Below are positions 1 through 46,812 of a DNA stretch of 46,812 nucleotides, in pieces. Origin of the DNA: Solirubrobacter phytolaccae (GTDB taxonomy: Bacteria; Actinomycetota; Thermoleophilia; Solirubrobacterales; Solirubrobacteraceae); contig NZ_JAPDDP010000063.1 in NCBI RefSeq assembly GCF_027587195.1, positions 1 to 46,812 of the forward strand, written 5' to 3'. Positions within the stretch are counted from its first letter, which is position 1; every line of letters starts with the position of its first letter. Position numbers and translations under genes: made by a program. Below the pieces are notes generated by a model that was given only the letters and a program-made list of their open reading frames with translations, had not been told where the DNA came from and searched no databases.

Positions 1-1
1 G

Positions 2-1162
2 GCGCACGGCGCGCTGGCCCACGGCGCCGCGGCGCGCGACGACGGCGCGGCCTCGCTCCTGCTCGCCCACCGTGCGTGGGCGGCGCTCGCCGCCGGCGAT
101 CCCGACGCCGTGCGGCTCGCGCTCGCCGCGCTCGAGGACGTGCGGTTGCTCGCGGACGCGGACCGGCATCGTGCGTACGAGCTTGCTGCGCGGGTGCTCG
201 TCGTGGCCGGCCACGAGCGGGCCGACGGCGTGGTGACGGCGCTCTGCGCGACCGCGAACGCGGCCCGGACCCGTGCCGCCGCGGCGACGTTGACGGCCGA
301 GCTGGCGCTGCGTCAAGGGCGGCTGGACGAGGCCGAGGGCGCCGCGCGGCGCGCGCTGGCCTATCCCGCGCCGTTCCGCGGTGAAGCGCTCGCGTTGCTC
401 GTCAGCGCGCTGGTCGAGCGTGGCGCGTTCGACGACGCGCACGCAGCGCTGCGCAGCGTCGACTCCACCGAGTCCCTCGCGGCGTCCACGCCCGTCAGCG
501 ACACGCGGGCACTGCGCGTCGCCCGCGCGCGGCTCGCGCTGGGCGAGGGCGACTTCGAGCGCGTCCTGGTCGAGGTGTCGAGCGGGCACTGGGCGGCGCT
601 GGCGCTCGCGCATCTCGGGCGTCGCGCGGAGGCCGCGGCCGTCGCGGACGTCGCCCTCGAGGCCGCGGAGCGCTTCGGCGCGCCGCTGGCGATCGCAGCC
701 GCGCTGCACGCGCGGGCCGTTGCCGAGCCCGATCCGGCGCTGCGCGCGGCGATGTGCGAGCGCGGGCTAGAGTTCGCCGAGCACGGCCTCGAAGCGGTCC
801 GGCTCCGGCTGGAGCTCGGCGCGGCGCTCGCCTATCTCGGCTCACGTGTCGAGGCGCGTGACGCGCTCCGGCCCGCCCTCGCCGACGCCGACGCCGCGGG
901 TGCGGTCCCGCTCTCCCAGCGCGCGCGCCGCGAACTCGTCGCCACCGGCCTGCGCCCCCGCCAGGCGGCGCTGGAAGGCGCGGCGGCCCTCACCCCGCGC
1001 CAGCGGCAGATCTGCGAGCTCGCCGCGGTCGGCAAGGGCAATCGCGCGATCGCGCAGGAGCTGTTCCTCTCGATCAAGACGGTCGAGACGCACCTGGCCG
1101 CGGGCTACCGCAAGCTGGGGGTCAACACGCGCGCCGAGCTGGCCGCGGAACTTGCGGCCTAG
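2..1162 (+). CDS. LuxR-family HTH transcriptional regulator, C-terminal part (5' truncated by window edge)
   Basis: The frame is open from base 2 with no start in the window, so this is the 3' part of a larger gene. The visible ~386 residues are mostly Ala/Leu/Arg-rich helices like the TPR-type repeats of MalT/LAL regulators. They end in a clear LuxR/GerE helix-turn-helix: LTPRQRQICELAAVGKGNRAIA followed by SIKTVETH (shown here only in part as TPRQRQICELA and KTVETHL) in the last ~60 residues. An N-terminal ATPase or sensor domain, if any, lies outside the window. The stop at 1160-1162 is followed by a strong hairpin. Target genes cannot be inferred. The DNA-binding call is secure; the full architecture is not. 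Confidence 0.85.
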   Translation, partial: AHGALAHGAAARDDGAASLLLAHRAWAALAAGDPDAVRLALAALEDVRLLADADRHRAYELAARVLVVAGHERADGVVTALCATANAARTRAAAATLTAELALRQGRLDEAEGAARRALAYPAPFRGEALALLVSALVERGAFDDAHAALRSVDSTESLAASTPVSDTRALRVARARLALGEGDFERVLVEVSSGHWAALALAHLGRRAEAAAVADVALEAAERFGAPLAIAAALHARAVAEPDPALRAAMCERGLEFAEHGLEAVRLRLELGAALAYLGSRVEARDALRPALADADAAGAVPLSQRARRELVATGLRPRQAALEGAAALTPRQRQICELAAVGKGNRAIAQELFLSIKTVETHLAAGYRKLGVNTRAELAAELAA

Positions 1163-1230
1163 CCAAAGGTCCATTTCGCTCAGTCTCCGCTGATCGGTAC
1201 CGTCGCCTCGACGGTCCACTTTGCGCCGTC

Positions 1231-1261
1231 GGGGGCGTCGCCACCCTGAGGCGGCGCCCCC
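1231..1261. terminator. Bidirectional terminator hairpin between convergent genes
   Basis: Left arm GGGGGCGTCGCC (1231-1242), a 7-nt loop, and right arm GGCGGCGCCCCC (1250-1261) pair over 12 bp with one G-T. It lies between the LuxR-type gene ending at 1162 and the YciI-like gene ending at 1271 on the other strand, so it could serve both. There is no good T-tract, which is common in very GC-rich genomes. Confidence 0.5.
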
Positions 1262-1270
1262 GCGACTCGC

Positions 1271-1555
1271 TCATTCCAAGGCCTCGAAGCCGTCCGCGGT
1301 CTGCGACGCACGGAACTGGATCACCTGCACGGTCGCGACGCCGCTGGCGACGAACGGGTCCTGCGCCGCGAACGCCTCGATCTCCTCGCGATCGTCGCCG
1401 CGCGCGAGGATCACGCCGCCCGTCCGCGGGACCTGGCGGCCGGACACGACGAAGCGCCCGTCGGCGTAGCCCTCGTTGAGCCAGCGCATGTGGTCGCGCA
1501 TGTGCGCGTCGACCTCCTCGACGGGCTTCACGTAACTCAAGATCAGCACGAACAT
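1271..1555 (-). CDS. YciI-family protein
   Basis: A 94-residue protein beginning MFVLILSYVKP with the compact alpha/beta layout of YCII-related proteins. It has a His/Asp-rich helix near residues 18-23 (AHMRDH), the region where family members carry their active-site His/Asp pair, followed by SGRQVPRTGGVIL and a C-terminal strand. Family functions are poorly defined (dimeric dehalogenase- or lyase-like folds), so no reaction is proposed. Its ATG shares one base with the stop of the upstream SnoaL-like gene (TGATG), so the two are almost certainly one operon, probably under the divergent MarR regulator. Confidence 0.8.
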   Translation of the reverse strand: MFVLILSYVKPVEEVDAHMRDHMRWLNEGYADGRFVVSGRQVPRTGGVILARGDDREEIEAFAAQDPFVASGVATVQVIQFRASQTADGFEALE

Positions 1556-1941
1556 CAGCTACTCCAGATCAGGTTGCCGGTCCCGCGCGTCAGCCGCCAG
1601 CCGTTCGGCGTGCGCGCGGCCTCGAAATGGTGCACCAGACCGGCGTCGAACCGCGCGCCGGACTCCTCGACGTGGAACGCGAGGTGGTTCGAGCGCACGC
1701 GCGCGGCGTCGCCGTCCAGCTCGATCTCGACGTCGGTGTTCAGGTGCTGCATGCGCGGGTACTGCTGCGCCCGCTCCCGCGCCTTGGCGGTGATGGCGGC
1801 GAGCCCGCGCATCTCGCCGCGCGGGAACTCCAGCACGGCGTCGTCGGCGTAGACGCTGCCGAGCTCGTCGAAGCGCTGCTCGTCGAGGAGGCGGTACAGA
1901 CGGGTGATGACGGTGGCCACGGCCACGCGATCGTTGGTCAT
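1555..1941 (-). CDS. SnoaL-like/NTF2-fold polyketide cyclase-type protein
   Basis: About 128 residues with the SnoaL_4/NTF2-like pattern: an N-terminal helix (VITRLYRLLDEQRFDEL), then VYADDAVLEFP, and a C-terminal beta sheet ending RGTGNLIWS. Small cone-shaped proteins of this kind act as cyclases, isomerases or binding proteins; the substrate is unknown. I start it at ATG 1941 (MTNDRVAVATV). The longer frame reaching 1989 would run through the operator and into the divergent marR start. A -10-like TATGTT ends about 8 bp upstream of the ATG, suggesting a leaderless transcript. It is coupled to the downstream YciI-like gene. Confidence 0.75.
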   Translation of the reverse strand: MTNDRVAVATVITRLYRLLDEQRFDELGSVYADDAVLEFPRGEMRGLAAITAKARERAQQYPRMQHLNTDVEIELDGDAARVRSNHLAFHVEESGARFDAGLVHHFEAARTPNGWRLTRGTGNLIWSS

Positions 1942-1974
1942 GCCAACGAACATATCATTGGTATAACCAACGAT
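1930..1974. promoter_or_regulatory. Divergent promoter/MarR-type operator
   Basis: The gap between the SnoaL-like gene (ATG at 1941) and marR (ATG at 1977) holds two nested inverted repeats: ATCGTTGGT (1930-1938) with ACCAACGAT (1966-1974), and TTGGT-ATA-ACCAA (1958-1970). A plus-strand -10-like TATAAC (1962-1967) lies inside the inner palindrome; a minus-strand TATGTT (1954-1949) faces the other way. Binding here by the adjacent MarR protein would cover both promoters. The sites are seen; the binding is inferred. Confidence 0.65.
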
Positions 1975-1976
1975 CA

Positions 1977-2399
1977 ATGAAGGACGCACCCAGGCGACTG
2001 CAGGGCCTGCCGAGCTGGCTGCTGAGCCACGCGGCGCTCGCCGGCGACCGGCTCGTGAACGAAGCGCTCGCCACAGAGGGCGTGCGCAAGTACCACTTCC
2101 GCGTGCTCGTGGCGCTGAGCGACGACGGTCCGCTCAGCCAGGCCGAGCTCGGCCGGCGCTTGGCGATCGACCGCAGCGACATGGCAGCGGTGGCGGCCGA
2201 GCTCGAGCAGCGCGACTACATCGCGCGCACGCGCGACGACCGCGACCGGCGGCGCAACGTGGTCACGATCACGCCGGCGGGTTCAGAGGCACTCGCCCGG
2301 ATGGACGCCGCGATCGACGCCGCCCAGGACACGCTGCTCGCGCCGCTCTCAGAGAAGGAACGCCAGCAGCTCACCCAGCTGCTGGCGCGACTGCGGTAG
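1977..2399 (+). CDS. MarR-family transcriptional regulator
   Basis: A 140-residue winged-helix protein. The recognition region is GPLSQAELGRRLAIDRSDMAAVAAELEQRDYI (about residues 52-85), and the wing has the MarR-typical DRDRRRNVVTITPAG. Length and layout match the family. Its start lies immediately after a pair of nested palindromes, so it probably autoregulates and controls the divergent SnoaL-like/YciI-like pair. The effector is unknown. It has no close RBS and a -10-like box 9 bp before the ATG, so a leaderless mRNA is plausible. Confidence 0.9.
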   Translation: MKDAPRRLQGLPSWLLSHAALAGDRLVNEALATEGVRKYHFRVLVALSDDGPLSQAELGRRLAIDRSDMAAVAAELEQRDYIARTRDDRDRRRNVVTITPAGSEALARMDAAIDAAQDTLLAPLSEKERQQLTQLLARLR

Positions 2400-2401
2400 C
2401 C

Positions 2402-2455
2402 GGAGATCCGCGAAGCGATCTCCAAGCGATCGCGCTTGGCGCCGACGAAGTCGGC
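2402..2455. terminator. Hairpin cluster between convergent genes (probable terminator)
   Basis: Three small stems lie in the 72-bp gap between marR and the DAHP synthase gene: GGAGAT/ATCTCC (2402-2423), CCAAGCG-ATCG-CGCTTGG (2422-2439) and GCCGAC-GAA-GTCGGC (2441-2455). They sit where both convergent transcripts must stop. No poly-T tract is present. Confidence 0.4.
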
Positions 2456-2471
2456 TGCCGCGTTCGATCGC

Positions 2472-3878
<1,407 letters not shown>

Positions 3879-4343
3879 CTACTCGGGCACGAAAAGTCGA
3901 GCGGTCATCTGCTCTTCCGTGTGTGGGTGGAAGTCCCACAGTGGCTTGAGCTGGGCGCGCATGTCGTCGGGCAGCCGGTCCGCTCCCGGCGAGTCGATCT
4001 CGACCAGGTTCCCGGCCGGATCGCGCACGTAGAGCTGGACCACGTCACCGGGCAGCTCGACCAGGCGGTTCTTGAACGCGATGTCGTCGAACGCGCCGCG
4101 CCGGTCCGCCGCACGGAACACCGGCTCCAGGTCGTCGACCGTGATCCCGAAGTGGTGGTGGCTCGTGGGTTGCAGCTCACGCTCGAACAGGTGCAGCTGC
4201 GTGCGCCCGAGCGCGAGCCACTGCACGGGGATGCCGAAGTTCGGCGTCGTCAGCGGCTCGGCCCCGAGGAGGTCGACATAGAAGTCGACGGACTCCTGGA
4301 GGTCCGTGGCGTTGACGCTGACATGGTTGATCCGCAGACCCAT
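3879..4343 (-). CDS. VOC (glyoxalase/bleomycin-resistance fold) family protein
   Basis: A 154-residue protein with two beta-alpha-beta-beta-beta half-modules. The first opens INHVSVNATDLQESVDFY with a putative metal-ligand His in the first strand. The second contains HHHFGITVDDLEPVF and VYVRDPAGNLVEIDSPG; the DPxGNxxE signature supplies the usual Glu ligand. Such enzymes are metal-dependent dioxygenases, isomerases or lyases, or binding proteins; the substrate is not predictable. A strong RBS (GAGGGAGGAG) sits 6-7 bp before the ATG. It follows the SDR gene by ~31 bp on the same strand and is probably co-transcribed with it. Confidence 0.85.
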   Translation of the reverse strand: MGLRINHVSVNATDLQESVDFYVDLLGAEPLTTPNFGIPVQWLALGRTQLHLFERELQPTSHHHFGITVDDLEPVFRAADRRGAFDDIAFKNRLVELPGDVVQLYVRDPAGNLVEIDSPGADRLPDDMRAQLKPLWDFHPHTEEQMTARLFVPE

Positions 4344-4374
4344 CGGCGCTCCTCCCTCGGACGATGGCCGGAGC

Positions 4375-5118
4375 CTACATGTGGATGCCGCCGGAGACCT
4401 CGATGCGCTGGCCGGTGATCCAGCCGTTGCCGGGCCGCAGGAGGTTGGCGATCGCGGCGCCGAGGTCGTCGGCGACCGCGACGCGGCCGAGCGGCGTCAG
4501 CGACGCCAGGTGCTCCTGGAACTCCGGGGTGTCGCGGATGATGCCGTCGCTGAAGTCGGTCGCGACCGGCCCCGGGGCGATCACGTTGGCGGTGATCCCG
4601 CGCGGGCCGAGCTCGGCCGCCATGTAGCGCGTGAGGACCTCCAGCGCGCCCTTGATCGAGCCGTAGACGGCGCGCTGCGGCGAGGTGAAGCGGGCGAGGC
4701 CGGTCGAGAGGTTGACGATCGAGCCGCCGTCGGCGAGCAGCGGCAGCAGCTGCTGGGTGAGCAGGAGCGGGCCCTTGAAGTGGACGCCGAACAGCGCGTC
4801 GATGTCCTCCTCGGTGACGTCGGCGATCAGGCCGCCGCGCGAGAAGCCGCCGTTGTTGACGAGGAAGTCGAACGTGTCGCGCTCGAAGTGCGGGAGGGCG
4901 GCGCGGAGCGTGTCGGCGAACCCGGCGGGCGTGGCCACGTCGAGCTGGAGCGCGACCGCGCGCTGCCCCAGCGCCTCGATCTCGGCCACGAGCGTCGCGG
5001 CCTCCTCGGGGTGCGAGCGGTAGGTGGCGATGACGTCGACGCCGTCGCGGGCGAGGTGCAGGGCGGCGCTGCGGCCGATGCCGCGGTTGGCTCCGGTGAT
5101 GAGGGCGAGCTTGGTCAT
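4375..5118 (-). CDS. Short-chain dehydrogenase/reductase (SDR)
   Basis: A classical SDR of ~247 residues from MTKLALITG. It has the cofactor motif TGANRGIG, the structural motif NNGG (NNAG variant), and the catalytic Ser in NLSTG with YGSIK (Tyr and Lys four apart). The C-terminal PG-V-TDF loop and a GGIHM end are also typical. Substrate unknown; cofactor choice uncertain. An alternative start nine bases upstream (5127, MAPMTK) is equally possible as neither has a clear RBS. It is divergent from an MmyB-like regulator with a perfect palindrome between, an arrangement well known for this regulator family, so it is the likely regulatory target together with the VOC gene downstream. Confidence 0.9.
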   Translation of the reverse strand: MTKLALITGANRGIGRSAALHLARDGVDVIATYRSHPEEAATLVAEIEALGQRAVALQLDVATPAGFADTLRAALPHFERDTFDFLVNNGGFSRGGLIADVTEEDIDALFGVHFKGPLLLTQQLLPLLADGGSIVNLSTGLARFTSPQRAVYGSIKGALEVLTRYMAAELGPRGITANVIAPGPVATDFSDGIIRDTPEFQEHLASLTPLGRVAVADDLGAAIANLLRPGNGWITGQRIEVSGGIHM

Positions 5119-5165
5119 GGGAGCCATGCTGCGCCGCGGTCGCGCCCGCCACCAGAGGTTGGATC

Positions 5166-5190
5166 AGCCAGGGACAAGCTGTCCCTGGCT
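5166..5190. promoter_or_regulatory. Perfect 25-bp palindromic operator
   Basis: Arms AGCCAGGGACA (5166-5176) and TGTCCCTGGCT (5180-5190) are exact reverse complements over 11 bp with a 3-bp centre. The palindrome lies in the only gap between the divergent SDR and MmyB-like regulator genes, 31 bp before the regulator's start. It is a strong candidate for the regulator's binding site. Confidence 0.8.
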
Positions 5191-5220
5191 CGCGCCCGGC
5201 GGCGCGCGATCATGTGTCGC

Positions 5221-6039
5221 ATGGACCGTGACGGGCTCGCCGACTTCCTTCGCCACCGGCGCGCCGTGCTGCAGCCGGAGGACGTCGGTCTGCGCGCCGG
5301 GCCACGTCGGCGGACGAGCGGGTTGCGGCGGGAGGACGTCGCCGCGCTCGCGCACATGTCGACCGACTTCTACACGCGGCTCGAGCAGCGTCGCGGCTCG
5401 CGTCCGTCGGAGGCGATGGTCGCCTCGATCGCTCGCGCGCTGCGGCTCACGCTCGACGAGCGCGATCATCTGCTCCAGCTCGCGGGCCACACGCCGCCGC
5501 CGCGCGGCGCTCGCAGCGATCACGTCACGCCCGCGCTGCTGCGCGTGCTCGACCGCCTCGACACGCCCGCGCAGATCGTCGACGACCTCGGCGTGACGCT
5601 CGCCCAGAACGCGCTGGGCGAGGCGCTGATGGGCGTGCACGTGGGTGACGAGAGCGTGTTCCGCCGCTGGTTCATGGCGGACCCGGTGGAGCGCGCGCTG
5701 TGGCCGGAGGAGGACCACGAGCTGCACTCGCGTCGCTACGCCGCGGGGCTGCGGGTCGCGTACGGGCGCGACGCCGAGGCACGCGCGTTCGTCGACACGC
5801 TGTGCCGCGAGAGCGAGGAGTTCGCGCGGGTGTGGGCCGAGCACGAGGTCAAGCTGCCGACCAACACGCGCAAGCGGATCGCGCATCCGCAGATCGGGCT
5901 GATCGAGCTCGACTGCCAGATCCTCACGGCCGAGAACCAGACGGAGCTGCTGGTCGTCTTCACGGCCGCGCCGGGCACCGAGGACGCCGAGAAGCTCGCG
6001 CTGCTGGGCGTGATCGGCACCCAGCAGTTCGCGCCGTAG
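5221..6039 (+). CDS. MmyB-like XRE-family transcriptional regulator
   Basis: About 272 residues. The N-terminal XRE helix-turn-helix spans roughly residues 1-80: LADFLRHRR, GLRREDVAALAHMS, then YTRLEQRRGSRPS. The C-terminal ~180 residues match the PAS-like MmyB ligand-binding domain, with VDDLGVTLAQNALGEAL and a ...IGLIELDCQIL core. Chosen start is ATG 5221 (MDRDGLADFL); ATG 5212 (MCRMD) is in frame just upstream. Members of this family (MltR type) are typically divergent from an SDR gene they control and may bind fatty-acid-like ligands; that is family knowledge, not shown here. The perfect palindrome upstream fits autoregulation. Confidence 0.9.
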   Translation: MDRDGLADFLRHRRAVLQPEDVGLRAGPRRRTSGLRREDVAALAHMSTDFYTRLEQRRGSRPSEAMVASIARALRLTLDERDHLLQLAGHTPPPRGARSDHVTPALLRVLDRLDTPAQIVDDLGVTLAQNALGEALMGVHVGDESVFRRWFMADPVERALWPEEDHELHSRRYAAGLRVAYGRDAEARAFVDTLCRESEEFARVWAEHEVKLPTNTRKRIAHPQIGLIELDCQILTAENQTELLVVFTAAPGTEDAEKLALLGVIGTQQFAP

Positions 6040-6121
6040 AAGTTTTTTCGCGGGGACGTATCAGGGGGTGGGTGAGTGGCTCTGTGTCGGCACATCCTCC
6101 CCACTGATTGGAGCCCCTCGA

Positions 6122-7336
6122 ATGCGTTTCAACCGGACGTTGCTGTCCACGATCATGATCTCGTCCCTGGCCTTCGGCGCTGCCCCGGCACTCGCGCAGG
6201 ACCAGAAGCGCACGGAGGTCGCGGACATGTCCGCAGCGATCCAGCGTGACCTCGGCCTCTCCGCCGACCAGGTCAAGCGGGTGAGCGCGCAGCAGGAGCG
6301 CGCGATCGCGTTGGACGAGCAGCTCCAGAAGGAGCTCGGCGACCAGATCGCGGGCACGTACTTCGACATCAAGAGCGGCCAGCTGATCGTCAACACGACC
6401 GATCGTGGGCTGCTCGAGAAGATCAAGGGCGCCGGCGCGCAGCCGCAGCTCGTCCAGAACAACCTCAAGCAGCTCGGCCTCGCCCTGCACGCGCTCGGCG
6501 GCCCGGACACGGCCAACGCCGACAAGCGCGAGGTCGTCAAGTCCGAGAGCAAGTTCGCGGCGCTCGGCCTGGACCCCGTCAGCAACACGGTGAAGGTCAC
6601 GGCGACCAAGGAGCAGCTCTCCTCCGCCCGTGAAGAGCTCGCCAAGTACGGCAGCCTCGTCTCGATCGAGGTCGTCGACGCGCTGCCCGAGCCGACCATC
6701 AACTACATGGACGGCGGCGACGCCATCAACGGCACGTGTTCCGCCGGCTTCAACCTGCGCAACCCGTCCACCGGCGCGAAGTTCCTCCTGACCGCCGGCC
6801 ACTGCGTCAACGCCGGCTCGATGCTCAAGGGCCAGGGCCCCGTCAACTTCGGCACCGTGCTCGAGAGCTGGTTCCCGACCTTCGACGACGCGATCGCCCG
6901 CAACCAGAACACCGGCTACTGGATCCAGGGCCCGTGGTTCGACTCCAACCCGTCCAACGGCAGCTTCCACAGCTTCTCCGGCTCCACGGACGCCCCGGTC
7001 GGCACGATCGTCTGCAAGGCCGGCAAGACGACCAAGTTCACCTGCGGCACGATCACCATCAAGGACGAGGACGTCACCTACAGCAACGGCGACAAGATCT
7101 ACAACATGACCCGCCACAGCGCCTGCGTCGAGCCCGGCGACTCCGGCGGATCGAACCTCTCCTACATCGGCGGCAAGTTCCGCGCCGAGGGCGTCACGAG
7201 CGGCGCCAGCATGCCGATCGTCGACGGCAAGAAGCGCTGCCGCGCCGTCATCGGCCAGCAGAACATCTCCTGGTACTTCCCGGTCGCCGACTCCCTGCCC
7301 TACTACGGCGCCCGCTACGGCGCGACCCTCTGGTAG
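6122..7336 (+). CDS. Secreted trypsin-like (S1 family) serine protease with pro-region
   Basis: A 404-residue preproprotein. The signal peptide is residues 1-25 (MRFNRTLLSTIMISSLAFG...ALAQ). A ~170-residue helical pro-region resembles the foldase pro-domains of streptogrisin/alpha-lytic proteases. The protease domain starts near residue 190. The triad is visible: His227 in TAGHC, Asp256 in FDDAIAR, Ser341 in PGDSGGS. Six cysteines could form three disulfides: 206/228, 298/308, 335/373. The first ATG after the GAGCCCCTCG leader gives the signal peptide; the upstream frame from 6068 has no support. It is monocistronic and ends in a strong terminator. Probably an extracellular nutrient-scavenging protease. 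Confidence 0.93.
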   Translation: MRFNRTLLSTIMISSLAFGAAPALAQDQKRTEVADMSAAIQRDLGLSADQVKRVSAQQERAIALDEQLQKELGDQIAGTYFDIKSGQLIVNTTDRGLLEKIKGAGAQPQLVQNNLKQLGLALHALGGPDTANADKREVVKSESKFAALGLDPVSNTVKVTATKEQLSSAREELAKYGSLVSIEVVDALPEPTINYMDGGDAINGTCSAGFNLRNPSTGAKFLLTAGHCVNAGSMLKGQGPVNFGTVLESWFPTFDDAIARNQNTGYWIQGPWFDSNPSNGSFHSFSGSTDAPVGTIVCKAGKTTKFTCGTITIKDEDVTYSNGDKIYNMTRHSACVEPGDSGGSNLSYIGGKFRAEGVTSGASMPIVDGKKRCRAVIGQQNISWYFPVADSLPYYGARYGATLW

Positions 7337-7360
7337 GTCACTGGCTCGAAGCTTGACCTC

Positions 7361-7392
7361 GCGGGCCGGCCTTGAGCCGGCCCGCTTGGTTT
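7361..7392 (+). terminator. Intrinsic terminator after the protease gene
   Basis: A perfect 10-bp stem, GCGGGCCGGC (7361-7370) and GCCGGCCCGC (7376-7385), has a CTTGA loop and is followed by TTGGTTT. It starts 25 bp after the protease stop. Confidence 0.8.
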
Positions 7393-7431
7393 AAGCGGCC
7401 AGTACCACTTTGGTGGGATGATTGATGAGCC

Positions 7432-7916
7432 ATGCCCACGTTCGCGGAGGTTGACCCGCTCGCTGCGGGCGCGACGCTGATTGCGGGTGTCGCTGCGACT
7501 GTGCTCACGGTTTGGTGGACAGCCCGCAAGCAGCGCGAGGCCGTCGTCGTCGATCGCACCATTCGCCTCTTTGAGCGCTTCAATGGCGAGACATGCTCAA
7601 CGCCCGGAGGACAGCGCACAAGCACCTCATCGACTCCGTCGACCCGCCGGTGCCGAGCTTTGAGGAGGGCGATCGCGCGACATCGACCGTCGTGCATTAT
7701 TTCGAGGAGGTCGAGATCCTCTGCGTCAAACGCCAGGTCGATGTGGACTTGATAGCCGTCCTTTTGGGCAGGTACATCTTGAATTGGCACCGGTACCTCT
7801 CCGACGCTGGCGAACTCGGCCTGGTCCCGCTGGAGGAATACGCGATCCCCGCGGAACGGCTGCAACAGCTCGCTGCACGTGCCGGTGCGCCGGCGCGAGA
7901 CACCGTCGTCGTCTGA
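7432..7916 (+). pseudogene. Small single-TM-anchored hypothetical protein, interrupted by a 1-base frameshift
   Basis: Two overlapping frames make one protein. The first, from ATG 7432, encodes a membrane anchor (AGATLIAGVAATVLTVWW) and a short basic linker, ending ...IRLFERFNGE. The sequence then continues in another frame with MLNARRTAHKHLIDSV through WHRYLSDAGELG to a stop at 7914-7916. Inserting one G after 7590 (GAGACATG to GAGGACATG) restores a ~161-residue frame reading ...FNGEDMLNARR. The layout of N-terminal TM, then a helical cytosolic part beginning F-x-x-FN, is common in uncharacterised bacterial membrane proteins of the DUF4760 style, but I do not assign a family. Function unknown. 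It could be a real pseudogene or a base-calling error. Confidence 0.65.
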
Positions 7917-7942
7917 GCACGGAGCCGCCCCGGCTCACGGGA

Positions 7943-8247
7943 CTACCGACGTTGCCGCGGCGACGACGACTGCGATGTCGTTGCAGCGATCGCGACGATC
8001 AACCAACGGATCGAGGCGCGCAGCCATCCCAGGGCCAGCGCGACCACCACGATCGCGGTGAGGATCTCGAGGATCGTCGGCACGAGCAGCAGCCCCTGCC
8101 AGTTCACGAACTCCTCGGTGACACAGCCGCGTCGTCGGTCCCGTCGATGCAGAAGCCGCGCGTCTTGCCGGTCGCGCCCGGGAGCACCACCGCGCCCGTC
8201 GCAAGCACGAGAACGGCCGAGCCGAGGGTTCTACGCGGCGTCCTCAA
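7943..8247 (-). pseudogene. Small two-TM or secreted membrane protein, interrupted by a 1-base frameshift
   Basis: No long uninterrupted frame exists, but two adjacent frames join well. Frame one starts at TTG 8247, inside the last codons of the 561-residue membrane protein. It reads MRTPRRTLGSAVLVLATG (signal- or TM-like), continues to RGFCIDGTDDA, and stops at 8104. Frame two reads CVTEEFVNWQGLLLVPTILE, then a clear TM (AIVVVALALGWL) and a basic tail, to the stop at 7943-7945. Adding one G in the minus-strand GCGGC near 8129 joins them into a ~101-residue protein with two ectodomain cysteines (FCIDG and GCVTE). The TTG overlap suggests coupling to the upstream gene. Family unknown. Likely pseudogene or sequencing indel. 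Confidence 0.5.
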
Positions 8248-9916
8248 CGACGTCTGGGGGACCGGAGAGACGGACAGGGACGACTTCGATCTTGTCGTAC
8301 TCAGGGCACCGAATGCCGTTAAGCGTCAGTGCTCGGTTCAGCCGACGTTGATATGCCGTGGCGAAGACCGCAGCGGTGGGAACGACGAGGAACAACGCCG
8401 GCCACGAGAACTGGAGAAACGGAAAGCTGTCCAGGTAGGGAATGTACGGGCTGTTCGGGAGCAAAAGCGGAACCGCAGAGGAGAGCGGGAGCTGGCGAAC
8501 CGCATAGGACGCCCCGATGATTGCGAGGAACCACAGGCTCGTCTCGAGCGTCGAACGTGCATCGATGCCCGCAGCCGATTCCGCTTCCCGGAGGCGACGC
8601 TCGCCCCGGACCATCGAAATCACGTAGGGCAACACGAGGGAGCGACCTGCGGCCGTGAACGCGAGTGCGGAAAACGTGGGACGTGTCCATCGACGCGAGG
8701 AAGTGGCTGAGGGGTGCACGACCGCAGCGGTATGTCGGCTAGCGAGATACCACCACGGCACCACGAGGTACGGGATGAAGTACGTGAACGCGCCGACAAC
8801 AAGCGGGTCGCGAACGGTGACGCGGGTCCCGTTTGGGAGCTCGACTTCGAACGGGGCATAGGCACGCGGTTCTCCCAGACGTCTCCTCCAGGTGCGCGCG
8901 AGCCAACTGACCCTGCAGACTCCGATGGCGATGTAGCCGGCGCCCCACACAAAGATGGTCTCGAAGTCGAGCGAAAACCACCATAAGTCCCAGTCGTCGA
9001 CTACGGCTCCGGAGTCGACAATCAAGTACGTCCCGAGTGCGAGTGGCAGCGACAACCAGACAAGGGAGCAGACCACCAGGTCGAACGGCAGCTCGCCGGG
9101 AGCCCGTCCGGCGACGCGTTTGAGGACTCGCCGCTCCAGCGCGTAGACGCCAGTGCTCCGCTGGAGGTGCGACCGGCCAGTCGCGGTTGAGCGGGCGTCG
9201 GATTGACCGCATGTATTCATGAGGATGCGCTTCAGGCGAAACGAACCGACGAACGGCCTCAGGACGACATAGAGGGCGAATGCAACACCGACAAGCACGA
9301 GGAGCAGGTCCACGGCCTTCGCGCCCGAGAACGCGTCGAGGACCTTCCCGACCGAGGCTGCGTCGGTTCCGATTGCGTCTCCCACACGATCGACGAGTTC
9401 ACGAGCTTCCTTGCTGACCTCCACGCCTTGATCCAGCTCCTTGTCGGTTGGTGCGCGCCCAAGCGATGCGGCTCGTTCCCAAGCGCGATCACTCGCGATG
9501 GAGCGGACTCCAGGCACCTCCGAAATAAGCGTGCTCGCCCGGTCCAACGCGACGCGCCCGAGCGTGAAGGCCGCGACGATCAACAGCGCGGCGTACGTCT
9601 TCAGCCTGAGCGGTGGCAATCCTCCACGGAACGCTTCAACCGCCGCCCGCTGCGCTTCGCTTCGCTCTTCATTCGAACCGGCTGCCACTTGTCGAGCGAG
9701 GCCGTCCAACAACCTGCGAGTCGTCCGTTCGATGTGCCAGCACACGAAGAACTCGAGCAGCCATGTGACGCGGGGTGCCTGCAGCAAGCGGTTGACCCTG
9801 CGCTCCGACCAAGGTCGCAGTCGAACCCACGCGACGAACACCTCGCGGTTAGCCGCCGCAAGCACGTCGTTATACGCACGAAGCAGAGATGCGACGTCGT
9901 CTTCCTGGTGGTTCAC
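8231..9916 (-). CDS. Multi-pass membrane protein of unknown function
   Basis: A 561-residue protein I do not recognise. The N-terminal ~110 residues are soluble, charged and helical. They are followed by a TM near residue 105-125 (YAALLIVAAFTLGRVAL), a ~75-residue charged loop, a TM near 200-220 (LLLVLVGVAFALYVVL), then about six more hydrophobic segments (e.g. LVVCSLVWLSLPLALGTYL, FETIFVWGAGYIAIGVC, YFIPYLVVPWWYL, PALFLVVPTAAVFAT). A small beta-like patch (FEVELPNGTRVTVRDPL) precedes the fifth or sixth TM. No transporter, kinase or transferase motif is visible. The gene is clearly less GC-rich than its neighbours, suggesting acquisition. A broken small membrane gene overlaps its 3' end. Confidence 0.75.
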   Translation of the reverse strand: MNHQEDDVASLLRAYNDVLAAANREVFVAWVRLRPWSERRVNRLLQAPRVTWLLEFFVCWHIERTTRRLLDGLARQVAAGSNEERSEAQRAAVEAFRGGLPPLRLKTYAALLIVAAFTLGRVALDRASTLISEVPGVRSIASDRAWERAASLGRAPTDKELDQGVEVSKEARELVDRVGDAIGTDAASVGKVLDAFSGAKAVDLLLVLVGVAFALYVVLRPFVGSFRLKRILMNTCGQSDARSTATGRSHLQRSTGVYALERRVLKRVAGRAPGELPFDLVVCSLVWLSLPLALGTYLIVDSGAVVDDWDLWWFSLDFETIFVWGAGYIAIGVCRVSWLARTWRRRLGEPRAYAPFEVELPNGTRVTVRDPLVVGAFTYFIPYLVVPWWYLASRHTAAVVHPSATSSRRWTRPTFSALAFTAAGRSLVLPYVISMVRGERRLREAESAAGIDARSTLETSLWFLAIIGASYAVRQLPLSSAVPLLLPNSPYIPYLDSFPFLQFSWPALFLVVPTAAVFATAYQRRLNRALTLNGIRCPEYDKIEVVPVRLSGPPDVVEDAA

Positions 9917-9984
9917 ACGGCGACTCTAGTCCGCACAGGGGCACCTGCACAATCAGCGCACCTACGAACGGCGCTGTAGGCACG

Positions 9985-10009
9985 GCGGGCCGCCACGATG
10001 GCGGCCCGC
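9985..10009 (-). terminator. Hairpin terminator after the cyclase-family gene
   Basis: A perfect 10-bp stem, GCGGGCCGCC (9985-9994) with GGCGGCCCGC (10000-10009) and a 5-nt loop, lies 10 bp beyond the stop of the cyclase-family gene. It would end both that gene and any readthrough from the nitrate operon. Confidence 0.7.
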
Positions 10010-10018
10010 GTGAACGAG

Positions 10019-10954
10019 CTAGCGGACGCGCATGCCCTTCGTGGCGTCCCAGTGCAGGTCCGTCGACTTCTTCTTCAGCGGCGCGTCCGCGCGCGAGATC
10101 TTCGTGCCGCCCTTGGTGTCCGGCGGGCAGATCGCGATGTAGCGGGCGTAGCCGCCGACGCCGCCGCCGAACTTCGGGAAGCCGATGTTGAGCAGGCAGC
10201 CCGTCTCCGGCACGGCGGAGAGGTTGTTGACGCCCTCGGCCTGGGTGTAGCCGTTGTGCATCAGCCAGGCTTCGCCTTCCAACGTCGGCGTCGTGTCAGT
10301 GTCCAGCGGCTCGTGGCCGTGGAAGAGGATGTGGCGCTTCTGGTGCAGGAACTTGATGGCGGCGAGACCGACGCCCGGGAAGACCGGGTCGGCGGCGAGG
10401 GCCTTGGCCTTGACGGGGTCGGTCGTCCACTTCTTCGACCAGTCGCTGCGGACCATCACGACCGAGCCCTCGGGGATGCGGCCGTGCTTCTTCTCCCAGG
10501 CGGTGATGTCGGCGACCTGCAGGTGATAGTCGCCCTTCTTCTTGACCTGCGAGACGATGGAGATGACGACCAGCGGGCGGACCGCGAAGGTGGCCGGCAG
10601 CTCGTCGATCGCCGGGTACTCGGGCGCCCAGTGCGCGGGCGGGTCGAGCTGGGTGCCGAACTGGTCGGTGGAGAGCGTGTAGGTGGTCGCCTCGAAGCCG
10701 TCGGAGGCGAACGTGTACGGCTGGCCCGTGAGCGGGTTGACGGTCGGGCCGAAGCTCGACGGCCCGAAGCCCTTCCAGACGGGCTGGAACGGTGTGAGCG
10801 TGTGGGTGAGATCGATGTAGCGCGACTTGCTGAGGACCTCGTTGTACGCCGTCCACAGATCGGACGGCTCGTCCTGCGCGACGGCGGGCGCGCTCGCCGC
10901 GCCCAGTGCGAGGGCGGCCATCGCCGCAACACCCGCAACCCTGATACCCCTCAT
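10019..10954 (-). CDS. Secreted cyclase-family protein (kynurenine formamidase-like fold)
   Basis: About 311 residues from ATG 10954, preceded by the RBS AAGGGGGAAG. The signal peptide is MRGIRVAGVAAMAALALG...AVAQ. The mature protein has the cyclase-family opening (RYIDLTHTLTPFQPVW) and the core DQFGTQLDPPAHW. In canonical metal-dependent formamidases/cyclases this core reads HxGTHxDxxxH; here two His ligands are Gln while Asp and the last His remain. VMVRSDWSKKW, FPGVGLAAIKFL, LFHGHEPLDTD and a PxxTGCLLNIGFPKF-type segment support the fold. Function is unknown; extracellular location is inferred from the signal peptide. It lies 38 bp after the nitrate reductase gene and may be co-transcribed. 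Confidence 0.8.
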   Translation of the reverse strand: MRGIRVAGVAAMAALALGAASAPAVAQDEPSDLWTAYNEVLSKSRYIDLTHTLTPFQPVWKGFGPSSFGPTVNPLTGQPYTFASDGFEATTYTLSTDQFGTQLDPPAHWAPEYPAIDELPATFAVRPLVVISIVSQVKKKGDYHLQVADITAWEKKHGRIPEGSVVMVRSDWSKKWTTDPVKAKALAADPVFPGVGLAAIKFLHQKRHILFHGHEPLDTDTTPTLEGEAWLMHNGYTQAEGVNNLSAVPETGCLLNIGFPKFGGGVGGYARYIAICPPDTKGGTKISRADAPLKKKSTDLHWDATKGMRVR

Positions 10955-10992
10955 GCTTCCCCCTTGAAGGTGTGACCCGGAAGCGCGGAAGA

Positions 10993-13900
10993 CTACGCCT
11001 TGAGCAGGACCTCCACGTCGGGGCGGCAGCCGCCACACCCGGTCGCCGCGCCGGTCGCCTCCGACACGGCCTCAACGGTCTTCAGCCCACGCTCGCGAAT
11101 GGCGGTGACGATCTCGCCGCGCGACACCACCTGGCACGAGCACACGAGGTGGTCGCTCGGCTCGTCGGTGGCCGGCCCGCCGGTCGCGAGCAGGTCCTCG
11201 GGCACCGCTTCGCCGCTGGCGATCAGGCTGCGCAGCTTGCGCGCGTCGCCGACGTCGCCGAGGAGTGTCGCGCCGGCCAGCGCGCCGTCGCGCAGGACGA
11301 GCTTGCGGTAGCGCTCACGCCGCGAGTCGAGCGCGATCACCTCTTCGGCCACGGGGTCCGGCTCGGCGGCGGCGCCCGCGCAGAACAGGTCGATGCCGGC
11401 GACCTTGAGCGTCGTCGCGGGGACGGCGCCGTGGAACGCGTTCGGCCGTCCGGCGATCGCGGCGCCGGCCGCGCGGGCCTGCTCGAGCACGGGCGCCCAC
11501 AGGCCGTACACGACGCCGCGGTGCTCGGCGCACTCGCCTACGGCCCACACGCCCGGGGCGGAGGTCCGCAGGTTGTCGTCGACGAGGATGCCGCGCCCGA
11601 CCTCGAGCCCGGCGTCGCGCGCCAGGCCGACTTCGGGCCGGATGCCGGTGGCGAACACGACGAGGTCCGCGGGGAGCGCCGTGCCGTCGTCGAGCGTGAC
11701 GACGTGGGCGTGCGCGGCGGGACGGGCGGCCGCTGACGCGGCGGCCCCGGTGACGGCCTCGGTGCGGCGACCGCACAGCACGTCGATGCCCAGCGCGCGG
11801 ATGCGGCGCTCGAGCAGGCGCGCGGCGAGCGGGTCGAGCTGGAGCTCCATCAGGCGGTCGGCGAGGTGGACGACGGTCACCTCGACGCCCTGCTCGCTCA
11901 GGCCGCGCGCGGCCTCCAGGCCGAGCAGGCCGCCGCCGACGACGACGGCGCGGCGAGCGGTCGCCGCCGCGTCGCGGATCGCGCGCATGTCGGCCAGCGA
12001 CCGGAACGCGAACACGCCCGGCCGATCCAGACCCGGGACCGGCGGGAGCCAGGGCGCGGAGCCCGTCGCGAGGACAAGCTCGTCGTACGCCAGCACGCCG
12101 CCGTCCGCGAGCTCGACCGCGCGGGCCCGCAGGTCCAGCGACCGCACCGCGGCGCCCAGCCGCAGCGTCGTGCCGTCGGACTGGCGGAGCGCCAGGCGCG
12201 CGTCCTCGATGTCGCCGGCCAGCGCCTGGGAGAGCAGGACGCGGTTGTAGGGCGCGTCGTCCTCGCGGCCGATCAGCGTCACGCGCCAGCTCGGCTCGTG
12301 CGCGAGCACCGTCTCGGCGACCGCGTTGCCGGCCATGCCCGCGCCGACGATCAGGACGTGGCGACCTTCGTGCACCGAGACCACCTCGGCCGCGACCGGC
12401 TCGAGCCGCACCGCGCACGCCTTCAGCTCCGGCTGCTTGGACACGGGATCGATCGCGCGCGAGGTGACGTTGTTCAGCGCGCCTTCACCCGCGGCCAGGT
12501 GCAGCGCGCCCCAGTGGAAGGGCGCGAACGCGACGCCGGGCGGCACGCTCTCGCTCACCCGCAGCCGCAGCACCGCCGAGCCCCGTCGCGAGCGCACGCG
12601 CACCCGCTCCGGCAGGCCTTCGGCGTCGGAAGGGTGCACCTCGACGAACGGGTGCGGCTCGGCCTCCAACAAAGACGCCGACTTGCCCGTGCGCGTCATC
12701 GTGTGCCACTGCTGGGCGACGCGGCCGGTCGTCAGCACGAGCGGGAAGTCCGGCGTCACCGGGTCGGCGATCGGCGTGTGCGGGGTGGGGGCGAGCCGCG
12801 CGCGGCCGTCGTCGGTCGCGAACTTGCGGGACGCGTACAGCCGCTCCGTGCCCGGATGATCGGGCGACGGGCACGGCCACTGGATCGGGCCTTCGCGCCG
12901 GAGCCGCGTGTGCGAGATGCCGGTCTGGTCGCACAGCCGGCCCTCGGTGGTCTGCACGTACTCGGCGTGCACCGCGGCCGCGGTCCGCCACGGGAACGCC
13001 TCGCGATGCCCCAGCGCACGGCCCACGCGCGTGAAGATGTCCCAGTCCGGGAGCGCGTCGCCGGGCGGGTCCAACGCACGCTGCACGAGCGACACGCGCC
13101 GCTCGGAGTTCGTCATCGTCCCGTCCTTCTCCGGCCACTGCGCGGCGGGCAGGATCATGTGCGCGAGCGCGCCGGTCTCGGTCGGGAAGTACGCGTCCTG
13201 GCAGATGACGAGCTCGGCGCGCCGCAGCGCCGCCGCGAAGCGCCCCGCGTCCGGCTGCGAGACGACAGGGTTGGTGGCGACGACCCAGAGGACCTTGATC
13301 TTGTCCTCCTCGAGCGCCTCGACCAGCTCGGTCGCGGCGAGGCCCGGCTCGGGCGCGATCCCCGGCGAGCCCCAGAAGCGCCCCATCCACGCGCGGTCTT
13401 CCGCGTTCGACACGCTCCGATATCCGGGCAGCAGCGTCGACAGCCCACCCGTCTCGCGCCCGCCCATCGCGTTCGGCTGGCCCGTCAACGACAACGGACC
13501 CGAGCCCGGCCGCCCGATGTTCCCGGTCGCCAGGCACAGGTTGATCAGCGCGCGGTTCTTCAACGTCCCGACCGTCGACTGGTTCGCGCCCATCGACCAC
13601 AGCGCCATCGCGCGCTTGGTGGAGCCGAACCGCCGCGCGGCTTCCACGATGTCCTCGGCCGGGACCCCGCAGACCTCGGCCGCGCGCGCCGGCGACCAGT
13701 CGGCCGCGACCGTCAGCGCATCCTCCGCGCCACGCGTGTGGCGGTCGAGGAAGCGGCGGTCCAGCAGCCCGTCGCGCTCGAGCACGTGCAGCATCGCGTT
13801 GAGCAGCGGCAGGTCGGTGCCGGGGCGGACCGGCAGGTGCAGCCCGGCGTGCTCGGCGGTCGGCGTCTTCCTCGGATCGGCGACGATCAGGAACGCGCCC

Positions 13901-14439
13901 TTCGACCGGATCCGGTTCCACACGATCGGATGGCACGACTGCGCGTTGGAGCCGAGCAGGAACAGGACCTCGGCCTCGTCGATGTCCGCGTACGACGGCG
14001 GCGGCCCGTCCGAGCCCAGCGCGCCCGTGTAGCCGGCGACGGCCGAAGACATGCACAGCCGCGAGTTCGAGTCGACGTTGTTGGTGCCGAGGAAGCTCTT
14101 GGCGAGCTTGTTGACCGCGTAGTAGTCCTCGGTCAGCAGCTGGCCGGAGATGTAGAAGGCGATCTCGTCCGGCCGCACGCCGGACAGGCGCGTCGCCACG
14201 TCGTTGATCGCGGCCCGCCAGGACACGGGCCGCCAGCGGTCATCCAGCGACGCGCGGCGCAGCGGCGTCGTCGCCCGGTCCGGCGCGTGCACGGCCTCGG
14301 GCAGGCGCGTCGGCTTGCGGCACGTCGCGCCCCGGTTGACCGGGTGCTCGGTGTCCCCGCGCACGGAGACGAGCCGCCCGTCGCGCACCTCCGCGACCAG
14401 ACCGCAGCCGACCCCGCAGTACGGGCACGTCGTCTTCAA
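10993..14439 (-). CDS. Assimilatory nitrate reductase (molybdopterin) fused to NAD(P)H/FAD reductase and BFD [2Fe-2S] domain
   Basis: Reduces nitrate to nitrite in the cytoplasm for assimilation. About 1148 residues in one uninterrupted frame. Residues 1-~680 are the Mo-bisMGD catalytic unit (NarB/NasA type). Its N-terminal [4Fe-4S] cysteines are 5, 8, 12 and 40 (CPYCGVGC...GATC), with later YISGQL, GSNAQSCHP, GTDLPLLNAM and TGQPNAMGGRE. Residues ~693-1080 are an FAD/NAD reductase like the NirB N-terminus (VLIVGAGMAG, VVVGGGLLGLEAA, VFATGIRPE, AVGECAEHRG). Residues ~1095-1148 are a BFD domain (CSCQ...CGGC). The start is TTG 14439, overlapping the nirD stop as TTGA. The electron donor chain is thus built into the catalytic polypeptide, whereas most systems use separate subunits. 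Confidence 0.92.
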   Translation of the reverse strand: MKTTCPYCGVGCGLVAEVRDGRLVSVRGDTEHPVNRGATCRKPTRLPEAVHAPDRATTPLRRASLDDRWRPVSWRAAINDVATRLSGVRPDEIAFYISGQLLTEDYYAVNKLAKSFLGTNNVDSNSRLCMSSAVAGYTGALGSDGPPPSYADIDEAEVLFLLGSNAQSCHPIVWNRIRSKGAFLIVADPRKTPTAEHAGLHLPVRPGTDLPLLNAMLHVLERDGLLDRRFLDRHTRGAEDALTVAADWSPARAAEVCGVPAEDIVEAARRFGSTKRAMALWSMGANQSTVGTLKNRALINLCLATGNIGRPGSGPLSLTGQPNAMGGRETGGLSTLLPGYRSVSNAEDRAWMGRFWGSPGIAPEPGLAATELVEALEEDKIKVLWVVATNPVVSQPDAGRFAAALRRAELVICQDAYFPTETGALAHMILPAAQWPEKDGTMTNSERRVSLVQRALDPPGDALPDWDIFTRVGRALGHREAFPWRTAAAVHAEYVQTTEGRLCDQTGISHTRLRREGPIQWPCPSPDHPGTERLYASRKFATDDGRARLAPTPHTPIADPVTPDFPLVLTTGRVAQQWHTMTRTGKSASLLEAEPHPFVEVHPSDAEGLPERVRVRSRRGSAVLRLRVSESVPPGVAFAPFHWGALHLAAGEGALNNVTSRAIDPVSKQPELKACAVRLEPVAAEVVSVHEGRHVLIVGAGMAGNAVAETVLAHEPSWRVTLIGREDDAPYNRVLLSQALAGDIEDARLALRQSDGTTLRLGAAVRSLDLRARAVELADGGVLAYDELVLATGSAPWLPPVPGLDRPGVFAFRSLADMRAIRDAAATARRAVVVGGGLLGLEAARGLSEQGVEVTVVHLADRLMELQLDPLAARLLERRIRALGIDVLCGRRTEAVTGAAASAAARPAAHAHVVTLDDGTALPADLVVFATGIRPEVGLARDAGLEVGRGILVDDNLRTSAPGVWAVGECAEHRGVVYGLWAPVLEQARAAGAAIAGRPNAFHGAVPATTLKVAGIDLFCAGAAAEPDPVAEEVIALDSRRERYRKLVLRDGALAGATLLGDVGDARKLRSLIASGEAVPEDLLATGGPATDEPSDHLVCSCQVVSRGEIVTAIRERGLKTVEAVSEATGAATGCGGCRPDVEVLLKA

Positions 14440-14756
14440 GAGAGCCGCACCCAAATCTCTCCGTCCTCGTCTCGCACCTCGTGCACCGTCACGGACTCGT
14501 CGCCGTTCAACGCGAGCCCGCTGCGCAGGTCGAACCGCCGCCCGTGCAGCGGGCACGTCACGCACGAGTCGGCGACGATCCCGTCGGCCAGCGGCCCCAT
14601 CGCGTGCGGGCAGTGCGCGTCGATCGCGGCGAGCCCGTCCAGCAGCCGGAAGATCGCGATCCGGCGGCCGTCGATCGAGGTCGTGCGGCCTTCGAGCAGC
14701 GGCACGTCCTCGACGCGGCCGACGAGGGTCCAGGTGGGGTCGGCGATCGCGGTCAT
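14436..14756 (-). CDS. nirD: Nitrite reductase small subunit NirD (Rieske-like)
   Basis: A 106-residue Rieske-like [2Fe-2S] protein, the usual size for NirD. The fold opens TWTLVGRVEDVPLLEG. The two cluster-binding boxes are visible as C-P-H (IDAHCPHAMGPL) and C-P-L-H (VTCPLHGRRFDL). Here they retain Cys and His, unlike the many NirD proteins that have lost ligands. It partners the NirB large subunit in NADH-dependent reduction of nitrite to ammonium. The start overlaps the nirB stop (ATGA) and its stop overlaps the TTG start of the nitrate reductase, so all are translationally coupled. Confidence 0.93.
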   Translation of the reverse strand: MTAIADPTWTLVGRVEDVPLLEGRTTSIDGRRIAIFRLLDGLAAIDAHCPHAMGPLADGIVADSCVTCPLHGRRFDLRSGLALNGDESVTVHEVRDEDGEIWVRLS

Positions 14757-17062
14757 CGGGCTCCCTCCGCGGGCGGACCGACGAGCTCGGGCTCGCTGTC
14801 CAGCTCGGAGAACTGCTTGGGGTGGACGGGCGCGTGACGCTCGCGCCACGGGTCGGGATCGGCGGCGGCCTTGGCGATCCGGTAGCGCTCGAGCAGGCCG
14901 TCGAGGTCGGCCATGACCGCCTCGCGCACCGGCTCGATCCCGACGCGCTCGATGTACGCGTAGGTGCGCTCGAGGTACTCCGCCGACTCGCGGTAGTGCT
15001 GGAGGAAGGCGAGGCTCAGACGGATCGCCTCGTCCGAGGTGTCGACCGTCGCGAGCACGTCGCCCTTGCGCACGGTCGCGCCGGCCGCGCCGCCGACGTA
15101 GATCTCCCAGCCGCCCTCGACCGCGACGAGCCCGATGTCCTTCACGTACGCCTCGGCGCAGTTGCGCGGGCAGCCCGTGACCGCGCCCTTGACCTTGTGC
15201 GGCGTGTACAGGCCTTCCATCGCGGACTCGAGCTCGATGCCGACCTTCATCGCGTCGCCGAGCCCGAAGCGGCAGAACGAGGTGCCGACGCACGTCTTGA
15301 CCGTGCGCACCGCCTTCGCGTAGGCGTGCCCGGACGGCATGTCGAGCTCCTCCCAGATCGCCGGGAGCTGCTCCTTCTTGATGCCGAGGAGGTCGATCCG
15401 CTGGCCGCCGGTGATCTTGATCAGCGGCACCTCGTACTTGTCCGCGACGTCGGCGATCCGGCGCAGCTCGTCCGCGTTCGTGACGCCGCCGCGGATGCGC
15501 GGGACGACCGAGAACGTGCCGTCGTTCTGGATGTTCGCGTGGACGCGGTCGTTGATGTAGCGCGCGTGGCGCTCCTCGCGGTGGCGGTTGCCGCGGATCT
15601 CGCTCACCAGGTAGGAGAGGCCGGGCTTGCAGGCGCCGCAGTCGCGGCCCGCGCCACAGGCGGCGCTCAGCTCGGAGACGGAGTCCAGCTCGCGCTCCCG
15701 GACCACGGCGGCGAGCTCCTCGCGCGTCTGGCGCCGGCACGGGCACAGGAACGTCGCCTCTTCGGCCGCGCCGCCGCGCTCGTTGGCGAGCAGCTCGGCG
15801 ACCATCGGCTTGCACGAGCCGCAGCCCGCGCCGGCGCGGGTGACGCTGACGACTTCCAGCGTGGAGCCGAGGCCGCGGGTGCGGATGGCGTCGACGATCT
15901 CGCCCTTGCAGACGCCGTGGCAGTTGCACACGCGGGCGCTGTCGGGGAGGTCGGCGGCGGTCGCCTGGCTGGCCTCGGCGAGCAGCGCGAGCGGGTCGCT
16001 CGCCTCCCGCCCGGTGCGGACCGCGTCCATCAGCAGCTCCGCGCCGCGGATGTCACCGAGGAGGATCGTGCCGACGGTGTTGCCGGCGCCGTCGACGATC
16101 AGTTTGCGGTAGGTGGAGTCGTCGGCGACGACCACGGCCCGCGAGCCGTCGGGCGCGCCCGCGGTCACGAGGTCCACGCCCATCACCTTCAGCTTGGCCG
16201 TGGGGATGGAACCGGGGTAGGCGTTGTCGATCCCGCAGATCGTGTCGGCGGCGACCTTCGCCTGCTCGTGGATCGGCGCGACGATGCCGTGGACGACGCC
16301 GCGGTGCTGCGCGCACTCGCCGACGGCGAGCACGCGGGGATCGGAGGTCACCATGGCGTCGTCCACGACGATCCCGCGCTCGACCGTGAGTCCGGCGGCG
16401 CGGGCCAGCTCGGTCTGGGGCCGGATGCCGACCGAGATCACGACGGTGTCGGCCGGCAGGAACCGGTCGGCCAGGCGGACGCCTTCGGGCGTGATCTCCT
16501 GCGTGTTGGCCTCGAGCAGGACCTCGACGCCGAGCGCCTCCATCGCGGGGGTGAGGAGCCGGGCGGCGCCGTCGTCGAGCTGGCGCTCCATCAGCCGGTC
16601 CGTGAGGTGCACGACGGTCGTCTCGCAGCCGAGCGAAGCGAGCCCGTAAGCGGCCTCCAGCCCCAGCAGGCCGCCGCCGATGACCACGGCGCGACCCGTC
16701 GCGGACGCCAGCGCGGCGCAGTCCTCGGGGGAGCGGAAGACGTGGGCGTGCTGGGCGCCGGGGATCGGCGGGACGAGCGCGTCGGAGCCCGTGCAGACGA
16801 CGTAGCGGTCGTAGCCCGTGAGCTCGTCGATGCGCGTGTTCAGCAGCACCTCGATGCGGTTGTCCTCGAACCAGGAGGCCGGGCGCAGCGTCAGCGTGTC
16901 GGGCTCGGCGCCGCTCACGAGGAGGGTGGAGAGCGCGACGCGGTCGTACGGGAGGCGCGGCTCCGCGCAGGCCAGCGTCAGCTCGATGTCCGCATCCCGC
17001 TCGCGGATCGCCTCGAGCACGGCCTGCCCGGCGATCCCGCCGCCGATCACGAGGACCTTCAT
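14753..17062 (-). CDS. nirB: NAD(P)H-dependent assimilatory nitrite reductase large subunit NirB
   Basis: Six-electron reduction of nitrite to ammonium using NAD(P)H, FAD, Fe-S clusters and siroheme. 769 residues. Residues 1-~370 are the FAD/NAD domain (VLVIGGGIAGQAVLEAI, VVIGGGLLGLEAAYG, VISVGIRPQ, AVGECAQHRG). Two BFD-like Fe-S modules follow at ~377-427 (CNCHGVC...CGSC) and ~438-490 (CPC...CGAC). The sulfite/nitrite reductase ferredoxin-like repeat and siroheme domain come next, with the cluster motif TCVGTSFCRFG (~590) and GCPRNC (~630). It is slightly shorter than typical NirB (~830-850). The ATG at 17062 overlaps the transporter stop, and its own stop overlaps the nirD start. Confidence 0.95.
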   Translation of the reverse strand: MKVLVIGGGIAGQAVLEAIRERDADIELTLACAEPRLPYDRVALSTLLVSGAEPDTLTLRPASWFEDNRIEVLLNTRIDELTGYDRYVVCTGSDALVPPIPGAQHAHVFRSPEDCAALASATGRAVVIGGGLLGLEAAYGLASLGCETTVVHLTDRLMERQLDDGAARLLTPAMEALGVEVLLEANTQEITPEGVRLADRFLPADTVVISVGIRPQTELARAAGLTVERGIVVDDAMVTSDPRVLAVGECAQHRGVVHGIVAPIHEQAKVAADTICGIDNAYPGSIPTAKLKVMGVDLVTAGAPDGSRAVVVADDSTYRKLIVDGAGNTVGTILLGDIRGAELLMDAVRTGREASDPLALLAEASQATAADLPDSARVCNCHGVCKGEIVDAIRTRGLGSTLEVVSVTRAGAGCGSCKPMVAELLANERGGAAEEATFLCPCRRQTREELAAVVRERELDSVSELSAACGAGRDCGACKPGLSYLVSEIRGNRHREERHARYINDRVHANIQNDGTFSVVPRIRGGVTNADELRRIADVADKYEVPLIKITGGQRIDLLGIKKEQLPAIWEELDMPSGHAYAKAVRTVKTCVGTSFCRFGLGDAMKVGIELESAMEGLYTPHKVKGAVTGCPRNCAEAYVKDIGLVAVEGGWEIYVGGAAGATVRKGDVLATVDTSDEAIRLSLAFLQHYRESAEYLERTYAYIERVGIEPVREAVMADLDGLLERYRIAKAAADPDPWRERHAPVHPKQFSELDSEPELVGPPAEGAR

Positions 17063-18243
17063 GCCCGAGCCCCCGCCAACGCGGCCGTGGACGGCCGGAT
17101 CGTGGTGATCAGAGCGACGGCCGCGGCGACCGCGATCGCCCCGAGGCCGGGCCCGAAGGAGCCGAACGCGTCTTTGACGACGCCGAGGATGGTCGGCAGG
17201 AAGAACCCGCCGAGCCCGCCGGCGGCGCCGACCAAGCCGGTGAGGACGCCGATCCGCTCGCGGTACCGGATTCCCACCAGCTGGAACACGGCGCCGTTCC
17301 CGACTCCGAACGTGCCCATGGCGAGGATGAACGCCGTGGCGGTCGCCCCCAGCGCGGGCAGCGCGGACGTGAACAGCAGCAGCGCGGCCCCGACGCCGTA
17401 GACGCCGGTGAGGACCGTGGTGCCGCCCACCCGGTCGGCGAGGTAGCCGCCGAGGGGGCGCAGGAGCGAGCCGAGGGCCGCGCCGACCGCGACGAGGGTC
17501 GCGGCGTCGACCTTGGAGATCCCGTACTGGTCGCGGAAGAAGATCGGCAGGAAGCTCGCCAGGCCGACGAACGTCCCGAAGGTCACGGCGTACAGGCCGC
17601 ACAGTCGCCAGGCGTCCTTCTCGCGCAGCATCGCCGTGAGGTCGCGCGGCGTGACCGGCTTGGCGGGCGCGGGCGGCTCCTTGGCGAGCAGCGCGAACGC
17701 GACCCACACCAGCGCGACCGGGATGAGCGCGAGGCCGAACACCGCGTGCCAGCCGTAGGCCTCGGCGAGGCGGGGCGCGAACAGCGTGGTGAGCACCGTG
17801 CCGGAGTTGCCGGCGCCCGCGATCCCCATCGCCAGGCCCTGGCGCTCCGGCGGGTAGTGGCGGCCGGCGAGCGGCAGCGCGATCGCGAAGCTCGCACCCG
17901 CGACGCCCAGCAGGACGCCGACGCCAAGGAGAGATCCGTAGCTCGACGCGAGCTGCCAGCCGGTGATCAGCGCGAGGACCACGAAGGCCATCGAGCACAG
18001 GCCGACGCGGCGCGGGCCGTAGCGGTCGCCGAGCAACCCGAGCGCGATCCGGAACGCGGCGGCGGAGAGCAAGGGGACGGCGACCATCAGGCCCTTGGCT
18101 GAAGCGCTGAGGCCCAGGTCCTCGCCGATGTAGGCCCCGAGGGCGCCGAGCAGCACCCAGGCCATGAAGCTGACGTCGAAGTGCAGGAGCGCGGCCACCA
18201 GCGAGGGGGCGTGGCCGGCGTCTCGGAGTTCCCTCAGGTGCAT
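17059..18243 (-). CDS. narK: Nitrate/nitrite MFS transporter (NarK/NasA-type)
   Basis: 394 residues with 12 predicted TM segments, beginning MHLRELRDAGHAPS. It shows the NarK-family features FDVSFMAWVLLGALG in TM1, RIALGLLGDRYGPRR (MFS motif A), GIAGAGNSG in the nitrate-signature position and GLVGAAGGLGGFFLP (second signature). The GNSG and GxVGAAGGxG segments are diagnostic of nitrate/nitrite porters. It imports nitrate (possibly exports nitrite) for the reductases encoded downstream. ATG 18243 is chosen; the open frame to 18384 runs through the regulatory region. First gene of the operon; its stop overlaps the nirB start. Confidence 0.93.
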   Translation of the reverse strand: MHLRELRDAGHAPSLVAALLHFDVSFMAWVLLGALGAYIGEDLGLSASAKGLMVAVPLLSAAAFRIALGLLGDRYGPRRVGLCSMAFVVLALITGWQLASSYGSLLGVGVLLGVAGASFAIALPLAGRHYPPERQGLAMGIAGAGNSGTVLTTLFAPRLAEAYGWHAVFGLALIPVALVWVAFALLAKEPPAPAKPVTPRDLTAMLREKDAWRLCGLYAVTFGTFVGLASFLPIFFRDQYGISKVDAATLVAVGAALGSLLRPLGGYLADRVGGTTVLTGVYGVGAALLLFTSALPALGATATAFILAMGTFGVGNGAVFQLVGIRYRERIGVLTGLVGAAGGLGGFFLPTILGVVKDAFGSFGPGLGAIAVAAAVALITTIRPSTAALAGARA

Positions 18244-18277
18244 GACTCGACCGTATGGCGGGCCCGGAGCGGATCCA

Positions 18278-18294
18278 TCCGACCAGCAGTCGGA
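18278..18294. promoter_or_regulatory. Small inverted repeat upstream of the nitrate transporter gene
   Basis: TCCGAC (18278-18283), a 5-bp centre and GTCGGA (18289-18294) form a perfect 6-bp inverted repeat 35-51 bp upstream of the transporter start. It could be an operator, or part of the leader hairpin if transcription starts further upstream. It is distinct from the larger palindrome beside the TetR gene. Confidence 0.4.
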
Positions 18295-18323
18295 CATGTG
18301 GTCCAGGCTGACTCCGCAGGGTC

Positions 18324-18349
18324 GAATCTGAACTCGCGAGTTAGGATTC
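18324..18349. promoter_or_regulatory. Candidate TetR operator (26-bp near-palindrome)
   Basis: The centre AACTCGCGAGTT (18331-18342) is a perfect 12-bp palindrome. It is flanked by the matched outer half-sites GAATC (18324-18328) and GATTC (18345-18349), so 11 of 13 positions pair per arm. It sits six bases before the TetR start and about 80-105 bp upstream of the nitrate transporter start. Autoregulation, and possibly control of the divergent nitrate operon, is inferred. Confidence 0.65.
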
Positions 18350-18355
18350 GTCGGG

Positions 18356-18844
18356 ATGCCTCGCCCGCGCGCTTCGATCGACACCGCCGCCCTGGCCGCG
18401 GCGTTTGCGGAAGGCGGGCTGCACGGAACCTCGATCGAGCAGGTCGTCGCCGCGGCGGGCGTGGCGCGCCCGACGCTCTACGCGCGCGGGGGCGACAAGG
18501 AGGAGCTGTTCGCGCTGGCCGTCGAGGCCGAGGTCGAGCGCCTGATCGAGCGCTTCGAGGGCGGCGTGGGGCAGATCGCGGCGGCGCTCGACGCGTACCT
18601 GGACTCGGAGCCGGGTGCGCGGCTGCTGCTCGTCACCGCCCGTCCGGGCTCGCCGCGCGTGGAACGGTCCTTGCGTCGCATCCCGGTCGCACTGGAGAGC
18701 GCGGTCGGCGACGAGGAGATCGCGGCGGTCCTGCTCGGCGCGGCCTGGTCGGCGCTGCACGACGGACCGTCGGTCACGCGGGTCGCCCGTCTCCTGCCCG
18801 CGCGGGTCGACAGTGGCCCGCCGCGCGGGATCTGGACGGCGTGA
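18356..18844 (+). CDS. TetR/AcrR-family transcriptional regulator
   Basis: 162 residues, short for the family (usually ~190-220). The N-terminal HTH is clear: TAALAAAFAEGGLHGTSIEQ, then VVAAAGVARPTLYARGGDKEELF (TLYxxGGDKEELF replacing the usual YxHFxSKExLF). The C-terminal ligand domain is reduced to ~110 residues of short helices. A near-perfect palindrome lies immediately upstream. It is divergent from the nitrate operon, so it may regulate that operon, although actinobacterial nitrate genes are usually under GlnR/NnaR-type control. Ligand unknown. Confidence 0.8.
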   Translation: MPRPRASIDTAALAAAFAEGGLHGTSIEQVVAAAGVARPTLYARGGDKEELFALAVEAEVERLIERFEGGVGQIAAALDAYLDSEPGARLLLVTARPGSPRVERSLRRIPVALESAVGDEEIAAVLLGAAWSALHDGPSVTRVARLLPARVDSGPPRGIWTA

Positions 18845-18847
18845 AAG

Positions 18848-18865
18848 AGAAGGCCCTGGGCTTCT
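18848..18865. terminator. Short hairpin between convergent tetR and helR-like genes
   Basis: AGAAG-GCCC-T-GGGC-TTCT forms a stem with one bulged base at 18848-18865, occupying the ~20-bp gap between the two convergent stops and overlapping the helicase stop. It is the only terminator candidate there. Confidence 0.4.
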
Positions 18866-20834
18866 AGCTTTCGAACGCGTTCGCGAGCGGCTCGGGGAGC
18901 GGCTCGCGGTGCACGACCGACATCGCGCGCGTGGCGCGGGTGAGCGCGGTGTAGAGACCGCCGACGCCGCCGTCGGGGCGCTCGCGCAGGATCGCCTCCG
19001 GCTCGACGACGACGATCGCGTCGAACTCCAGGCCCTTGGCGACGTGCAGGTCCAGCAGGTTCAGGCCGGCGCCGAGCGCGGCGTGGGTGGCGTCGGCGAA
19101 CTCGCCGAGCGCGGCTCGCACCTCGTCCATGTGCTCGAGCGGCGCGACGATGCCGACGCTGCCGTTCACCGCCGCGGCGAGGCGGGCGGCCTCCTGCGCG
19201 GTCGCCGGGCCGAGGGCCTCCGTGTGGATGGCGCGGGCCGGGAACGGCGCCTCGCGGACGCCGCGCGGGGCGGGCGCGCCCGGCGGGAGCAGCGTCCCGG
19301 CGATCTCCAGGAACTCGTTGGGGACGCGGTAGCTGACCTCGAGCTCGGAGACGTCGAACGTGTCCACACCGGCCTCGTCGAGCACGCGCTCCCAGCTGGA
19401 GACGCCGGCGTCGGCGGTGCGCTGCGCGAGGTCGCCGAGGATCGTCAGCGACTGCGAGCGGGCGCGGCGCACGACCATCCGCAGCTCCATCGGCGTCAGG
19501 TTCTGCGCCTCGTCGACGACCACGTGGCCGAAGCGCCGGAACCCGGGGTCGATCAGCCAGTGCGCCTCGTCGAGCAGCGCGACGTCGGTCGGCGTCATGT
19601 CCTGCTTGCTGGTCGCGGGCTTGGCCTTGAGCAGGCGCGCGACCTCGTCGGGCTCGAGCAGGTCGCCCGCCACCCGTTCCAGGCGCTCGCGGTTGCTGAA
19701 CAGCTTCTTGACGAGGCCCTCGGGCGTCTCCTTCGGCCAGGCCTTGGTCACGGCGCGCGTGTAGTCCTTGGACTTGCGGATCGCCTTGACCGTGTCGTCG
19801 GGGCTGGCGAGCGAGTCGCTGCTCAGGACGCGTGACGCGAACGTGCCCGCCAGGCGCTCGCGGAAGCGCTCGCGGCCGGTGGCGTAGGAGAACGTGCGCT
19901 CGCGGACGGCGGCGACCAGCTCGCGCTGCTCGTCCGCGGTCACCGTGGCGGTCACCCGTCGCGAGAGCGGGACCTCGATGTCCTCGAAGGTCAGGCGGTC
20001 CCACAGCAGCCGCTGCAGCACGACCGCGATCCGCGCGCTGCCCTTGAGCGTGGCGAGCTCGCGCGTCTCGTCCGTCTCACCGTGCGGGGCGCTCACGAGC
20101 GAGCCGATCGCCCGCTGCTCGACGCCGCCCTCGCCGAGCGCCGGAAGGACCTGCTCGATGTAGCGGATGAACGTCTCGTTCGGGCCGACGACGAGCACGC
20201 CCTCGCGCCCGAGCTGTGGGTTCGTGTAGAGCAGCCAGGCGGCGCGGTGCAGGCCGACGGCCGTCTTGCCCGTGCCCGGCCCGCCCTGGATGACGAGCGC
20301 GCCCTCGGTCTCGCGCGCGATCAGCTCGTACTGGTCGGGCGTGATCGTGGAGATGATCTGGCGCATCTCGCCGACGCGCTGGCGGGTGATGTCCTCGACG
20401 ATCGCGTCGGTCAGGTGGTCCTCGAAGGCCGTGTCGAGCGGCTCGTCGACGAAGCCGAGCACCTCGCGCTCCTCGATGTCGAGGCGCCTTCTCCGGCGCA
20501 CGCCGTGCGGGTCCTCTTCGGTCGCCGTGTAGAACGGCTCGGCGGCGGGGGCGCGCCAGTTGATGCTCAGCAGGTCGTTCGCGGGGCTGTGGACGGCGTG
20601 GCGGCCGACGTACAGCGTGGCGCCGTCCGTGCGGTCGATGCGGCCGAAGTAGAGCGGGCCGCTGGCCTCCGTGTACACGCGGATGCGCTCGCGGCGCATG
20701 GCCTCGAGCGCCTCGTTGGCGTACTCGTCGTCGCTGATCGCGCGGTCCTTGTACTCGGTCAGCTTGGCGAACGCGACGTCGTACGCGGCGCACGTGGCAT
20801 CCAGGTGCCGCTGCTCCTCCTCGAGCTCCTCCAT
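18864..20834 (-). CDS. HelD/HelR-like RNA polymerase-associated UvrD-type ATPase
   Basis: 656 residues of the UvrD/Rep-like superfamily 1 with the HelD-specific N-terminus. A coiled-coil (MEELEEEQRHL...AKLTEYKD) is followed by LYFGRID, the VGRHAVHS segment and INWRAPAAEPFY. Walker A is GGPGTGKT (184-191), preceded by TPDQYELI; Walker B is VVDEAQN (~440). LGDLAQR, an LHVAKGLEFD-type motif V (seen as VAKGLEFDAI) and LYTALTRAT motif VI complete the helicase core. Actinobacterial class II HelD/HelR proteins bind RNA polymerase, recycle it and can displace rifamycins; that is family knowledge. It is shorter than typical (~720-750). Start ATG 20834, divergent from an ABC-F gene. Confidence 0.88.
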   Translation of the reverse strand: MEELEEEQRHLDATCAAYDVAFAKLTEYKDRAISDDEYANEALEAMRRERIRVYTEASGPLYFGRIDRTDGATLYVGRHAVHSPANDLLSINWRAPAAEPFYTATEEDPHGVRRRRRLDIEEREVLGFVDEPLDTAFEDHLTDAIVEDITRQRVGEMRQIISTITPDQYELIARETEGALVIQGGPGTGKTAVGLHRAAWLLYTNPQLGREGVLVVGPNETFIRYIEQVLPALGEGGVEQRAIGSLVSAPHGETDETRELATLKGSARIAVVLQRLLWDRLTFEDIEVPLSRRVTATVTADEQRELVAAVRERTFSYATGRERFRERLAGTFASRVLSSDSLASPDDTVKAIRKSKDYTRAVTKAWPKETPEGLVKKLFSNRERLERVAGDLLEPDEVARLLKAKPATSKQDMTPTDVALLDEAHWLIDPGFRRFGHVVVDEAQNLTPMELRMVVRRARSQSLTILGDLAQRTADAGVSSWERVLDEAGVDTFDVSELEVSYRVPNEFLEIAGTLLPPGAPAPRGVREAPFPARAIHTEALGPATAQEAARLAAAVNGSVGIVAPLEHMDEVRAALGEFADATHAALGAGLNLLDLHVAKGLEFDAIVVVEPEAILRERPDGGVGGLYTALTRATRAMSVVHREPLPEPLANAFES

Positions 20835-20859
20835 GCCGTTGATCGTAGGCTGATGCTCG

Positions 20860-22641
20860 ATGTCAGCACCGGCGCGAAATCTCGTGAACCTCAAAGACGT
20901 GGTCAAGGGCTTTGCCGCGCGGACGGTGCTGAGCGGCGTCACGCTCGGGGTCTCGGCCGGTGATCGCGTCGGCATCGTCGGCCGCAACGGCGACGGCAAG
21001 TCCACGCTGCTGCGCCTGATCGGGGGCGTCGAGGAGCCGGACACGGGGAACGTGACGCGGGTCGGCGGGCTCGCGCTGTCGATGCTCGGGCAGGGCGACT
21101 CGCTCGACTCCTCCAAGACCGTGCGCGACGAGCTGGTCGGCGGCATGGCCGACCACGAGTGGGCGGCGGACGCCCGCTACCGGAACGTGCTCGACGGGCT
21201 GCTGGGCGGCGTGTCGATGAGCCGCTTCCCGCGCGGGCTGGACGCGCCGATCGCGCCCTTGAGCGGCGGTGAGCGACGCCGGATCGCGCTTGCGCAGACG
21301 CTGTTGGGCCACCCCGAGCTGCTGCTCCTGGACGAGCCGACCAACCACCTGGACGTGGAAGGCGTGGACTGGCTGGCGCGGCACCTGGCGGCCCGGCGCG
21401 GCTCGATGCTGGTCGTGACCCACGATCGCTGGTTCCTGGACGCGGTGTGCACGCACACGTGGGAGGTCAGCGACGGGAACGTGCACCAGTACGAGGGCGG
21501 CTACGCGGCCTACGTTCTGGCGCGGGCCGAGCGGGATCGCCAGGCGTCGGCGCGCGAGGAGCGCCGGCAGATGCTGGTGCGCAAGGAGCTGGCCTGGCTG
21601 CGCCGCGGGCCGCCGGCGCGCACGTCCAAGCCGAAGTTCCGGATCGAGGCCGCCAACGCGCTGATCGCCGACGAGCCCGAGGCGCGCGACACCACGGAGC
21701 TCCTGAAGTTCGCGTCCTCGCGGCTGGGCGGCAAGGTCATCGAGGCCGAGCACGTGTCCCTGGCGTTCGGGACCAAGGTGCTGTTCCGTGACGTGGACTG
21801 GCACATCGGCCCGGGCGACCGGATCGGGCTGGTCGGCGTCAACGGCTCCGGCAAGTCGTCGTTGACGAAGGTGCTGGCGGGTGAGCTCCCGCCGGACTCC
21901 GGCGAGGTCGAGCACGGCACGACGGTGAAGCTCGCGCACCTGTCCCAGGACACGGCGGAGATCCCGGGCAACCTGCGTGTGCTGCAGGCCGTCGAGGAGG
22001 TGCGCGGCGTCGCGCGCCTGGGCGACGGCAGCGAGCTGACCGCCGGCTCGCTGCTCGAGCGCTTCGGGTTCCGCGGCGAGAAGCAGCGCACGCTCGTGAA
22101 GGACCTGAGCGGCGGCGAGCGCCGCCGCCTCCAGCTCATGCGCCTGCTGATGGGCGAGCCCAACGTCCTGTTCCTCGACGAGCCGACCAACGACCTGGAC
22201 ATCGACACCCTCACCGCGCTCGAGGACCTGCTGGACTCCTGGCCCGGCACGCTCGTCGTCGTCTCCCACGACCGCTACTTCGTCGAGCGCGTCTGCGACA
22301 ACGTCTACGCCCTCCTCGGCGACGGCGGCGTCACGCACCTGCCGGGCGGCATCGACCAGTACCTGTCCCTGCGCGCGCCGGTCGAGGCACCGGCCGCACG
22401 GGAGACCAAGTCGACCCCGAACCAGACCGTGATCCGAGCGGCGCGCAAGGAAGTGGCGCGCCTCGAGCGCGCGTTGGAGAAGAACGGCGCACGCGAGGAG
22501 GAGCTCCACGCGGCCATGGCGACGGCGGCCACGGACTACGGGCGGTTGCGTGAGCTCCAAGCGGACCTGGCCGCGCTGGCCGACGAGCGCGAAGCGCTCG
22601 AGGCCGCATGGCTGGAACAGTCCGAACTTGTTGACGGTTAA
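20860..22641 (+). CDS. ABC-F family ATPase
   Basis: 593 residues with two ABC domains and no TM segments, so a cytoplasmic ABC-F protein. NBD1 has Walker A GRNGDGKST (41-49; Asp where Ala/Ser is common), signature LSGGERRRIALAQ and Walker B LLLLDEPTNHLD. NBD2 has GVNGSGKSS, LSGGERRRLQLM and VLFLDEPTNDLD. The linker contains a KELAWLRRGPPARTSK arm. The C-terminus is a coiled coil (ARKEVARLERALEKNG...ALEAAWLEQSEL) as in Uup. ABC-F proteins act on ribosomes (antibiotic protection or stalled-translation rescue); the Uup-like tail is also linked to DNA binding in that subfamily. The specific role here is not known. Starts only 25 bp from the divergent HelR-like gene. Confidence 0.92.
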   Translation: MSAPARNLVNLKDVVKGFAARTVLSGVTLGVSAGDRVGIVGRNGDGKSTLLRLIGGVEEPDTGNVTRVGGLALSMLGQGDSLDSSKTVRDELVGGMADHEWAADARYRNVLDGLLGGVSMSRFPRGLDAPIAPLSGGERRRIALAQTLLGHPELLLLDEPTNHLDVEGVDWLARHLAARRGSMLVVTHDRWFLDAVCTHTWEVSDGNVHQYEGGYAAYVLARAERDRQASAREERRQMLVRKELAWLRRGPPARTSKPKFRIEAANALIADEPEARDTTELLKFASSRLGGKVIEAEHVSLAFGTKVLFRDVDWHIGPGDRIGLVGVNGSGKSSLTKVLAGELPPDSGEVEHGTTVKLAHLSQDTAEIPGNLRVLQAVEEVRGVARLGDGSELTAGSLLERFGFRGEKQRTLVKDLSGGERRRLQLMRLLMGEPNVLFLDEPTNDLDIDTLTALEDLLDSWPGTLVVVSHDRYFVERVCDNVYALLGDGGVTHLPGGIDQYLSLRAPVEAPAARETKSTPNQTVIRAARKEVARLERALEKNGAREEELHAAMATAATDYGRLRELQADLAALADEREALEAAWLEQSELVDG

Positions 22642-22675
22642 TTCGCAAACGCGTGTAGATCCGTAGCACCGAGCG

Positions 22676-23588
22676 GTGCGAGGGTTCAGGGGGTGCGGAA
22701 CACCAACGTCCCCCCCAGGACCTCTACGTTCCACACTCCTGTCTCGGGTGGCGTCGGGACAGTACGGGCTCGTGACCGCAGCGCAACTCCGTGCGCTCGG
22801 GATCACGTCGAGCGCGGCCGTGAAACGGCCTGATCTGCACCCGGTCCACCGGGGTGTCTACGCGGTTGGTCACACCGCTCTTTCTCGCGAGGGCCGTTGG
22901 CTGGCCGCTGTATTGGCCGGTGGCGAGGGAGCTGTGCTCCGCGGGGAGTCGTTGGCCGCGCACTACGGGCTCCAGAAGTGGGCGCCACGCGAGCCCGACG
23001 TCCTCGTTTCCCCGCCGCCACCGGCCGATCCCCGGCATCAACCTCCGCGCCACGCGCACCCTCGACCCGCGCGACGTCACGGTCTACAAGGGCATCCCGT
23101 GCCTCACCGTGCCCCGCCTCCTCATCGACCTCAGCGACTCGCTCATCGCCGAGGAGCTCACGGCCCTCATCCACCAGGCCGCCTACCTCCACCTACTGGA
23201 CCTCAAGGCGCTCCGGGCGGCGATGCAGCGCGCGAACGGCCACCACAAACTTGCCGTCCTCGAGCAGGCGATCGAGGCCTGGCTGGACGGAAGCGCCGGC
23301 ACGCGGAGCCGCGGTGAGACGGCGTTCCGCCGCGCGCTCACGGCACTCGGCCTGCCCCGCCCGCTCACGAACATGAAGGCCAGGGGCATCGAGGTCGACT
23401 TCCACTGGCCCGACCGGCAGCTGATCGTCGAGATCGACGGCCCGAATCACAACCGGCCGCCGACCCGCGTCACCGACCGCTCGCGCGACGATGAGTTGGC
23501 CGCCGCCGGATGGACGATCTTGCGAGCGCCGACCTACGAGCTCGCCCTCGAGAAATTGCGGACAGAAGTTGACCGCAACATTCCTTAG
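22676..23588 (+). pseudogene. AbiEi-type antitoxin/DUF559 endonuclease-like protein, frameshifted
   Basis: Frame one (GTG 22676, or a start slightly downstream) encodes the AbiEi-like winged-helix opening GQYGLVTAAQLRALGI, then VHRGVYAVGHTALS and REPDVLVS. The sequence then shifts frame and continues RRHRPIPGINLRATRTLDPRDVTVYKG (partial), VPRLLIDLSD, and a C-terminal Vsr-like DUF559 domain (GIEVDFHWPDRQLIVEIDG, RDDELAAAGW). The stop is at 23586-23588. Removing one C from the four-C run at 23010-23013 yields one continuous ~303-residue protein reading DVLVSRRHRPIPG. This two-domain protein is widespread in actinobacteria, often in several copies, with unproven function. No cognate toxin gene lies beside it. 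Confidence 0.75.
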
Positions 23589-23598
23589 AGTGCTGCGC

Positions 23599-23979
23599 AT
23601 GGACTTCAAGCTCGAGCTGGTCGCCCTCCCCGTCTCCGACGTCGATCGCGCCAAGGCGTTCTACGTCGATCAGATCGGCTTCAACGCCGACCACGATCAG
23701 CAGGTCAACGAGGGCCTGCGCTTCGTGCAGCTGACCCCTCCCGGTTCGGGGTGCTCGATCGCGATCGGGCAGGGGCTGATCGAGTCCGAGCCCGGCTCGG
23801 TCAAGGGCCTGCAGCTCGTCGTCAAGGACATCGAGGCGGCGCGCGCGGAGCTCGTCGGCCGCGGGGCGCCGGTCAGCGAGATCGACGATCAGCCGTGGGG
23901 GCGGTTCATCTACTTCGCGGACCCGGACGGCAACGCCTGGGCGATCCAGGAGCTGCCGTCCTGGGCCCCGAACGCCTAG
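23599..23979 (+). CDS. VOC family protein (glyoxalase superfamily)
   Basis: 126 residues with the single-chain VOC pattern: MDFKLELVALPVSDVDRAKAFYVDQIGF for the first module (only partly quoted: VALPVSDVDRAKAFY) and a second module ending FADPDGNAWAIQELPS. The DPDGN-W turn supplies the usual Glu/Gln region (AIQEL). The first strand carries no obvious His ligand (LELVAL), so metal binding is doubtful and a binding/resistance-type role is possible. Start ATG 23599, eleven bases after the frameshifted gene, with no other start suited to the fold. Confidence 0.85.
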   Translation: MDFKLELVALPVSDVDRAKAFYVDQIGFNADHDQQVNEGLRFVQLTPPGSGCSIAIGQGLIESEPGSVKGLQLVVKDIEAARAELVGRGAPVSEIDDQPWGRFIYFADPDGNAWAIQELPSWAPNA

Positions 23980-23984
23980 GAGCC

Positions 23985-25181
23985 CTAGGGCCGGCGGCAG
24001 GCCACGTGTGAGCGCCAGTCGAACGGCAGGCGCTCGAGCCGGCCTTCGACGAGCGTGACCGCGGCGCCCCAGGTGGCGCCGGGCGTCTCCAGGTCCAGCC
24101 GGACGAGGCCGGAGGTGCTGGAGATGCCGACCACCCACTGGTCGTCGAACGCCTCGAGGATCTCGCCGAGGTGGGCGTCGCGCTCCTCGAACTCGATGAC
24201 GACGCTGACGCTCTCCTCGCGCTCGGGCTCGAACAACGTCACGAGCGCCTCGTGCTTGAAGTGGCGGGCCCAGGCGAGGGCGTCGCCGTCGTGGACGCTG
24301 TCGCGGATGGTCGGGTCGGCGCCCGCGGCGAGCAGCACCTGGACGACCTCCTCGTGGCCGCCCATGACCGCGAGGTGCAGGGCGGTGACGTCGGCGCCGA
24401 AGTGGCTCCAGAGGGCGTCGGGGTTCGCGCCGCGGCCGAGCAGCCAGCGGACCGCGTCGGCGTTGCCGCGCTTGGCCATGAGGTGCAGGACGCCCGGGCC
24501 GAGCGCGCTGCCGAAGCGCGCGGCGGTGTCCACGTCGCCGACCGCCAGCGCGGCCAGCAGGTCGATGTCGTAGCCGCGGGCCGGGCGCTCGCCGCGTTCG
24601 GCGCTCGCGATCTCGGCCTGGCTGAGGACGGCGACCGCCCGCATGACGGCGTCGTCGACGCCGCCCGCGCTCGCGTAGGTGGCCGCGAAGTGGCCGAAGC
24701 CGTCCACGCCGAGCGGGTCGGCACCGAGCTCGATCAGCAGCTCGACCATGTCCGCCTGGCCGCGGGCGACCGCGAACTGCAGCGGCAGCCGGTGGTCCTC
24801 GTTGCGGCTCATCCGCTGGTTCAGCGCGCCCGGGTCGGCGGCGACGATCGCGCGCACCTCGTCGGCCAGGCCCAGGGCGAGGGCGGAGAAGATGTGATGC
24901 CGCGCGCCGCGGCTGACGAGGAACTCGGCGACTTCCGGCTGGGAGGGCTCCCAGCACGTCGCCCAGCCGATCACGCCCAGCGCGTGGTCGTCGCCCTCGC
25001 CGGCGACGTCGCCACCGGCCTCGACGAGCAGGCGGACGACCTCCAGGTGCCCGCCGGCCGCCGCCCAGTGCAACGCATGGGTGTTGTCGCCGGTTTCACG
25101 CGCGTTGACTTCGGCGCCTTCGCTCAGCAGTGCTTGGACCGCACCGGAATCCCCGGCCTTGGCCGCATCGAACAGGGTCAC
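23985..25181 (-). CDS. Ankyrin-repeat protein
   Basis: About 398 residues from GTG 25181 (TLFDAAKAGDSGAVQALLSEG). It contains at least seven ankyrin-like units in two blocks: residues ~1-180 (e.g. THALHWAAAGGHLEVVRLLVEAG, here LHWAAAGGHLEVVRLL) and ~225-300 (HLMAKRGNADAVRWLL, LHLAVMGGHEEVVQVLL). A non-ankyrin C-terminal ~100 residues (SVSVVIEFEERDAHLGEIL, ending DWRSHVACRR) follows. Ankyrin repeats mediate protein binding; the partner is unknown. No signal peptide or TM. It begins 20 bp after the secreted EEP gene on the same strand, so probably co-transcribed. Confidence 0.85.
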   Translation of the reverse strand: MTLFDAAKAGDSGAVQALLSEGAEVNARETGDNTHALHWAAAGGHLEVVRLLVEAGGDVAGEGDDHALGVIGWATCWEPSQPEVAEFLVSRGARHHIFSALALGLADEVRAIVAADPGALNQRMSRNEDHRLPLQFAVARGQADMVELLIELGADPLGVDGFGHFAATYASAGGVDDAVMRAVAVLSQAEIASAERGERPARGYDIDLLAALAVGDVDTAARFGSALGPGVLHLMAKRGNADAVRWLLGRGANPDALWSHFGADVTALHLAVMGGHEEVVQVLLAAGADPTIRDSVHDGDALAWARHFKHEALVTLFEPEREESVSVVIEFEERDAHLGEILEAFDDQWVVGISSTSGLVRLDLETPGATWGAAVTLVEGRLERLPFDWRSHVACRRP

Positions 25182-25201
25182 GACGCCTGAAGGTAGCGGG
25201 C

Positions 25202-26296
25202 TCAGCCGCGCAGGCGCAACCGGCTGATCACGCCGCCGTGGTCTGACGGCCACAACCCGGACGGCGTCCGCGCCGCCGGATCGTTGCCGGTCACCCGGGC
25301 GCGCACCGTCTTCAGGCCCGGTTTCGTGAGCACGTGATCGACCGTGTGGTCGAACGCCGCCCGCGGGTCCGTGAGCGAGGAGAAGCAGCAGCTCTGCCGC
25401 GCGCCGTTGTCCTTGAACCCCTTCAGCGCCTTGAACGCGAGGTCGTCACCGGGCTTTTCGGGTTGGTTGTGGCGCTTGATGCCCGAGTTCAGGTCGCCCA
25501 CCAGGACCACCTGCGTCTTGGTCTTCAACGGCCCGGTGAGCAGCTCCTTGGCCTGGGCCTCGCGGATCTTCGTGTCGCCGAACGCCTCCAGATGGGTGTT
25601 GACGAACCGGAACTTGCGCTGTCCGAGCCGCGCCTCGACCGAGACCCAGCCGCGGTCGACCGGGATCTCGAGACCGCCGACGTTCGGCTCGTAGCGGGTC
25701 TTGAAGTGCCCGCCGCGCGTCTTGCCGAGCTTCACCTTCGACCCGCGCCGCACGAGGATCACGTCGCGCATCGTCAGCCGCGCGTCGAGGTCCGCGCCGA
25801 GCGAAGCAAGCGGACCCGTGCCCGTCGCGACGTTGCCGTCGGCATTGACCGGTAGCTCCGCCTGGAACTCCTCCTGCACGACGACGACCTTGTAGCTCGA
25901 GCCGAGCTGGGCCTGGAGCAGCGCGAGGAAGTCGAAGGCCACGGTGGTCGCGGCCGTTGCGCCCGCCACCGGGCTGATCGGCGGAGCGCCGCCGTCGGAC
26001 GGCTGCTGCACGTGCCAGAGCGCGACCTCCTGCAGCCCGACGAGATCGGCCTTGGACGCCTTGATCTCGGCGGCGAGCGGCACCGCGCGCTCCGGGAACT
26101 GCGTCGCCTGCAGCTCGTTCCACACCGTGCCGGCGCCGTTGATCGCCTCCGCGATCCCGGGCGCGCCGATGGCCGGGTTCAAGTCCGCGCCGAGGAACAC
26201 GTTGCGCGTCATGACGGTGATCTCCTGCGCGTCCGCCGCCGGGGCGGACGCCGCGAGCGCAGCGACGAGCACCGCGAGGACCCTGGACGTCTTCAC
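25202..26296 (-). CDS. Secreted endonuclease/exonuclease/phosphatase (EEP) family protein
   Basis: 364 residues. A signal peptide (MKTSRVLAVLVAALAASAPAADA) is followed by the EEP core: ITVMTRNVFLGADL (metal-site Asn), LVGLQEVALWH (Glu), RFVNTHLEAF (His), VVLVGDLNSG (Asp/Asn) and WPSDHGGVIS (catalytic SDH). All core residues of the DNase I/sphingomyelinase-type fold are present, so it should be an active phosphodiesterase or nuclease acting outside the cell; the substrate (nucleic acid, lipid head group or phosphoinositide-like) is unknown. Divergent from the APH-like gene with 23 bp between. Confidence 0.88.
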   Translation of the reverse strand: MKTSRVLAVLVAALAASAPAADAQEITVMTRNVFLGADLNPAIGAPGIAEAINGAGTVWNELQATQFPERAVPLAAEIKASKADLVGLQEVALWHVQQPSDGGAPPISPVAGATAATTVAFDFLALLQAQLGSSYKVVVVQEEFQAELPVNADGNVATGTGPLASLGADLDARLTMRDVILVRRGSKVKLGKTRGGHFKTRYEPNVGGLEIPVDRGWVSVEARLGQRKFRFVNTHLEAFGDTKIREAQAKELLTGPLKTKTQVVLVGDLNSGIKRHNQPEKPGDDLAFKALKGFKDNGARQSCCFSSLTDPRAAFDHTVDHVLTKPGLKTVRARVTGNDPAARTPSGLWPSDHGGVISRLRLRG

Positions 26297-26319
26297 GTCG
26301 CGACTTTATCTGTACCCGG

Positions 26320-27162
26320 ATGCACGTGGGCGAGGTTCCGACCGACCGCGCGCTCGTCGAGCGGCTGCTCGCGGCGCAGTACCCGGCGTTGCGCGGCGAG
26401 CCGGTCCGCGCGGTGCGCTCGACCGGCACCGTGAACGCGATCTACCGCGTGGGGGAGGAGCACTACGCGCGGCTGCCCCGGATGCCCGAGTGGGCCGCCG
26501 CGCTGCGCCAGGAGTGCGAGTGGCTGCCGCGGCTGGCGGCACAGCTCACGTTGCGCGTGCCCGAGCCGGTCTTCCTCGGCGAGCCCGACGACGGGTACCC
26601 GCTTCCATGGGCGGTCTTCCGCTGGCTGGAGGGCGAGCCGTACGGCGAGGTCGACGACGAGCTCGCCGCGGCGCGGGCCCTCGCCGGCTTCGTGCGAGAG
26701 CTCCACGCGATCCCGGTGAGCGACGGCGTGCCGCGCGGCGGTCGGCCGCCGCTCCGCGAGGTGGACGAGATCACGCGCGCGGCGCTCGAGACCGACGTGG
26801 CGCGCGCTGCCTGGGAACGCGCGCTCGAGACACCCCCGTGGGACGGCGAGCGCGTCTGGGCCCACAACGACCTGCTGCGCCCGAACCTGCTCGTGCGCGG
26901 CGGACGCCTGCACGCGGTGATCGACTGGGGCAGCGCGGGCGCCTCCGACCCGGCGCTCGACCTCATCCCGGCCTGGGCCGTGTTCGACGCACCCGGCCGC
27001 GCCGCCTACCGCTCAGCGCTCGAGGTCGACGACGCCACCTGGGAACGGGCGCGCGGCTACGCGCTCCACCAGGCGGCGCTGATCATCCCCTACTACCGCG
27101 AGACCAACCCGGCGTTCACCGCGCTGGCGCTCCGCACGGTCGAGCAGCTCATTCGGGCGTGA
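26320..27162 (+). CDS. Aminoglycoside phosphotransferase (APH)-family kinase
   Basis: 280 residues of the APH/choline-kinase fold. The nucleotide-binding N-lobe is GTVNAIYRVGEEHYARLPR. The catalytic Brenner box WAHNDLLRPNLLV corresponds to HxDxxxxN, and AVIDWGSAGASDP supplies the metal-binding Asp (DFG equivalent). IPAWAVFD, seen here after PALDL, follows as in family members. Most such chromosomal proteins phosphorylate unknown small molecules; the family name does not show aminoglycoside resistance. The 3' end overlaps the convergent SDR by 14 bp. Confidence 0.85.
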   Translation: MHVGEVPTDRALVERLLAAQYPALRGEPVRAVRSTGTVNAIYRVGEEHYARLPRMPEWAAALRQECEWLPRLAAQLTLRVPEPVFLGEPDDGYPLPWAVFRWLEGEPYGEVDDELAAARALAGFVRELHAIPVSDGVPRGGRPPLREVDEITRAALETDVARAAWERALETPPWDGERVWAHNDLLRPNLLVRGGRLHAVIDWGSAGASDPALDLIPAWAVFDAPGRAAYRSALEVDDATWERARGYALHQAALIIPYYRETNPAFTALALRTVEQLIRA

Positions 27163-27901
27163 CGTAGGCGCCGGAGAGCCCGCCGTCGACCATGAAGGTG
27201 GAGGCCGTGATGTACGAGGACTCGTCGGAGGCCAGGAAGACGGCCGCCTGGGCGATCTCCTTCGCGTCCGCGAAGCGGCCCATCGGCAGGTGGATGAGGC
27301 GGCGCGCGGCCTTCGCCGGGTCGCTTGCGTACAGCTCACGCAGCAGCGGCGTGTCGACCGGGCCGGGGCAGAGCGCGTTCACGCGCACGCCGCGGCGGGC
27401 GAACTCGACGCCGAGCTCACGTGAGAGGGCCAGCACCGCGCCCTTGGACGCCGTGTAGGAGATCTGGGAGGTCGCCGCGCCCATCACGGCCACGAACGAG
27501 GCGGTGTTGATGACCGAGCCGCCGCCGGTGTCCAGCAGGTGGGGGATGCCGTGCTTGCAGCACAGGAAGACGCTGCGCAGGTTCACGTCCTGCACGCGCT
27601 GCCAGGCCTCGAGCGTGGTGTCCAGGACGGAGACGTCGTCGTCGGGGGAGATACCGGCGTTGTTGAAGAGCACGTCGATGCGGCCGTACTCCTCGCGCGC
27701 CCGCCGCAGGAACTCGATGACCGCGGCCTCGTCGGCCACGTCCGCCGCGAGCGCCAGGTCGACCCCGTCGAAGTCGTCGCGCAGGTCCACGCCGATGACC
27801 GTCGCGCCCTGCGCGCGGAACAGCGCCGCCGACGCCGCGCCGATGCCGCCCGCGGCGCCCGTGATGACGCAGACCTTGTCCTTGAGCCGGCCGGGGGTCA
27901 T
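27149..27901 (-). CDS. Short-chain dehydrogenase/reductase in the polyamine operon
   Basis: 250 residues, classical SDR. TGAAGGIG (14-21), NNAG (80-83), catalytic Ser135 (NTASF), Tyr149 and Lys153 (YTASK), and a PGPVDTPL loop are all present; VDGGLSGAYVTPE ends the chain as in secondary-alcohol dehydrogenase types. Substrate unknown; in this context it might act on a polyamine-derived intermediate, which is inference. Last gene of the operon; its ATG overlaps the stop of the PuuD-like gene by 4 bp (ATGA). Confidence 0.9.
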   Translation of the reverse strand: MTPGRLKDKVCVITGAAGGIGAASAALFRAQGATVIGVDLRDDFDGVDLALAADVADEAAVIEFLRRAREEYGRIDVLFNNAGISPDDDVSVLDTTLEAWQRVQDVNLRSVFLCCKHGIPHLLDTGGGSVINTASFVAVMGAATSQISYTASKGAVLALSRELGVEFARRGVRVNALCPGPVDTPLLRELYASDPAKAARRLIHLPMGRFADAKEIAQAAVFLASDESSYITASTFMVDGGLSGAYVTPE

Positions 27902-28551
27902 GCCCGTGCCGCCTCGACCAGCGCCGCGATCTCCTCAGCGCCCGCCGCCTCGGGGTGCCACTGCACGCCGAGCGCGAACCGCCGGCTCGGCTCTTCGATC
28001 GCTTCCACGAGGTCGTCCACCGTCGCCCAGCCCGTCACGTCCAAGCCCTCCCCGATCGCGTCCACGCCTTGATGATGGTGCGATTTCGTCGGATGTGACA
28101 CCGCTCCCACCGCCCGCGCGGCCAGTGAGCCCGGGGTGAGCCGGACGTGGTGGTCGCCGAACGCGCCCGGCACCGCGCGGTGGTCCTCGTGCCCGAGCAC
28201 GTCGGGCAGGTGATCGATCAGCGTCCCGCCGCGGGCGAGGTTCATCAGCTGCATGCCGCGGCAGACGCCCAGCAGCGGCACGTCGCGGTCCAGCGCTTCG
28301 AGCGCCAGCGCGATCTCGAACGCGTCCCGGTCCGGCCGCTCCCCGTAGTCGGCGCCGCCCGCGAGGATGAGCCCGTCCACCAGCTCGAGGACCCCGTCGA
28401 GGTGCTCGTCCGGTGGGAGCAGGATCGCCAGGCCGCCGGCGCGCTGCACCGCCGTGACGTAGGAACGGGGCAGCAGCACGGCCTCGTCGTCCCACACGCT
28501 CCAGCGTGCGCGCTCGACCGCCGCGCACACGCCGATCACCGGCCGCGTCAA
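27898..28551 (-). CDS. Gamma-glutamyl-gamma-aminobutyrate hydrolase family (PuuD-like class I glutamine amidotransferase)
   Basis: 217 residues of the peptidase C26/class I GATase fold. The triad is Cys97 in LGVCRGMQ, His199 and Glu201 in VQWHPE. LILAGGADYG forms the oxyanion region and SHHHQGVD the family-specific loop. PuuD releases the gamma-glutamyl group from glutamylated GABA or related intermediates in the gamma-glutamyl putrescine pathway. It is coupled by 4-bp overlaps to the permease upstream and the SDR downstream, and lies in the same operon as a glutamine-synthetase-like ligase, which fits that pathway. Confidence 0.88.
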   Translation of the reverse strand: MTRPVIGVCAAVERARWSVWDDEAVLLPRSYVTAVQRAGGLAILLPPDEHLDGVLELVDGLILAGGADYGERPDRDAFEIALALEALDRDVPLLGVCRGMQLMNLARGGTLIDHLPDVLGHEDHRAVPGAFGDHHVRLTPGSLAARAVGAVSHPTKSHHHQGVDAIGEGLDVTGWATVDDLVEAIEEPSRRFALGVQWHPEAAGAEEIAALVEAARA

Positions 28552-30110
28552 TTCACGCCCGCGCCTTCATCGAACTCCACGGTGCGCACCGGGCCCTTGA
28601 ACGTGTGCTTGGCCTTCAGCGTCCACCACAGGCCGACGATCAGCAGCACCGCGCCGACCGTCACCGGCGCGTAGTTCAGGTACCGGATGTCGAACTCGTC
28701 ACGCCACGGCACCGCGGCGGGGGTGAACGGCAGGCAGAAGATGATCACGCAGATGATCACCCACCCGATCGCCATCGGATTCACCCACTTGTACTTCTTG
28801 CCCAGCGTCCACGGCCCGGGCTCGAACGCGTCACCCATCCGCCAGCGCAGGTACACCGGCATCACGTACGCGATGTACAACCCGATGACGCAGATGGAGA
28901 CGACCGCGAAGAACGCGTAGGGCGCGCCCGCCTCGTCACCTTCCAGCGCCGGCAGCGTCATCACCAGCGCCGCCACGCACGACGCGACCACGGCGTACGC
29001 GGGCACACGATGATGGTTCAAACGCGTCCACAACTGCCATCCCGGCACCGCCCGGTCGCGGGAGAACGCGTACATCATCCGCGAGCACGAAGTGACACAC
29101 GCCATGCCGCAGAACAGCTGGCCGATCGTCGCGATCACCACGACCATCTTCTCCCAGCCGCCGGGCAGCGCGCTGCTGAACACGGCCAGCGAGGACCCCA
29201 GGCCGGCGTTCACCGCGTCCACGTCCGACGCCGCGAACGTGATCGCCAGCAGCACGAGCCAGCCGCCGACGCCGCTCCAGAACACGCTGCGCCACACGCC
29301 CTTCGCCGCCGCCTCGGAGGCGCCGTGCGTCTCCTCGGAGATGTGCGCGGACGCGTCGTAGCCCGTCTGCGTGTACATCGTCAGCAGGAAGCCGAGCGGC
29401 AGCACGTAGAACCAGAACATGCCGCCGCCGAAGCCCGAGTTGTTGATCGTCTCGGTGAACACGAAGTCCACGCTCTGGTGTGTGTCAGGGACGAACGCCA
29501 GGATCGCGATGATCACCGTCACACCCGCGACGTGCCAGAACACGCTGATGTTGTTCAACAGCGCGACCAACGGTGAGGAGTAGATGTTGATCAGTGCGTG
29601 CAACGTCAAGATGAGTGCGAACAGGAAGAACGTCTCCGTGAGGATGTGTGACGTGTCACTCCAGTCCGCGAACCCGAGGTTCACCCCGAACAACATGAAG
29701 GTGGCGTTCAAGAAGGTGGCACATCCGTAGTCCACCGACGCGACCACACCCACCAGGCCGACGAGGTTGAACCACCCGGTGAACCAGCCCCACTTCGGCC
29801 CGCCCATCGTCGAAGCCCAGTAGTAGATGCCGCCGGCCGTCGGGTACTTGCTCACCAGCTCGCTCATCGAGAACGCGACGAGCAGGATGAGCCCGCAGAT
29901 GATCGGCCAGCCCCAGGAGATCGCGATCGGCCCGCCGTTGTTCCACGCCTGCCCGTAGGTGGTGAAGCACCCGGCCAGCACCGAGATGATCGTGAACGAG
30001 ATCGCGAAGTTCGAGAACCCGCTCCACGCCCGTTGCAGGTCCTGCTTGTAACCAAGCTCGGCGAGCCGACGCTCGTCGTCGCTCTGCACGGACATCTGGG
30101 ACTGCGTCAT
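28548..30110 (-). CDS. APC-superfamily amino acid/polyamine permease
   Basis: 520 residues with about 12 TM segments. It has a soluble N-terminus (ELGYKQDLQRAWSGFSNFAISFTI), typical of the amino acid/choline transporter (ACT, BAT1-like) branch, and the SKYPTAGGIYYWA motif in the loop after TM2. SRMMYAFSRDRAVPGW in the cytoplasmic loop is also diagnostic. Relatives carry GABA, choline, ethanolamine or polyamines; here putrescine or another amine is likely from context. Its ATG overlaps the GntR stop and its stop overlaps the PuuD-like start, each as ATGA. Confidence 0.9.
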   Translation of the reverse strand: MTQSQMSVQSDDERRLAELGYKQDLQRAWSGFSNFAISFTIISVLAGCFTTYGQAWNNGGPIAISWGWPIICGLILLVAFSMSELVSKYPTAGGIYYWASTMGGPKWGWFTGWFNLVGLVGVVASVDYGCATFLNATFMLFGVNLGFADWSDTSHILTETFFLFALILTLHALINIYSSPLVALLNNISVFWHVAGVTVIIAILAFVPDTHQSVDFVFTETINNSGFGGGMFWFYVLPLGFLLTMYTQTGYDASAHISEETHGASEAAAKGVWRSVFWSGVGGWLVLLAITFAASDVDAVNAGLGSSLAVFSSALPGGWEKMVVVIATIGQLFCGMACVTSCSRMMYAFSRDRAVPGWQLWTRLNHHRVPAYAVVASCVAALVMTLPALEGDEAGAPYAFFAVVSICVIGLYIAYVMPVYLRWRMGDAFEPGPWTLGKKYKWVNPMAIGWVIICVIIFCLPFTPAAVPWRDEFDIRYLNYAPVTVGAVLLIVGLWWTLKAKHTFKGPVRTVEFDEGAGVN

Positions 30111-30808
30111 GGCAACAACCCCGCTAGGACGTGTTCTGTACCGCGCAGATGGTCCTTCATCACTCGGACAGCAAGTGCGCCGTCACGCTGCTCGAGGCAA
30201 TCCACGAGCCGCGCGTGCTGCGCGTTCGACCACGCCAGCACCTCGGGCGGGTGCGGGATCTGCGCGACGAGGTCGGACATCGCGCCCTGCGAGTCGGTCA
30301 TCGCGGCCACCAGCGCGGGGGAGCCCGTGGCCTCGGCCAGCCCGATGTGGAAGTGCACGTCGGCGTAGCGGTAGGCGGCGAAGTCCTCCAGCCCGGCGGC
30401 CATCATCGCCACGAGCGCGGCCAGCCGATCGATCTGCGCGCGCTCGGCCCGCTCGGCGGCCAGCATGGCGACGCCGAGCTCCACGGCCAGCCGCGTGTCG
30501 CACGCCCCGCGCCAGGCCGCGAGCGCGGCCTCGCTCGGCGGGGCGGGAGCGGGCGGCGCGTCGGCGACGAACGTCCCGCCCATGCGGCCGCGCACCGCCA
30601 CCAGATGGCCCGACTGCACGAGCGCCGTGAGCGCCTGACGCAGCGTCGAGCGCGCGATCCCGAGCTGCTCGCACAGCTCGCGCTCGGCGGGCAGCCGCGC
30701 GCCCGGCGCCAGCAGCCCGAGCTTGATCGCCACCGACAACCGCTCCAACGTCTCCTCGAACGCGGTGGTGCTGATGACCGGTGCGAAGAGCGCGTCGGAG
30801 GCGATCAC
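30107..30808 (-). CDS. GntR-family (FadR/FCD-type) transcriptional regulator
   Basis: 233 residues. The winged HTH is at ~15-85: LSVAIKLGLLAPGARLPAERELCEQLGIARSTLRQAL (core RLPAERELCEQLGIARSTLR), then VAVRGRMGGTFVA. The FCD ligand domain has metal-ligand-like residues in AAYRYADVHFHIGLAEATG and a C-terminal ...HARLVDCLEQRD. It is encoded inside the operon between the ligase-like and permease genes with ATGA overlaps on both sides, so probably a local regulator responding to a polyamine-pathway metabolite. No operator was identified. Confidence 0.9.
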   Translation of the reverse strand: MIASDALFAPVISTTAFEETLERLSVAIKLGLLAPGARLPAERELCEQLGIARSTLRQALTALVQSGHLVAVRGRMGGTFVADAPPAPAPPSEAALAAWRGACDTRLAVELGVAMLAAERAERAQIDRLAALVAMMAAGLEDFAAYRYADVHFHIGLAEATGSPALVAAMTDSQGAMSDLVAQIPHPPEVLAWSNAQHARLVDCLEQRDGALAVRVMKDHLRGTEHVLAGLLP

Positions 30809-32109
30809 AGCCGCTCGAAGCCCCGTACTCGTTCCCAGTCGGTGACGGCGGCCTCGAAGGCGGCGAGCTCGACGTCGGCGTTGTTGACGTAGTGCGCGAC
30901 GACCTCCTCGCCGAGCGCCTCCCGGGCCACGGTGCTCTCGGCGAACAGGTCCCGCGCGGCGCGGAGCGTCTTCGGCACGTGCGGCTTGTCAGACGCGTAC
31001 GCGTTGCCGGTCACCGGCTCCTCCAGCTCCAGCGCCGTGTCCAGCCCGTGCAGCCCGGCCGCGATCATCCCGCTCAGCGCGAGGTAGGGGTTCACGTCGG
31101 CGCCCGGCAGCCGCAGCTCGAACCGACCGTGCAGCACGCGCACCGCGCAGGTGCGGTTGTCGTGCCCCCAGGCCACGGCGGTCGGCGCGAACGAGGCCGA
31201 GGCGAAGCGCTTGTAGGAGTTGATGTTCGGCGCGTACAGCAGCGTCAGCTCGCGCAGGCAGGCGAGCTGGCCGGCGACGAAGCGCTCGAACTCACCCTCG
31301 GAGAGCCCTTCCACGCTCATGTGGATGTGACACGAGGAGCCTTCGCGCTCGTTGAACTTCGCCATGTAGGTGATCGCGCACCCCTCGAGCGCCGCGATCT
31401 CCTTCGCCCCGTTCTTGTAGATCGAGTGCTCGTCGGCGGTCTGCAGCGCCGGTCCGTAGCGGAAGTTGATCTCGTGCTGGCCGTCGTTGCACTCGCCCTT
31501 GGAGTCCTCCACGACGAGCCCGGCGGCGGTCATGTCGCGCCGGATCCGGCCGATCAGCGGCTCCACCCGGGCCGTGCCCAGCAGCGAGTAGTCGACGTTG
31601 TACTGGTTGGCCGGCCGCAGCCCGCGGTAGCTGCGGTCGAACGCCTCCTCGTAGGTGTCCTTGAAGACGATGAACTCGAGCTCGGTGCCCGCGAACGCCT
31701 CCAGGCCGCGCTCCTCGAGCCGCGCCAGCTGCCCGCGCAGGATCTGGCGCGGCGAGGCGACCACCGGCTTCCCGTCGGCCCACCGCAGGTCCGCGAGGCA
31801 CAGCGCCGTGCGGTCGTGCCACGGCACCGGCCGCAGCGTCGCGAGGTCCGGGACCATCTCGAAGTCGCCGTAGCCGCGCTCCCACGAGCTCATCGCGTAG
31901 CCGCCGACGGTGTTCATGTCGACGTCGACCGCGAGCAGGTAGTTGCACGCCTCCGCGCCCTCGTCGAGCACCTCGTGCAGGAAGTGCCGGGCGTCAAGCC
32001 GCTTGCCCTGCAGCCGGCCCTGCATGTCCGTCAGCGCGAGCAGCACGGTGTCGACGCGGCCGTTGGCGACCGCGGTGCGCAGCTGGTCGAGCGTGAGAGC
32101 CGACGACAT
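30805..32109 (-). CDS. Glutamine synthetase-family protein (gamma-glutamylpolyamine synthetase-like)
   Basis: 434 residues of the GS fold. The N-terminal beta-grasp starts at DTVLLALTDMQGRLQGKR. The catalytic domain has GTELEFIVF (metal-site Glu), ECNDGQHEINF, GSSCHIHMS, RFASASFAPTAVAWGHDNRTCAVR and FELRLPGADVNPYLALSGMIAAGL. Compared with true GlnA, the N-terminal ammonia-pocket region is divergent, as in PuuA/GlnA3-type enzymes that join glutamate to putrescine or other amines using ATP. The operon (permease, PuuD-like hydrolase) supports an amine substrate. Start ATG 32109; it follows the HD-GYP gene by only 14 bp and overlaps gntR by ATGA. Confidence 0.88.
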   Translation of the reverse strand: MSSALTLDQLRTAVANGRVDTVLLALTDMQGRLQGKRLDARHFLHEVLDEGAEACNYLLAVDVDMNTVGGYAMSSWERGYGDFEMVPDLATLRPVPWHDRTALCLADLRWADGKPVVASPRQILRGQLARLEERGLEAFAGTELEFIVFKDTYEEAFDRSYRGLRPANQYNVDYSLLGTARVEPLIGRIRRDMTAAGLVVEDSKGECNDGQHEINFRYGPALQTADEHSIYKNGAKEIAALEGCAITYMAKFNEREGSSCHIHMSVEGLSEGEFERFVAGQLACLRELTLLYAPNINSYKRFASASFAPTAVAWGHDNRTCAVRVLHGRFELRLPGADVNPYLALSGMIAAGLHGLDTALELEEPVTGNAYASDKPHVPKTLRAARDLFAESTVAREALGEEVVAHYVNNADVELAAFEAAVTDWERVRGFERL

Positions 32110-32123
32110 GCCGGCTCCGAAAA

Positions 32124-33461
32124 CTACAGCGTCAGCTGCCAGCCCGGCTCGGAGACGATCTCGATCAGCGCCTCGGCCACGTTCGGGTCGAACTGCGTGC
32201 CCGAGCAGACGCGCAGCTCCTCGACCGCGTCCACGATCGCCATCGCGGGGCGATACGGGCGCGTCGTGGTCATCGCGTTGAAGGAGTCGCAGACGATGAT
32301 GATCCGCGCGGCGAGCGGGATCTCGACGCCGATGAGCCCGTCCGGGTAGCCGCGGCCGTCGAAGCGCTCGTGCGACGCGCGCACGACCAGGCCGACGTTG
32401 CCGAGCAGGCCGCCGACGCGGTCCAGCATCTGCTGGCCGACGACCGTGTGGGTCTTCATGAGCGTCCACTCGTCGTCCGTGAGCGGACCCGGCTTGTTGA
32501 TGATCGAGTCGGGGATCGCGATCTTGCCGATGTCGTGCAGCAGCGCCCCGAGCTCGGTCTCGCGGCGGACGTCCTCGTCCACGCCGAGCTTCTCGGCGAC
32601 GCGGACGGACAGCTCGACGACCTCGTGCGTGTGCTGGCCCGTGTAGGCGTCGCTGTCCTCGAGCAGGTCGCTGAGCAGGACGGCGGTGCCGCGGTACGCG
32701 CGGCTCAGCTCGATCGTGCGGGCGACGTGCGCCTCGCGCTCGGCGGAGAAGTGCTGCATCAGGCCGACGAGCGGGAGGACGAGCAGCGCGGCGGCCGGGA
32801 CGTCGGCGGCGGCGATCGCGGCCAGCAGGCCGATCGGGGCGAGCATCGCGTCGACGGCGTGCGCCTGGGCGAGCTCCCACACCACGACGCGCGCCGGCAC
32901 GCCGGAGGCGGCGGCGCTGCGGATCGTCTCGCGCACGTGGTCGACCGCGAACTGGGCGCCGAGCGCGGCGAGGTAGATCGGCCAGTGGCTCCAGTCGGCG
33001 GTCTCGGCGCCGAGGACCACGAGCACGACGGCGGGCGTGAGCGCGAAGCCGGCGTCGTTGAAGGCGAGTAGGAGCCGGTCCGGCGCGCGCTGGCCGCGCA
33101 CGATCGGCAGCACGCACGCGGTCACCGTCCCGGCGACGACGAGCAACGGCACGAGCGGCGTCGGCAGCAGGAGCAGCATCGGGACGAGCAGCAGCTGGGT
33201 CGGGACGTAGACGCTGTCGCCCATCCGGAACTCGAGCCGGTGCAGGACGACGTAGCCCGCGACGTACGCCAGCGCGAGCGGCAGGTTCAGCGCGTGGGTC
33301 GGCGCGGCGAGCAGCGCGAGCGCGAGCATGCCGGCGAGCAGCAGCACGGCGAGCACGCCCTCGGCGAGCAGCTCCCGCCGCGGCAGGCCCACCGGGCGGC
33401 GCGCCTCGACGTCACTGAGCAAGCGCTGCGTCTCAGCGCTGGAAGTAGGAAATGCGGCCAT
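32124..33461 (-). CDS. Membrane-anchored HD-GYP domain phosphohydrolase
   Basis: About 445 residues. The N-terminal half (~30-230) has some six or seven TM segments (e.g. LAVLLLAGMLALALLAAP, LLVPMLLLLPTPLVPLLVVAG). The C-terminal half (~250-440) is an HD-GYP domain: ...THEVVELSVRVAEKLG, LLHDIGKIAIPDSI (HD pair ~309), HERFDGRGYPDG (GYP ~371) and DSFNAMTTTRPYR. HD-GYP proteins hydrolyse cyclic di-GMP or cyclic GMP-AMP, or act as degraded sensors; the HD and GYP residues are intact here. Start ATG 33461, with open frame upstream ignored because it overlaps a divergent gene. The 14-bp gap to the ligase-like gene suggests it heads the polyamine operon. Confidence 0.88.
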   Translation of the reverse strand: MAAFPTSSAETQRLLSDVEARRPVGLPRRELLAEGVLAVLLLAGMLALALLAAPTHALNLPLALAYVAGYVVLHRLEFRMGDSVYVPTQLLLVPMLLLLPTPLVPLLVVAGTVTACVLPIVRGQRAPDRLLLAFNDAGFALTPAVVLVVLGAETADWSHWPIYLAALGAQFAVDHVRETIRSAAASGVPARVVVWELAQAHAVDAMLAPIGLLAAIAAADVPAAALLVLPLVGLMQHFSAEREAHVARTIELSRAYRGTAVLLSDLLEDSDAYTGQHTHEVVELSVRVAEKLGVDEDVRRETELGALLHDIGKIAIPDSIINKPGPLTDDEWTLMKTHTVVGQQMLDRVGGLLGNVGLVVRASHERFDGRGYPDGLIGVEIPLAARIIIVCDSFNAMTTTRPYRPAMAIVDAVEELRVCSGTQFDPNVAEALIEIVSEPGWQLTL

Positions 33462-33531
33462 CTGGTCAGAGAACGGTCTAGTGAGACCCCGCTGACTATG
33501 GTCGGCTGGCGCGGCTGCCGACTTTAGGGCC

Positions 33532-34095
33532 ATGAGCTTGAATCGTCTGACCCGTGCGGCGCTCGGCGTCGCCGGTGCGTTCGCAGTGTCGGCGGCGCTC
33601 GCCGTTCCCGCGCACGCCGTTTCCGTCGTCCCCACGACCGAGTGCGCGACCCCCGTGATCACGCAGCCGTTCGCCGAGTGGGGCGATGGCAATTGGTACA
33701 AGCGCGTCGATGGCGGGGCGTTCGAGGAAGTGTCGGCCGGGTGGACGCTGACCGGCGGCGCGACGGTCGCCGACGGCGTGCTCTCCCTGCCCGCGGGTGC
33801 GAGCGCCGTGTCCGCGCCGGTGTGCGTCGGCCACGACGAGCCGACCCTGCGCTTCTTCGGCGCCGGCCAGGGCGGGCTGACGGTCGCGATCCAGTTCCAG
33901 CTCCTCCCGGGCCTGTGGATCACGCTGCCGGTCGGCCGCGACACCGGGGCGGCCTGGAAGCCGTCGCCGATCATCCACATGCTCGCGAACTACCTCCCCG
34001 CGCCGGGCGACTACACGAACGTGCGCTTCGTCTTCACGCCTTCGGGCGACTGGCAGATCGACGACGTCTACGTCGATCCGCGCGCTCGCGCCTAG
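33532..34095 (+). CDS. Secreted hypothetical protein
   Basis: 187 residues with a signal peptide (MSLNRLTRAALGVAGAFAVSAALAVPAHA). The mature domain is beta-rich, with TPVITQPFAEWGDGNWYKR near the start, GGAFEE, and FTPSGDWQIDDVYVDPR at the end, giving a jelly-roll-like lectin/carbohydrate-binding impression without any family I can name. Two cysteines (CATP and VCVG) may pair. It is divergent from the HD-GYP gene and just upstream of the agmatinase gene (29-bp gap), so the two could share a transcript. Function unknown. Confidence 0.75.
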   Translation: MSLNRLTRAALGVAGAFAVSAALAVPAHAVSVVPTTECATPVITQPFAEWGDGNWYKRVDGGAFEEVSAGWTLTGGATVADGVLSLPAGASAVSAPVCVGHDEPTLRFFGAGQGGLTVAIQFQLLPGLWITLPVGRDTGAAWKPSPIIHMLANYLPAPGDYTNVRFVFTPSGDWQIDDVYVDPRARA

Positions 34096-34124
34096 CGCCG
34101 CAGCGGCGTACAGTCCGCGAGCGG

Positions 34125-35096
34125 ATGATCGATCCGCTCGAACGCTGGCGCGCGCACGGTGAGAAGCCTGACTACGCGGGCTTGCTGACCTACGGCGGCG
34201 TCCCTTACACGCAGGACGCCGCCGAGCTCGTGGGGTTCGACGTCGCGATCGTCGGCGCGCCCACGGACGACCTCGTCAGCGCGCACCCGGGCACGCGCTT
34301 CGGGCCGCGCGCCATTCGCGCCGCGTCCTGTCCGGCCGGGCCGCACCTGGAGGCCGGGGTCGACGCGTTCGAGGTGCTGCGCGTGGTCGACTTCGGCGAC
34401 GCGGCGGTGCTCCCGGCCGAGCCGGTCAAGACCCACGAGGCGATTGAGGCGCTCGTGGGCGAGGTCGTCGACGCGGGCGCGCTGCCGGTGATCCTCGGCG
34501 GCGACCACTCGATCGCCGAGCCCGACATCCGTGCGGTCGCGCGTCGTCGCGGGCCGGTCGGCCTGATCCACTTCGACACCCACACCGACACCGGGGAGAC
34601 CGTGTTCGGCGCGGCCCTCTCGCACGGGACGATCATGCGCCGGCTCGTCGAGCAGGGCTGGGTGGACCCGGCGCGGTACGTGCAGATCGGCCTGCGCGGC
34701 TACTGGCCGGGCGAGGCGGAGTTCACCTGGCAGCACGACCGCGGCATCACGAGCTTCTTCATGCACGACGTGCGCGAGGTCGGCATCCGCGACGTGGTGT
34801 CACGGGCGATCGGGATCGCGGGGCCCGGGCCGGTGTTCCTGTCGGTCGACGTGGACGTGCTCGACCCGGCGTTCGCGCCCGGCACCGGGACGCCCGAGCC
34901 GGGCGGGATGACGAGCATGGACCTGCTGTGGGCGTGCCGGGAGATCGGCGCGCGGGTGGAGCTGTGCGGGGTCGACGTGGTGGAGGTGGCGCCGACCCAG
35001 ATCGGGTCGGCGGACATCACCGCGCTCGTCGCGGACCGGATCGTGCGCGAGGCGCTGACCGGCGTGGCGACTAGGAAGCTTGGTTCCGTGCGCTGA
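34125..35096 (+). CDS. speB: Agmatinase/arginase-family ureohydrolase
   Basis: 323 residues of the ureohydrolase fold. All Mn ligands are visible: His128 (GGDHSI), Asp151/His153/Asp155 (HFDTHTDTG) and Asp242/Asp244 (SVDVDVLDP). An N-terminal GAPTDDL...HPGTRFGPRAIR segment and a GTGTPEPGGMTS loop match agmatinases and guanidino-acid hydrolases more than arginases. The likely reaction is agmatine to putrescine plus urea, which would feed the neighbouring gamma-glutamyl polyamine operon; other guanidino compounds are possible. ATG 34125. The 3' end overlaps the convergent gene by 26 bp. Confidence 0.88.
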   Translation: MIDPLERWRAHGEKPDYAGLLTYGGVPYTQDAAELVGFDVAIVGAPTDDLVSAHPGTRFGPRAIRAASCPAGPHLEAGVDAFEVLRVVDFGDAAVLPAEPVKTHEAIEALVGEVVDAGALPVILGGDHSIAEPDIRAVARRRGPVGLIHFDTHTDTGETVFGAALSHGTIMRRLVEQGWVDPARYVQIGLRGYWPGEAEFTWQHDRGITSFFMHDVREVGIRDVVSRAIGIAGPGPVFLSVDVDVLDPAFAPGTGTPEPGGMTSMDLLWACREIGARVELCGVDVVEVAPTQIGSADITALVADRIVREALTGVATRKLGSVR

Positions 35097-35457
35097 GGCG
35101 GCGCGTGCGGGTGCGCTCTTCCTGCTTGAGCACGACGTTCGCGATCAGCTTCAGGATCTCCGGAGGACCGGACGCGCTGACGTGGCCGACCGTGAACTGC
35201 TCACGCCAGTGCCGGATCGTGTTGTCCTTGGCGAGCTCGTTGAACTCGGCGCGCGGCACCGACAGGCGGACCTTGGCGTCCGACGCGATGTCCCGGGTGA
35301 TCTTCGGGCCTGGGACTTCTACGCGGAAGAGCTGGATGTCACCGCGGCCCCGAAGTTCGAGCTCGAACACGAGCTTGAGCTTCGCCAGCGCCGGAACCTC
35401 ACGCTGGAAGTCGGTGATCACCTGCGTGATCAGAGCCTTGGTATCGGCGGTGGACAT
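35071..35457 (-). CDS. Small hypothetical protein, SCP2-like fold suspected
   Basis: 128 residues, no signal peptide. The pattern (LKLVFELELRGRGDIQLFRVEV, then DAKVRLSVPRAEFNELA and VSASGPPEILKLIANVV; quoted in part) resembles SCP2 sterol-carrier domains, which have beta strands followed by a helix carrying GxxxILKL. The match is by eye and not certain. It may bind a lipid or hydrophobic ligand. It overlaps the 3' end of the agmatinase gene by 26 bp on the opposite strand. No operon partner: 11 bp upstream ends the wall-hydrolase gene on the same strand, so it might be its distal partner. Confidence 0.65.
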   Translation of the reverse strand: MSTADTKALITQVITDFQREVPALAKLKLVFELELRGRGDIQLFRVEVPGPKITRDIASDAKVRLSVPRAEFNELAKDNTIRHWREQFTVGHVSASGPPEILKLIANVVLKQEERTRTRRLSARNQAS

Positions 35458-35468
35458 GCGCGCAGATT

Positions 35469-37949
35469 CTAGTGCTCTGCGCGCTTGACCTTTACGGCGT
35501 ACTTCGAGGGCTGTTCAGCGACCGTCGGGTTGTCGATCTCGCCGAGGCGGTCGATCAGCTTGATCCACTGCTTGGGCTTGAGGATCGCGTCGATCTGCTT
35601 CGCGGCGGCCTTGTTCTCGCCGTAGAGCGGCCGCCAGCCGATGTGGATGTGGTCGGCGTGATCACCCATCGCGAGCGTGTTGTCGGCGCCCTTGAAGGTC
35701 ATCAGCGAGATGATCTGGTGCGGCTTCATCGTGCCCTGCAGGCTGAGCAGGCGCTGGATCGTGAGGTCGGTGATCGAGCCCTTGCCCTGCGTGGCGGGCG
35801 TGATCGTGATGCCGTTGATGGCGGCGATGTCGACCGCGGTGCCCGTGCTGTGCTCGGACACGTTGCCGGAGGCGGTCATGTAGCCGTGGCCGCACTTGAG
35901 GCTGGAGACCGTGGGCTTCAGGCCGCTGTTGGCGAGGTAGAGCAGGGTCGCGAGCACGCGGCGATCGATCGCGCCGGAGCGGACGTCGGTCTCGCCGCAG
36001 CCGTAGAGCTCGATCCGGTTGTCGGAGAGCACGCGGCGGGTCAGCGTCTCCTTGCTCATCAGCATGATGTCGCCGATCTTGAGCTCGTTCGCGTCGGCGC
36101 CGAACAGCGCGTTCTTGCCCTTGGCGCGGTAGACCTCGGTCGACTCGAGCAGCTTCCAGCCGTCGAGGATCGGCTTCGGGTCGATGCGCGGGGCGCCACG
36201 GCCGGCCGGGCGGATCTCGAACAGCAGGTGCGGGGCCTTCTCGCCGACCTGGCCGATGCGGCCGAGTGTCGTGCCGCCGAGGACGCGGGCGCCCTTGACG
36301 AGCGGCTTGGCGACGAAGTCCTTCGGGTTGAGGCCGAGCGGCGCGCCGGCGGAGGCGAGCTCCTCGCCGCCCTCGGTCGCGACCTGCACCTCGCCGCCGT
36401 TGGCGAGGGCGTTCTTGCGCGTGGGGTTGGCGAACAGGCGGACCTTGGCGATCGGGGCGGGGGAAGCGGCGGGCTCAGCCGGGTCGGCCGGGTCGGTCTC
36501 GGTCTTCGCGGGCGCCTTGGCGTCGTCGGTCGACTCGTGCTCGGTCTTGGTCTTCGCGAGGCCGCGGCGCTTGGGCTCGTCGTCTTCCTTCTTGGCCGTG
36601 CGCTTCTTCGGCGTCGGGTAGGTCGGGGCGATCGTCTTCAGGTGGCCGTACGTGTACGTGTTGCCGTAGACGTCCTGCACGATCACGAACTTGCCGAGCC
36701 GCTCGTTCTCGCCGAGCTTGAGGACCTTGCCGTCGTTGACGGCGATCACGGGCGAGCCGGCCTTGGCGAAGATCTCGATGTTGCGGCGGGTCTCGTCGGA
36801 CTCGACGGTCACGGCGGCGTTGGCGCCCTTGATCTTGCTGTCGGCTTCCTTGAGGGCGCCGGCGTAGGTCGACTTGGCGCGGACCGGGAAGCGGCCCTGC
36901 GTGAGGCCCGTGAGCGACCCGACGAGGTCGCCGGGGATGCCGCCGATGATCTGGGCGCGCATCAGGACGCTGTCGACGTACCAGTCGGCGTGGTTGTAGG
37001 CGAAGACGGCCTTGCGGATGTCCGTCTCGGCGCCCGCGGCCTTCAGGTAGCGCGCGGCGGCGAAGATCGCGTCGACCGGGTTGAACGGATCGCGGACGCC
37101 GTCGCGGTTGGCGTCGACGCCGTAGGCCTTCCACGTGGCGGGCATGAACTGCATCCAGCCCAGCGCGCCGGCGCTCGAGACGTTCAGGTTGCGGCCGTAG
37201 TCCGTCTCGATCTCGTTGATGCCCGCGAGGATCTCCCAGCGCACGCCGTACTGCATGCCGGCGGCCTGGTAGATCGGGAGCAGGAAGGGAGGAATCCGGA
37301 ACTTGTCGATGAAGAAGTTCGGCACGCCGATCTTGGCGGGGCCGGGCGTGGCGAGCGAGTAGCTCGGGTTCGACGTGGCCGGCGAGCCGTTCGCGTTCGT
37401 CAGGACCGGAGCGGTCGGCGCCGGGGAAGCGTGCTCGTGGTCGACGTGATCGTCGGCCTTGACGCACCCTGAAGCTGAGGTCGAGGTCGAAGCCTTGCCG
37501 GCCTCACATTCGCGCGCCTGACCGTTCTTGACGTTCGAGCGATTCGGGTCGGACTTGGAACGCTTCTTGCGCGGGGCCTCGGTCGGCGCGGCGGTCGCGG
37601 TCTCGGTGGCCGTGGACGTGGGGGCAGCGGTCTCGGTGGCCGTCGACGTCGGGGCGGGCGTCTCCGCGCTCGGAGCCGCGGGCGTCTCCTGCGGCGTCTC
37701 GGTCGCGGCGGGCGTCTCCGTGGCGGCCTCGGTCGGCGCCGGCGTGGCCTGCTGCTGCTCGGCCGGGACCTCGGTCGCGGCCTCCGTGGGCGCGGGGGTC
37801 GGATCGGGCGCAACCGTCGTCTCGACCATGGTCGGCACTGCCGACGCCGTAGCGGTCGGCGTGGGATCATCCGCGTTCGCGGGGTTGCCCAGCAGCGCCG
37901 CGATGGACACGGCGCTGACGAGCGCGGTAGAGAGGATTCGGCGGGTCAC
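35469..37949 (-). CDS. Secreted peptidoglycan hydrolase: SLT (MltB-like) + degenerate M23 + M15-like modules
   Basis: 826 residues with a signal peptide (MTRRILSTALVSAVSIAALLG, ending ANA). Residues ~28-135 are a low-complexity Thr/Pro/Ala/Glu region with repeated TETAAPTSTA-type units, likely a wall-spanning stalk. Residues ~215-345 are a lytic transglycosylase (WEILAGINEIETDYGRN with catalytic Glu ~246, then SSAGALGWMQFMPATW). Residues ~385-590 are M23-like, but the HxxxD site reads RRNIEIF and the HxH site reads HLLFEIR, so zinc ligands appear lost; YTYGHL persists. Residues ~690-775 are M15-like (SEHSTGTAVDI and DHIHIGW). GTG 37949 start with GGGAGGG RBS. Probably remodels peptidoglycan glycan strands and peptides outside the membrane. 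Confidence 0.88.
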   Translation of the reverse strand: MTRRILSTALVSAVSIAALLGNPANADDPTPTATASAVPTMVETTVAPDPTPAPTEAATEVPAEQQQATPAPTEAATETPAATETPQETPAAPSAETPAPTSTATETAAPTSTATETATAAPTEAPRKKRSKSDPNRSNVKNGQARECEAGKASTSTSASGCVKADDHVDHEHASPAPTAPVLTNANGSPATSNPSYSLATPGPAKIGVPNFFIDKFRIPPFLLPIYQAAGMQYGVRWEILAGINEIETDYGRNLNVSSAGALGWMQFMPATWKAYGVDANRDGVRDPFNPVDAIFAAARYLKAAGAETDIRKAVFAYNHADWYVDSVLMRAQIIGGIPGDLVGSLTGLTQGRFPVRAKSTYAGALKEADSKIKGANAAVTVESDETRRNIEIFAKAGSPVIAVNDGKVLKLGENERLGKFVIVQDVYGNTYTYGHLKTIAPTYPTPKKRTAKKEDDEPKRRGLAKTKTEHESTDDAKAPAKTETDPADPAEPAASPAPIAKVRLFANPTRKNALANGGEVQVATEGGEELASAGAPLGLNPKDFVAKPLVKGARVLGGTTLGRIGQVGEKAPHLLFEIRPAGRGAPRIDPKPILDGWKLLESTEVYRAKGKNALFGADANELKIGDIMLMSKETLTRRVLSDNRIELYGCGETDVRSGAIDRRVLATLLYLANSGLKPTVSSLKCGHGYMTASGNVSEHSTGTAVDIAAINGITITPATQGKGSITDLTIQRLLSLQGTMKPHQIISLMTFKGADNTLAMGDHADHIHIGWRPLYGENKAAAKQIDAILKPKQWIKLIDRLGEIDNPTVAEQPSKYAVKVKRAEH

Positions 37950-38050
37950 GTCCCTCCCGGTGTCGGCATCACCTGTGGCTCGCTTGAGCCGACGGGGTAG
38001 GGTTCAGACCCGATCAGCGGTTCATCTGAACCTCTACTTGAGCCTTATCT
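37950..38050. promoter_or_regulatory. Divergent control region with GGTTCA repeats and a structured leader
   Basis: The gap between the wall hydrolase (GTG 37949) and the GNAT gene (TTG 38051). Half-site GGTTCA occurs at 38001-38006 and 38019-38024, and inverted (TGAACC) at 38027-38032, giving the palindrome GGTTCA-TC-TGAACC and a wider pair GGTTCAG/CTGAACC. On the minus strand the hydrolase leader can form GGCTC-AAGC-GAGCC or the overlapping, mutually exclusive GTCGGC/GCCGAC stem just before the RBS. Regulatory meaning is inferred. Confidence 0.45.
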
Positions 38051-38572
38051 TTGACGCTCCCGGAGCTGGACATCCGGATCGCGGTCCCCGACGACGCGAT
38101 CGCCCTGGCCTCGACCACGCGGCTCGGCTTCGAGTCCTACCTCGAGTGGGCGCCGACGGGCTGGCAGCCGCCGCCGCGCAGCCTGGAGATCCGCGCCATC
38201 CGTGAACGGCTTCGTGCACGGACGACCTGGTGCGCGATGGCCGTCGATCCCGACGGCGAGCAGGCCGGGCACGTCGGCATCACCTACGCGAGCGAGCGCG
38301 AGCGCCCGCACGTGCAGATCCCGGACCGTGCGCACCTGTGGATGCTGTTCGTGCGCCCGCCCTGGTGGGGGACCGGGCTGGCGACCCGCCTGCACCGGCT
38401 CGCGCTGGAGGAGGCGGCGCGCCGCGGCTACGACTCGATCCGGCTGTACACGCCGCACGGCGCCGCGCGGGCCCGTGCGTTCTACGAGCGCGAGGGCTGG
38501 GCGGTTCAGGGGCGGGCGTTCGCGGAGCCGCTGCTGGGGTTGGACCTCGTCGAGTACCGAAGAACGCTGTGA
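38051..38572 (+). CDS. GNAT-family N-acetyltransferase
   Basis: 173 residues. The GNAT fold is visible from ELDIRIAVPDDAIALA to the C-terminal strand. The acetyl-CoA motif A is HLWMLFVRPPWWGTGLATRLH (pyrophosphate loop WWGTGLA), followed by GYDSIRLYTPHGAARARAFYEREGW, typical motif B. Substrate unknown (antibiotic, amino acid or protein N-terminus are all possible for this family). TTG 38051 is used as the start; no ATG fits upstream. Its stop overlaps the GTG of the FUSC-like gene (GTGA), so the two are coupled. Confidence 0.87.
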   Translation: MTLPELDIRIAVPDDAIALASTTRLGFESYLEWAPTGWQPPPRSLEIRAIRERLRARTTWCAMAVDPDGEQAGHVGITYASERERPHVQIPDRAHLWMLFVRPPWWGTGLATRLHRLALEEAARRGYDSIRLYTPHGAARARAFYEREGWAVQGRAFAEPLLGLDLVEYRRTL

Positions 38573-39681
38573 TCCCTGAAGGCCTGTTCGAGGACGCCGC
38601 CGAGCGCTCGCGCGTGTCGATGGCGACGCGCTGGCAGCGGGTGCGCTCCGGCTGGCGGGTCATGCTCCAGGCCGCGGTCGCCGTCGCGATCTCGTGGGCG
38701 GTGGCGAAGTGGCTGTGGGGCCACGCGGCGCCGTTCTTCGCCCCGGTGTCGGCGATCATCGCGCTCGGCCAGAGCTACTACGAGCGCGGCCGGCGGGCGG
38801 CGGAGCTGGTGTTCGCGGTCACGATCGGCGTGGCGGTGGCCGACCTGCTGGCGTTCCAGATCGGCGAGGGCGTGCTCCAGCTGGGGTTGGCGGTGTTCAT
38901 CGCGGTCGGGCTCGGGATGTTCTTCGGGACGAGCCAGCTGTTCGTCAACCAGGTCGCGATCTCGGCCGCGCTGGTGTTCACGATCACGCCGCCGACCGGC
39001 GGGTTCTCGTTCGCGCGCACGTTGGACGCGCTGACGGGTGGGGTGGTCGCGCTCGGCGTCGCCGCACTGCTGCTCCCGTCGGACCCGGTGCGGATCCTGC
39101 GCGGCGCGGCCCGGCCGGTGCTGGACGAGCTGGCGGCGACGTTGCGGGACATCGCGGGCGCGTTGCGCACGCGCGACGAGGGCGCCGCGGAGGACAGCCT
39201 CGTGCGGGCGCGCGGGATCGACGAGTTCGGCGAGCGCTTCTTCGCCGCGGCGCAGGAGGGCCGCTCGACCACCCGCTACTCGCCCGCGCGTCGCCGTGCG
39301 CGGGACACGGTCGAGTTCTACGCGGAGGCGGCGGCGCGGATCGACCTCGCGGTGCGCAACGTCCGGGTCCTCGCGCGCGGGTCGATGCGGGCGCTGGCGC
39401 TGGACGAGAACGTGCCGCCCGAGGTGGCGGATGCGCTGGAGGACCTCGGCCACGCCGTGCAGGCGCTGGCGGCGGCGCTCGAGTCCGGGGAGGGGTTCGA
39501 CGCGGTGCGCGATCCCGCGCTGCGCGCGGCGTCGACGGCGACGCACGTGCTCGACGGCACCACGAACCTGTCGGTGAGCGTCATCGTCGGCCAGATCCGC
39601 TCGACCGCGACGGACCTGCTGACGGGGATCGGGATGACCTACGAGGAGGCGACGGGCGCGGTTCGCGCGGCGAGCGGGTAA
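38569..39681 (+). CDS. FUSC-like/aromatic acid exporter family membrane protein
   Basis: 370 residues. The N-terminal ~165 residues hold about six TM segments, starting VMLQAAVAVAISWAVAKWLWG, with PVSAIIALGQSYYERGRRAAE in the first cytoplasmic loop (GQ/G-x-x-x-xRxxEL signature of FUSC/ArAE proteins) and TPPTGGFSFARTLDALTGG before the last. The C-terminal ~200 residues are a cytosolic alpha-helical domain. Family members export aromatic or phenolic acids or similar compounds; substrate unknown. The GTG start 38569 overlaps the GNAT stop by GTGA, suggesting a modify-and-export pair. Confidence 0.85.
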   Translation: MIPEGLFEDAAERSRVSMATRWQRVRSGWRVMLQAAVAVAISWAVAKWLWGHAAPFFAPVSAIIALGQSYYERGRRAAELVFAVTIGVAVADLLAFQIGEGVLQLGLAVFIAVGLGMFFGTSQLFVNQVAISAALVFTITPPTGGFSFARTLDALTGGVVALGVAALLLPSDPVRILRGAARPVLDELAATLRDIAGALRTRDEGAAEDSLVRARGIDEFGERFFAAAQEGRSTTRYSPARRRARDTVEFYAEAAARIDLAVRNVRVLARGSMRALALDENVPPEVADALEDLGHAVQALAAALESGEGFDAVRDPALRAASTATHVLDGTTNLSVSVIVGQIRSTATDLLTGIGMTYEEATGAVRAASG

Positions 39682-39691
39682 CAGCGCTCCC

Positions 39692-40534
39692 ATGCTCTTG
39701 CAAGCGCTGGTCGGGTTCGTCATCGCCGCTCCGCCGTCGGGCTGGACGCTGCAACAGGCCACCGAGTTCGACGGTCGCCAGGTCTCGCACTACTGGCACG
39801 ACACGACCGACCCGGACGACGCGCCGCTGCAGCTGGAGGTCACGGCGCCGGGCGCTGAGCCGGTCCCCGCCGACACGACCGTGCACGGCGTGGCCGCCGA
39901 CTTCGGCGACCTGACCAGCGACGGGGACACCTACGGGCGTTCGCTGCGCTGGCGCGAAGGAGACCGCGAGCTCACGGTGGCGTGGTCCGGCAAGCCGAGC
40001 GACGCGAAGCTGCACGCGGTGGCCGAGTCGGTCCAGGCCGTGCCGCCCGAGCGCTGGCAGGCGCTGGTGATCGCGACGAGCAACGCGCCGGATCGCGTCC
40101 CGGCGGGCTCCAAGCGCGTCGTCGCGCGCCGGTCGGGCGGGGCAACCCTGACCGCGCTCCTGCCGCCGGGCTTCCCGGTCGCCCCCGAGGACAAGCGCAC
40201 GGCGTGCGTGCGCCTGCGCTATCGCGGCGACCGCGAGACGGGCTGCAAGGGCTGGCCGAGCTGGGAGCGCCTCGGCGGTGAGGTCTTCGTCTTCGGCACG
40301 GTCTCCCCGCGCGTGCGGCGGGTCCGGCTCGTCGGCGTCGGGCGCGTCACCGTGCCGGCGGTGCGCGTGCCCGGCTACGGCGTCACCCGTTTCTACTTCG
40401 CCCGGCTGCCGTCGACCACGTGCACGGTCGAGCTCTACAACGGCCGCACGGGCCAGCACCTCGACACGACCGGCCCGGCGGTCGGCAAGTCCAAGAAGGA
40501 CCTCAGGCGCTGCGTCAAGGGCGCCGGCCGCTGA
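39692..40534 (+). CDS. Hypothetical protein, probably secreted
   Basis: 280 residues with a short hydrophobic N-terminus (MLLQALVGFVIAAPPSG) that may act as a minimal signal. The mature part is beta-rich and charged, with no family I recognise. Cys residues occur late in the chain (TACVRLRY, TGCKGW, STTCTVE, RRCVKG) and could form two disulfides, consistent with an extracytoplasmic location. The gene follows the FUSC-like gene by 10 bp in the same direction, so is likely the third gene of that unit. The 3' end overlaps the convergent methyltransferase gene by 20 bp. Function unknown. Confidence 0.7.
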   Translation: MLLQALVGFVIAAPPSGWTLQQATEFDGRQVSHYWHDTTDPDDAPLQLEVTAPGAEPVPADTTVHGVAADFGDLTSDGDTYGRSLRWREGDRELTVAWSGKPSDAKLHAVAESVQAVPPERWQALVIATSNAPDRVPAGSKRVVARRSGGATLTALLPPGFPVAPEDKRTACVRLRYRGDRETGCKGWPSWERLGGEVFVFGTVSPRVRRVRLVGVGRVTVPAVRVPGYGVTRFYFARLPSTTCTVELYNGRTGQHLDTTGPAVGKSKKDLRRCVKGAGR

Positions 40535-41282
40535 CGACCCAGGCGCGGGCGGTGAGCTCGAAGGGGTCGTCGGTGACCCCCAGACGGGAGCGGAACTCGC
40601 GCTTGAGCTGCGCGCGGCGTTCGGGACTCACACTTACGGTGAATGCGCCCGACGGCGCGACCCCTGACTCCAGCGGCGCCCACAGGTCCTCGAAGCCGTC
40701 GTAGCTCGCGCGCACGACGGCTTCGGTCACGCGCGCGTCGTCGAAGGCCGACCACAGCGCGCCGAGGGTGTCCGGCGTGCAGTAGCGCATCTGGCTCTCG
40801 TCGCCGGCTTCGGGGTCGATCGTCTTCGCCGCGTCCCAGAACGTGCGCAGGATCGTCATGCCGTCGCCGTAGTCCCAGACCGCGGCGGCGACGGTGCCGC
40901 CGGGTTTCGTGACGCGGGCCAGCTCGCGCACGCCGGCCTCCGCGTCGGCCATGAAGTTCAGGACGAGCTGGGCGAGCGCGGCGTCGAACGTGGCGGCCGC
41001 GAACGGCAGCGCCTCCGCAGCGCCGACCTGCACGTCGGCGTCCGGGTTGCGCTCGGCGCAGGCGGTCGCGAACGGCTCGGAGGGGTCGATCGCGCTCACC
41101 CGCGCGCCGTGACGCAGCAACGCGGCGGTCAGCGCGCCCGGGCCGCAGCCGACGTCGAGCACGTGGTCGCCGGGGCGAATTGCGGCCGCCGCGATCAGCT
41201 CCGGGGCCAGCGCGGGGCCGTAGCGACCGATGTGGCGGTCGTAGTTGCCCGCGGCCGTGGTGAAGAAGCCCACGACCCGCAT
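40515..41282 (-). CDS. Class I SAM-dependent methyltransferase (UbiE/Methyltransf_11-like)
   Basis: 255 residues. Motif I is VLDVGCGPGALT (residues ~41-52), the SAM-binding acidic residue is in VSAIDPSEPF, motif II region is FDAALAQLVLNFMAD, and motif III is VTKPGGTVAAAVWDYG. The opening AAGNYDRHIGRYGPALAPELI is typical of this broad group. The methyl acceptor is unknown. Divergent from the ECF sigma gene with a 40-bp gap; convergent overlap of 20 bp with the secreted hypothetical gene. Confidence 0.88.
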   Translation of the reverse strand: MRVVGFFTTAAGNYDRHIGRYGPALAPELIAAAAIRPGDHVLDVGCGPGALTAALLRHGARVSAIDPSEPFATACAERNPDADVQVGAAEALPFAAATFDAALAQLVLNFMADAEAGVRELARVTKPGGTVAAAVWDYGDGMTILRTFWDAAKTIDPEAGDESQMRYCTPDTLGALWSAFDDARVTEAVVRASYDGFEDLWAPLESGVAPSGAFTVSVSPERRAQLKREFRSRLGVTDDPFELTARAWVVSGRRP

Positions 41283-41304
41283 TCTGTAACACGTGAGGGG
41301 GTCA

Positions 41305-41320
41305 GTGCAAAGTGATGCAC
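41305..41320. promoter_or_regulatory. Small inverted repeat before the ECF sigma gene
   Basis: GTGCA (41305-41309) and TGCAC (41316-41320) with a 6-bp centre lie 2 bp upstream of the sigma-factor ATG, in the 40-bp gap to the divergent methyltransferase gene. Could be an operator or a start-proximal RNA hairpin. Weak evidence by itself. Confidence 0.3.
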
Positions 41321-41322
41321 GG

Positions 41323-41823
41323 ATGCCCGTCGACCTCCAGTCGCTCTACCGCCGCGAACGCGACGCGCTGCTCGCCTATCTGGCGCGCCGCACCGCTGAC
41401 CCAGAGCTCGCGCTCGAGCTGCTGGCCGAGACGTTCGCCCAGGCGGTCGCCTCGCGCGGGCGCTTCAGGGGCGACAGCGACGCGGCGTGGCTGTACGGGA
41501 TCGCCAAGCACCAGCTCGCGCTCTATTACCGGCGCGGCCGGGTCGAGCAGCGGGCGCTGAAGCGGCTCGGGATCGAGCCGCCACCACCCACGCCCGAGGC
41601 GCTCGCGGAGATCACGCGCCGGGCGGCGCTCGTCGAGCTGCGGGACGAGCTCGCGGTGGCGATGGCGACGCTCTCCCCGGGCACGCGCGACGCCGTCCGC
41701 CTCCGCGTGGTGGACGAGCTCTCGTACGGCGAGCTCGCGCAGCGGCTCGGCATCAGCGAAGGAGCGGCGCGGGTGCGCGTGTCGCGAGGACTGTCGGCCC
41801 TGGCCGTGGAGATGACGTCGTGA
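41323..41823 (+). CDS. ECF RNA polymerase sigma factor
   Basis: 166 residues with the two ECF regions. Region 2 is at ~1-70 (LQSLYRRERDALLAYLARRT...AWLYGIAKHQLALYYRR) and region 4 at ~105-160 (LRDELAVAMATLSPGTRDAVRLRVVDELSYGELAQRLGISEGAARVRVSRGL; core ELSYGELAQRLGISEGAARV). ATG 41323 chosen; an in-frame GTG at 41293 is possible. Its stop overlaps the GTG of the next gene (GTGA), a membrane protein that is a natural candidate for its anti-sigma or signalling partner. No promoter consensus for its regulon could be read. Confidence 0.9.
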   Translation: MPVDLQSLYRRERDALLAYLARRTADPELALELLAETFAQAVASRGRFRGDSDAAWLYGIAKHQLALYYRRGRVEQRALKRLGIEPPPPTPEALAEITRRAALVELRDELAVAMATLSPGTRDAVRLRVVDELSYGELAQRLGISEGAARVRVSRGLSALAVEMTS

Positions 41824-42701
41824 ACGACCTGGACCGCTACCTCGACGACCTGGGCGACCGGCTCGCGGACGCGAAGGCGCCGCGGCGGCGTTGGCCGGCG
41901 CTGGCGGCGGCGGGTGCGGCGGCGCTGATCGCCGCGCTCGTCGGTTCTCTGATCGGCGGCCCGGGTGGCAGTGAGCGCCGGCCGGTGGTCATCGGGCCGG
42001 TCGATGCGCTCGCGAAGGCGCGCGCGGCGCTCGCGGTCGCCGACGGCGAGATGCTCCACCTGCGGCTCCAGAACCTGGAGCCCGACCTGCCGAAGGGGGC
42101 GAACGCGGTCAAGGCGATCCGCAGCGGCACGCAGGAGCAGTGGTCGGCGTCGGACCCGCAGCGCTGGCGGATCAAGACGACGGACGGCGTGGGCGAGGTC
42201 GTCGAGTCGGCCTACGCCGCCGGCGTCAACAGCCACTACACGGCCAACGACGACCGGCTGGTCCGCGTCGGCGGCTACCGGGACGGCATCCCGCAGGTGC
42301 GGATGCCGAGCCTGTTCGGCCAGGGCGGGGGCGACCCCGACACCGACCTGCGCGCCGCGCTCGACAAGGGCCGGCTCACCGACACGGGCGAGGTCCGCGT
42401 GGACGGCCGGACCGTCCGCCGGCTCAAGAGCGACCAGGACCTGTTCGTCCTCATCTACGACGTGGACCCACAGACCTTCGCGCCCGTCGGCGGCTCCCGC
42501 GCGTACTACATGCCGCCGCGCAAACCGGGCGGGAAACGCCGCTGGGCGGGCACGTTCGCCTTCACCGTCGACGTCTTCGAGCGCGTCCCGGCCGACGAGA
42601 ACGCCCTGACGATCACCCCAGGCGCGGACACGAAGATCGTCACCTGCCGCGTGAAGTCGCCGAAGAAGCCGCGCCCGCTGATCGGCTGCCGGACTAGCTG
42701 A
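41820..42701 (+). CDS. Single-pass membrane protein, putative partner of the ECF sigma factor
   Basis: 293 residues. A ~25-residue basic/acidic cytosolic N-terminus (NDLDRYLDDLGDRLADAKAP) is followed by one TM (WPALAAAGAAALIAALVGSLIGG) and ~240 extracytoplasmic residues with no named domain. The outer part resembles the CU044_5270-type proteins that accompany ECF sigma genes in actinobacteria, but the match is by general layout only. There is no zinc-binding HxxxCxxC anti-sigma motif, so whether it inhibits sigma is uncertain. GTG start overlaps the sigma stop. Two late Cys (VTCRVK and IGCRTS) may pair. Confidence 0.72.
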   Translation: MNDLDRYLDDLGDRLADAKAPRRRWPALAAAGAAALIAALVGSLIGGPGGSERRPVVIGPVDALAKARAALAVADGEMLHLRLQNLEPDLPKGANAVKAIRSGTQEQWSASDPQRWRIKTTDGVGEVVESAYAAGVNSHYTANDDRLVRVGGYRDGIPQVRMPSLFGQGGGDPDTDLRAALDKGRLTDTGEVRVDGRTVRRLKSDQDLFVLIYDVDPQTFAPVGGSRAYYMPPRKPGGKRRWAGTFAFTVDVFERVPADENALTITPGADTKIVTCRVKSPKKPRPLIGCRTS

Positions 42702-43485
42702 TGCGCTCGAGGTAGCCGGCCTCGCACGCGACCCAGAGCGCGTTGTCGACGCCGACCGCCAGGCCGTGCGGCTCAGCGCCGTGCTCGAGCTCGACCTCCG
42801 CGTACTCGCCGTCGTCGCTCACGTGGGCGACGGCGTGGCCGCCCCACAGGCTCACCCAGACGCCGTCGGCCTGGGCGGGGATGACGGCGTGCGGCTTGGC
42901 GCCGGCCGCGAGCGGGAGCTCCTGGACGGCGTCGTCGACGCCGATCCGGCCGAGCTGGTCGGCGAGGATCTCGGTGAACCAGACCGCGTCGTGGGTGCCG
43001 CAGATGCCGACCGGGCCGGCCTGCTTGGTGGGCAGCTCGCGCACGGTGAGGTTTCCGTCGGTCGTGATCCGGCCGACCGAGCTCGTCGCGTTGAGCGTGA
43101 ACCAGAGGGCGCCGTCGGGGCCGGTGGCGATCATCGCCGGCGTCCCGGGCGCCGCGTACCACTGGAACTTGCCGTTGAAGCGGCCGATCGTGTTCTCCGC
43201 GGTGAACCAGACCGCGCCGTCCGGGCCTTCGACGATCCCGTACGGGTTGCCGCTGACCTTGGTCGTAGTCACGATCCCGTCGGGCGTGATCCGGCCGACC
43301 CCGCCCGCGAACGTGAACCACCCGTGCGGCGTGATCTGCATCGGCTTCTTACCGGCTTTATGGCGCGTGACTTCGCCGTCCATCGTCACGCGGGCAATCT
43401 GGCCCGCGTCGGCGAGCGTCACCCACAACGCACCGTCCGGGCTCGCCGCGACCGCGTACGGGCCGCCGTCGAGCGCTACCCGCAT
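42694..43485 (-). CDS. Virginiamycin B lyase (Vgb)-like seven-bladed beta-propeller
   Basis: 263 residues with repeated propeller blades of the form GPDGAxWFT...IGRIT (e.g. SPDGALWVT, GPDGAVWFT, GPDGALWFT, THDAVWFTE). Vgb opens the streptogramin B ring by elimination. The residues corresponding to its catalytic set appear present: His199 (AKPHAV), Glu238 and His240 (GAEPHGL) and Glu255 (WVACEAGY). The protein is slightly shorter than Staphylococcus Vgb (~295) and has no signal peptide. ATG 43485 lies inside the last codons of the RNA helicase gene (10-bp overlap), so translation is coupled. An alternative role as an ordinary cytosolic propeller cannot be excluded. Confidence 0.8.
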   Translation of the reverse strand: MRVALDGGPYAVAASPDGALWVTLADAGQIARVTMDGEVTRHKAGKKPMQITPHGWFTFAGGVGRITPDGIVTTTKVSGNPYGIVEGPDGAVWFTAENTIGRFNGKFQWYAAPGTPAMIATGPDGALWFTLNATSSVGRITTDGNLTVRELPTKQAGPVGICGTHDAVWFTEILADQLGRIGVDDAVQELPLAAGAKPHAVIPAQADGVWVSLWGGHAVAHVSDDGEYAEVELEHGAEPHGLAVGVDNALWVACEAGYLERIS

Positions 43486-46016
43486 TTGAACGACTGCGTG
43501 CGGATGACCGGCTCGCCCGCGGCGTCGGAGGCGTCGAGGTCGACTTCGGCGACGATCGCCCAGTCGTGGTTGCCCTCGGGGTCGTTGATGATCTGGCGGA
43601 CGGTCCAGACGCGCGGGTTCGTGGTCGTGTCGACGACGAACAGCTCCGGCGAGCGCGCTTCCGGGCCGGCGTCGAGCGTCTCGTGCTCGTCCCAGTACGC
43701 GCCGAGCGCCTCTTCCCAGTTGTGCGCGCGCATGGTCGGGCGCTCGCCGCCTTCGAGGCCCGCCAGGCGGCCGAACTCGTCGCGGCTCGCCAGCTGCACC
43801 TTCTGGAACATCGCGTTGCGGATCATCACGCGGAACGCGCGCACGTTGGCGGAGATCGGGCGCACCGGGGCGAGCTCCTCGCCGGCCGCGACGGCCTCGG
43901 CGGCGCGCTGCACGGCCTCCGGGTCGGTCAGCGCCTCCCACTCGTCCAGCAGGCTCGAGTCGGTCTGGCGGATCATCTCGCCGAGCCACTCGACGATGTC
44001 GTCGAGCTCGTCGGTCTTGTGGCGGTCCGGCACGGTCTGGCGGAGCGCGCGGTAGGTGTCGGACAGGTAGCGCAGGACCGCGCCCTCGGAGCGCTGCACG
44101 CCGTAGTGGGCGACGAACTCGCTGAACGTCTGGCCGTTCTCGTACAGATCGCGCACGACCGCCTTGGGGGACAGGTCGTCCTCGGACACCCACGGGTGCG
44201 TCTCGCGGTACTGGCCGAGCGCGTGCTTGAGCCCTTCCTCGAGCGGCTTCGGGTAGCTGACGTCCTCGAGCAGCTCCATCCGCTCCTCGTACTCGATGCC
44301 CTCGGCCTTCATCGCCTGGATGGCCTCGCCGCGGGCCATCTTCGACTGCGCCATCAGCACGGGGAACGGGTCGTCGAGGATGGCTTCGACGACGCTGAGG
44401 ACGTCCAGCGTGAACGTCTCCGACTCGGTGTCGAGCAGGTCGAACGCGGCGAGCGCGAACGATGCCAGCGGCTGGTTGAGCGCGAAGTCCTGCTGCAGTG
44501 CTGGCGCGAGCTCCAGCGTGCGACCGTCCTCGTCGGGCGGATCGAGGCGCTCGAGCACGCCGGACGCGAGCAGCTCCTCCTTGAGGGACTCGGCCTGGCC
44601 CAGCAGGCGGGTCTTGCCGCGCTCGTCCTCATGGCTGTCCTCGATGAGGGTGCGCAGGACCTCGTCGGAGTCGCCGCGCTGGTTGATCACGTTGAGGATC
44701 ACCGCGTGGTTGACGCGCATGCGGGAGACGAGCGACTCGGGCGTGGCGTGGCGCAGGCGCTCGAAGGTCTCCTCGGTCCAGCTGACCGCGCCGTCGGGCG
44801 CTTTGACCTTCTGGACGCGCTTCTTCTTGACGGGGTCGTCCCCCGCCTTGGCGACGCGGCGCGCGTTCTCGATCGTGTGCTCGGGCGCCTGGACGACCAC
44901 GTAGCCGGACGTGTCGAAGCCCGCGCGTCCCGCTCGCCCCGCGATCTGATGGAACTCGCGGGCCTTGAGGATGCGGTGGTTGGTGCCGTCGAACTTGGCG
45001 AGGCCGGTGAAGACGACGGTGCGGATCGGGACGTTGATGCCTACGCCGAGCGTGTCCGTGCCGGCGACCACCTTGAGGAGGCCGGTCTGCGCGAGCTGCT
45101 CGACGAGCCGTCGGTAGCGAGGGAGCATGCCGGCGTGGTGGACGCCGATGCCGGCTCTGACTAGGCGGGACAGCGTCTTGCCGAAGCCGGCGGTGAAGCG
45201 GAAGGCGCCGATCGCGTCGGCGATCGTGTCGCGCTCCTCGCGTGTGCAGAGCTTGGCGGACAGGAGCGACTGGGCTCTCTCGAGGGCGCTGGCCTGCGTG
45301 AAGTGGACGACGTAGACGGGTGCCTGGTCGGCCTTGACGAGGTCCTCGATCAGCTCGTGCAGCGGCTCGAGGCTCCACGTGAAGTGCAGCGGGACGGGGC
45401 GTTCGGCGGTGTCGACGAGGGCGGTGTCACGGCCGGTTCGCTGCGTGAGGTCTTCGCGGAGGTCGCTGACGTCGCCGAGCGTGGCGCTCATCAGCAGGAA
45501 CTGGGCCTGGGGGAGCGTGAGCAGCGGCACCTGCCACGCCCAACCGCGCTGCGGCTCGGCGTAGAAGTGGAACTCGTCCATCACGACCTGGCCGATGTCG
45601 GCGTCGGCGCCTTCTCTCAGCGCGATGTTGGCCAGCACTTCGGCGGTGCAGCAGATGATCGGGGCGCGGGAGTTGACGCTCGCGTCGCCGGTGAGCATGC
45701 CGACGTTCTCGGCGCCGAAGATCGCGCACAGGGCGAAGAACTTCTCGGAGACCAGGGCCTTGATCGGGGCCGTGTAGTACGTGATCTCGTCGGCGGCCAG
45801 CGCGGCGAAGTGCGCGGCGATCGCGACCATCGACTTGCCGCTGCCGGTCGGCGTGGCGAGCACGACGTTGTTCCCGCTGAACAGCTCGATCGCCGCTTCT
45901 TCCTGATGTGGATAGAGCTGCAGGCCCTGCGTCTCGCTCCAAGCCATGAACGCCTCGTACAGGGCGTCCGGGTCGCTGTCGCGGGGGAGGGCCTCGATGA
46001 GGCCGCCGGCGGTCAT
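43476..46016 (-). CDS. Ski2-like DEAD/DEAH RNA helicase with DUF3516 C-terminal region
   Basis: 846 residues. The helicase core is at ~35-370: Q-like LYPHQEEAAIEL, Walker A ATPTGSGKS (54-62), TAPIKALVSEKF, GDASVNSRAPIICCTAE, DEFH box (147-150), LLMSATLGD, then VHHAGMLPRYRR, AGTDTLGVGINVP and QIAGRAGRAGFD. The ~450-residue C-terminal half is the DUF3516 region of actinobacterial Ski2-like helicases (SRMRVNHAVILNVINQRGD...VRAFRVMIRNAMFQKVQLASR; shown partially). Likely RNA remodelling or decay. A CATACT -10-like box sits 9 bp before the ATG. Its 3' end overlaps the Vgb-like gene. Confidence 0.92.
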   Translation of the reverse strand: MTAGGLIEALPRDSDPDALYEAFMAWSETQGLQLYPHQEEAAIELFSGNNVVLATPTGSGKSMVAIAAHFAALAADEITYYTAPIKALVSEKFFALCAIFGAENVGMLTGDASVNSRAPIICCTAEVLANIALREGADADIGQVVMDEFHFYAEPQRGWAWQVPLLTLPQAQFLLMSATLGDVSDLREDLTQRTGRDTALVDTAERPVPLHFTWSLEPLHELIEDLVKADQAPVYVVHFTQASALERAQSLLSAKLCTREERDTIADAIGAFRFTAGFGKTLSRLVRAGIGVHHAGMLPRYRRLVEQLAQTGLLKVVAGTDTLGVGINVPIRTVVFTGLAKFDGTNHRILKAREFHQIAGRAGRAGFDTSGYVVVQAPEHTIENARRVAKAGDDPVKKKRVQKVKAPDGAVSWTEETFERLRHATPESLVSRMRVNHAVILNVINQRGDSDEVLRTLIEDSHEDERGKTRLLGQAESLKEELLASGVLERLDPPDEDGRTLELAPALQQDFALNQPLASFALAAFDLLDTESETFTLDVLSVVEAILDDPFPVLMAQSKMARGEAIQAMKAEGIEYEERMELLEDVSYPKPLEEGLKHALGQYRETHPWVSEDDLSPKAVVRDLYENGQTFSEFVAHYGVQRSEGAVLRYLSDTYRALRQTVPDRHKTDELDDIVEWLGEMIRQTDSSLLDEWEALTDPEAVQRAAEAVAAGEELAPVRPISANVRAFRVMIRNAMFQKVQLASRDEFGRLAGLEGGERPTMRAHNWEEALGAYWDEHETLDAGPEARSPELFVVDTTTNPRVWTVRQIINDPEGNHDWAIVAEVDLDASDAAGEPVIRTQSFKCG

Positions 46017-46171
46017 GTGTCCAGTATGGAAGGAACGGGCGCGGTACTCGGTGGGCGTGTCCCGAGTGGTGCCTCTGTTGCCGCCGGAGCGGGCGGATTG
46101 CGCGTGGAGTTCAGCTCGGGTGGCGCGCGGCGGGCTCCGTGCGCGTCGGGGAGCACACCGTCGGGCGTCGC

Positions 46172-46231
46172 GTCAAGAAATTCGTGTGCCCACGGTGGTG
46201 TGGCGTGCGGCCGGGTCACGAGTTTCTTGAC
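46172..46231. repeat. Interrupted inverted repeat (15-bp arms)
   Basis: GTCAAGAAATTCGTG (46172-46186) pairs with CACGAGTTTCTTGAC (46217-46231), 14 of 15 bases, around a 30-nt loop. The arms share the GTCAA/TTGAC core with the hairpins downstream. Confidence 0.65.
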
Positions 46232-46316
46232 CCGTCGCGGTCGGTGCGCTCTTGTGCGGGTGAGCGGCTGCGCCGGTTTGCGCCCGGGCGCGGGCCGCGC
46301 GCTCGTCCCTGGGGTG

Positions 46317-46458
46317 ATCCGTCAGTTGACCCCCGTATAGGGGGTCAAGTGACGGATGACGGGAGCGATCCGTCAGTTGACGCCCGTGAGGGGCGTTAAG
46401 TGACGGATGACGGAGCGCTCCGTCGGTTGGGGCCCTGTGGGGGCCCAAAGTGACGGAT
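46317..46458. repeat. Tandem array of three REP-like hairpins (period ~50-51 bp)
   Basis: Unit 1 arms ATCCGTCAGTTGACCCCC/GGGGGTCAAGTGACGGAT (46317-46334, 46340-46357, loop GTATA). Unit 2 arms ATCCGTCAGTTGACGCCC/GGGCGTTAAGTGACGGAT (46368-46385, 46391-46408, loop GTGAG). Unit 3 arms CTCCGTCGGTTGGGGCCC/GGGCCCAAAGTGACGGAT (46418-46435, 46441-46458, loop TGTGG). The outer ATCCGTCA/TGACGGAT arms are nearly constant, the ninth pair is a G-G mismatch in all three, and inner pairs change in a compensatory way. Spacers of 9-10 bp carry GGAG two bases before units 2 and 3. Confidence 0.85.
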
Positions 46459-46547
46459 GACTCGCACGTGGTGGGAATGGCGTGTTGGCCCGTGTGCGCG
46501 GGCGCTTTCCGGCGCAGCCGGCTCATTGGGACGTCAGCGCAGCGGCG

Positions 46548-46615
46548 CCGGGTCTGTCAAGCCCGACCCGAAGGGCGGCGAAGCCGTCGCGTAGCGATCG
46601 CCTTGACAGGCCCGG
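46548..46615. repeat. Long inverted repeat with structured interior
   Basis: CCGGGTCTGTCAAG (46548-46561) pairs with CTTGACAGGCCCGG (46602-46615), 13 of 14 bases, extendable by G-T pairs. The 40-nt interior contains further small palindromes (GGCGAAGCC and GCGATCGC). It shares the GTCAA/TTGAC core with the other repeats here. Confidence 0.65.
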
Positions 46616-46677
46616 TGTCGCGGAGCTACCCGAACACGGCCACGCACCCCGAGCTGGCACGAGCGGCACGCCACACC

Positions 46678-46741
46678 GATCGCGCAGCGGGGCGATCGCG
46701 CAGCGGGGCGATGGCGCGGCGGGGCGATGGCGCGGCGGTCT
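46678..46741. repeat. Four tandem 16-bp direct repeats
   Basis: GATCGCGCAGCGGGGC at 46678-46693 and exactly again at 46694-46709, then GATGGCGCGGCGGGGC (46710-46725) and GATGGCGCGGCGGTCT (46726-46741). Diverged GATGGCGCGGCGG fragments continue to the window end. Confidence 0.75.
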
Positions 46742-46812
46742 GGCGTGACGGCCCGGCGAGCCGATGGCGCGGCGGCCCGGCGTGGCGCGGCGTAGCGGGC
46801 GATGGCGCGCGG

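What the first reader, a model, noticed from the sequence alone, without database searches (positions are those of the whole stretch)
46317..46458. Tandem hairpin array with compensatory stem changes and a conserved G-G mismatch
Three adjacent units each fold into an 18-bp stem with a 5-nt loop. The outer eight bases are almost constant. Inner stem pairs differ between units but stay paired: pair 15 is C-G in unit 1 and G-C in unit 2; pairs 13 and 14 are A-T and C-G in units 1 and 2 and G-C in unit 3. Loops differ freely. All three keep an unpaired G opposite G at position 9. Covariation within a tandem array argues that structure, not sequence, is maintained, and the fixed mismatch looks like a recognition feature. 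GGAG sits two bases before units 2 and 3 (GGGG before unit 1), recalling the GTAG/GGAG foot of REP elements mobilised by RAYT transposases. No such transposase is in the window. This may be an undescribed REP-like family or a structured RNA.
Basis: partly seen in the sequence, partly recalled or inferred. Interest (0 to 1): 0.8.

Follow-up and report, generated by a model that had tools for sequence, protein, structure and literature searches.

The report
Mosaic palindrome element with mismatched hairpins
The three hairpins are the core of a long non-coding, palindrome-built DNA element that is scattered between genes in this bacterium and some close relatives; its hairpins keep their shape while their sequence changes, and what spreads it is not known.

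Summary
Three 41-nt hairpins stand at 46317-46357, 46368-46408 and 46418-46458, with G opposite G at pair 9 in all three. They are not isolated: 30 copies at 20 places are known in this genome, and here they form the core of a ~575-bp palindromic mosaic element (about 46102-46676). I handled 50 related sites: 47 whole or partial composite elements and 3 single hairpins. They sit mainly at gene 3' ends (25 of 42 sites with two visible neighbours are convergent) and are present or absent at the same site in sister species. At the window's own site G002 has an element with three other hairpins, G001/G006 a single 41-nt hairpin, and G003, G004 and G005 none. Across the genus 8 of 17 stem pairs show two-sided changes, and the G.G mismatch recurs inside stems of different sequence.

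Best reading: a new REP/BIME-like mosaic family. The strict REP label fails: no GTAG foot, no unpaired CGTC tag, no linked RAYT (the genome's two Y1 genes have palindromes of their own). Compensation is real but incomplete (pair 12 unpaired in 10 of 34, pair 15 in 7 of 34). Strand polarity holds within type B (14 of 14) but not across types. The mobilising enzyme and any RNA role are unknown.

The parts
46102..46676 (.). whole composite (type A) element; ends approximate; right neighbour gene not visible because the contig ends at 46812
   Evidence: homology of 6 further own sites (C94, C131, C91, C36, C83, C24) along most of this span; end inverted repeats; folds far better than shuffles (folded as 46096-46680: z -9.6 DNA, -10.5 RNA)
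46112..46125 (.). left terminal inverted repeat
   Evidence: pair I6, 86% complementary to 46643-46656
46165..46238 (.). left subterminal hairpin (arms 46165-46186 and 46217-46238, GTCAAGAAATTCGTG / CACGAGTTTCTTGAC)
   Evidence: pair I2; similar modules recur in the ends of type A and type B elements
46265..46520 (.). long imperfect stem (arms 46265-46289 and 46496-46520) that encloses the three hairpins
   Evidence: pair I1, 25 nt, 84% complementary; pairing of these arms appears in both predicted folds
46317..46357 (+). core hairpin 1
46368..46408 (+). core hairpin 2
46418..46458 (+). core hairpin 3 (weaker: mismatches at pairs 1, 9 and 12)
46549..46615 (.). right subterminal hairpin (arms 46549-46562 and 46602-46615, CTGTCAAG / CTTGACAG)
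   Evidence: read from sequence and from the fold
46643..46656 (.). right terminal inverted repeat
   Evidence: pair I6
43476..46016 (-). neighbouring helicase-like gene (846 aa); its start codon lies ~85 bp from the left end of the element
   Evidence: the helicase name rests on my reading of its motifs, no family search was made

Best explanation
The array is the core of a non-coding, REP/BIME-like mosaic element. Shown: the element is dispersed, structured and present or absent at given sites between sister species; its hairpins keep pairing while sequence changes. Inferred: the hairpins act as single-stranded DNA (for instance on the lagging-strand template) and are recognised by a structure-reading enzyme, for which the A-G-T-T / A-A-G-T stretch with its G.G mismatch is a contact point while the rest of the stem need only pair. 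This would let elements be copied into new gaps between genes and let core hairpins be exchanged within an existing element. They pile up behind stop codons, mostly between convergent genes, because insertions are tolerated there. Any effect on transcription or mRNA ends would be secondary. The enzyme is unidentified.
For: Dispersal: 27 exact hairpins, reversed control 0; with three degenerate ones 30 copies at 20 places; 47 composite or partial sites. Presence/absence: at site L119 own genome has a ~415-bp element, G001/G006 a 41-nt hairpin, G002 an unrelated palindrome, G004 a 76-bp spacer without one by eye, G005 2 bp between the aligned flanks, G003 a different left flank; at the window site own has three hairpins, G002 an element with three other hairpins, G001/G006 one hairpin, G003-G005 none in the ~640 bases read by eye. 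Core differs in a shared frame: L024/L223, L020/L244, L019/L224. Structure kept: 34 distinct genus hairpins, 92.9% of cells paired against 83.9% shuffled, 8 of 17 pairs with two-sided change, covariation 0.239 against 0.091, 0 of 500. Mismatch: among 69 hairpins with TT/AA inside and at least 7 of 8 outer pairs, one locus per place, 44 are G.G or C.C, 20 only paired, 5 other; 11 outer-arm sequences carry it. Polarity within type B: 14 of 14. Context: 25 of 42 convergent against 9 of 41 gene pairs in the window, Fisher p 0.0007; 63 of 84 facing gene ends are 3' ends. In E. coli REPs a mid-stem mismatch is needed for TnpA-REP activity and only one strand is bound (PMC8266576, passages).
Against: No mobilising enzyme found; Y1 genes carry other palindromes and do not track the elements. 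No clear target-site duplication at L119 (by eye). No gene was called inside any of the 50 own sites. Polarity is not general: of 25 loci scored, 14 agree, 6 are opposite (type A L014-L017, where only one end is of the scored kind, and L239, L241 of G004) and 5 have two like ends and cannot be judged. Copies share recent ancestry, so counts of mismatch, polarity and covariation overstate independent events; the CM carries G at both sides of position 9, which favours finding G.G, and many loci were fetched because they hold the hairpin. Many inner pairs fail: pair 12 in 10 of 34, pair 15 in 7, pair 16 in 5. Within the own genome alone the number of two-sided pairs (3) is no more than in shuffles. 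Position 9 is paired in 4 of 13 G001/G006 hairpins and in all 3 G159 ones read. Even in E. coli the mismatch bases were only moderately selected by SELEX. The gene caller and element limits were home-made and the background came from one contig.
Confidence: 0.5

Rival explanations
1. Bidirectional transcription barrier: the element is kept because its hairpins in RNA end or protect transcripts of convergent genes.
For: Strong placement behind stop codons and between convergent genes; very stable RNA folds.
Against: No U-tract terminator-like site in the window's element. At L126 and L028 a separate terminator-like hairpin (my reading, not scanned) precedes the element, and at L126 G001 has such a hairpin and no element. 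Elements are absent at the same sites in some sister species. The window copy's visible neighbour is a gene start.
Confidence: 0.21
2. Pairing is kept by mutation, not selection: template switching in quasi-palindromes and recombination among copies rewrites one arm from the other.
For: Arms are long and close; L015 unit 1 looks like a hybrid of two unit types with a broken pair 15; core hairpins differ between elements in a shared frame.
Against: Such correction would be expected to erase the G.G mismatch too, which is present in 29 of 30 own copies and in hairpins with other outer arms.
Confidence: 0.15
3. Double-stranded binding site: two inverted half-sites (GTCASTTGA) for a dimeric DNA-binding protein.
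For: Columns of GTC, TT, AA and TGAC are invariant in 34 hairpins and the two arms are nearly symmetric apart from position 9.
Against: Inner and outer pairs change on both sides while pairing stays; hairpins in the same role have quite different half-sites.
Confidence: 0.08
4. A conserved structured RNA transcribed from the element.
For: RNA fold z -10.5; orientation of the core is kept within type B.
Against: No Rfam family (none; only a snoRNA hit at E 0.77, 18.8 bits against a cut-off of 50), no promoter-like site, core sequences differ completely between species at shared sites.
Confidence: 0.06

Closest known systems
BIME (bacterial interspersed mosaic elements) of enterobacteria
   Same: Mosaics of palindromic units and other short modules, non-coding, between genes (partly recalled).
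   Different: No GTAG-tagged REPs; the core units of one array all face the same way inside an inverted-repeat frame, whereas BIME REPs alternate in orientation (abstract of PMC2817692 as shown in the listing).
GTAG-type REPs with TnpA-REP/RAYT, group 2 (E. coli type)
   Same: Long imperfect hairpin with a conserved mid-stem mismatch (PMC8266576, passages).
   Different: No GTAG foot; mismatch is a single G.G, not AA/GC; no linked transposase gene found.
CGTC-tagged REPs (Di Nocera 2013, PMC3733652)
   Same: Short palindromes that contain CGTC and have no known transposase.
   Different: There the CGTC tag is unpaired and the stem 8-9 bp; here CGTC lies in the paired stem of 17-18 bp.
MITEs (ERIC, Correia and the like; features partly recalled)
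   Same: Terminal inverted repeats, a few hundred bp, no gene, intergenic, strong fold.
   Different: No target duplication seen at the one site compared; several nested hairpin modules; variable core.
Y1 transposases with palindromic ends (TIRYT of Di Nocera 2013)
   Same: Present in the same genomes.
   Different: Their palindromes (such as TAAAGAGGGACAGTCCCTCTTTA) are unrelated to this hairpin.

Membership tests
GTAG REP superfamily | unpaired GTAG at the foot of the hairpin | tested here: not met
   0 of the 26 copies with flanks printed
GTAG REP superfamily | associated RAYT (Y1) gene flanked by the same repeat | tested here: not met
   2 own Y1 genes; hairpin model finds 0 matches in 12 loci covering 10 of 13 Y1 genes; own palindromes instead
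GTAG REP superfamily | many dispersed extragenic hairpin copies | tested here: met
   30 copies at 20 places
CGTC REP superfamily | unpaired CGTC tag, stem 8-9 bp, loop 4-5 | tested here: not met
   CGTC paired, stem 17 pairs plus G.G, loop 5; definition from PMC3733652 (abstract and passages)
BIME | mosaic of palindromic units and other conserved modules, intergenic | tested here: met
BIME | units are REPs in alternating orientation | tested here: not met
   units of one array all face the same way
MITE | terminal inverted repeats without gene | tested here: met
   many sites show only one clear end
MITE | target-site duplication and a related autonomous transposon | tested here: inconclusive
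   no clear duplication at the one site compared in detail; no gene called inside any of 50 own sites
integron attC site | RYYYAAC / GTTRRRY core boxes (recalled consensus) | tested here: not met
   hairpin ends are ATCCGTC / GACGGAT (by eye); no search for an integrase was made
intrinsic terminator | GC-rich hairpin followed by a U-tract | tested here: not met
   0 sites in window 45900-46812; other copies not scanned
known structured RNA | match to an Rfam family | tested here: not met

The most novel reading that the evidence does not exclude
A hairpin-cassette system: an unknown single-strand-specific enzyme recognises the A-G-T-T/A-A-G-T stretch with its G.G mismatch and exchanges whole core hairpins inside a stable palindromic frame, so that orthologous elements keep site, frame and hairpin number while every hairpin sequence is replaced (window site: three hairpins in own and three other ones in G002).
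Probability: 0.13. Interest if true: 0.8.

Novelty: new variant of a known kind. Interest (0 to 1): 0.5.

Why it matters
Tagged REP families reside mainly in proteobacteria (PMC3733652, abstract), and the GTAG ones are tied to RAYT enzymes. Here is a family in another lineage (which I take, by recall only, to be actinobacterial) that shares the mid-stem mismatch but lacks the GTAG foot and any visible RAYT link, and whose core hairpins differ at fixed sites between sister species. If right, it asks for another, structure-reading route by which palindromes spread, and the sister species offer ready presence/absence comparisons to find it.

Tried and rejected
RAYT link: tested with PF01797 in own and eight other genomes, the hairpin model on 12 loci covering 10 of the 13 Y1 genes and blastn of five element queries against 15 Y1 loci (one 34-bp, 85% match at E 8e-4 in L012, about 4 kb from the Y1 gene, not followed). 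Rejected as shown, not as impossible.

Rfam: nothing over cut-off. Terminator and promoter consensus: nothing.

Phage or virus source: the hairpin pattern with the right spacer gave one palindrome with another spacer (L194), the end pattern 0.

Named-organism scan: my pattern allowed spacers of 14-18, whereas the real spacer is 19. The single scan of genome contigs was therefore wasted; its 23 hits are other palindromes, 21 of them paired at position 9. Hence no organism is named from a database. G044 is a single contig of 6,359,369 bases, a size I recall for Conexibacter woesei; the genus may be Solirubrobacter. Both are recall and guess.

Single-mismatch census with strict rules: own 11 GG/CC, 6 GT/AC, 4 GA/CT among 21; other genomes 3, 3, 1 among 7. 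It points the same way but is small.

Mended on checking: the first mismatch count (45 G.G/C.C, 5 other, 33 paired registers) held places fetched twice and hairpins scored in several registers; one search replaces it. Polarity had been stated too widely; the six opposite loci are now told, and my odds for the best explanation and the novel case are lowered a little for that.

Literature searched. None of the listed titles and abstract starts describes such elements in this lineage; the library lacks most subscription journals. I saw the outline/abstract and passages of PMC3733652, and passages of PMC8266576 and PMC6006769; other papers only as listings.

Full report
What is there. The window is a whole contig (C129) of a 7.74-Mb draft genome in 169 contigs. 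Units 1 and 2 fold as 8 pairs, a G.G mismatch, 9 pairs and a 5-nt loop; unit 3 is weaker, with further mismatches at pairs 1 and 12.

Copies. A pattern for the constant outer arms matches 27 times in the genome and its reversed control never. Three degenerate copies (C91:78508, C36:159, C161:25368) make 30 copies at 20 places: three places with three units (C94, C129, C131), four with two (C24, C36, C83, C91) and thirteen with one. The pattern fixes G on the 5' side of position 9; the covariance model does not fix it but was built on mostly G.G copies. With that caveat 29 of 30 are G.G.

The larger element. The array is the centre of a much longer repeat. In the window it runs from about 46102 to 46676: terminal inverted repeats, a subterminal hairpin with GTCAAG...CTTGAC at each side, and a 25-nt imperfect stem (46265-46289 with 46496-46520) around the three hairpins. 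It folds far better than 100 shuffles (z -9.6 as DNA, -10.5 as RNA). Six further own sites match most of it. A second form (type B) has ends like AACGGCTGATCACACC...GGTGTGCTCGCCGTT and one core hairpin; 27 ends match a strict pattern, reversed control 0. Other elements share these ends but hold other cores: GGGGTGTG...CACACCCC pairs, or hairpins such as CACGCGAGCGTTCAGTT...AAAGTGAACGCTCGCGTG. I handled 50 own sites, their limits set by hand: 47 whole or partial composite elements and 3 single hairpins (L021, L029, L030). Eight lie at contig edges, as the window's does, so the true number may be higher.

Where they sit. With a home-made codon-usage gene caller, 42 of 50 sites have both neighbours: 25 convergent, 13 tandem, 4 divergent; 8 are at contig edges. 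In the window 9 of 41 neighbouring gene pairs are convergent (Fisher p 0.0007). Of 84 gene ends that face an element, 63 are 3' ends (p 5e-6). At the 25 convergent sites 14 left and 15 right ends lie within 15 bp of the stop codon. Fewer divergent sites than background is not significant (4 of 42 against 8 of 41, p 0.23). The window's own copy is an exception: its visible neighbour is a gene start.

Relatives. The hairpin model finds matches in 11 of 201 genomes, own included: G001 and G006 of the same genus at 12 places each (the same flanks where compared; a thirteenth, L215, in G006), G002 at one, G159 at four, G106 at two, and G044, G051, G142, G196, G199 at one each. The type-B query gives 96 matched pieces in G004, 49 in G002, 18 each in G001 and G006, none in G003 and G005 (pieces, not elements).

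Same sites in sister species. At the window's site (upstream of the helicase-like gene) G002 has an element with the same end and arm (31 bp at 87% and 75 bp at 91% identity) but three other core hairpins, the first of them poorly paired; G001/G006 have one 41-nt hairpin with G.G; in G003, G004 and G005 the ~640 bases I read show none. At L119 the own genome has a composite element, G001/G006 a single hairpin, G002 a different palindrome, G004 a 76-bp spacer without it by eye, G005 2 bp between the aligned flanks; in G003 the left flank differs. At L118 and L133 too, an own composite without the 41-nt hairpin faces a single 41-nt hairpin in G001; at L023 an own composite with it does. At L024, L020 and L019 the frame is shared with G002 or G004 and the core differs. 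Apart from L119, L126 and the window site, which I searched for, these are the sites that happened to share flanks among the loci already fetched, not a random sample.

Is structure kept? For the own genome alone (21 distinct hairpins) the case is modest: three pairs with two-sided change, no more than in shuffles (mean 3.1), though with more cells (15 against 5.4); pair 12 fails in 10 of 21 and pair 15 in 6 of 21. One unit (L015) looks like a hybrid of two unit types. With G001/G006 and G002 added (34 distinct: 20 own, 13, 1) it is strong: 8 of 17 pairs with two-sided change (9 of 500 shuffles reach that), 46 cells against 16.4, covariation 0.239 against 0.091 (0 of 500), and every slid control far lower. 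Each hairpin was read on the strand that scores better with the model; the 40-nt own copy was dropped so that lengths agree, and hairpins of other genera were left out.

The mismatch. Among the fetched loci, stems with TT/AA next to position 9 and at least 7 of 8 outer pairs number 69 with one locus per place: 44 have G.G or its complement C.C, 20 are only paired, 5 have another mismatch (one of these is paired in another register). By distinct sequence it is 32, 20 and 5 of 57. G.G stands in 11 outer-arm sequences, three from other families of the order. The common core is A-G-T-T/A-A-G-T. Many of these loci were fetched because they hold the hairpin, and many are kin. Relatives are less strict: 9 of 13 in G001/G006 and 4 of 11 elsewhere are G.G, and the three G159 hairpins read are C-G. 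So the mismatch is a recurrent feature, not a universal one.

Polarity. In type B the two ends differ, which gives a direction; the G.G strand has the same direction in 14 of 14 own elements, with three kinds of core hairpin (at L023 I set aside one chance end match inside the left gene). By the same rule six other loci come out opposite: type A L014-L017, where only one end is of the scored kind, and L239 and L241 of G004. Five more have two like ends and cannot be judged. Polarity is thus a property of type B, perhaps by descent.

Mechanism. A mismatch that persists inside a stem whose other pairs vary is what a structure-reading, single-strand protein would see. The precedent is E. coli TnpA-REP, which needs the mid-stem mismatch of its REP and binds only one strand, though the mismatch bases were only moderately selected by SELEX (PMC8266576, passages). 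I therefore prefer a REP/BIME-like mobile DNA reading. What is shown is dispersal, presence/absence and pairing. The enzyme, the single-stranded intermediate and the copying step are inferred. The Y1 enzymes of these genomes are poor candidates: the ten examined carry their own palindromes and the distribution of Y1 genes does not follow the elements.

Known or new. It works like a BIME/REP system but fails the defining GTAG and RAYT tests, and it fails the CGTC-REP definition (PMC3733652, abstract and passages). My literature searches list no account of such elements in this lineage; they cover an open-access library only.

Noticed in passing
window 46673-46812: A degenerate 16-bp tandem repeat (GGGGCGATGGCGCGGC) fills the end of the contig right behind the element; the assembly may have broken there.
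   Followed up: no
L024 about 1985-2043; L227 about 1900-1955: Runs of the hexamer AACGGC, which is also the tip of the type-B element, stand directly before the element end.
   Followed up: no
L009, L010, L275, L276, L278-L281, L283, L284: Ten Y1 transposase genes of the genus have short palindromes with A/T-rich tips (such as TAAAGAGGGACAGTCCCTCTTTA) on at least one side, like the TIRYT class (by eye).
   Followed up: partly
L247 (G002) near 1443-1501: At site L119 G002 has an unrelated palindrome AACATGAAGGTGCCTGGCACCTTCATGTT between the same convergent genes.
   Followed up: no
L029 2710-2750 and L207 2004-2044: In both species a single hairpin sits near a gene start; by my reading its 3' arm would supply an in-frame GTG start codon, though the caller starts the gene at L029:2916.
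   Followed up: no
L170, L175, L177, L186, L188: The same perfect 34-bp palindrome TCCGTCAGTTGGGCCTGCAGGCCCAACTGACGGA occurs in Pandoraea, Burkholderia (two places) and Ralstonia soli (two places) records.
   Followed up: no
L173, L178, L180, L191: A palindrome TCCGTCAGTTC...GAACTGACGGA occurs three times in Candidatus Electryonea clarkiae and once in Candidatus Hatepunaea meridiana.
   Followed up: no
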